From the IMG/VR virus record IMGVR_UViG_3300009603_000037, positions 1 to 30,795 of that record: a stretch of DNA of 30,795 bases; one strand, 5' to 3'. The notes under the pieces were generated by a model. It saw only the letters and a list, made by a program, of their open reading frames with translations. It searched no databases and was not told the origin of the DNA. Positions 1-30,795 of the stretch are shown in pieces. Made by a program: the position numbers and the translations under genes. This stretch comes from a virus. Every line of letters starts with the position of its first letter. Within the stretch, counting starts at the first letter, position 1.

Positions 1-76
1 CCGGGCTTCGAGCTTTGCCCCGGGCTTCGAGCTTTGCCCCGGGCTTCGAGCTTTGCCCCGGGCTCGAACCTTTGCC
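1..76. repeat. 19-bp tandem repeat, four units
   Basis: Three identical units CCGGGCTTCGAGCTTTGCC lie at 1-19, 20-38 and 39-57, followed by a diverged fourth unit, CCGGGCTCGAACCTTTGCC, at 58-76. A further partial relative, CCCGGGCTCGAACCCTT, lies near 92-108. The unit length is not a multiple of three and no reading frame is kept, so it is not coding. The array touches the window edge and may continue to the left. Its role is unknown: iteron, packaging or end-related repeat, or assembly edge are all possible. Confidence 0.9.
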
Positions 77-149
77 ACATATGGGCATGGCACCCGGGCT
101 CGAACCCTTCCATCGGCTCAAGGTCCAAACGTTCGGTGTCGCTTTTCGC

Positions 150-179
150 TTGACATCCTGTAGCCTAAACGTTTATGAT
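150..179 (+). promoter_or_regulatory. Sigma70-type promoter P1
   Basis: TTGACA at 150-155 and TATGAT at 174-179 are separated by 18 bp. The spacer holds TGTAGCCTAAACGTTTA, which includes the perfect palindrome TAAACGTTTA overlapping the start of the -10. The only thing before the terminator at 273-304 is a short non-coding stretch. Related promoters with the same spacer motif lie at 611 and 1072. Confidence 0.75.
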
Positions 180-185
180 TTAGAC

Positions 186-304
186 AAGGCTTAAGTCTTC
201 AGCCTTCGGAGCAGGCCCCCGGGTTCTAGCCCGAAGGTTCGATTCTTTCCTGCACTTTCGTCGGTGCTAGGTGCCCGGTAGGGGAAACTCTACCGGGCTT
301 TTTT
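186..304 (+). ncRNA. Candidate small RNA between promoter P1 and a terminator
   Basis: The interval between the predicted start downstream of P1 and the terminator at 273-304 has no credible open reading frame, so its transcript would be about 115-120 nt. It can fold: CCTTCGG (203-209) pairs with CCGAAGG (231-237), enclosing a CGGG/CCCG stem, and GCAGG (211-215) can pair with CCTGC (249-253) as a pseudoknot-like interaction. The stretch AAGGTTCGATTCTTT resembles a tRNA T arm, but no matching acceptor stem, D arm or anticodon arm can be built around it. I do not recognise an RNA family. Confidence 0.45.
273..304 (+). terminator. Rho-independent terminator
   Basis: A perfect 9-bp stem, GCCCGGTAG (273-281) with CTACCGGGC (290-298), has an 8-nt loop and is followed by six T residues at 299-304. 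Confidence 0.92.
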
Positions 305-560
305 ACGTTCGGGGTCCGAAGAAAAGCAAGATCGCCCGGAACAAAACCCGTAGGGTTTTGAACCTAGAACAAAAAAGTCTTAACTTTGGGGACTATGAAC
401 CTGAGATTTTGAGGCTGGTCCGGGCCATGAATGTTGACACCCGAAGATCTAAAACCTAAAACAAAAGTGTATTCGCTGGGTCAGGGCTTGATCGACAGGC
501 TGCGCCGACTCTTGACGTATTGGGTCGGCGGGATAACAGCCGCCTGATCTTATAGGCCCG
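305..560 (+). other. Gene-poor stretch with a possible 38-codon ORF at 431-547
   Basis: No recognised gene lies here. ATG at 431 opens a 38-codon frame ending at TGA 545-547. It would encode a peptide that is charged at the start (MLTPEDLKPKTK) and amphipathic or hydrophobic later (LIDRLRRLLTYWVGGITAA), just before a strong terminator. No clear Shine-Dalgarno is visible. Another frame ending at 459 (LVRAMNVDTRRSKT at its end) is open but would have to start inside the preceding terminator or from a weak TTG. An inverted repeat CGCCGAC (503-509)/GTCGGCG (524-530) surrounds a TTGACG. The small peptide could be real or chance. Confidence 0.2.
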
Positions 561-609
561 GAGACCGGGGGGAACAAAACGCGCACCCGTTCCCCCCGGT
601 CTCTTTTTT
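561..609 (+). terminator. Very strong Rho-independent terminator
   Basis: A perfect 15-bp stem, GAGACCGGGGGGAAC (561-575) with GTTCCCCCCGGTCTC (589-603), has a 13-nt loop and is followed by six T residues (604-609). The next promoter begins at 611, so it insulates that promoter from upstream transcription. Confidence 0.95.
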
Positions 610-610
610 C

Positions 611-639
611 TTGACGGCTGTAGCCTAACCGTTTAGGCT
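611..639 (+). promoter_or_regulatory. Sigma70-type promoter P2
   Basis: TTGACG at 611-616 is followed by 17 bp and TAGGCT at 634-639. The spacer repeats TGTAGCC and carries CCTAACCGTTTAGG, a 14-bp palindrome with one mismatch that covers the -10 region. It lies immediately upstream of the gene starting at 695 and directly after a terminator T-tract. Confidence 0.7.
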
Positions 640-694
640 TCAACGGTGGGGCTAGACTACCCCCCGAAACCAGTTGACCCGAAGGACCGATCCA

Positions 695-1027
695 ATGAAC
701 ACGCCAAACCCCCCAAACGAAACCGCTCCCCCCGAAAAACCGGCAGGCCCATGCCCCATGTGTGGATCATATGGTAGGCCCGGATACATGCGGAACGCTT
801 GGCAATGGGTCCGCTGTCATTTAGCCCTCAAAAGTGAATGCCCGGATGCACTTCCAGGCCCCGAATTCTCACAGGGTCAAACCGTTGTGTGGGGATCCTG
901 CTTGGCCGAAATCACCCGGGCTGTACTGGCACCCGAAGGCACCCGCTATCAAATCAGTTGGCGGCACCCCAGAGAATCGGGCGAGCAACAGGCCTGGGTC
1001 GATGAATCAGAACTTCAAAAGTTATAA
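695..1027 (+). CDS. Small cysteine-containing protein, unknown function
   Basis: I do not recognise this 110-residue protein. ATG 695 is preferred over the in-frame TTG at 674 because GAAGGA lies 8 nt upstream of the ATG. The N-terminus is proline and asparagine rich, followed by GPCPMCGSYG, a CxxC pair typical of a zinc ribbon, with further Cys/His (VRCHLALKSEC). The second half (about residues 60-110) looks like a small beta-rich domain (VVWGSCLAEITRAVLAP, YQISWRHPRE). It is the first gene after promoter P2. Its N-terminal layout (MN, PN/PP-rich, GPCxxC) resembles that of the next gene, suggesting a shared zinc-binding leader region. A regulatory or nucleic-acid-binding role is only a guess. 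Confidence 0.7.
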   Translation: MNTPNPPNETAPPEKPAGPCPMCGSYGRPGYMRNAWQWVRCHLALKSECPDALPGPEFSQGQTVVWGSCLAEITRAVLAPEGTRYQISWRHPRESGEQQAWVDESELQKL

Positions 1028-1034
1028 CTTCCAG

Positions 1035-1058
1035 ACACCCTATAGGCCGGAGACTTTT
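1035..1058 (+). repeat. 24-bp element also found before recA
   Basis: ACACCCTATAGGCCGGAGAC plus TTTT matches 22 of 24 bases of 12974-12997, just upstream of recA. A related stretch, TATAGGCCCGGAGAC, precedes the terminator at 561. Here it is followed by a T/C-rich tract and promoter P3. At recA the GGAG serves as ribosome binding site; here no gene starts after it. Confidence 0.6.
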
Positions 1059-1071
1059 TCTCTCTTTTTTC

Positions 1072-1100
1072 TTGACTCCCTGTAACCAAATTGTTATTCT
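1072..1100 (+). promoter_or_regulatory. Sigma70-type promoter P3
   Basis: TTGACT at 1072-1077, 17 bp, then TATTCT at 1095-1100. It shares CTCTTTTTTCTTGAC with P2 directly upstream, and TGTAACC in the spacer where P1 and P2 have TGTAGCC. The gene starting at 1154 lies about 50 bp downstream. Confidence 0.75.
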
Positions 1101-1153
1101 GTTTATAGGTCACTAGATGACCACAACCGATGAACCGACGAAAGGAATTTAAA

Positions 1154-2083
1154 ATGAACAATTCACCAAACGATACCCATCCCCCCGAATTTGACGGACC
1201 TTGCCACTGTGAGGTTTGCGGTAAAGACGTGGAAGCCAAACCGGGTCAAGCTTGCGAATGTACCGAGTGCCCGGTTTGCCATGAAACCGGCAACACTGAA
1301 TGTTTCGGCACCCATGTTGCGGCCTTGCCCCAACGTTACACGTGGACCGTTGCTTGGGATAACGGGCACGCTTGTGATACGCTTGGAACCTTCGATACGA
1401 AAGAGGCTGCAACAAACGCCGGGGAAAATTGGCTATCCGAAATGGTCGCTATTGATACGAACCCGGCCGAAGCGGCCGACGCGTATAGCTTCGAGGTTTT
1501 GGAACCCGAAGAGGTTTGCAACACGCCCGAAGATATCCGAGAAGCGATCTCTTCGTTGGCCTTCGATAAACTTCTACGCCTGCTTGATCAATCCCCCGAC
1601 GTATCCGCAGCGGGTTTGCTGATCGAAACCGCAGACAGAACCAACAAAGCGGATACGATTGAGGCTTTCATCGCTGGCGTCAAGCGGCCCGGGCTTATCC
1701 CGGCAAAGCATGGGCACCTTGCGGGCGCATTCGTCATAGGCTCATACGTCCGTTCGGTGTTGTTTAGTCCCGACGGTCCAACGTGCGTCCCCGGGCATTT
1801 GCGCGTAGCCTTTGCAAAGATCACGGCCGCGCGTCTTGTTGCGTTTGCGGAAGCTTACGTCATGGGGAATCTTAAGAGTATGGGCGAAGTACTCCCGGAC
1901 TACTACGCCGATTGTCTAGAAACACGGTTTGCCTTTTGCCCGATTAACTTTCTCACGCCCGACGGTCGGGTAGTCAGCGAAAAGGCTAAGAACTTTCAAC
2001 GTGAGTACGCCGCCGATGAAATCGAACTCCGGGAAGAGGTGGACGCACTGAAGTCTAAACTAAACGGCAAGGTGTCCGCATGA
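1154..2083 (+). CDS. Protein with N-terminal zinc-binding cysteines, unknown function
   Basis: Start ATG 1154 has AAAGGA 8 nt upstream; the in-frame ATG at 1130 lacks this. The 309-residue product begins with a proline-rich leader and then a dense cysteine region (about residues 16-50: CHCEVCG, CECTECPVCHETG) that probably binds two zinc ions. The remainder has a segment about residues 64-115 that looks like an alpha/beta domain (YTWTVAWDNG, FDTKEAATNAGENWL), then mostly helical sequence ending in a charged coiled-coil-like tail (EIELREEVDALKSKLNGK). No catalytic motif is evident. The gene ends with an ATGA overlap into the next gene, so both are probably translated together from promoter P3. 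Confidence 0.8.
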   Translation: MNNSPNDTHPPEFDGPCHCEVCGKDVEAKPGQACECTECPVCHETGNTECFGTHVAALPQRYTWTVAWDNGHACDTLGTFDTKEAATNAGENWLSEMVAIDTNPAEAADAYSFEVLEPEEVCNTPEDIREAISSLAFDKLLRLLDQSPDVSAAGLLIETADRTNKADTIEAFIAGVKRPGLIPAKHGHLAGAFVIGSYVRSVLFSPDGPTCVPGHLRVAFAKITAARLVAFAEAYVMGNLKSMGEVLPDYYADCLETRFAFCPINFLTPDGRVVSEKAKNFQREYAADEIELREEVDALKSKLNGKVSA

Positions 2084-2388
2084 ATGATCGGATGCCCAAA
2101 GGACGGCGGTCTGGTTGCTGGGATAAAAATCTCACGAAAACAAACCGGGCCGCCCGTGAACGGGAAGTGCTCTATTATTTCGACACCTGTCCGGGCGCGG
2201 GTTGGGTAGACACGCCTCGAATCGCAGACGGCGGGCTGATTCCTCACGCCTCCGGGCTCAAAGTTATAACTCTTGTTAAAAAGATGCACGCCGCTGGCCT
2301 GCTCCAACGGAAAATCGCATACAAATCGCACAACCATTCATCCGTTTACGCGTACAGGAAGGGTCGAGATGATGTTTCTATCGGATAA
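2080..2388 (+). CDS. Small winged-helix-like protein
   Basis: This 102-residue basic protein starts at the ATG overlapping the previous stop. After a basic N-terminus (MPKGRRSGCWDKNLTKTNRA), the pattern REREVLYYF, then DTPRIADGG, LKVITLVKKMHAAGLLQRK and SSVYAYRKG, fits a winged helix-turn-helix: helix 1, helix 2, a recognition helix ending in the usual mAxGLLxR turn, and a beta wing. A role as a phage transcription or replication initiation regulator is inferred from fold pattern only. The next gene begins inside its last codons. Confidence 0.65.
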   Translation: MNDRMPKGRRSGCWDKNLTKTNRAAREREVLYYFDTCPGAGWVDTPRIADGGLIPHASGLKVITLVKKMHAAGLLQRKIAYKSHNHSSVYAYRKGRDDVSIG

Positions 2389-2704
2389 CGACGCCGCCTC
2401 GAAAGCGATCAAGGCTTTGGCTTTGATCGAAAAGTTGGTCAAATCAAATTTCGTTTGCACGTTTCCAGTAGAGCCAAAAAACTGTTCGGCTCAGGACGTT
2501 TTGCGGATTGCTTTCTACCATGTGCTAGGTTTGGAGAACGTCACCCTCACGGAGGGCGAAACGAAAGGCACGGAATACATCGAAGCGGCATTTAAAAACA
2601 TGGGTCTTTTGAATGATTGGGAACTTCTAAAGGGGTCCATCCCGGCCGAAACGATGGAACAGCAAACTTATATGGAAATGGTAGACGATCTCTATAGCGA
2701 ATAG
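2369..2704 (+). CDS. Small acidic protein, unknown function
   Basis: I do not recognise this protein of about 111 residues. ATG 2369 (or the adjacent ATG 2372) follows AGGAAGGG by 5-6 nt and overlaps the upstream gene by 20 bases; more upstream in-frame starts would overlap further without a ribosome site. The sequence is helical and acidic (AIKALALIEKLVKSN, YIEAAFKNMGLLNDWELLKG, METMVDDLYSE-type C-terminus) with two cysteines and no motif I can name. It is part of the small-gene cluster of the early operon. Confidence 0.65.
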   Translation: MMFLSDNDAASKAIKALALIEKLVKSNFVCTFPVEPKNCSAQDVLRIAFYHVLGLENVTLTEGETKGTEYIEAAFKNMGLLNDWELLKGSIPAETMEQQTYMEMVDDLYSE

Positions 2705-2715
2705 GGGGGCTTAAA

Positions 2716-2973
2716 ATGTTGGGAATGATGACTCGTGTTAGCCCTAAAGTAAAAGCGTACTTTGTCCTGTCTCGAAAAGACAAAAAGAGCCCACAGATCG
2801 CCCGATACTATAGCGGGCTTTCTATCTTCCCAACGCTAACACTGGCAGAACGACGCGCGCGAACATTGCGCCGACGAAACGCCGCGCTGGAAATTAAAAT
2901 CTTGCCCTGGCATTCAGAAATGGGCGAAATGGATCGGTTTGAAATGTGGGCTAGTGGGTTAGAAGCGAAATGA
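2716..2973 (+). CDS. Small basic protein, unknown function
   Basis: ATG 2716 follows a GGGGGG purine tract by 6 nt. The 85-residue product is very basic in its first two thirds (KVKAYFVLSRKDKKS, AERRARTLRRRNAALEIK). The order of strands and helix (KAYFVLSR, QIARYYSG, then the arginine-rich helix, then EIKILPW) could be a small alpha/beta fold that binds nucleic acid, but I recognise no family. It sits 11 bp after one gene and 12 bp before the next. Confidence 0.6.
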   Translation: MLGMMTRVSPKVKAYFVLSRKDKKSPQIARYYSGLSIFPTLTLAERRARTLRRRNAALEIKILPWHSEMGEMDRFEMWASGLEAK

Positions 2974-2985
2974 CAGGGGGACTCA

Positions 2986-3183
2986 ATGGGAAACTTTGAA
3001 GGCTTTTTACAGGGGATCATGATCGGAACCTGTGCAAGTTGCGCACAAGGAAACCTCATAACAATGGGCTGCGCCAACTGCTCAAAGCCGGTTTGCCCGA
3101 AGTGCGTTTACAAGACGAAATCGAAATCACTCGGAGACATTAAAGTCTGCCCGAAGTGCAGAAAGTCTAAACAAGACGCATGA
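2986..3183 (+). CDS. Small zinc-ribbon protein
   Basis: This 65-residue protein has four CxxC-type pairs: CASC, CANC, CPKC and CPKC. That is enough for a double zinc ribbon or treble-clef arrangement (residues about 16-58). The C-terminus is lysine-rich. ATG 2986 follows AGGGGG by 5 nt. The stop overlaps the nuclease start (ATGA at 3180), so it is translationally coupled to that gene. Such small zinc proteins in phages often bind nucleic acid or host enzymes; which applies here cannot be told. Confidence 0.75.
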   Translation: MGNFEGFLQGIMIGTCASCAQGNLITMGCANCSKPVCPKCVYKTKSKSLGDIKVCPKCRKSKQDA

Positions 3184-3929
3184 CAATTCTTAGCGGTCAA
3201 CTAGCACACGTCAGTCCGTCGAGCATTCAGAACTTTCTTGGGTGCAACCGGCGTTGGTGGCATGAATACTCGCAAGGGGTCGAACGGGTCACTCACCCGG
3301 CCGCTGCTTTGGGCACGGCTTTACACGGGGAACTCGAACGATACTTGCTAGACTCGAAAGACCCTACCAGCGAGAGACTTTTACCTGCTTTGGAATACTT
3401 CCCCCCGGCTGGCGCTGGGATTGAGATAGAAAGTCTAAACAAAGAAACTGGTACTAGCGGCGTCCTTGTGGAGACCTGGCTTTTGAAAGACCTGGGGTTT
3501 GTGAAATTCAAAGGTCGGGCAGACGTTATAGATCTGCGCGGGGTCGCGCCAAAGATTCAAGACCTGAAAACAACGGGGAACATTCGCTACGCAAAAACGG
3601 GTCCACAGCTAAAGGCCAATGTGCAGATGTTGTGCTACGCGCACGTCTTGATGGAAAGCCTGGACGCGCCTTCGGTGGAAGTCGAGCACGTTTACTGCAC
3701 AACGAAAGGCGCGCACCATTCACACACGGCCAGTGCTTACATAGACCGGGACGAAGCCGCAGCGTTTTGGGATCGGATGATCGTCCCCACAGCCAGAGAA
3801 ATGGTCATAGCCTACCAAGAAGAATGGCGATCATCGGTCGAACCAACACGATCAGAGTGCAGTGCCTTTGGTGGGTGCCCGCACAAAGCCTTGTGCCCGG
3901 ACGTACACCAGAAAAGTCTAAACATTTGA
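3180..3929 (+). CDS. Cas4/RecB-like PD-(D/E)XK nuclease with likely Fe-S cluster
   Basis: The 249-residue protein has the RecB-family nuclease motifs in order: GTALHG with His49, KGRADVID with Asp115, IQDLK with Asp128 and Lys130, and the helix QLKANVQMLCYAH with Gln149 and Tyr153. One early cysteine (Cys22, LGCNRRWW) and three late ones (Cys227, Cys233, Cys239; CX5CX5C) match the layout of 4Fe-4S ligands in Cas4 and AddB nucleases. Such proteins cut single-stranded DNA ends, usually as exonucleases, and in phages accompany replication and recombination genes. There is no cas1 or CRISPR array here, so a role in adaptation is not supported. The gene is coupled to the preceding zinc protein and followed by a noncoding stretch. 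Confidence 0.88.
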   Translation: MTILSGQLAHVSPSSIQNFLGCNRRWWHEYSQGVERVTHPAAALGTALHGELERYLLDSKDPTSERLLPALEYFPPAGAGIEIESLNKETGTSGVLVETWLLKDLGFVKFKGRADVIDLRGVAPKIQDLKTTGNIRYAKTGPQLKANVQMLCYAHVLMESLDAPSVEVEHVYCTTKGAHHSHTASAYIDRDEAAAFWDRMIVPTAREMVIAYQEEWRSSVEPTRSECSAFGGCPHKALCPDVHQKSLNI

Positions 3930-3947
3930 AGGGTTTAGATGTCTTTT
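3917..3947 (+). terminator. Weak hairpin at the nuclease stop codon
   Basis: TCTAAAC (3917-3923) and GTTTAGA (3933-3939) form a 7-bp AT-rich stem around the TGA stop, followed by TGTCTTTT. It may be a weak terminator, or simply two facing copies of the recurrent GTCTAAAC motif. Confidence 0.35.
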
Positions 3948-3973
3948 AAACAAAAAATTTATGCGCTTTCTTC

Positions 3974-4002
3974 TTGACTATTAGGAATACAACGGTTAGG
4001 TT
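3974..4002 (+). promoter_or_regulatory. Sigma70-type promoter P4 for the replication operon
   Basis: TTGACT at 3974-3979, 17 bp, then TAGGTT at 3997-4002. The stretch AACGGTTAGG at 3991-4000 is the exact reverse complement of CCTAACCGTT in promoter P2, so the two promoters probably share a regulator-binding half-site. It begins a 240-bp leader before the helicase gene. Confidence 0.65.
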
Positions 4003-4242
4003 ACTTATACCCTTTGAGATATGGGGCAAGGTTGCTTCACGGGTCTTGTAAATGCCCGTGGGTTTAACTGCGATTGGTAGATAAGAAATTTGGGAGTAAG
4101 TGTGCGCCTTCAGGTGCAGGATCGCATAGCTTATTGGCGGCGTCACGAATGCCAATGCCTGCAAAGCTGGCGGTCCTCATAAAGGCCCGGGGGCGCGCAC
4201 CCTCTTTTAAACCGATGAAAACGATGAACACCGAAGGTCCGT
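4003..4242 (+). other. Long leader upstream of the UvsW-like helicase gene
   Basis: About 240 bases with no supported gene. It contains a stem CACGGG (4038-4043)/CCCGTG (4055-4060) with an 11-nt loop, without a T-tract. An open frame from ATG 4149 runs out of frame into the helicase gene but shows no coding character. The ribosome site GAAGG lies just before the helicase ATG. A riboswitch or leader control is possible, but I see no known motif. Confidence 0.35.
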
Positions 4243-5700
4243 ATGCCCGAAGAACCAACAAGCCTGCAACTCCCGCTGATTTTTGATCGGCCGCTCACAA
4301 TAGAGCAGGGTCGAGCTTGCTGCCGGGTTATCGCTGGGCCAGAAGACTCGATCCGTTGGCTAAAACAATACTTTACAATCCCGCCAAACCCCCGATCCCC
4401 ACAGCAATTCCCCGTCAAACTATACTTTGGAAACCCTGTGACTTTCGGATCCGGCCTACTCCCCCTGGTATTGGATGCGGCAAAGCGGGCACAAGTACCG
4501 GTCCAAGTTGACGTCAAAAGGGGCTCCCCACCGGAGACTTTTTGCGCGGCCGATGTTGGTTGGCTACGAGACTATCAACACGAAGCGGTTTGGTCGGTGC
4601 TAGAAAATCATGTTGGCGTCTTGTGGATGCCCACCGGATCGGGAAAGACAGAAGTTGCTATAGCGCTCACGCGAAAAGTGCCCGGGCAATGGTTGTTCCT
4701 GGTACACAGGGGCATACTAGTTGAACAGCTTGCAGACCGGTACAAGCTGCGCACCGGCCTGACGGCTTCGCGCGTAAAGTCTGGACTTATAGAGAAAGGA
4801 TCTGAAGATAGCAACCTGACGGTGGCGACCTTCCAAACAATTTGGAAAAACAGGAAGCACCAGGAGATCCGGGATCTGGTGTTCGGGGTTGAGGGTATAA
4901 TAATAGATGAGGCACACACGCTAGGTGGGCGAACCTTCCAGAAAGTTGCTCTAGCCTGCGAGAACGCTTGGTACCGGGTTGGCTTATCCGGCACACCCTT
5001 CGCACGAACCGACGACAAAGCAGTACTAGTTCAAGGGGCGACCGGCCCGGTCATATATAAGCTTGGAGCCAGCAAACTTGTCGAGCATGGTGTCCTTGCA
5101 AAGCCTACGATCTGGATGGTGCCCTGCTATCAGTCCCCGTCCCATGTTTATTTGAACGACTGGCAGAAAAAATACAAAGAGTTGATCATAGAAAGTTTAG
5201 ACCGTAACCGGGTCGTGGTGGCAGAAACCCTTAAGGCACCCAAACCGGCATTGGTTTTTGTAAAGGCGTTGAAGCATGGATTCAACTTGAAAGATATGCT
5301 CGAAGACGTTGGACTTCGAGTCGAGTTGGTGACGGGGCGAGACCCAAACGAGTTGAGGCAGCGAAAGATCTCCAGCCTAGAAAGTGGTCACTCTGACGTT
5401 GTTGTTGCCAGCGTTGTCTTACAGGAAGGCGTGGACATACCAGAATTAAGATCCGTTATAGTAGCAAGTGGCGGGAAATCTGGTATAGCTACTATTCAAC
5501 GTGTCGGGCGTGCCATGCGAATGGCCGACGGGAAATCCGATTGCGTTGTCATAGACATATTCGACCGGGGGGAGCACACGCTAAGGCGTCACGCCAGAGA
5601 ACGTTTAAACTCATACAGAAAAGAAGGCTACGAAGTGCAGACAGCCAGCGTTGGCAGTCTTAGCGAAACAGTGTCATGGGGTAACAACAATGCGGATTGA
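4243..5700 (+). CDS. Superfamily 2 DNA helicase, UvsW/RadD-like
   Basis: The 485-residue protein carries the SF2 motifs in order: a Q-like RDYQHEAV (109-116), Walker A TGSGKT (131-136), DEAH (222-225), SGTP (249-252), motif V VVLQEGVDIPE (about 391-401) and motif VI QRVGRAMR (419-426). The N-terminal 100 residues, before the core, match the extra domain seen in UvsW-type helicases. UvsW unwinds branched DNA and R-loops and moves replication from origin-dependent to recombination-dependent start in T4; the same role is inferred here because UvsY-, gp32- and gp46/47-like genes follow. ATG 4243 has GAAGG 6 nt upstream. The 3' end overlaps the next gene by 11 nt. Confidence 0.92.
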   Translation: MPEEPTSLQLPLIFDRPLTIEQGRACCRVIAGPEDSIRWLKQYFTIPPNPRSPQQFPVKLYFGNPVTFGSGLLPLVLDAAKRAQVPVQVDVKRGSPPETFCAADVGWLRDYQHEAVWSVLENHVGVLWMPTGSGKTEVAIALTRKVPGQWLFLVHRGILVEQLADRYKLRTGLTASRVKSGLIEKGSEDSNLTVATFQTIWKNRKHQEIRDLVFGVEGIIIDEAHTLGGRTFQKVALACENAWYRVGLSGTPFARTDDKAVLVQGATGPVIYKLGASKLVEHGVLAKPTIWMVPCYQSPSHVYLNDWQKKYKELIIESLDRNRVVVAETLKAPKPALVFVKALKHGFNLKDMLEDVGLRVELVTGRDPNELRQRKISSLESGHSDVVVASVVLQEGVDIPELRSVIVASGGKSGIATIQRVGRAMRMADGKSDCVVIDIFDRGEHTLRRHARERLNSYRKEGYEVQTASVGSLSETVSWGNNNAD

Positions 5701-6352
5701 TGGCTACGCAGAAAGAACCCCCGCGTGGTTGGTTGAAGCAGTTCAACGCGGGGACGCTTTCCCGTTTCCCGGGAGTTCAGTTGCCCCACCCGTGATAATA
5801 CCCGCTCCACCCCACATAGATGTTACCAGTACAGATGAGGCCCGGGCCGAATTCATAGCAAAGGCCTACCGCACGGCATTTCACGCACGAACGGGCAGAC
5901 GTTCGTATGCAATGTCCCGGGGTTCTATCACAGCTTATCGCTACTATAACTCCCTGGTGACAGCGGCTAAATTGCTGTTACAGTTCAAAACTTCACCGCT
6001 AACCTGGGCGTACTGGTCAATGGGAATCTGGGAAGAATGGAAGGGTCCGAGTAAGCCAGCACCCGTGCACTGGATCTTTAGCGCTTCCCGGATCGACATT
6101 CGCGTTGAGCAGTACCGGCGCGAGGCTGGTGATGGGGCTCCGAAAGCGGTGTTGACGTTTATGCACCGGGCACTTATTCAACGATACAACAAATTTACAA
6201 CCGACGCTTTGATCATAGGCTGCAAAAAAGCTACCGAAAAACACTTCCCTGGTGGGACTTACGAAGCGCTTGTTAAGAAAGCACGCTACGAACAAAAGTC
6301 TAAACAAAGAGAGGTCGATGCACGCGTCAGAAATGGGGAGTGGGTATGGTAG
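5690..6352 (+). CDS. Unrecognised protein between two helicases
   Basis: ATG 5690 overlaps the helicase stop by 11 nt; the frame is open further upstream but that would overlap the helicase more. The 220-residue product has a proline-rich early part (FPGSSVAPPVIIPAPP), then a predominantly helical, basic region with many aromatic residues (ITAYRYYNSLVTAAKLLLQF, WAYWSMGIWEEWKG) and a basic C-terminus (YEALVKKARYEQKSKQREV). No enzyme motif is visible. Its position just before the DnaB-like helicase, with a 7-base overlap, makes a helicase loader or accessory role worth testing, but this is inference from place only. Confidence 0.75.
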   Translation: MRIDGYAERTPAWLVEAVQRGDAFPFPGSSVAPPVIIPAPPHIDVTSTDEARAEFIAKAYRTAFHARTGRRSYAMSRGSITAYRYYNSLVTAAKLLLQFKTSPLTWAYWSMGIWEEWKGPSKPAPVHWIFSASRIDIRVEQYRREAGDGAPKAVLTFMHRALIQRYNKFTTDALIIGCKKATEKHFPGGTYEALVKKARYEQKSKQREVDARVRNGEWVW

Positions 6353-7665
6353 GTCAAGACAAACTTGGGCTCGACCCGAAATTTGAGCAGTGGGTCATAT
6401 TCTATATGGTCTCAAGCGAGTCATTTTTTGCCCGTGCTGGTCATGCGTTAGAACCGGACACCCTACAGGCAGAGGCCGGGATCTGGTTAGCGCGCGCGTG
6501 TAAGCACATACAATTAGACACTGGGCGCGGACCTGGTGGGAGCGTTGTGGTGTTGCAGCGACTACAGCGTTGGTGTGGGGAAGGGAAAATAAAAAGGGGT
6601 ATTGTAGTAGATGCCCTAGATCTTCTGGAAGCTTCCGAAGATGACACGAACCCTATATCAGAAGAGGCTGTAGTTTCAGAAATCGCCCCAATTTTAAAAC
6701 GTAGAAAGCAACAGTTCGCATTAAAAATAGCGCTCACAGAATTTGGGCAGCACGGCGATCTGAATAAAGCCATGCGGTTAATCGAAGACGCAAACAAGAT
6801 CGGAATCTCAAAACAGTCTTCGGGTTTGAAGTTGGAAGCGGCAGCGTTGTCCGAAATTTCAGCCTTGCGCCATTTGGACAAGTTGCCCACAGGGGTTGAT
6901 GACTTGGATTACTATTTGGACGGGGGGCTTCCCCGGGGGTCGTTAGGCGTTGTTATTGGTGGGTCGGGTGATGGGAAATCCATGTACCTAACACAAGTGG
7001 CAGCGATGGCGGCAGCACAAGGGTGCTCGACACTTTACGCAACGTTAGAACTTCCAGAACCCGTAGTGCTTGCACGGATGACCGCTTCACTCACACAAAT
7101 ACCCCTACATAAAATACTATCGGGGTCGCCCATTGCGGCAGATCGCTTGAAAAACCTTGCGCACAAAATTGGCCCCACAAGAATCCGAGAATTCACAGCA
7201 AAAGCGACAACGGCACAAGATATTATGAGTTGGGTCGATGAGGTGCAGCGGTTAGATAATCGAAGCGTTGACTGCCTGGTCGTAGACTACGCAGATAAAC
7301 TAGCAGCAGCGGGGGAACGAAGTGACTACAGCGAAATGGGCAAGGTCTATGAGTCTTTGCGCGTAGGATGTCACGAGCGCGGCTTGTGGGGCTGGACTGC
7401 TTCACAGGCTACCCGTAAAAAGATGGGTACAAAGCGACTAGACCAAGATGATGTGGCCGATTCTATGCACAAGGTACGCGTTGCAGACCTAGTGGTCACG
7501 CTAACAGTCACAGAAACGCCAGAGGCCGAACGGGAAGTTGAAATTTTTGTGGCAAAGAATCGGCACGGTGCGAGTAGAAAAGCGCTGGGACCGTTCAAGA
7601 CTGACTTTGCATTTGGTCGCCTAACGAACAGCACGCAATTAATTAACTTTGGCAGCGGGCAATAA
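6346..7665 (+). CDS. DnaB-like replicative DNA helicase
   Basis: The 439-residue protein has an N-terminal helical domain (about 1-165) and a RecA-fold motor. The motor shows PTGVDDLDYYLDGGLPRGSL (181-200), Walker A GGSGDGKS (205-212), the catalytic glutamate in YATLELPE (Glu235), Walker B LVVDYAD (311-317), and a polar TASQ (351-354). The late part has the arginine/basic-finger region (AKNRHG). It fits the ring helicases of the DnaB, T4 gp41 and T7 gp4 group without a fused primase; the primase is the next gene. ATG 6346 is chosen over GTG 6340 because GGGGAG lies 5 nt before it. Expected to move 5' to 3' on the lagging strand at the phage fork. Confidence 0.88.
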   Translation: MVGQDKLGLDPKFEQWVIFYMVSSESFFARAGHALEPDTLQAEAGIWLARACKHIQLDTGRGPGGSVVVLQRLQRWCGEGKIKRGIVVDALDLLEASEDDTNPISEEAVVSEIAPILKRRKQQFALKIALTEFGQHGDLNKAMRLIEDANKIGISKQSSGLKLEAAALSEISALRHLDKLPTGVDDLDYYLDGGLPRGSLGVVIGGSGDGKSMYLTQVAAMAAAQGCSTLYATLELPEPVVLARMTASLTQIPLHKILSGSPIAADRLKNLAHKIGPTRIREFTAKATTAQDIMSWVDEVQRLDNRSVDCLVVDYADKLAAAGERSDYSEMGKVYESLRVGCHERGLWGWTASQATRKKMGTKRLDQDDVADSMHKVRVADLVVTLTVTETPEAEREVEIFVAKNRHGASRKALGPFKTDFAFGRLTNSTQLINFGSGQ

Positions 7666-7668
7666 GTT

Positions 7669-8538
7669 ATGACTTCTAACATACAACAACTATTCGACGC
7701 CCTGCCGCCGGAGCAATCTGGTCGGGAATGGGTGCGTTTAGATTGTCCACACTGTGTGGGCAAAGTGGGGAAAGACGACAGAAAACGGTGCCTTGCTATC
7801 AACACAGAATCTGGGTGGTTTGGGTGCTGGCGATGTAAGGTGCGCGGTCGGATTGATGTTGGCGAACGCCTACAGATACGCCCACCACCGGAGACTTTTT
7901 CCGATTCAAACACTATGTCCCTACCGAATGGGTTTGAGCCTATCTACCCGCGTGCGGGTGTACCCGCTCAAGTACTAGAGCCACACCGAAGGTACCTGGA
8001 GGGGCGCGGTATCAGCAAAGCGGTGTGTCAAGCGGCGAACGTGGGCGGTGTCATAGGCAATAACTATTGGCTGGGTAGAGTGCTGGTCCCGGTTGAACGG
8101 GTTGACGGGACACTTGCCGGATGGTCGGCCCGGGCGATCAACGATCAAGTTGAACCAAAGTACCGATACCCGAAGGGCTTTAAGCGCGCCACAGCGCTAT
8201 TCAATAAGTCTATACTTTCGGTGCCCACAAAAGAACCGGCCTTCGTAGTTGAAGGTGTTTTTGATGCTTTAGCACTTTGGCCCCATGCGGTGGCGGTGTT
8301 GGGCAAACCTACAAACGCTCAAGAGGAAATTATTACCCGGGCAAATCGCCCGCTTTGCATTGCCTTGGACGGCGATGCGTGGCAAGAAGGATGGGCCTTT
8401 GCGATGCGTTTACGTGTCCGTGGATGCTTTGCGATACCCGTTAAACTGCCTCCTTGTGAGGATCCAGCAACCCTTGGCTATGCGTGGTTGTGTAATGCTT
8501 ACAGTTCCGCGCGAACCGACGTAAAAAATGGAGACTAG
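7669..8538 (+). CDS. DNA primase with zinc and TOPRIM domains
   Basis: This 289-residue protein has an N-terminal zinc ribbon (CPHC at 26-29 and CWRC at 53-56) like those of T7 gp4 and DnaG primases, a linker around 65-90, and a TOPRIM core. The core shows FVVEGVFDA with Glu195 and Asp199, and CIALDGDA with Asp234 and Asp236 as the metal-binding DxD. It makes RNA primers for lagging-strand synthesis, probably in partnership with the DnaB-like helicase encoded 3 bp upstream. It is short compared with bacterial DnaG (about 580 residues) because there is no helicase-interaction domain. The linker is encoded by a copy of the recurrent GGAGACTTTTT motif (7890-7900). Confidence 0.88.
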   Translation: MTSNIQQLFDALPPEQSGREWVRLDCPHCVGKVGKDDRKRCLAINTESGWFGCWRCKVRGRIDVGERLQIRPPPETFSDSNTMSLPNGFEPIYPRAGVPAQVLEPHRRYLEGRGISKAVCQAANVGGVIGNNYWLGRVLVPVERVDGTLAGWSARAINDQVEPKYRYPKGFKRATALFNKSILSVPTKEPAFVVEGVFDALALWPHAVAVLGKPTNAQEEIITRANRPLCIALDGDAWQEGWAFAMRLRVRGCFAIPVKLPPCEDPATLGYAWLCNAYSSARTDVKNGD

Positions 8539-8540
8539 AA

Positions 8541-9194
8541 ATGATAGTGACAGCATTTTCAGGAATTATTGTTATGGATGGTAATGAGAAAACTTTTATG
8601 TACAACCATAAGGACGGTGTACTTCAAGTTGGCTGTACTGTTGAGGAAGCCATGCAAATCTTAAAGGCAGTGGAGGCTCCCGAAGCTAGTGCTGATGCAC
8701 GCAAAGTTGCGCAAGAAATGGCAAGTGCTTTGCAACAGGAAACAGAAATTTCGGCGCAGACGCTTTCTGAAGTTGGGGAGTCAGCAGCAGATAGTACGCC
8801 CGAGCCCCCTAAAAAGACGGCTAAGAAAACTCGCAAGCCCCGAGCGAAGAAGCAAGCAGAGGCTCCCACGCCTGCATTAGTTGTAGAAAGTTCAAACTCT
8901 GAGAGCATTGAACCGGCTGCCGCTGCCGAACCTTCGCCAGCAGTGGTTCCAGAAAGTGCAGAAGTTGAAGAAACTCCCCGCACTGAAATACCTTCAAATG
9001 GATCTGCCCCGGAAGAACTTGTGACGGCACGCAAACTAAAGAACGTGGTCATATATTTTCTTGATAGGGGCACAAAAGATCCGGCCAAAATCTTCGAGTC
9101 TTGCGAGGGTTGGCGCGAACAAGTACCCGTCCTGAAACGGGCAACAAATTTGAAGCACCGTATCGAGCGCATTTGCGAAGCTTTGAGCACATAA
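8541..9194 (+). CDS. Protein with long low-complexity linker, unknown function
   Basis: A good ribosome site (GGAG, 7 nt before ATG 8541) and close spacing to both neighbours support this 217-residue gene. The N-terminal 45 residues look like a small beta-rich unit (IIVMDGNEKTFMYNHKDGVLQVGCTVEEAMQIL in outline). The middle, about 50-155, is alanine, glutamate, proline and serine rich, with a lysine-rich patch (KKTAKKTRKPRAKK). The final 55 residues form a compact helical unit (LKNVVIYFLDRG, VPVLKRATNLKHRIERI). Two folded ends joined by a disordered, partly basic linker suggest a tethering protein for replication partners. Its place between primase and polymerase fits that, but the function is unknown. 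Confidence 0.75.
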   Translation: MIVTAFSGIIVMDGNEKTFMYNHKDGVLQVGCTVEEAMQILKAVEAPEASADARKVAQEMASALQQETEISAQTLSEVGESAADSTPEPPKKTAKKTRKPRAKKQAEAPTPALVVESSNSESIEPAAAAEPSPAVVPESAEVEETPRTEIPSNGSAPEELVTARKLKNVVIYFLDRGTKDPAKIFESCEGWREQVPVLKRATNLKHRIERICEALST

Positions 9195-9206
9195 AAGAGG
9201 TTCTTG

Positions 9207-11711
9207 ATGAAAACACTGCCCTTATACACGGATGAGCAAATTTGGCTGCCTTTTGCTGTAGAGACTGTTGAAGCAAAAGAACCAGTCTCGTCATGCGAAG
9301 ACTGTCCTAGGCACAAAGACCGAGCTATGTTTCCAATTAACGACCTACAGATTGAACCACCGAAGAACTTGGAGAAAAACGAGCAGTGGCTGAAGACTTG
9401 TGTGCCTACGCTGTGCGTGTTTACCCCGACAAATCTTGACGTTAAAAGTTCAAGTGCAAACAGCACGCGCGTTGGGTCCGAAATAGAAGCTTGGTTTCAG
9501 GAGAATATGCCTTGCGCCAGGTTTGCCATGGCTACTAGGTGCGGTGTTTCAAAGTCTAAACCATTAGAATTAGAGGCTTGCCGCAAACATTTAAAATGGT
9601 CCCTGGAAGAAGCTGACGCCAGACTAATTCTTTGTTATGGGCCAGAAGCTTGGGAAGCGGTTGTGGGCACAAAAGCTCGACGCCTTAGAAGTTATGCGTG
9701 GAGCCCAAACGGGTATCTTGCTGTGTTATTGCCGCCAATAAGCAGGGCTATTGATAATATAGCTGTACGATCTCAGCTATTGACGTACACGAAAGGTATT
9801 ATAGGTGGTTGTGTGGAGGCCGCTGGCGTGGCCTTCCCCCCACCACCAACAGATACTGATGTTTTAGTGGCTGAAACTAGGAGTGACGTTCGCAGAATAG
9901 TGAGCGAAATTCGCGCATACGGGTCATGCGCGTTTGACGTAGAAACATATGGCAGGAAATTTCATGACTCAGATTACCACTTACTATCTATAGCCTTTGC
10001 TTGTACCGAAGATGCCGTTTATGTGATCCCTAAAGATCTTATAAAAGAAAACGCAGACGCACTCGGAAGAATTTTTTCAGATAAACACCTTCTAAAGTTT
10101 GGGCAGAATGTCAAATTTGATGTGGGTGCTATAAAAAAAGCCCTCGATATCGACACCGTTGGCATTGGTGGAGACTCTAGACTTTTTTCTAAACTGTTAG
10201 CGAACACCGAATCTGCAAGTCTAGCCGATATGAGCCACCTTGTAGGTATGGGAACACATAAAGACGAAGCGCATAACTATGTTAAAACTGAAATAAGCCG
10301 CTTGAAGTCCGAGGGAAAACCGCAGCCTGGGGCCTATGCTTACGCAGCAATTCCAGAGGATATTTTGTGGCGCTACAACGCGCTCGATGCCGTCGCAACT
10401 TTTCGCCTATGCCGTATGTTCAAAGGGGCTTTAAGACGTACCCCAGACCTGAAACGAGCCTGCCTAAATATAGTTCTACCAGCGAGCGGCGCTATCACAC
10501 ACGTAGAATTTTGGGGTATGCCTGTAGACAGGGCACAAATTGAGGCGCTGTCTACGTTCATAGAGTCTAAACAAACAGAGCTAGAAAAAGTGTTTAGTGC
10601 CGAATCTCTCAATCCAGATTCGCCTGTAAGCGTTGGGCACTATCTATTTGATGTGAAAGGTTACCCCGTAAAGGACAAGACACCCGGGGGCAAGCCTTCG
10701 GTAAGCGCGGCCGTCTTAAAATCCATGACAAATCTAGACCCCATGGTTGGCAACATTCTTGAATGGCGCAAACTAAGTAAAGTAAAAAGCACATACGCCG
10801 ACGGGCTACTGCCCCACATTACAGATGAAGGGCGCGTTCACTCGGACCTACTCTTAGACGGGACTGCCAGCGGGAGACTTTCTTGTAGGGAACCTAATCT
10901 ACAGAATATACCCAGAGCAGACACAGATCTTGGCCGCGCCATACGCCTAGCCTTCAGGCCGAAAAAGGGGCTTATGTTTCTACAGGCCGATTATTCACAG
11001 CTTGAACTTAGAGTGGCGGCTATGTTGTCTGGCGACCCAGAGATGGCTGAAATCTTTACTTCTGGCGTGGACTACCACCAGCGAACAGCGGAACTAGTTT
11101 CTAAATCAATGTGGGGAATAGAACCAAGTGAAGTGAAGAAGCTCCACCGGCAGGCGGCAAAAACTTTTAACTTTGGGCTTCTGTACGGGATGAGCAACAC
11201 CGGTATTGCAAAGCAAATAGGCTGTAGTGTCGATGAAGCTGCCCACTTACGGATATCAATATTAGGAAAATTCCACGTCTTAGCAGATTGGATCTCTGAA
11301 CAGGTTGAGACCGCGAAGTCCTTTGGGTATGCCTCAACATGGTGGGCTGGCGAAAAGGCGCGTAGACGTTGGTTGCCAGACCTGTTTTCTAGCGACAAAA
11401 AGGCTCAAAGTAGCGCTAGACGCGCCACATGGAATACGCCGGTCCAAGGGACAGCCTCGGATATATGCCTAAAGTCCCTTGTTGAAATAGTTAATTGGAT
11501 TAGGGCAGACCACTTTCCGGCCAAGGTGGTCAGCACAGTGCACGATTCAATCATGCTGGAACTGGGCGAAGACTGTTTAGACGAGGGCGCGTGGCACATG
11601 AAAAAGATCATGACTCGATGGGAATCAAGGGGGATCCCCTTTGTAGTCGATATGGAAGTAGGCCCGTCCTGGGCAGAATTAGAAACCTATGAACCACCGG
11701 AGGACCGATGA
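9207..11711 (+). CDS. polA: Family A DNA polymerase with 3'-5' exonuclease and degenerate UDG-like N-terminal domain
   Basis: The 834-residue polymerase has three parts. Residues about 25-200 resemble family 4 uracil-DNA glycosylases: CxxC at 30/33 and single cysteines at 112 (TRCGV) and 125 (EACRKHL) match the four Fe-S ligands, and LILCYGPEAWEAVVG fits the usual strand-helix after them. The catalytic GEAPG loop and the HPS motif are absent. Residues about 230-410 are a DEDD exonuclease: DVET (Asp244, Glu246), Asp305 in NVKFD, and YNALD (Tyr390, Asp394). The polymerase domain has DYSQLELR (Asp595), RQAAKTFNFGLLYG (648-661) and VHDS (His779, Asp780). ATG 9207 is preferred to TTG 9204 for its AGAGG spacing. 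It replicates phage DNA with the upstream helicase and primase. Confidence 0.95.
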   Translation: MKTLPLYTDEQIWLPFAVETVEAKEPVSSCEDCPRHKDRAMFPINDLQIEPPKNLEKNEQWLKTCVPTLCVFTPTNLDVKSSSANSTRVGSEIEAWFQENMPCARFAMATRCGVSKSKPLELEACRKHLKWSLEEADARLILCYGPEAWEAVVGTKARRLRSYAWSPNGYLAVLLPPISRAIDNIAVRSQLLTYTKGIIGGCVEAAGVAFPPPPTDTDVLVAETRSDVRRIVSEIRAYGSCAFDVETYGRKFHDSDYHLLSIAFACTEDAVYVIPKDLIKENADALGRIFSDKHLLKFGQNVKFDVGAIKKALDIDTVGIGGDSRLFSKLLANTESASLADMSHLVGMGTHKDEAHNYVKTEISRLKSEGKPQPGAYAYAAIPEDILWRYNALDAVATFRLCRMFKGALRRTPDLKRACLNIVLPASGAITHVEFWGMPVDRAQIEALSTFIESKQTELEKVFSAESLNPDSPVSVGHYLFDVKGYPVKDKTPGGKPSVSAAVLKSMTNLDPMVGNILEWRKLSKVKSTYADGLLPHITDEGRVHSDLLLDGTASGRLSCREPNLQNIPRADTDLGRAIRLAFRPKKGLMFLQADYSQLELRVAAMLSGDPEMAEIFTSGVDYHQRTAELVSKSMWGIEPSEVKKLHRQAAKTFNFGLLYGMSNTGIAKQIGCSVDEAAHLRISILGKFHVLADWISEQVETAKSFGYASTWWAGEKARRRWLPDLFSSDKKAQSSARRATWNTPVQGTASDICLKSLVEIVNWIRADHFPAKVVSTVHDSIMLELGEDCLDEGAWHMKKIMTRWESRGIPFVVDMEVGPSWAELETYEPPEDR

Positions 11712-12112
11712 AACAAGAAGACATAGCCCTAGCGCGTACAAGCGTGACCATAGATGAAGTTGCTCTAAACGAAGAGTATATTCGTCTGCCGTCTGACTTC
11801 GCTTATTTCTCTGAACTATACGCAAATAGTAAAAAGGCGTTTGCAGAGGCGAAACTAAACCGTGACATAACAAGATCGCGCTTGCGCATGATCGCACGAG
11901 AAACAATAGAAGTGTCCGGGAAGCGTGCCACCGAGTCTATGGTAGACGCGACAGTCGAGCTAGACCCCGTTTGGCTGGAAGTTAAGACTAAAGAAATAGA
12001 GTGCGAAGCGGAGGCCGCCTACCTTTATGGGGTTTTGGAATCTCTTCGCACAAAGCGAGATATGTTAATTTCGTTGGGTGCTCATACCCGCGCAGAAATG
12101 AAATCGTTTTAA
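11708..12112 (+). CDS. UvsY-like recombination mediator (probable)
   Basis: The 134-residue, mostly helical protein overlaps the polymerase stop (ATGA) and has GGAGG 5 nt before its start. Its size is close to T4 UvsY (137 residues, from memory), and the C-terminal half has the same running pattern: ESMVDATVELDPVWLEVKT, then a helix ending YLYGVLESLRTKRDMLI, then HTRAEM. UvsY helps load the UvsX recombinase on gp32-coated single-stranded DNA. The following two genes here are a gp32-like SSB and RecA, which supports the call. The match is by eye and weak in the N-terminal half. Confidence 0.6.
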   Translation: MKQEDIALARTSVTIDEVALNEEYIRLPSDFAYFSELYANSKKAFAEAKLNRDITRSRLRMIARETIEVSGKRATESMVDATVELDPVWLEVKTKEIECEAEAAYLYGVLESLRTKRDMLISLGAHTRAEMKSF

Positions 12113-12134
12113 TAAGCCCAAAGGAGAATTTGTA

Positions 12135-12884
12135 ATGTCTAAGAACTATGAACCGTGGACCGACGAGGCCGCTAGTAAAGAAGCTGATGGAGACCGCCAA
12201 GACGCGATTGAGATCATGAAGCTAAAAGAGGGCAAGAACACTATCCGTTTTTTGCCGCCGCAAGTAGGTGCGAAAGCCCCTTGGGTTATTGTGCAACAAC
12301 ACTATGTGCGCGAACCCAACGTGCCCGATGCGCAGCTAATTGTTTTCCCGTGTCCTAGCAAGATGTACAACTTGCCGTGCCCCGTTTGTATGGAAGCTAA
12401 CCGTCTTAGCCGCACCGGTAACAAGATGGACCGGGAAGAGGCCTATAAGCTTTGGCCTAAAATGCGTGTTTTTGGTGAAGTCGTTAACGTGGATGACTCT
12501 GATGCTGGTGTACAGGTCTTCGCTTTTGGGAAAATGATCTATAACCAATTACGAAATATCCGTAATGATAGCGATAGTGGGGGCGACTTCACACACCCTG
12601 AAACGGGGTTTGATATCAATATTCACCGCGAGGGTTCCGGCCTAAGCACTAAGTACGATGTGCGTCCATCGAGGCACGAGACCCAGCTTAGTGATATGAC
12701 ATGGTTGGATCAGCGTACAGATCTAGACCGATTCACCGCAGCCGCGCCGAATCATGTACTAGAAAATGCTTCCGCAGCACTTGGTTTAAACACCCCAAAC
12801 TATCCAGCACTAACGGCCGGAACGGTTATTGATGCTGAGACAGTGCCAAGCTGTTCGGCTCTCGATGACTTCAACAGAGGCTAA
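12135..12884 (+). CDS. T4 gp32-like single-stranded DNA-binding protein
   Basis: Start ATG 12135 follows AAGGAG by 8 nt. The 249-residue protein has a basic helix-strand near the start (IMKLKEGKNTIRFLPP), then the zinc ligand set of gp32: His56 in QQHYV, Cys73, and CPVC at 82-85. A fold of aromatic and basic residues follows (KLWPKMRVFGEVVN, FAFGKMIYNQLRNIRND) and a C-terminal tail that is acidic in places (VIDAETV, ALDDFNRG). gp32 coats single-stranded DNA and recruits replication and recombination proteins through its acidic tail. Here it would work with the UvsY-like protein and RecA on either side. The body of the protein is shorter than T4 gp32 (301 residues). Confidence 0.85.
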   Translation: MSKNYEPWTDEAASKEADGDRQDAIEIMKLKEGKNTIRFLPPQVGAKAPWVIVQQHYVREPNVPDAQLIVFPCPSKMYNLPCPVCMEANRLSRTGNKMDREEAYKLWPKMRVFGEVVNVDDSDAGVQVFAFGKMIYNQLRNIRNDSDSGGDFTHPETGFDINIHREGSGLSTKYDVRPSRHETQLSDMTWLDQRTDLDRFTAAAPNHVLENASAALGLNTPNYPALTAGTVIDAETVPSCSALDDFNRG

Positions 12885-12914
12885 AAGTTTAGACAAAAAT
12901 AAGCTACTTACTGG

Positions 12915-12958
12915 GACAGGTAATAATCGTTACCCTTTAGTAATAATTATTACCTGTC
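12915..12958 (+). promoter_or_regulatory. Nested inverted repeats upstream of recA
   Basis: GACAGGTAATAAT (12915-12927) and ATTATTACCTGTC (12946-12958) are perfect 13-bp arms around an 18-nt loop. Inside lie other palindromes: GGTAA/TTACC around 12919-12934 and TAATAATTATTA at 12941-12952. There is no T-run after the stem, only TC then TTGTAGCC, so it is more likely an operator or leader switch than a simple terminator, though attenuation cannot be ruled out. A GTTTAGAC motif lies just before it (12887-12894). Confidence 0.7.
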
Positions 12959-12973
12959 TCTTGTAGCCTATTT

Positions 12974-12997
12974 ACACCCTATACGTCGGAGACTTTT
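12974..12997 (+). promoter_or_regulatory. Ribosome binding region of recA, copy of a recurrent 24-bp element
   Basis: ACACCCTATACGTCGGAGAC plus TTTT differs at two positions from 1035-1058. GGAG at 12988-12991 lies 9 nt before the recA ATG and is the probable ribosome site. TGTAGCC, seen in the spacers of P1 and P2, lies just upstream (12962-12968), but no good -35 is present. Confidence 0.6.
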
Positions 12998-13000
12998 CTA

Positions 13001-13990
13001 ATGGCGACTAAGCAAGAGCGCTTACAAAAACTTGTTGATGCGGTGCACGAAAAGCTTGGTGATGGTTCGTCTTTTATAGTTGGAGCAAATACCGGGCACA
13101 AAGTGGAAGCGGCGTCTTCAGGGGTACTACCCTTAGATGTTGCTCTAGGCGTTGGTGGTTACCCGAAGGGTAGGATTGTTGAAATATACGGCCCTGAATC
13201 AAGTGGTAAAACAACCCTAGCTTTACACGCTATGGCTAGTGTTCAAGAAGCCGGTGGTATTGCGGGTTTTGTAGACGCAGAACACGCGCTAGACCCTTTC
13301 TATGCCGAGGCGTTAGGCGTTGACCTAGACGCCATGGCATTAACGCAGCCTGACTGTGGGGAAGATGCGCTAGAAGCGGCGTCCACCTATATAAGCGCGG
13401 GCGCACAGATAGTAGTTGTGGACTCAGTTGCAGCGCTTACACCCAGAGCAGAGATTGAGGGGGACATGGGGCAAAAGCACATGGGCCTGCAAGCTAGGCT
13501 TATGAGTCAAGCACTCCGTAAATTGGCCGCTGTGATATCGACCAACAACGCTATTTTGATATTTATCAACCAGATAAGGCACAAGATCGGGGTCTTTTAT
13601 GGATCGCCAGAAACCACGACGGGCGGCAACTCCCTGAAGTTTTATGCTTCTGTACGTCTAGACATTCGGCGCATAAAAACTTTAAAGCACAAAGTCGATG
13701 GGATCGAGCAACCCTATGGGTCGCGCACTCGTGTGAAAGTCGTAAAAAACAAAGTGGCTCCCCCCTTCCAAACTTGTGAGTTTGAAATCTGGTACGGGCG
13801 GGGCGTTATAAAAAGTGCCGCAGTACTAGAGGCGGCGATTGATGCCGGAGTAGTTGTCCAGTCTGGGGCCTGGTTCTCATTCAATGGTGAGAAGTTGGGG
13901 CAAGGCAAAAGGCGATGCGTTGATGCTTTAGAAGAAGACCCAAAGAAACTAAGTGCTTTAGAAGCCGAAGTAATAGCCAAAGGAGTCTAA
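13001..13990 (+). CDS. recA: RecA recombinase, bacterial type
   Basis: The 329-residue protein matches bacterial RecA along its length: Walker A GPESSGKTT (64-72), catalytic Glu94 in DAEHA, Walker B VVVDSV (138-143), EGDMGQKHMGLQARLMSQALRK in outline (153-174), and the DNA-binding loop L2 near IGVFYGSPETTTGGN (196-210). It lacks the acidic C-terminal tail of cellular RecA. It forms the strand-exchange filament used for recombination-dependent replication and repair. T4-like phages use UvsX for this; here a cellular-style RecA is combined with UvsY- and gp32-like partners. Whether this phage RecA can trigger host LexA cleavage is unknown. The following methyltransferase gene starts 4 bp later. 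Confidence 0.95.
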   Translation: MATKQERLQKLVDAVHEKLGDGSSFIVGANTGHKVEAASSGVLPLDVALGVGGYPKGRIVEIYGPESSGKTTLALHAMASVQEAGGIAGFVDAEHALDPFYAEALGVDLDAMALTQPDCGEDALEAASTYISAGAQIVVVDSVAALTPRAEIEGDMGQKHMGLQARLMSQALRKLAAVISTNNAILIFINQIRHKIGVFYGSPETTTGGNSLKFYASVRLDIRRIKTLKHKVDGIEQPYGSRTRVKVVKNKVAPPFQTCEFEIWYGRGVIKSAAVLEAAIDAGVVVQSGAWFSFNGEKLGQGKRRCVDALEEDPKKLSALEAEVIAKGV

Positions 13991-13994
13991 ACCA

Positions 13995-14906
13995 ATGATA
14001 ACTTTTGAATCCGACGTAACGCCTTCGATGATAATCCGTGGCGATAATCTCAGCGCACTGGCTGCTTTTATGGAAAGTTCGTTTGAGCTTATTTATATTG
14101 ACCCACCATTTAATACCGGAACAACGCGCAGACAAAAACGACTGCAAGTAACGCAAGACGAAACCGGTGACAGGACTGGTTTTGGTGGGCACCGATACAA
14201 CAGCGAAGTTATAAGCGACTACCAATACACCGACACATTTGATGGTTTTCTTGAGTTTCTGGAACCACGTCTGGAGCAAGCCCATCGTGTATTAACAGAC
14301 AATGGGTCGTTCTTCCTACATCTAGATTATCGAGAAGTTCACTACGTCAAGGTGATGCTGGACGACATTTTTGGACGCGATTCGTTTATGAATGAAATCA
14401 TATGGGCCTATGATTATGGGGCTCGTAGTAAGAAACGGTGGCCCACCAAGCATGACACTATCCTGTGGTACGCGAAGGACCCGCAGAACTATACCTTCAA
14501 TTACGACGTCATGGACCGCATTCCCTATATGGCACCAGGATTGGTGGGGAAGGAGAAGGCTGCTAAAGGCAAGACACCTACCGACGTTTGGTGGCACACA
14601 ATTGTACCCACTAACGGCAAAGAACGCACAGGCTACCCTACGCAAAAACCAGCGGGTATTTTAGAGCGCATTATAAAGGTCCATTCTAATCAGGGGGACC
14701 GTTGTTTGGATTGCTTTAGTGGTAGCGGCACCCTAGGTGAGGTCGCTGCACGTAATGACCGCAGTTATGTTTTGATCGACAACAACAATGACGCCGTTCA
14801 AATACAGGTGGAACGGCTTTCTTTTGACAACCCCACCCTTTTGGAAATCTGTGAAAACGGGGAGTGGGGCTTGTTAGGGTCTGATAAGGAGCCAACCGAT
14901 GATTAG
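13995..14906 (+). CDS. Beta-class DNA methyltransferase (N6-adenine or N4-cytosine)
   Basis: The 303-residue protein has motif IV DPPF (36-39) ahead of motif I FSGSGT (241-246), the order of beta-class amino-methyltransferases, with the usual YPTQKPAGILERII segment (X motif) before the FSGSGT loop. SAM is the donor; the target base may be adenine (DPPF favours N6) but the recognition sequence cannot be read from this. AGGAG lies ahead of ATG 13995, with a GTCTAAAC motif filling the gap. No restriction endonuclease is next to it, so it may protect phage DNA from host restriction or be a regulatory enzyme. It overlaps sbcD by 8 nt. Confidence 0.9.
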   Translation: MITFESDVTPSMIIRGDNLSALAAFMESSFELIYIDPPFNTGTTRRQKRLQVTQDETGDRTGFGGHRYNSEVISDYQYTDTFDGFLEFLEPRLEQAHRVLTDNGSFFLHLDYREVHYVKVMLDDIFGRDSFMNEIIWAYDYGARSKKRWPTKHDTILWYAKDPQNYTFNYDVMDRIPYMAPGLVGKEKAAKGKTPTDVWWHTIVPTNGKERTGYPTQKPAGILERIIKVHSNQGDRCLDCFSGSGTLGEVAARNDRSYVLIDNNNDAVQIQVERLSFDNPTLLEICENGEWGLLGSDKEPTDD

Positions 14907-15978
14907 TTTTATAGCCGACGTACACGTAGGAAACCATAAGAAGTGTGGCGGGGAGCTAGTGGGGCACATCAACACTAGGTGTCGAGAAGTTATAACTTCT
15001 TTTGGCACTGCTAGTGGCGTAGCGGCTGACGGCTCCCTAATTATTCTGGGCGATTTATTTGATAGGCATAACCCGCACCCAGCGATACTGAAGGCAACTG
15101 GCGATGCGCTTTACCCCAAAACGCCCACGTTTGTTCTTGCAGGAAATCACGACATTGCATCTTCGCATGAAGGGGATTCTGCTATCTCTGTTCTCGACTG
15201 GCTTCCACACGTTCACTGCGTAACAAGCCCTACCCTACTAACACATGAAAGTTTTAACGGTACTTCTGTACTAGCTGTGCCGTTCATTCCGGGCAATATG
15301 GCAGACAACGTGCGCGGTGTTCTAGAAGATGCAGACTTTCCAGAAGGAACTATCCTAGCTGCCCATTTTGGTATTAGTGACACCAACACCCCGGAGTGGC
15401 TTGTTAATACAGAGTCGTCTGTTTCTATCCATACGGTGCGTAGCTGGTGCGATAAATATAAGCTTGGCGGCGTGTTTGTGGGGGATTGGCATGATCGTAA
15501 GCAATGGGCTGGGCCTAATAAGCAACCGATTGTACAAGTCGGAGCCCTAGTCCCTACGGGATGGGACAACCTGGGACATAATTATGGGCATGTTACTACG
15601 TACAATGCGGGCGATATTAAAAGCGTGCAAGTACCTGGCCCACGCTACTTTAATATAGACACGCCCACCGAAGCGGAAGATGTCCTGAGAAAGCTCAATG
15701 CAAAAAACTTTGCACGCTTCAAAATAAAGTCTGAACTTTTGCCAGCGGATTATATCCAGGAGCTAGAAAAAGACGCTCGTATTCTAGATATCATCCACGA
15801 TGTTTCGGTCTCTGCTTGCCGCGAATCGGCTAAGAATGCTGTAGAAGCGGTTAAAAGTGGCACTAATTCTATAGAAGAACTGGCGTCTACTTACATTGCT
15901 GGTATGGATATACCCGATGCCACAAAGGAAGCGGTTTTAGATACAACCCTTGCTTATTTGAAACGGGGAGATGCCTAG
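14899..15978 (+). CDS. sbcD: SbcD/gp47/Mre11-like nuclease subunit
   Basis: The 359-residue protein has the five metallophosphoesterase motifs in order: DVH (Asp7, His9), GDLFDR (Asp52), GNHD (82-85), His156 in AAHFG, and GDWHD (195-199). This is the Mre11/SbcD/T4 gp47 nuclease, which with its SMC-like partner cuts and resects DNA ends. Here the partner gene is the next one, overlapping by a few bases. The C-terminal part (about 215-359) is less conserved and contains the region expected to bind the SbcC coiled-coil base. The start ATG 14899 lies inside the end of the methyltransferase gene, preceded by AAGGAG. Confidence 0.92.
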   Translation: MISFIADVHVGNHKKCGGELVGHINTRCREVITSFGTASGVAADGSLIILGDLFDRHNPHPAILKATGDALYPKTPTFVLAGNHDIASSHEGDSAISVLDWLPHVHCVTSPTLLTHESFNGTSVLAVPFIPGNMADNVRGVLEDADFPEGTILAAHFGISDTNTPEWLVNTESSVSIHTVRSWCDKYKLGGVFVGDWHDRKQWAGPNKQPIVQVGALVPTGWDNLGHNYGHVTTYNAGDIKSVQVPGPRYFNIDTPTEAEDVLRKLNAKNFARFKIKSELLPADYIQELEKDARILDIIHDVSVSACRESAKNAVEAVKSGTNSIEELASTYIAGMDIPDATKEAVLDTTLAYLKRGDA

Positions 15979-15979
15979 C

Positions 15980-17605
15980 ATGAATATTCTGCACATAGAG
16001 GTCACGGGCTTTCACGGGTTGAATGGCTTCACACTAACATTCCCTAAGAAGGGTGCCGTGGTCATAACTGGGGCTAACGGCACCGGTAAAAGCACGATTA
16101 TTGAAGCTATTTGCTGGGCTGTTTGGGGCAAAACACTTCGCGGAACTATCCCAGGTGGGGACGATGAAGTCGCTTGTGAGGTGGGACTCACAACTGATGA
16201 AGTTTACATTATTAGGCGGCGGGAAAATGGGCGCACCCAAATGGGTTGGAAATACAACCATGACGGCACCTTTGAAGATCCCGCAGAGTTTCCCACCATG
16301 AGCGCTGCGCAAGAGGCTTTAGAGTCAATCGTTGGGGACTTCGGCCTTTGGGTTCGTAGCAGGGTCTTTTCATCTTCTGATGCCGTGTACTTTTCTATGG
16401 CTTCGGACAAAGAACGAAAAAGGTTGCTCGAAGAGGTGTTAGGCGTAGATCGTTTCGACAGTGCTCACATGCTGTGTCGGACTGATTTGAATACCGGTAA
16501 AGGGAATCTTGTGAAATTAGAGCAGGGCAGTGAAATTTTACAAGAGCGCATTAAAAGCCTTAAAGATCGAATTTCTGATTACGAAAAATATGAGAAGAAT
16601 CTAGGGCCTACAGACGACTTAAAAGTCCTTGAAGACAAACTGTCTAAACTTGAGGAACAATATAAACAGGCACAAAGTGAGGTTTCTGAAGTTAGCGCTG
16701 AAGTAAGAAGCTGTCGTAAAGACGTAATAACTATTGAATCAAAACTTAGCTTTGAAGCAGAGAAGGTTGAAAATATTAAAGATGCTAAGTGTCCTACATG
16801 CTTCCAAGACATACGCGCAGAATACCGGGACAACGTTCGCGCTGTGATAGATGAAACTACAGCGGCCCTAACCGCAGAGCATAAAACTAAGAGGGCTTCC
16901 CTATCTGCGTTAACTGTCAACCTAGAAGAACTGACCGGAGATTGCGATTTGCTATCCGAGGCGTCTTATCACCTAGACACCAAAATGCGTTCTGTAATCC
17001 AGAGTACAACCTTTGCCAAAGAAGCTGAGAGTAGTAAGAAGCAGCTTCTTGCTTCTAAAGCCGCCCACGAAGAAGAGGCGGTGTCGCTTGGCGATGAAAA
17101 GTCTGAACTACAGGACAAGGTTGATGTCTTAGGCCACGTTGCCACAGTTCTGAACACAAGAGGTGTCCGTGCCCAAGTGGTTACAAACGCACTAAACGGG
17201 CTCCAAGCATCGGCTAATTCGTGGCTATCGCGCTTATGTACGGACCTTAGCATAGAATTAAGCGGCGAAACTGTGCAAGCCAGCGGGAAGGTCGTGGACA
17301 CAATAAGCCTCCACATCCACGGTGGCGGGGGCGGTAATGGGTATAAAGCGCTATCCAGCGGCCAACGTAGGCGGGTGGACGTAGCGCTAATGTTGGGGTT
17401 GGGGGCTATAGCTGAAGCCGCTTCCGGCTACTCGGGAGCCATGATGTTTGATGAGGTGTTTGACGCACTAGATTCGGACGGCGTGGCTGCTATCGTCGAT
17501 GTTCTGTCTGAGATAAGCACAGACAGATTGGTATTTGTTGTTACGCATAACGATGAGCTTGCTAATGCGATACCGGCTGTTTTAAACATAACTACGCCGT
17601 TCTAA
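15980..17605 (+). CDS. sbcC: SbcC/gp46/Rad50-like ATPase
   Basis: ATG 15980 is preferred over ATG 15971 because GGGGAG lies 9 nt upstream of the former and abuts the latter. The 541-residue product has Walker A GANGTGKST (31-39), two coiled-coil arms rich in charged residues around the zinc hook CPTC (about 271-274), the signature LSSGQRRRVD, and Walker B-type MMFDEVFDALD near the C-terminus, followed by the His switch VVTHND. It pairs with the upstream nuclease to process DNA ends for recombination. It is about half the length of E. coli SbcC and similar to T4 gp46, so the coiled coil is short. It ends a run of coupled genes from the helicase onward. Confidence 0.93.
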   Translation: MNILHIEVTGFHGLNGFTLTFPKKGAVVITGANGTGKSTIIEAICWAVWGKTLRGTIPGGDDEVACEVGLTTDEVYIIRRRENGRTQMGWKYNHDGTFEDPAEFPTMSAAQEALESIVGDFGLWVRSRVFSSSDAVYFSMASDKERKRLLEEVLGVDRFDSAHMLCRTDLNTGKGNLVKLEQGSEILQERIKSLKDRISDYEKYEKNLGPTDDLKVLEDKLSKLEEQYKQAQSEVSEVSAEVRSCRKDVITIESKLSFEAEKVENIKDAKCPTCFQDIRAEYRDNVRAVIDETTAALTAEHKTKRASLSALTVNLEELTGDCDLLSEASYHLDTKMRSVIQSTTFAKEAESSKKQLLASKAAHEEEAVSLGDEKSELQDKVDVLGHVATVLNTRGVRAQVVTNALNGLQASANSWLSRLCTDLSIELSGETVQASGKVVDTISLHIHGGGGGNGYKALSSGQRRRVDVALMLGLGAIAEAASGYSGAMMFDEVFDALDSDGVAAIVDVLSEISTDRLVFVVTHNDELANAIPAVLNITTPF

Positions 17606-17613
17606 ACGTTAGG
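17602..17613 (+). promoter_or_regulatory. CTAAACGTTAGG near-palindrome at the sbcC stop
   Basis: CTAAACGTTAGG overlaps the TAA stop and differs from the promoter palindrome CCTAAACGTTTAGG by lack of one base. It lies 15 bp upstream of the lytic transglycosylase gene, so it may be a regulator site, but no clear -35 and -10 pair is present. Confidence 0.3.
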
Positions 17614-17627
17614 ACATTGGATTAAAA

Positions 17628-18230
17628 ATGAACTTGATTATAGCGCTGGCCGTCATCTTCCATATTGGAATCACAGATCTTGCGTTCGCAAAAAACCAGG
17701 ACACGCCCTCTTTAAGAGCAGAGGTACACTGTGCTCTTGCCCTGTCTACGCTATTTCATAACGTGGGGTCTAAAAGTTACAGAAATAAACTAGCTAAAAA
17801 CCTTCCGCCGCGCATGAAGACGTGCGTCACCTTGGCTAGTAAGGCCGAAGACTACGGACTCTCTATCCCAGAGGTCGTCGCCATTGGTTATTACGAAAGC
17901 AAATTCTCTATGACTGCTGTGTCATCTGCTGGGGCCATAGGGCCACTACAAATTTTGCCTAGGTACTTCTGCCCCAAACGGCGTGCACGTGGCTGCGATG
18001 TCATAGCTGCGGGTCTAAAGGCAGTAAAAAAGTTTAAAAATGCCTACGGCGACAGTTACCAGTGTCATTACAATGCTGGGCGCGTGTGTAATAAAAGGTC
18101 AAAGGGTTACGCTAGAAGAGTAAGAAGCATGAAACGCCTGCTTGAAATGTATGACAACCAGATCTTTAACAGGCTGCCTTTAAATGAAATGGAAACCGAG
18201 GGCTCGGACTCCATTCACAGAAAAAGATAA
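17628..18230 (+). CDS. Secreted lytic transglycosylase (SLT-type lysin)
   Basis: The 200-residue protein starts with a signal peptide (MNLIIALAVIFHIGITDLAFA) with a likely cut near residue 21. The SLT domain has the catalytic glutamate in YYESKF (Glu90), GAIGPLQILP (103-111), and CHYNAG (147-151), as in lysozyme-like transglycosylases that cut the glycan strands of peptidoglycan. Seven cysteines suggest disulphides in the periplasm. A signal peptide on a phage lysin means export by host Sec and possibly holin-independent lysis, or a role in entry if structural. It lies 22 bp after sbcC and is the last long plus-strand gene before the minus-strand block. Confidence 0.85.
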   Translation: MNLIIALAVIFHIGITDLAFAKNQDTPSLRAEVHCALALSTLFHNVGSKSYRNKLAKNLPPRMKTCVTLASKAEDYGLSIPEVVAIGYYESKFSMTAVSSAGAIGPLQILPRYFCPKRRARGCDVIAAGLKAVKKFKNAYGDSYQCHYNAGRVCNKRSKGYARRVRSMKRLLEMYDNQIFNRLPLNEMETEGSDSIHRKR

Positions 18231-18312
18231 AAAACTTTCAGAAATCCTGTCAGATATTGCGGGCCACCCACGTCTTACGCGCGAGAAAGCTGCAAATAGT
18301 CATAACTTTTAG
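18184..18312 (+). CDS. Possible 42-codon ORF overlapping the lysin end
   Basis: ATG 18184 opens a basic 42-residue frame (MKWKPRARTPFTEKDKKLSE at its start; HPRLTREKAANSHNF at its end) that ends at TAG 18310-18312. It overlaps the last 47 bases of the lysin gene in another frame. The only ribosome signal is a weak AGG 10 nt upstream. The amino-acid make-up is protein-like, but I know no relative; it could be chance. Confidence 0.3.
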   Translation: MKWKPRARTPFTEKDKKLSEILSDIAGHPRLTREKAANSHNF

Positions 18313-18395
18313 TAGTAGTAGCTATTTAAAGTACCCAACAACTTGTGGGTTTGGAAGAACACACCACAACTTATAGGGGTCATTTTTTTGTACGC
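18313..18395. other. Short gap between convergent genes
   Basis: No gene. A small stem ACCCA (18333-18337)/TGGGT (18346-18350) and a TTTTTTT tract near 18386 may help end transcription from either side, but neither makes a textbook terminator. Confidence 0.3.
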
Positions 18396-19280
18396 TTATT
18401 TCGCTTCTTCTTTTGTGAGGAAACACTTAACATATTCCGGTGTGAAATTTTCATTGTTGGGCGCGCTTGCGCCTCTTTCCCAACTGTTTTTGCCTTCTTC
18501 TTTCTTTTTCCCATATGCCTCTCGCTCTAAAGCTAACCAAATCTGTTGTAGGGCTTCAAATGTTGGGGACCAGCACAAGTTTTCTAGGCTAATAGCGGCC
18601 ATGATTATAATTCCAATGACCTCGCCCTTTGAATTGAATACCGGGGCACCGCTGCTGCCACCTCTTGTGGGTATTGTGTAAATAGTTAGTTCATCAAAAG
18701 AGCCTGTCCATGGGGAAGGTTTTGCGACCTTATAAGCGCTGCCAGAGTAGAAGCCCTCGAATTTCGGTAACATCTCGGACGAGTACAACCCAAGCGGGGC
18801 CGCAAGTGCATAAACACGCTCCCCATATTTTGGTGCCTCGGTTGCAAATTTAACAGGGGTTATGTGCACACCGTCGATCCTCAACACACACGCGTCAATT
18901 CCCGTGTATACCGCAAGCACCTTTGCAGGGTATTTCCCCCCGCCTGGGGTTGCCGCTGTCATACTAGATTCAGTAGACATCCTAAAGCCGCCTGTGTACT
19001 TAGGGACCGGACGCTTACAAAGGTGCCCAGCCGTCATAATTAGCGATCCGGTTTTATCTGTTGCTATGGAAAACCCTGACCCAACAAATTTAACCCTACT
19101 TGCCGGTATACATTGGTCTTTGTGGCAAAGGTTTTCTGAATATGTGTGCGTCAAGAAAACGAATGAGGCCCTGGGCAGTTTAGGCTGTGTAACTGCTGTA
19201 GACCCACCGGTTGTGCCCGCACAAGAAAGCGCTATCACTACTAAGAACGCCAAAAATAATCTTACTATTTGACCACCCAC
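18396..19280 (-). CDS. Exported trypsin-like serine protease
   Basis: The GTG start at 19280 has GAGAGG 5 nt upstream on the minus strand and overlaps the previous gene by 16 nt. The 294-residue protein has an N-terminal hydrophobic segment ending ALSCAG, which could be a signal peptide or an atypical lipobox. The chymotrypsin-fold triad is visible: His86 in TAGH, Asp129 in GIDACVL, and Ser210 in GGSSGAPV. The family comprises trypsin and HtrA-type peptidases; no PDZ domain follows, only a charged C-terminus (YGKKKEEGKNSWERG). It probably acts outside the inner membrane. Its target is unknown; the neighbouring VWA lipoprotein is a possible substrate or partner. Confidence 0.88.
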   Translation of the reverse strand: MGGQIVRLFLAFLVVIALSCAGTTGGSTAVTQPKLPRASFVFLTHTYSENLCHKDQCIPASRVKFVGSGFSIATDKTGSLIMTAGHLCKRPVPKYTGGFRMSTESSMTAATPGGGKYPAKVLAVYTGIDACVLRIDGVHITPVKFATEAPKYGERVYALAAPLGLYSSEMLPKFEGFYSGSAYKVAKPSPWTGSFDELTIYTIPTRGGSSGAPVFNSKGEVIGIIIMAAISLENLCWSPTFEALQQIWLALEREAYGKKKEEGKNSWERGASAPNNENFTPEYVKCFLTKEEAK

Positions 19281-19564
19281 AATCGCCTCTCTTCGTCATC
19301 AATAGAAACCAAGTCGTCGTTAATCTTTGCGCTTGAATGCCACCGTATTTCCCGGATTTTCCCCTCGTACACATCGTCAAGTCGAACACGAAGGTTCGGT
19401 ATGATTTCTAAGATGGTTCCGGTAGTGCCTTGGGCAACGACTATTTGGATAGTCTTATCTTTAGTTGGGCAAGTGACCTCAATAGGCCTTTTAACCTCTA
19501 CCCTTGTCCCCCTGCCAAGTGCCCTATTCACGCCTCTTCTAAAGCTCCACTGCCCGTCTGCCAT
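19265..19564 (-). CDS. Small beta-rich protein, SH3/KOW-like pattern
   Basis: The 99-residue protein overlaps both neighbours and so belongs to the same minus-strand operon. Its middle has short strands in the manner of an SH3 or KOW barrel: GTRVEVKRPIEV, QIVVAQGTTGTILEI, NLRVRLDDV, then a tail ending DDEERRLWVVK. No signal peptide is apparent, so it may stay in the cytoplasm, unlike its neighbours. The fold call is from pattern only; function is not recognised. Confidence 0.65.
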   Translation of the reverse strand: MADGQWSFRRGVNRALGRGTRVEVKRPIEVTCPTKDKTIQIVVAQGTTGTILEIIPNLRVRLDDVYEGKIREIRWHSSAKINDDLVSIDDEERRLWVVK

Positions 19565-19689
19565 TTTCGGTCACCAATATCTTCGGCCGTTGGCGCAAAT
19601 ACCGCCGCTGTTGCAAAACACACCAGCACAAATATCAGCGAACCGGCCAACTGCCTGACTGTTGATTTAGCCCATTTTCGCACGCACAT
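19528..19689 (-). CDS. Small protein with one hydrophobic segment
   Basis: ATG 19689 is chosen because AGGGGCGGGGT precedes it; the frame is open further upstream, but there it overlaps the better-supported gene at 19667-19828. The 53-residue product has a basic start (MCVRKWAKSTVRQ), one hydrophobic stretch (LAGSLIFVLVCFATAAVFA), and a short acidic tail. It can be a signal-anchored membrane protein or a tiny secreted peptide. It overlaps the genes on both sides. In a lysis or surface module it could be a spanin- or antiholin-like partner of the neighbouring two-segment membrane protein, which is inference from context. Confidence 0.55.
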   Translation of the reverse strand: MCVRKWAKSTVRQLAGSLIFVLVCFATAAVFAPTAEDIGDRKWQTGSGALEEA

Positions 19690-19828
19690 ACCCCGCCCCT
19701 GCTGCACAAAATATCCCGCTAATAAGCGCAACAAAAACCCCTGTTGACTCGCCGTTTGCAAGGCTGAAAAGCAAAAGCCCACAATTTAGGCCAATGCCTG
19801 TAAGTAAAATGTCCCGAAGTAGGCTCAT
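19667..19828 (-). CDS. Holin-like two-segment membrane protein, 53 residues
   Basis: The ATG at 19828 overlaps the stop of the VWA gene (ATGA) and has a near-perfect ribosome site, GGAGGTG, 4-5 nt upstream on the minus strand. The product has two hydrophobic segments, ILLTGIGLNCGLLLFSLA and GVFVALISGIFCAAGAGYV, joined by a short polar turn (NGEST), and a basic end (RAKMG). That size and layout fit small class II holins but also many small membrane proteins. It overlaps the next small gene by 23 nt. A lysin gene lies nearby on the other strand (17628), though not in the same operon. Confidence 0.65.
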   Translation of the reverse strand: MSLLRDILLTGIGLNCGLLLFSLANGESTGVFVALISGIFCAAGAGYVRAKMG

Positions 19829-21882
19829 GGGGCACCTCCGCAGGCGGTTTCATCCAAAATGTCCATCAATGCACCAAACATTTTTGTTGGGTCTGTGCTC
19901 AGTTCGTTCCAAGAGCCGCCAACAGAAACCGATTCCCAGCCGACTTTGTTGCCCAGCCAGTCGGTTACGTCTTTTGTGAACCCGGTACTAAAAGTATAAA
20001 CAGATAGGTCGTCCGCATGGCTTAGAACGTCTACTAGGTTCTGCTGGGACAACATAGGCTTGAGATAGCTCTGACCCATTTCGTCCGAGAACACGATAAT
20101 CACGTGGTGAGCGTTTTCCCGCCAATTAATCTTGAAACCTTGGATGCTAGGAACTGACGGGTTGGCTCCCGGCCCCCACGCAAGATCTGATATTTGGTGC
20201 GGTAGCGTTTGAGGATCTACAAGGTTGTGCGCTGCTAAATAGAGGGCGTCATATAACATCTCATTGGCCCCGCCAAGATACGACGTAGCCATTGCGGAAA
20301 GCGCGGGTACAAAGGTAGAGAACTCAGTAAGATTTTGGTTGAGATATAGCTTCTCAGACAACCCAGAACCAACTGCCGTAGGTCCGGTAACCAGCCCCCA
20401 ATGAATTGCGGTGGAGCCGGAGTAGCTTGCCGCAAATGTGGTCATTGCTTGCGCCACTGCCCCAATTTCTTCGTACATGGACCCTGAAGCGTCAATGATG
20501 AAAAGGATGTCTGTATCCTCTAGCTCTTTTTCAACCTGACCATTGCAATCATTGTCTGCCCCGCCGCAGAGATCTTCGGACATGGGCGTTACTTCACCAA
20601 CGCAGAGGCCTTCCACAAATGTCTCTGGGGTATTAGAAGTTTTAACTTTACCGCCCCACTTGCCCGCGAGACACGTCATCTCGCCGGGGATGCACTCGCC
20701 AACGCCCTCTGTTGCTGGAGGCCCGGTGTAACATCCCTTGACAAGATCTTCGTCTATCAAGGTGTCGCAATCGTCGTCGTGGTTATTGCAGACCTCTGGG
20801 TATGGAACTCCAAGAGTGTCGTCACACGTCTGGCCGGGTATCGGGAAGAAATGGCAGGGGGCGTGGCACTCCGTCATCGCGGTCTCTGCACAACCCACGT
20901 CCACACATGCGCATTGTTTGTAGCCTTGGCCGCATACGAGCGGCGGCTCAAGGCAGGGGAATATTGCCCCAACATCTTCCGGGGGGCAGCCGCAGCTAAT
21001 CCCGTCGTCTATATAACCATTGCAGTCGTCATCCAACCCATTACACACCTCGTCTTGAGGCTCTTGCGCGGAGCACAGGGTCCACATACCGGAAACACAC
21101 GTTTTATAGCCATCGCCACAGGCCGTACTACAGCCATCTAGCAAATCCTCATCAATCAGCCCATCGCAGTCATTGTCAAAACTATCGCAATCTTCGCTCG
21201 GAACATCGCCGCATAGATTACAAATGTTTGTTTGACCCTCATCAGTAAGACCGTCGCAGTCGTCATCAACGTAGTTGCAGACCTCTTCCGTGGGCTCGGG
21301 CGCGGAACACAGCGTTACCTTGCCATTTATGCAGGCACCCTCACCATCGCCGCAATCAGTGGAGCATGGGTACAAACCCTCATCTGTTGTCCCATCGCAA
21401 TCGTTGTCTATGCTGTCACAAATCTCATCTGTACAAGGGTCACATGGGCTGTATGAAAAGAAGCCTTTGTCACAGTATTTAGTTTGAACTCCTAAAAGCC
21501 CATCAACCTCGCACACAATTTCACCGAGATTGGTCGGCCCCGTAGGGTCGCATTCAAAGATTTCTTCGCAGTCACCCATAGTTACGATAGACCACTGACA
21601 CTCGGAGGCTGTGCACGGGTCGCCGTTTTCGTCGCATATATCTACTGTAACCACTTTGCGCCACACAGCAGATAGGGGCGGGCAGTACCAATATTGGTCT
21701 TGGTAACAACGCTTTTCGTATTCGTAGGTATCCCCGGTATGGGGGTCGTAAGTATCGGCGTCTACAAAGCTAAGGGTATCCACCGCGTCCAGTTCATTGG
21801 GCGAAAACCCATCGCCGCTGCTCTTGCTACAACTGCTTGCCAGTACTAAAACTAAGGTTGTTGTGACTAACCTGGCTCGCAA
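19825..21882 (-). CDS. MopE-repeat and VWA-domain lipoprotein
   Basis: TTG 21882 is preferred (GGAG 5 nt upstream, and then MRARLVTTTLVLVLASSC gives a clean lipoprotein signal peptide); GTG 21900 is an alternative with no ribosome site. The product of about 685 residues is cysteine-rich. It contains six MopE-like repeats with the pattern CDxxDNDCDGxxDE, for example CDSFDNDCDGLIDEDL and CNGLDDDCNGYIDDGI, which probably bind calcium or copper. The C-terminal third is a von Willebrand A domain: DILFIIDASGSM holds the DxSxS metal site, with later IVFSDEMG. Such proteins are typical of the cell surface of Myxococcota-type bacteria. On a phage it suggests surface modification of the host or a horizontally gained adhesin. 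Confidence 0.9.
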   Translation of the reverse strand: MRARLVTTTLVLVLASSCSKSSGDGFSPNELDAVDTLSFVDADTYDPHTGDTYEYEKRCYQDQYWYCPPLSAVWRKVVTVDICDENGDPCTASECQWSIVTMGDCEEIFECDPTGPTNLGEIVCEVDGLLGVQTKYCDKGFFSYSPCDPCTDEICDSIDNDCDGTTDEGLYPCSTDCGDGEGACINGKVTLCSAPEPTEEVCNYVDDDCDGLTDEGQTNICNLCGDVPSEDCDSFDNDCDGLIDEDLLDGCSTACGDGYKTCVSGMWTLCSAQEPQDEVCNGLDDDCNGYIDDGISCGCPPEDVGAIFPCLEPPLVCGQGYKQCACVDVGCAETAMTECHAPCHFFPIPGQTCDDTLGVPYPEVCNNHDDDCDTLIDEDLVKGCYTGPPATEGVGECIPGEMTCLAGKWGGKVKTSNTPETFVEGLCVGEVTPMSEDLCGGADNDCNGQVEKELEDTDILFIIDASGSMYEEIGAVAQAMTTFAASYSGSTAIHWGLVTGPTAVGSGLSEKLYLNQNLTEFSTFVPALSAMATSYLGGANEMLYDALYLAAHNLVDPQTLPHQISDLAWGPGANPSVPSIQGFKINWRENAHHVIIVFSDEMGQSYLKPMLSQQNLVDVLSHADDLSVYTFSTGFTKDVTDWLGNKVGWESVSVGGSWNELSTDPTKMFGALMDILDETACGGAP

Positions 21883-21942
21883 AGTATCTCCGAGTGCCAC
21901 ACACTTGCGCGACTGCCCAACCCGGAGCTAACACAACTACAG

Positions 21943-22323
21943 CTAGTGGTCGTCTGGGAAAAGCAATGCCCTGTGGTCGGGGTTCTTCGAGTTTATAATT
22001 AGAAGGGCTTCGTCCATAATCGCCTGCATGTTTTTAGGGGTGCCTTCTTTACACCAGACCCTGATTACACCGGGGTCTTCGCCAACCAACATAGCGGTTA
22101 TAGTGATGCCTATTTTACGGACGGCTCTTAACGTTGGGTTTTTTGCTGTAGATTTCCAACTAGCGCCTAAAAATTCGTACTTCTTTAGTGTGCCGTGGCG
22201 ACGATGTTTATCGTAGCAACGTGTACAAAGGCCGCGACTGGCATAACTCGCCTCCACCGGAGTCGAGGTGCAATTAAGACAAGAGTCTAAACCTTGTGGC
22301 CATTTATGTAAGCGCAAAACCAT
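21943..22323 (-). CDS. Small zinc-finger protein
   Basis: The 126-residue protein has CLNC near residue 15 and CTRCYDKHRRHGT near 33-45. This CxxC/CxxCYxxxRRxG arrangement is seen in phage zinc-binding and HNH-associated DNA-binding proteins. No HNH catalytic residues are evident in the rest, which looks like a small alpha/beta domain (KIGITITAMLVG, VIRVWCKEG, AIMDEALLII). It may bind DNA, perhaps to regulate the minus-strand block it heads. The start ATG 22323 has no strong ribosome site. A GGTGTTTTATACACC inverted repeat lies just upstream. Confidence 0.7.
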   Translation of the reverse strand: MVLRLHKWPQGLDSCLNCTSTPVEASYASRGLCTRCYDKHRRHGTLKKYEFLGASWKSTAKNPTLRAVRKIGITITAMLVGEDPGVIRVWCKEGTPKNMQAIMDEALLIINSKNPDHRALLFPDDH

Positions 22324-22341
22324 GCCGAGATCACTATATTA

Positions 22342-22356
22342 GGTGTTTTATACACC
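22342..22356 (-). promoter_or_regulatory. Inverted repeat GGTGT/ACACC upstream of the minus-strand block
   Basis: GGTGT (22342-22346) and ACACC (22352-22356) flank TTTAT. On the minus strand this contains TATAAA and lies near a weak TTGCGT, so a promoter with an operator is possible. The evidence is thin. Confidence 0.3.
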
Positions 22357-22417
22357 ACGCAAGTTCTTTGAATCACTACAAAAGTAGCGTTTTTATAGAT
22401 TATTTATAAATAACCAT

Positions 22418-22446
22418 TTGACAGTTACAGCATGTAGTCTTATTGT
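22418..22446 (+). promoter_or_regulatory. Sigma70-type promoter P5
   Basis: TTGACA at 22418-22423, 17 bp, then TATTGT at 22441-22446. TGTAGTC in the spacer recalls TGTAGCC of P1 and P2. It drives the plus-strand operon beginning at 22605. Confidence 0.75.
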
Positions 22447-22604
22447 GTGAGTATGTGCCGCGTTAACTAGCGGATAGTCGGGTATTGCCATGGCCCGATG
22501 AATTAACTGGTTTAGTTGCCAGAAAACTCCGGCACCGGACCTCGGAAAGGCATTAGCCATGGGGTCGGCCGTGTAGGGTCGTTAGTGGGTTAGGGCGGAG
22601 GTAA
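22447..22604 (+). other. Structured 5' leader of the P5 operon
   Basis: About 150 nt without a gene. Several short stems are possible: TCGGG/CCCGA around ATTGCCATGG (about 22478-22500), CTGG/CCAG (about 22508-22523), and CCGG/CCGG (about 22530-22539). A GGCGGAGG ribosome site sits 4 nt before ATG 22605. I do not recognise a known riboswitch; it may be a leader or an unknown structured RNA element. Confidence 0.4.
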
Positions 22605-24095
22605 ATGCGTCAGACTGCGGTTGATCGGCATGTTGTAAAGGCGATGCCCCTATGGGGTCATGGAAACTTCCCCACACTGCACATATTTACCGATGGAACG
22701 AGGGACCATATGAAAGCTGACTTTTATAATTACTATGAAGCCATATTAGCGGCTCGCGGGAATCCAGAAGGCGATGAAGCTTTCGGAACTGTCCCACATG
22801 ATGGGACCTCACTGGGCGACATTGTATCCATATTAGCCGTCCGCCCGGGCTTTGGAAAACCGGGTTTTGAGGGCTTGGTGTATGTAAACGGCGTACACGA
22901 CTCAAAAGAAAAGGGCCGCTTTCTAATACAAATAACGGTTTCAGAAGCTACGTGCACAAATTTCAGAATTTGGTACGAGAAAGATTTTGGAAGAGATCCT
23001 GCAACAGGCGAACTACTTGAACCAACGAACGACCCCGAAGTCCTACCTGTACAGCAAATCCTTTTAACGTCCCTGCTTATGTACAGGCACTATCGCCAAG
23101 AATGCTTTGTTATAGATAGCTTTATGGAAAAGGCGCTTTCAGAAACGCCCATATCAAACGTCCCAGAAAAATACTTTAGACTGCCATACAGGGCTTTTTA
23201 TGTGGCACTTCCAGACACACAAAGTATCGCGGCCGACGAGCATCTTTTATATGGGCACGGAGATACGGGAAGAAATTCAGCAATCGGAGCGCTACCGACT
23301 ACCGACCCAGAAAAGCGCTTAGGCACTGGTATTTTCCAGCCCGAAGATACTGGATATCATAAGCTTGGTGGGTTTTTTGTCACAGAACACGGCGACTTCC
23401 TGTCCTTACTCATTGTTGGTAGGCCGAACGAAAAGTCCGTTAATGAATCTGACGTTCCTACAACACAGCTAACCCTGTGCCTTAAACATATAAAATGGGG
23501 AACCCCTAATGCTATTACTGACTATGTTGAATGGGTTTTGAGTAGTCACGATAATCAGGCGAACGACGCTGGTATCCCTTACGCGCCTACATCCTCGTAC
23601 CAGTATGCTCGTATGAAAGCCTCCTTACACCACTGCGTTAAGCTCCTGGTAAACTTGATTCTTTATGCTAATAGCACTAACCCAGATTTCACGCGGTCTA
23701 ACGCCACAAACAGCAAGCATGTACGAAGCCTCAAAAAGAAGCTCAGAAAGTCTAAACTCTCTCGGGCCAAACGCTTAGGGCCTAAAATTTTAAAGGCCAC
23801 GAAGTGCTCTATTATTATGGTCGGAAACTCATACGAAGCACGCGCCACCCGCAATACTATGACAACCGGTAAAGCGGTTAGTGGTCATTTTAGAAAAGCG
23901 CACTGGCACACATACCATGTAGGCCCCCGCCTATACGAAGACGGTACAAAGATTCCGCTGCATTTGCAGGACTCTAAATTACTATGGGTCGATATGACCG
24001 AAATTAATCCCGATAGCGACGACCAAATAGAAAAGCGTACCTATGTCGTATCGGCCGCTGCTGATATGTTGGATGACGCGGAAAGTATGGAGTAG
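22605..24095 (+). CDS. AcrVA2-like mobile-element protein
   Basis: The 496-residue protein ends in a pattern I recall from AcrVA2 and its many relatives in mobile elements: a basic stretch, then GHFRKAHWHTYHVGPR, a short insert, and KLLWVDM, where AcrVA2 has RRGHWHGYW followed by RVRW and VFVN. A middle region also agrees: helices LTSLLMYRHYRQE then FRLPYRAFYVALPD, compared with SRLYLYGAWRNT and LNLPDWCVYVD. AcrVA2 blocks Cas12a production by acting on its mRNA or nascent chain. Relatives are widespread and mostly untested, so the protein here may target something else. It is longer than AcrVA2 (about 320), with extra sequence at the N-terminus. GGAGG lies 4 nt before the start, and P5 precedes it. 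Confidence 0.5.
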   Translation: MRQTAVDRHVVKAMPLWGHGNFPTLHIFTDGTRDHMKADFYNYYEAILAARGNPEGDEAFGTVPHDGTSLGDIVSILAVRPGFGKPGFEGLVYVNGVHDSKEKGRFLIQITVSEATCTNFRIWYEKDFGRDPATGELLEPTNDPEVLPVQQILLTSLLMYRHYRQECFVIDSFMEKALSETPISNVPEKYFRLPYRAFYVALPDTQSIAADEHLLYGHGDTGRNSAIGALPTTDPEKRLGTGIFQPEDTGYHKLGGFFVTEHGDFLSLLIVGRPNEKSVNESDVPTTQLTLCLKHIKWGTPNAITDYVEWVLSSHDNQANDAGIPYAPTSSYQYARMKASLHHCVKLLVNLILYANSTNPDFTRSNATNSKHVRSLKKKLRKSKLSRAKRLGPKILKATKCSIIMVGNSYEARATRNTMTTGKAVSGHFRKAHWHTYHVGPRLYEDGTKIPLHLQDSKLLWVDMTEINPDSDDQIEKRTYVVSAAADMLDDAESME

Positions 24096-24100
24096 CAAAA

Positions 24101-24484
24101 ATGTGTAGTACAAGGTACAACTTTCAGATGGACCCAGGCTTTAAAGATGATTGGCTCGCTTTTATGTCCAAAATAGTGGTGCGCCTTGATAAGGGCGAGG
24201 CTGAATATGAGGGGCGCTCCTTCTCTAAAAGTCCAGACGTACTACTAGATGAAATTGAAGAAGAACTTTTAGACGTTGCCGGTTGGTCGTTCATTATGTG
24301 GAAACGCATTAAAGAAATACGGGCTGCGCTAGAGCATCTGCCAAAAGACGCCGAAGCCTCGCCTACTATTACAGACCGCGTAGTCAACGCACTAGAAACT
24401 GTGGCAACTGCTGTTAAAGACAAAATAAGCCCTTTCGACTACACGATCCCATATCAACCAAAGGATGACGCTGGTGATGAATAG
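24101..24484 (+). CDS. Small helical protein, MazG-like pattern
   Basis: ATG 24101 follows GGAG by 8 nt and lies 5 bp after the AcrVA2-like gene. The 127-residue product shows FSKSPDVLLDEIEEELLDVAGWSFIMWKRI (about residues 41-70, read in parts), with Glu, Glu and Asp spaced as in the metal-binding helices of MazG-type nucleotide pyrophosphohydrolases, though only one such helix is clear. The C-terminal part is helical, then proline-rich and acidic. I would call it a conserved-looking phage protein with possible MazG relation. Confidence 0.6.
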   Translation: MCSTRYNFQMDPGFKDDWLAFMSKIVVRLDKGEAEYEGRSFSKSPDVLLDEIEEELLDVAGWSFIMWKRIKEIRAALEHLPKDAEASPTITDRVVNALETVATAVKDKISPFDYTIPYQPKDDAGDE

Positions 24485-24698
24485 TATCTTAGTCATAGTC
24501 GCTGCGGCTTTTATCATTGTGTGCTGCGCTGCGCCGCCAGAGGCCGCTAACCAGCGAGAATGGCGGGACAACTTTATAGACTCTAGTTGTGAACGCTGCC
24601 CTCAATGCTGTGTCTTCGTCCCTGTTAATGAGAACAATCTATACGGCCCCTGGAAAGAAGTCTTTGAACCACCGTGCAAAGAGGATGGCAAATGCTAA
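24477..24698 (+). CDS. Small secreted or lipoprotein-like cysteine-rich protein
   Basis: The ATG at 24477 overlaps the previous stop and gives MNSILVIVAAAFIIVCCAAPPEAA, a hydrophobic leader with a Cys-Cys-Ala end that may be a lipobox. Another in-frame ATG at 24465 is less likely, since the AAGG site would abut it. The 73-residue product has a mature part with a cysteine cluster (CERCPQCC) and two more cysteines near the end. It may sit in the outer membrane or periplasm. It overlaps the start of the next gene by 7 bases, which has a single membrane segment. Such a pair resembles outer and inner spanins, but the order and overlap are not the classical ones. Confidence 0.6.
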   Translation: MNSILVIVAAAFIIVCCAAPPEAANQREWRDNFIDSSCERCPQCCVFVPVNENNLYGPWKEVFEPPCKEDGKC

Positions 24699-25036
24699 AG
24701 AAGGAAACTATAGCGGTGCTTATAGCGCTTATAACTGGTATAGCTGGCGTCACTACGGCATTTATAAACCGAATGAGCCCCGCCGAGCCCGTCGCAGAAG
24801 CTACCTATGAAGTCACTAAGCAGAATTTTGATACCCTGGTTGACGACTTAGACGCTATGGAAACACACCTAGATGATATTGAGCGCAAAATACTTAGGCA
24901 GTGCCTACGTCGAATTAAAACATCAAAGGTCACTGCACCTACTAGCGGTGATGATGACCCACTAAAGATTAAGCGCCCACGACGACTGCGTAAAAAAATG
25001 CCGCCGTTTGACCGCGCACAGCAACAACGCCCATGA
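24692..25036 (+). CDS. Single-span membrane protein with coiled coil, possible inner spanin
   Basis: ATG 24692 follows AGAGG by about 8 nt. The 114-residue product begins MLKKETIAVLIALITGIAGV, a membrane anchor expected with the N-terminus inside. A coiled-coil-like acidic helix follows (NFDTLVDDLDAMETHLDDIE), then a very basic, proline-containing end (LKIKRPRRLRKKMPPFDR). An anchor, a coiled coil and a basic tail are also the features of inner-membrane spanins. It overlaps the methyltransferase gene by 4 bases (ATGA). Other small phage membrane proteins share this look, so the spanin role is only a possibility. Confidence 0.6.
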   Translation: MLKKETIAVLIALITGIAGVTTAFINRMSPAEPVAEATYEVTKQNFDTLVDDLDAMETHLDDIERKILRQCLRRIKTSKVTAPTSGDDDPLKIKRPRRLRKKMPPFDRAQQQRP

Positions 25037-25530
25037 CATCGCCCTGGAACGCCGAACAACTTTACTCATCCAATAGCAATGAATGGTACACGCCTTCATA
25101 TATATTTGATCCGTTAGACGATGAGTTTGAATTTGAGCTAGATGCCTGTGCTACAGAAGACTCTGCAAAGTGTGACGCGTACTTTACTAAGAAGGATAAT
25201 GCACTTCTTAAAGACTGGTCAGCCGCTGCAAACATTGTGTGGGTAAACCCCCCATACGGGCGCGGCATTGGTAAGTGGATTGAAAAGGCCTACAAGGAAT
25301 CCCTTAAAGGTTGTACCGTAATAGTTCTAACTTATGTAAGGTCGGATACGAAATGGTGGCACGATTGGGCACTAAAGGCCTCAGAAATAAGAATGATTAA
25401 AGGTAGAATCCATTTCATGCGCGGAGATTTGAAAACAACCAACGCCTCACCAGCGCCTTCTTGCGTACTGGTGTTTAGCGAAGACAAAAGACGGCCCGTA
25501 ATTAAAGCGTGGTCACCGGAAAAGGAGTAA
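25033..25530 (+). CDS. dam: Phage Dam-type DNA N6-adenine methyltransferase
   Basis: The 165-residue protein has the compact layout of the phage Dam family: SNEWYTP near the start (residues 16-22), FELDACATEDSAKC (motif I region, about 34-47), and the catalytic NPPYGRGIGKWIEKA (about 73-87), then VIVLTYVRSDTKWWHDW. It transfers methyl from SAM to adenine; the recognition site in this family is often GATC but is not proven here. Together with the beta-class enzyme at 13995 the phage has two methyltransferases and no visible restriction enzyme, which fits evasion of host restriction. Coupled to the upstream gene by ATGA. Confidence 0.88.
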   Translation: MTSPWNAEQLYSSNSNEWYTPSYIFDPLDDEFEFELDACATEDSAKCDAYFTKKDNALLKDWSAAANIVWVNPPYGRGIGKWIEKAYKESLKGCTVIVLTYVRSDTKWWHDWALKASEIRMIKGRIHFMRGDLKTTNASPAPSCVLVFSEDKRRPVIKAWSPEKE

Positions 25531-25534
25531 TGTT

Positions 25535-25960
25535 ATGGCCGCTAAAAGCGATTTAGTAGATGTTAATGGAAATCCAGTGGGACAGGCTGCTCACGAACAA
25601 CCTAGTTACTTAGAGCAGGCACTACTAGAGGATGCTGTGCCCGCTTCTCCTGGCGAAAGCGCCGCTTCTAGTGACGCGCCGCCAACACTAGACGTAAATT
25701 CTGCGGAGTCTTTCCTATTGTTTCGAGAAAATGGTGAGTATGTCCTGCATCTTGGGCCGGATAACCACGCTGACCTTAACCTGGGTGGATTTCTTGTATC
25801 CTTCTGTGTCTGGGCTATGAACAGACGTGAATGGGTGGAAGAGTTTCAGGGGTTCCTAAAAAAGCTGTCCGAAGATCCCCAAGTTATGGACATTGCCGTC
25901 GCAAAAGCCTCCAATGAAGCTGAAGCCGAAGCCGAAGCGTCGGACGATGCGAAGTCCTAA
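25535..25960 (+). CDS. Unrecognised acidic protein
   Basis: AGGAG 9 nt before ATG 25535 and tight spacing support this 141-residue gene. The first 50 residues look disordered and Ala/Ser/Pro rich. The core (about 52-120) has strands FLLFRENGEYVLHLGPD and a helix with aromatic residues (FLVSFCVWAMNRREWVEEFQGFLKKL). The end is a run of Glu-Ala repeats (EAEAEAEASDDAKS). No family is recognised. The acidic, repetitive end may be disordered or bind a partner. Confidence 0.65.
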   Translation: MAAKSDLVDVNGNPVGQAAHEQPSYLEQALLEDAVPASPGESAASSDAPPTLDVNSAESFLLFRENGEYVLHLGPDNHADLNLGGFLVSFCVWAMNRREWVEEFQGFLKKLSEDPQVMDIAVAKASNEAEAEAEASDDAKS

Positions 25961-25976
25961 CTTTTCTGGGGGTTGG

Positions 25977-26192
25977 ATGGAAAAACCTTGTCAACAAGAG
26001 CCGTTGTCAAACCCGCTTATTTCTATTGATGATGCAATCAGCGCGATGTTTAGTCCCCTTGGCATGCAAATGCTACTAGAGAAATATGGTGACGACACGC
26101 CAGCAATAGAAATTCAAGACGCATATACCCGGGCGGAAACCTGGCTTTGCGGCGGTTTCGCCATAGCTCCGACATCCGAATGGGTGCAATAA
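25977..26192 (+). CDS. Unrecognised small protein
   Basis: ATG 25977 follows GGGGG by 4 nt; earlier in-frame ATGs would lie inside the preceding gene. The 71-residue product is helical (SIDDAISAMFSPLGMQMLLE, IEIQDAYTRAETWLC) with no membrane segment or motif that I can name. Its stop overlaps the next start as TAATG, which suggests translational coupling. Confidence 0.55.
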   Translation: MEKPCQQEPLSNPLISIDDAISAMFSPLGMQMLLEKYGDDTPAIEIQDAYTRAETWLCGGFAIAPTSEWVQ

Positions 26193-26464
26193 TGATCGCT
26201 ATATTAATGCTTATTATCGCAGCAAAAATGTATGCCCGGGGCATGAACATCCAGGACGAAGATGCACGGCATATAGTACTAACGAGAGCGGAATCTATAG
26301 ATGTTCTAGGTAATAAGTTACTAAAGACGGCTGGGTACCTAACTGGGATTGTGTGGTGCCTTTACGCCATTTCATTAGTCGTTTCCGCCCTTGGATACCC
26401 CGAAGTTACTGCGGCGTTAAAAACGTGGTTTATCATAACCGCCGCTGCCATCATTGTGGCCTAA
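26192..26464 (+). CDS. Small multi-span membrane protein
   Basis: The ATG at 26192 is part of a TAATG overlap with the previous stop and has GGGTG 6 nt upstream; ATG 26180 in frame is an alternative. The 90-residue product has three hydrophobic segments: MIAILMLIIAAKMYA, LTGIVWCLYAISLVVSALG, and WFIITAAAIIVA, with a charged loop between the first and second (QDEDARHIVLTRAESIDV). Three-span proteins of this size include class I holins, but no decisive feature is present. A holin role is only one possibility. Confidence 0.6.
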   Translation: MIAILMLIIAAKMYARGMNIQDEDARHIVLTRAESIDVLGNKLLKTAGYLTGIVWCLYAISLVVSALGYPEVTAALKTWFIITAAAIIVA

Positions 26465-26522
26465 GTACTCCAAAAAATTACCGTATCGTTAGATGATAGC
26501 GCCAACTGCGCTAGGAGCGTCT

Positions 26523-27860
26523 ATGCCGTCATCTAAAGATGTAGAGTTACTAGACAAGATAACACCCCTAATACAGACGGGTGTTCCGATAACACAAATC
26601 GCTAAGAAGCTTGGTACGAATAGAACCCGTATTTATAGGGTTCTTAAACGTAACAAAGTCGATCTTGGGGATATAAAACCGGCCGCCGTTCCAGATAGTA
26701 TTGCAATAGAGCGCGACGGCGAAAGCCTTGTACTAAATGCTAAAGGCAGAGTTAAAACTCTCTATGGCCTTCTAAAAGAAGCTCAAATAGACACTAACGA
26801 ATGGCGGGTGTCTAAATGGACGGCAAACAAATGGGACGCCATGACTAAGGGCGGCGATACCGTCGCCATGTGGCAAGTCAAAGCCTACTTAGAGCGTATC
26901 CCAGACTTTGCCCGGTTTGTCCTAGAGCCAGTCAAAAACATCAGCCGACGCCCCGGCAGGGGAAATGCTCAAGGGCTGCTACGTGCGCTTATAATCCCAG
27001 ATTCACAGAACGGGTACCGCATAGAAAGGAAAACAAACGAGCACAAGCCCCTGCATGACCGCCTCGCTTGGGACATAGCCATACAAGCCGCGCAAACGCT
27101 TCAGCCAGAAATCATAGTTTTATTGGGGGACATGCTGGATTTAGCCCCCTTTGGTACTTACCTAACAGAACCCAACCTTGCCTTTACCACTATGCCGACA
27201 CTTCTAGAACTGCATTGGTGGTGCGCGCAACTTCGGTTGGCCGCCCCAACAGCTAAAATATATTACCTAGAGGGCAACCACGAAAAGCGCTTACAGAAAC
27301 AGCTAATTGGGCAACTATCAGAAGCTGTAGATCTAAGGCCCGTGAATGACCCAGGTGGACCGGCTGCGCTCTCTGTTAAAAGGTTATTAGCTCTAGATAG
27401 TTTAGACATTGAGTACTTAGAGGGGTACCCGGCGGCGGAGCTTTGGCTTTGGGACAAGGTTAGGGTTTACCATGGCGATAGGGTTAGGTCTGGGAGTGGT
27501 GCTACTACAGCCAGCCTTATAAAGGAAGCCAACTCATCTGTCGTGTTCGGCCATATTCACCGACTTGAGCTTTGCTCAAAAACCATCACAAAGGCCGATG
27601 GGCAAGAAACATTGTTCGCAATGTCTCCTGGATGCCTCTGTAGACTAGATGGGGTTATTCCTGGGTCCACGCACCGCAGCAATTGGCAGCAAGGGCTTGG
27701 CATAATTAATCTACTACCGGCAACTGCCTCAAGAAAACCCACCGCTTTGTGCGAAGTGATACCAATTAAAGATGGGCGCTGTGTAATTGGTGGGGCAGTT
27801 TATCGTGGTGATAGCCGTATTGCAGAGATACGAAAAGGCACCGGATACGAGTGGTTTTAA
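26523..27860 (+). CDS. HTH domain fused to a metallophosphoesterase
   Basis: ATG 26523 is chosen for AGGAG 5 nt upstream over ATG 26493. The 445-residue protein begins with a resolvase-like helix-turn-helix (PITQIAKKLGTNRTRIYRVL, about 22-41). A middle unit (about 91-130) has WRVSKWTANKWDAM and WQVKAYLER. A calcineurin-like phosphoesterase follows: IPDSQ (Asp160), LLGDMLD (202-206), GNHEKR (251-256), VYHGDR and GHIH. The first motif lacks the usual His (DSQ for DxH). It may be a DNA-bound nuclease or phosphatase; phages carry many such enzymes of unproven role. It lies outside the recombination operon, so it is not the Mre11 copy. TAATG overlaps the following small gene. Confidence 0.85.
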   Translation: MPSSKDVELLDKITPLIQTGVPITQIAKKLGTNRTRIYRVLKRNKVDLGDIKPAAVPDSIAIERDGESLVLNAKGRVKTLYGLLKEAQIDTNEWRVSKWTANKWDAMTKGGDTVAMWQVKAYLERIPDFARFVLEPVKNISRRPGRGNAQGLLRALIIPDSQNGYRIERKTNEHKPLHDRLAWDIAIQAAQTLQPEIIVLLGDMLDLAPFGTYLTEPNLAFTTMPTLLELHWWCAQLRLAAPTAKIYYLEGNHEKRLQKQLIGQLSEAVDLRPVNDPGGPAALSVKRLLALDSLDIEYLEGYPAAELWLWDKVRVYHGDRVRSGSGATTASLIKEANSSVVFGHIHRLELCSKTITKADGQETLFAMSPGCLCRLDGVIPGSTHRSNWQQGLGIINLLPATASRKPTALCEVIPIKDGRCVIGGAVYRGDSRIAEIRKGTGYEWF

Positions 27861-28027
27861 TGTCTGATATATTCAAGGCTCTAATGGACAACGAGTACAA
27901 GCGTGCCCGGGCGCTATTACTGCGAGTACAAGGTCTTTGCGACCGTCGCAACAAAGAGAATCCGCGTTTTATCCTTATGAAAATAGAAGATGAGGTCACC
28001 GCGTTTCTGGCCTCCACTAGAAAATAA
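27860..28027 (+). CDS. Unrecognised 55-residue protein
   Basis: The ATG overlaps the phosphoesterase stop as TAATG. The basic, helical product (MSDIFKALMDNEYKRARALL at its start, then DRRNKENPRFILMKIEDEV) looks like a real small protein, perhaps with two helices forming a hairpin. No family is recognised. A terminator-like hairpin follows at 28064. Confidence 0.55.
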   Translation: MSDIFKALMDNEYKRARALLLRVQGLCDRRNKENPRFILMKIEDEVTAFLASTRK

Positions 28028-28063
28028 TTTCTAAAGGTTAGAACTTTTTAAACCATTGTTTTT

Positions 28064-28086
28064 AAATGCTCAAAAATGAGCATTTT
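28064..28086. terminator. Bidirectional-looking hairpin terminator
   Basis: AAATGCTCA (28064-28072) and TGAGCATTT (28077-28085) form a 9-bp stem with a 4-nt loop. There are T residues after the right arm and A residues before the left. It ends the plus-strand operon, and may also stop leftward transcription of the tail genes. Confidence 0.7.
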
Positions 28087-28114
28087 GAACGTTTATTATT
28101 TGGTAATTATTACA

Positions 28115-28213
28115 ATGAGTTACAAGAGCGATTTTAGGGCCGCGCGAAGTCGCGCGCAAAATAGCGCCGATTCGCGTGGTCACACCAAGCCAATTTTAAA
28201 CAGTTCAAACTAA
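28115..28213 (+). CDS. Possible 32-residue ORF
   Basis: ATG 28115 opens a basic 32-codon frame (MSYKSDFRAARSRAQNSADS at its start) ending at TAA 28211-28213, which overlaps the next ATG as TAATG. No ribosome site is visible and it lies after a terminator. It spans a GCGCG/CGCGC hairpin (about 28143-28156). It may be chance. Confidence 0.25.
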   Translation: MSYKSDFRAARSRAQNSADSRGHTKPILNSSN

Positions 28214-28392
28214 TGCCTGCCCCAAAAAAACCATTAAAAGAGTCCGACCTTACTGACAGAAAGGTTAGGGATTTACTTAGGAAAGCTTCGCGCCTAGAAC
28301 TGAATATTTACGATGATCGGACACACATTATAAAGCTTTTGTGTAGGGCTTTATTACGGGCGCGGGGTAAAGACCCCTATAGACAGGGCTAG
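28213..28392 (+). CDS. Possible small basic protein, 59 residues
   Basis: ATG 28213 opens a 59-codon frame ending at TAG 28390-28392. The product is basic and helix-prone (DLTDRKVRDLLRKASRLELN, then IIKLLCRALLRARGKD), with two regions that could form amphipathic helices. No Shine-Dalgarno is seen. Its stop overlaps on the opposite strand the stop of the tail fibre-like gene. The coding character is fair but there is no known relative. Confidence 0.4.
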   Translation: MPAPKKPLKESDLTDRKVRDLLRKASRLELNIYDDRTHIIKLLCRALLRARGKDPYRQG

Positions 28393-30227
28393 TCAGTAAT
28401 CGTTGCTTGCGCACCGCTCTGAGTCGCTTGTACGAGCCATGACTCGTTGGCCCCGCCTGCTACCGCCGTAAACTTAGCGGAAGATCCGCCCTCGACATCT
28501 TCGGGCCATATGAATTTATCGCCGTCAATATCGCTAATGGTTACGGGTGCGCCTGAACTTCGATCAATTAAGGTCAATTGTCCCATAAGATCGTCATTGC
28601 CGTCAGCACCAGCACACTCAATCGAAACGTATTTGCCGGTTTGAACGGTATCGCCTTCCGCGAGAACAAACTCAAAGAAAACACCCTCAAGGCCTGCCGT
28701 AATAGCGGGTAGTGTAATCGCAATCCAGTTTGACCCCGGAGCGCAAACCACCATTGAACCTGAATCCGCTGCTGTTAGCGTTACTGACGCGTTGCCGCCT
28801 CCCGCATCAATTGTCAAAACGCGTCTACGGAATCCAAGCCCCCCGGCTGTTGCCGATGAATTTGCAGGCGGGCCGGTCACATCATGTACACGCCCACATT
28901 CAACGCTGTTGCTTTTGAAGATAATGTCTTCTGCGGATTGAATCTGAAGCGAACCAGCTACGTTGTTAATCGTTCCGTCGCCCGCACCCGCGCCCGAATC
29001 TCCGGTATGTGCAATGCGGAAATAAGAGTTCCCAGCATTATCACCAATCCCAAAAGCTGTATCCAACACTTTACCGGACGCATGCGTTACGTTGTACCCA
29101 GTGAATTGAGGTGGCGATCCGTTACTGTCTAGACCATCAATTCCAACATCAAACCCGATATAGTTAGAGCCTGCGTTGTCTGAGCCATCGCACGTCATTG
29201 CCGCCTGAAAACCAAACATGACCGCGCCAGCACCGGCCGCGTGTGCTCCAGACGAGTTATCCATAGTAGCTTTGAAACCCGAACACGCGGTTGTCGCGTG
29301 CCCCCGTCGAATCTGGGCATCAAAGCAAGCACCAATTTGCTCTTTCGGGTTTGCCCCGCTGCCAATCCGAATACCACCAGCACCTGAGTCGTCTTCGTCA
29401 GCGCCTGTAAAATTGAACTGTAGAGCGTGGGTGCCATCCGTGCTCCAACTGAGACCCACATCGCCGTTGTTCTGCCCACTTGTCGTTGCGGAACCGAACA
29501 GAATACTTTGTTGGTCGCCCAACTCGATGTTACCGGCAAACGTGGCTGTCGGGCCGGTTTGGCCTGCACTAACAGCAGCAGCGCTTTGCGCGGTTAGGGT
29601 CAAAGCCGTTGTGAGCCCGTTGACACTTGTTCCAGTACTTGTGGCCGCATTAGCAACATAAAAAATCAAATTCCCACTAACGCCAGTACCTGTACCCGCA
29701 CCCGCCGCAATGGATAGTGTTTTACCGGCCGTGTCTGTGCCCGAAACACCCACAACTTTCATAATTTGGTTTTGTGCGGCACCAAACTCAAGGACGGTAC
29801 CACTAGGACAAGGAATGGACAGTTTAGCGCCCGGGGTGCTGGTGCCAATTCCGACGTTACCGGAACTATCAATGACAAGCCGCTTGTTATCGCCCGTGTC
29901 GTCGCGAATAATAAAATTGTCTTCGCCTTCGACGCCTACGGTCCACTCGACGTTAGCCGCGTCCGAGCCTTCGAGCTTAATAAAAGCGTTACTGCCTTTA
30001 AGATGGAGCGCTTGAACAGGGCTAGTAGTCCCTACCCCGATTTTACCCGTACCAGTGGAGTCCAGCTTAATAGTAGACGTACTTGCTTGGTCCGCAGTGA
30101 CCGAATGAGGGTTATTTGTCGCATTAGCATGGGCAGAAATGTCAACACCGTCAATGGTGCGGCCAACACCGAGTTCGCCAGTGCCGATAATTCGAGAAAT
30201 TAATTGGCCGTCTTTAAAAGTACTCAT
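28389..30227 (-). CDS. Tail fibre-like structural protein
   Basis: The 612-residue protein has a composition rich in Gly, Ala, Ser, Thr and Asn. Phage fibre features include NNPHSVTADQ (about 38-47, a motif seen in tail fibre and tail-associated proteins), GKIGVGTTSP and SSGNVGIGTSTP (about 61-70 and 120-131), which recur in fibres that hold a trimeric shaft. No carbohydrate-cleaving motif is seen. The C-terminal region (about 480-612) is more globular (SVTLTAADSGSMVVCAPGSN) and may be the tip. It would bind the host surface. It is downstream of the 119-residue gene on the minus strand and is the last gene of the late region here. Confidence 0.75.
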   Translation of the reverse strand: MSTFKDGQLISRIIGTGELGVGRTIDGVDISAHANATNNPHSVTADQASTSTIKLDSTGTGKIGVGTTSPVQALHLKGSNAFIKLEGSDAANVEWTVGVEGEDNFIIRDDTGDNKRLVIDSSGNVGIGTSTPGAKLSIPCPSGTVLEFGAAQNQIMKVVGVSGTDTAGKTLSIAAGAGTGTGVSGNLIFYVANAATSTGTSVNGLTTALTLTAQSAAAVSAGQTGPTATFAGNIELGDQQSILFGSATTSGQNNGDVGLSWSTDGTHALQFNFTGADEDDSGAGGIRIGSGANPKEQIGACFDAQIRRGHATTACSGFKATMDNSSGAHAAGAGAVMFGFQAAMTCDGSDNAGSNYIGFDVGIDGLDSNGSPPQFTGYNVTHASGKVLDTAFGIGDNAGNSYFRIAHTGDSGAGAGDGTINNVAGSLQIQSAEDIIFKSNSVECGRVHDVTGPPANSSATAGGLGFRRRVLTIDAGGGNASVTLTAADSGSMVVCAPGSNWIAITLPAITAGLEGVFFEFVLAEGDTVQTGKYVSIECAGADGNDDLMGQLTLIDRSSGAPVTISDIDGDKFIWPEDVEGGSSAKFTAVAGGANESWLVQATQSGAQATITD

Positions 30228-30587
30228 CTAGCGTCTCCTACGGCTGGTAATAACAAGCCTGACATCCCCAGACGTGTGATTAGAATGCGGGGCTACCGTA
30301 ACTACAATGGTTTTTGCGAACAAAGCGTCAAAAAGTACCGTGTCTTCTGTGCCCATATTTATAGCTTGTTCTGTAAGAACAGTGCTTGTGCCATGATCGG
30401 GGCGAGTTTCGACTTTCCAAAGGCCAGCTTCATCAGCACCCGGGCCGTCGATGCCTGCTACTTGAACTTGGTGTTCAGAAAAAGACCCGGTAGGGTCGTA
30501 ACCTAAATTTTGAGCGGTAATAGTCCAAACGTTCGATGAGGACTGGTGCCCTACAGCGTATGTGTTTTGTTTAAAGCGTTCTAGCAT
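30228..30587 (-). CDS. Small structural-like protein, unknown
   Basis: Minus-strand ATG 30587 follows GAGGGGAATT by a good distance. The 119-residue product has mostly strand-like sequence (NVWTITAQNLGYDPTG, HQVQVAGIDG, LWKVETRPDHG, TIVVTVAPH), which fits a small tail or baseplate protein. Its stop is immediately next to the tail fibre start (TAGCGT region 30228-30230). No family is recognised. Confidence 0.65.
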   Translation of the reverse strand: MLERFKQNTYAVGHQSSSNVWTITAQNLGYDPTGSFSEHQVQVAGIDGPGADEAGLWKVETRPDHGTSTVLTEQAINMGTEDTVLFDALFAKTIVVTVAPHSNHTSGDVRLVITSRRRR

Positions 30588-30646
30588 AATTCCCCTCGGC
30601 GCATCCAGATTACTGTACCAACACCTTTTAGTCTATACTTCTAGCA

Positions 30647-30795
30647 TCAAATATATTTATACCACGCAAACCTAGGGCGGTGCTCTAGATATTGTCTATT
30701 TCCTTCATTTGAATAGGCTTCCCTTTCAAAAGGATTTTGCAAATATGCTTGGTAAACATTCCTGTAGTCGTACAGTCTTTTTAGATAGAAAAGAC
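30647..30795 (-). CDS. C-terminal end of a protein cut by the window edge
   Basis: On the minus strand the frame is open from the right edge to TGA at 30647-30649, giving 48 residues that read like protein (LKRLYDYRNVYQAYLQNPFE, then NRQYLEHRPRFAWYKYI). Tyrosine, arginine and aromatic residues dominate. It lies upstream of the small structural gene in the same direction, so it is probably another late gene. I cannot name it from this fragment. Confidence 0.6.
   Translation of the reverse strand, partial: LFYLKRLYDYRNVYQAYLQNPFEREAYSNEGNRQYLEHRPRFAWYKYI

Follow-up and report, generated by a model that had tools for sequence, protein, structure and literature searches.

What does a phage gain from a block of lipoprotein genes that runs against its neighbours and sets an integrin-like surface domain beside a protease? 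The window analysed here is the whole of IMG/VR record IMGVR_UViG_3300009603_000037 (30,795 bases), whose phage replication genes encode an exonuclease, helicases, a primase, a family A DNA polymerase, SSB, UvsX, a methyltransferase and SbcCD-like proteins. Between plus-strand neighbours at 15971-18230 and 22605-27860 lies a minus-strand block that a first-pass annotation, made from the letters alone, placed at 18396-22323. Its opposite orientation, the 685-residue lipoprotein with six MopE-like repeats and a VWA domain, and the adjoining trypsin-like protease are all borne out by translation and Pfam. The concern that the block is a chromosomal locus joined to phage DNA by misassembly can be set aside, since a 78,443-base record (IMGVR_UViG_3300025251_000012) matches the window at 99.97% identity across 21 kb, and the more distant 42-kb record G001 has the same block gene order with a VWA protein that is 70% identical. 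The 78-kb record contributes a portal gene, an amidase/peptidoglycan-binding protein beside small hydrophobic genes and, named by appearance only, capsid-like and tail-sheath-like genes. The structural region of that record continues in the window at 28389-30587 (minus strand), with a tail-fibre-like gene of 612 aa and its partner of 119 aa. A promoter and terminator scan gave no signal above chance. The features of the block and its borders are as follows.

17628..18230, plus strand: SLT transglycosylase, a convergent neighbour and possible partner (Pfam SLT, 1.3e-6)
18396..19280, minus strand: trypsin/HtrA-like protease lipoprotein of 294 aa, without PDZ (Trypsin_2, E 3.9e-20)
19265..19564, minus strand: 99-aa SH3/KOW-like ORF between the lipoprotein genes (47% identical in G001)
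19528..19689, minus strand: possible 53-aa ORF, one-TM-like (weak; G001 has a hydrophobic ORF at the same place, without a BLAST match)
19667..19828, minus strand: 53-aa hydrophobic ORF, two-TM-like (77% identical at the matching place in G001)
19825..21882, minus strand: MopE/VWA lipoprotein of 685 aa (Pfam MopE and VWA above cut-offs)
19828..20526, minus strand: its C-terminal VWA domain with a beta-integrin-type MIDAS (invariant in 80 of 80 homologues; Foldseek; VIA-align)
20533..21435, minus strand: its Cys-rich stalk, which carries the six metal-binding motifs of MopE type, DxDCDG (translation; PF11617 in all 46 members scanned)
21436..21735, minus strand: its Cys-rich N-terminal domain (model pLDDT 89.8)
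21829..21882, minus strand: its type II signal peptide, with the lipobox cysteine (C18 in the 685-aa frame) at its end
21943..22323, minus strand: 126-aa ORF outside the conserved block, seen in no phage but this one

The MopE/VWA gene starts at a TTG codon preceded 5 nt upstream by GGAG, with an in-frame GTG at 21900 as an alternative (691 aa). Its stop overlaps the start of the 53-aa ORF at 19667-19828 (ATGA), which in turn overlaps the ORF at 19528-19689. Identity to G001 is 70% for the VWA protein and 77% for the 53-aa ORF, and 47% and 37% for the 99-aa ORF and the protease. Related arrangements occur at two further loci with the order VWA, small ORF, protease (L020 and L027, whose short ORF is equated with the 99-aa ORF by position) and at one with the order protease, 103-aa ORF, VWA (L030). 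The 99-aa ORF has no signal, no TM segment and no Pfam match, and looks like a small cytoplasmic SH3/KOW-like protein. The description of the products as exported holds, as a prediction from their lipoboxes, for the two lipoproteins and not for this ORF. The proposed extent also needs adjustment: the 126-aa ORF is not kept together with the other genes and is no part of the block, whereas the SLT transglycosylase gene just outside may belong to it. Elsewhere in the window, a 77-aa Cys-rich lipoprotein-like ORF (24465-24698, SSCERCPQCC) resembles by eye an ORF at 9198-9497 of L027 that lies just upstream of that locus's VWA gene.

The domain assignments for the large lipoprotein are above threshold. 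Specifically, the match to Cu-binding_MopE (PF11617) has an E value of 1.2e-13 and 51.4 bits against a cut-off of 27, and the VWA match (E 1.6e-5) likewise exceeds the Pfam cut-off. Six motifs of the form C..xDxDC(D/N)xxxD are seen in the translation, the sixth at the junction of stalk and VWA domain; these motifs also seem similar to calcium loops. The MIDAS residues are D464, S466 and S468, E541 with D545, and D600 (685-aa frame), and the DxSxS, E and D positions never vary among the 80 homologues read. In beta3 integrin, E220 and D224 define an E..(+4)D-A pattern after DxSxS, and this E-x3-D-A pattern of beta integrins fits 74 of the 80 homologues. The 46 members scanned yield Pfam matches of the MopE and VWA types only. 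The lipobox cysteine, with a hydrophobic stretch before it, is kept in all 75 homologues that cover the N-terminus, which predicts export of the protein and a lipid anchor in the envelope of the infected cell.

In an AlphaFold2 model of the protein (pLDDT 84.7) the cysteine is followed by a disordered linker, then by the Cys-rich N-terminal domain and the stalk, and residues 453-685 form the VWA domain. The top Foldseek hits are integrin beta chains (E 6e-7), with TRAP, an adhesin of malaria parasites, ranking shortly after them. For the N-terminal domain Foldseek finds nothing in the PDB at E<=0.001, a result that does not by itself make it a new fold. VIA-align gives a Z score of about 16 for integrin beta, but the VWA domain of TFIIH ties with it, so the fold alone is no proof of adhesion; the structural matches cover residues 453-685 only. 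What the phage protein has in common with the integrin beta-I domain and TRAP is the VWA fold, the MIDAS and the E..(+4)D-A pattern; unlike integrins, whose full beta subunit comprises PSI, hybrid, I-like, EGF and TM parts, it carries a MopE stalk and, in place of the TM segment, a predicted bacterial lipid anchor, and it appears to have neither an alpha subunit nor a hybrid domain.

The second lipoprotein of the block is also conserved where it matters for catalysis. All aligned members of the trypsin lipoprotein family (A3) retain the lipobox, two cysteines and a His/Asp/Ser triad, which lies within the Trypsin_2 domain as in other S1/PA clan enzymes, and the best PDB relative is HTRA1. HtrA/DegP-type proteases share this domain and triad, but the phage enzyme differs from them in its lipid anchor, in having no PDZ domain by Pfam, and in scoring far below the NCBIfam DegP/HtrA cut-offs (23 bits for TIGR02037 against 416). 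A trypsin lipoprotein gene is present in 34 of the 40 viral records that bear the VWA gene. The two are adjacent in the window, G001, L020, L027 and L030; in other records the trypsin gene is often 6-10 kb away on the opposite strand, and sometimes farther. When the test is reversed, 5 of 24 newly tested trypsin contigs hold a VWA gene, many of the contigs ending before the VWA site. The co-occurrence partly reflects common descent, but the phages do not share one replicative polymerase: the window encodes a family A enzyme, the L082 clade DNA polymerase III alpha.

Where the trypsin gene is missing, other enzymes can stand near the VWA gene. Several records of the L08x clade yielded no trypsin gene, and two of the six trypsin-less records carry another candidate enzyme, an SLT transglycosylase (L090) or an HExxH lipoprotein (L048). 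The SLT gene sits directly upstream, overlapping or touching the VWA start, in L054, L087, L089, L090 and L093, and this adjacency occurs in several phages of a clade that often has no trypsin gene. The constant element is therefore the integrin-like lipoprotein, and the variable one may be an exported hydrolase. In another phage clade, putative HExxH metalloprotease lipoproteins are encoded directly downstream of VWA genes at L060:5767-6306, L065:6732-7271 and L086:2861-3400.

The family is large. A profile scan of viral contigs finds at least 215 stretches that encode relatives of the VWA protein, of which the best 80 loci, on contigs of up to 267 kb, were read; identity to the window protein is 40-51% in an alignment of 46, with G001 (70%) as the exception. 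Dozens of diverse phages, all known from metagenomes only, encode the VWA/trypsin pair. The 50,697 sequenced phages of INPHARED give no match to the window VWA protein, the L090 homologue or the trypsin homologue, and the openly available journal papers searched contained nothing relevant on phage VWA/MopE lipoproteins. The block is as unusual for phages and as little described as the first-pass annotation supposed. Its suggestion of a recent gain is contradicted by at least 215 stretches and a deep tree, which mark the family as old and diverse within phages. A known defence system was also considered and rejected: PADLOC models give no match to the VWA protein and only weak partial matches of the trypsin domain to the protease, none of them specific and full-length.

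Searches of bacterial genomes mostly match the MopE stalk alone. Among the genomes searched, the VWA part is well matched only in a Ca. Uhrbacteria MAG, where two tandem copies (L098) lie in a bacterial context, and in one contig of another MAG; that contig itself looks viral, as relatives of many of its genes occur in the phages with the VWA gene. The Uhrbacteria lipoproteins share the length, lipobox, stalk and C-terminal VWA domain of the phage protein (hhalign E 2.7e-50), and a Trypsin_2 protein is encoded about 4 kb away; they differ in their chromosomal context. The full architecture of a MopE stalk followed by a VWA domain is therefore mostly that of a phage family, with one bacterial chromosome region found. 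The deltaproteobacterial style first attributed to the block holds for the MopE repeats by themselves. The gene order recurs in phages (G001, with related orders in L020, L027 and L030), and the bacterial genomes searched offer mostly partial matches, Ca. Uhrbacteria excepted.

Two aspects of the phage loci bear on when the protein is made. In many pairs within the group of L064, L066 and L080-L094, VWA proteins are 46-70% identical while the median for neighbouring proteins is 82-93%. Among L082, L083, L064 and L091, the within-pair comparison L082/L083 set apart, and between L080 and L085, the corresponding values are 46-65% and 87-93%. The N-terminal domain, stalk and VWA domain all vary in such fast-diverging pairs, whereas in the close pairs L057/L067 and L051/L052 the VWA protein evolves like its neighbours. 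Divergence faster than the flanks is what an arms race would impose on a surface protein, but it could also come from gene swapping. The L082 clade has the order RecA, exonuclease, DnaB, RNR, ThyX, VWA, two unknowns, DNA polymerase III alpha and dUTPase, and in L063 the VWA gene adjoins adenylosuccinate synthetase. Judged by this gene order, the VWA gene is probably expressed with replication genes rather than with virion or lysis genes; taken with the fast divergence, this makes early or middle expression probable, and a protein of the virion or of lysis improbable.

A role at the host surface, in exclusion or adhesion, is the best reading of these sequences. We propose that the block encodes an infected-cell surface adhesin and a protease that remodel the host surface, most likely by removing or masking phage receptors, and we put this somewhat short of an even chance. 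After export, the large lipoprotein would receive its lipid and sit in the (outer) membrane, assuming a Gram-negative host envelope. Its MopE stalk, stabilised by disulfides and metal, would project the VWA head, which is integrin-beta-like; the metal ion of the MIDAS in this head would bind a protein ligand at an acidic residue. The trypsin/HtrA-like lipoprotein in the same membrane could then cut proteins held by the head or nearby, the most likely targets being host surface proteins that serve as phage receptors, and competing or sibling phages would no longer adsorb to the infected cell. Receptor removal or masking during infection would explain at once why there is a head with a protease, why expression is probably early and why the protein changes fast. 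The superinfection-exclusion lipoproteins T5 Llp and Cor are small receptor blockers, far smaller than the VWA lipoprotein. Like the two lipoproteins of the block they are phage-encoded exported lipoproteins, but they have no adhesin head or protease.

The main rival, which we regard as unlikely, is that the VWA lipoprotein imitates host adhesins such as CglB and CglD of Myxococcus xanthus, changing attachment, gliding or cell-cell contact so as to hold cells or help spread, with the protease releasing or maturing the adhesin. CglB is an outer-membrane VWA lipoprotein and surface adhesin of gliding, and CglD is a predicted outer-membrane VWA lipoprotein also involved in gliding (PMC12288465; PMC4488436; PMC11752065); a title cited by PMC11752065 terms CglD integrin-like. 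Such mimicry would account for the integrin-like head with its beta-integrin-type MIDAS and for the resemblance to these outer-membrane lipoproteins, a likeness drawn from published description, though the phage block differs in being viral and in its linked protease. Moreover, the stalk-first, VWA-last order is unlike that of most bacterial MopE and VWA proteins read, in which DxSGS lies near the N-terminus. The idea also leans on the host. MopE relatives are mostly from Myxococcota, and among 379 sampled genomes of one phylum, chosen with Myxococcales as the centre, the VWA part has a single match, a binned contig with many phage-type genes. MopE style and this one contig point weakly to a Myxococcota-like host.

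Roles in lysis or in the virion fit less well than receptor removal or adhesin mimicry. It is improbable that the SLT transglycosylase, protease and VWA lipoprotein jointly open the peptidoglycan and outer membrane at lysis: proteases and lipoproteins do share one block, and several phages have an SLT gene adjoining their VWA gene, as the window has one by its block. However, lysis-like genes are found elsewhere in the phage: near the terminase-like end of the 78-kb record, an amidase/peptidoglycan-binding gene stands with small hydrophobic genes that are holin/spanin-like by appearance. In addition, one clade keeps its VWA gene within a replication cluster. A virion or tail-associated adsorption protein would suit the tail-fibre-like speed of divergence and the adhesin-type domain, yet the lipobox in every covered homologue, the place of the L082-clade gene among replication genes and the separate opposite-strand block in the window make this very improbable. 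We give equally little credence to a metal-binding or nutrient moron gained from the host and outside phage-host conflict, which agrees with the copper-binding name of the Pfam family and the seemingly calcium-loop-like motifs but leaves the invariant MIDAS and linked protease unexplained.

Receptor removal or masking might also be one face of something broader. It is possible, though we would not call it likely, that an integrin-like adhesin and a dedicated surface hydrolase form an undescribed phage system, common among uncultured marine phages whose hosts are Myxococcota-like, that controls the contact of the infected cell with cells, particles or phages by hijacking adhesion or destroying receptors; the records are presumably marine, judging by their IMG sample numbers. 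If so, integrin-like metal-dependent adhesion chemistry with a linked protease would belong to a large, widespread family that spans phages with different replicative polymerases and is absent from the isolated phages searched. It would offer a directly testable handle on how large uncultured phages alter the cell surface during infection, and perhaps on the identity of their hosts.

Several other loci have features of their own. At L048:12045-14351, a second MopE-motif lipoprotein directly follows the first VWA gene, a tandem as in L098. Six contigs (L191, L192, L193, L005, L059 and L078) end within the VWA gene, as if assembly had broken there on strain variation or repeats. Finally, L007:7811-11599 (G002) encodes a 1262-aa Strawberry-notch/SNF2-type helicase with a portal gene on one side and capsid-like genes on the other.
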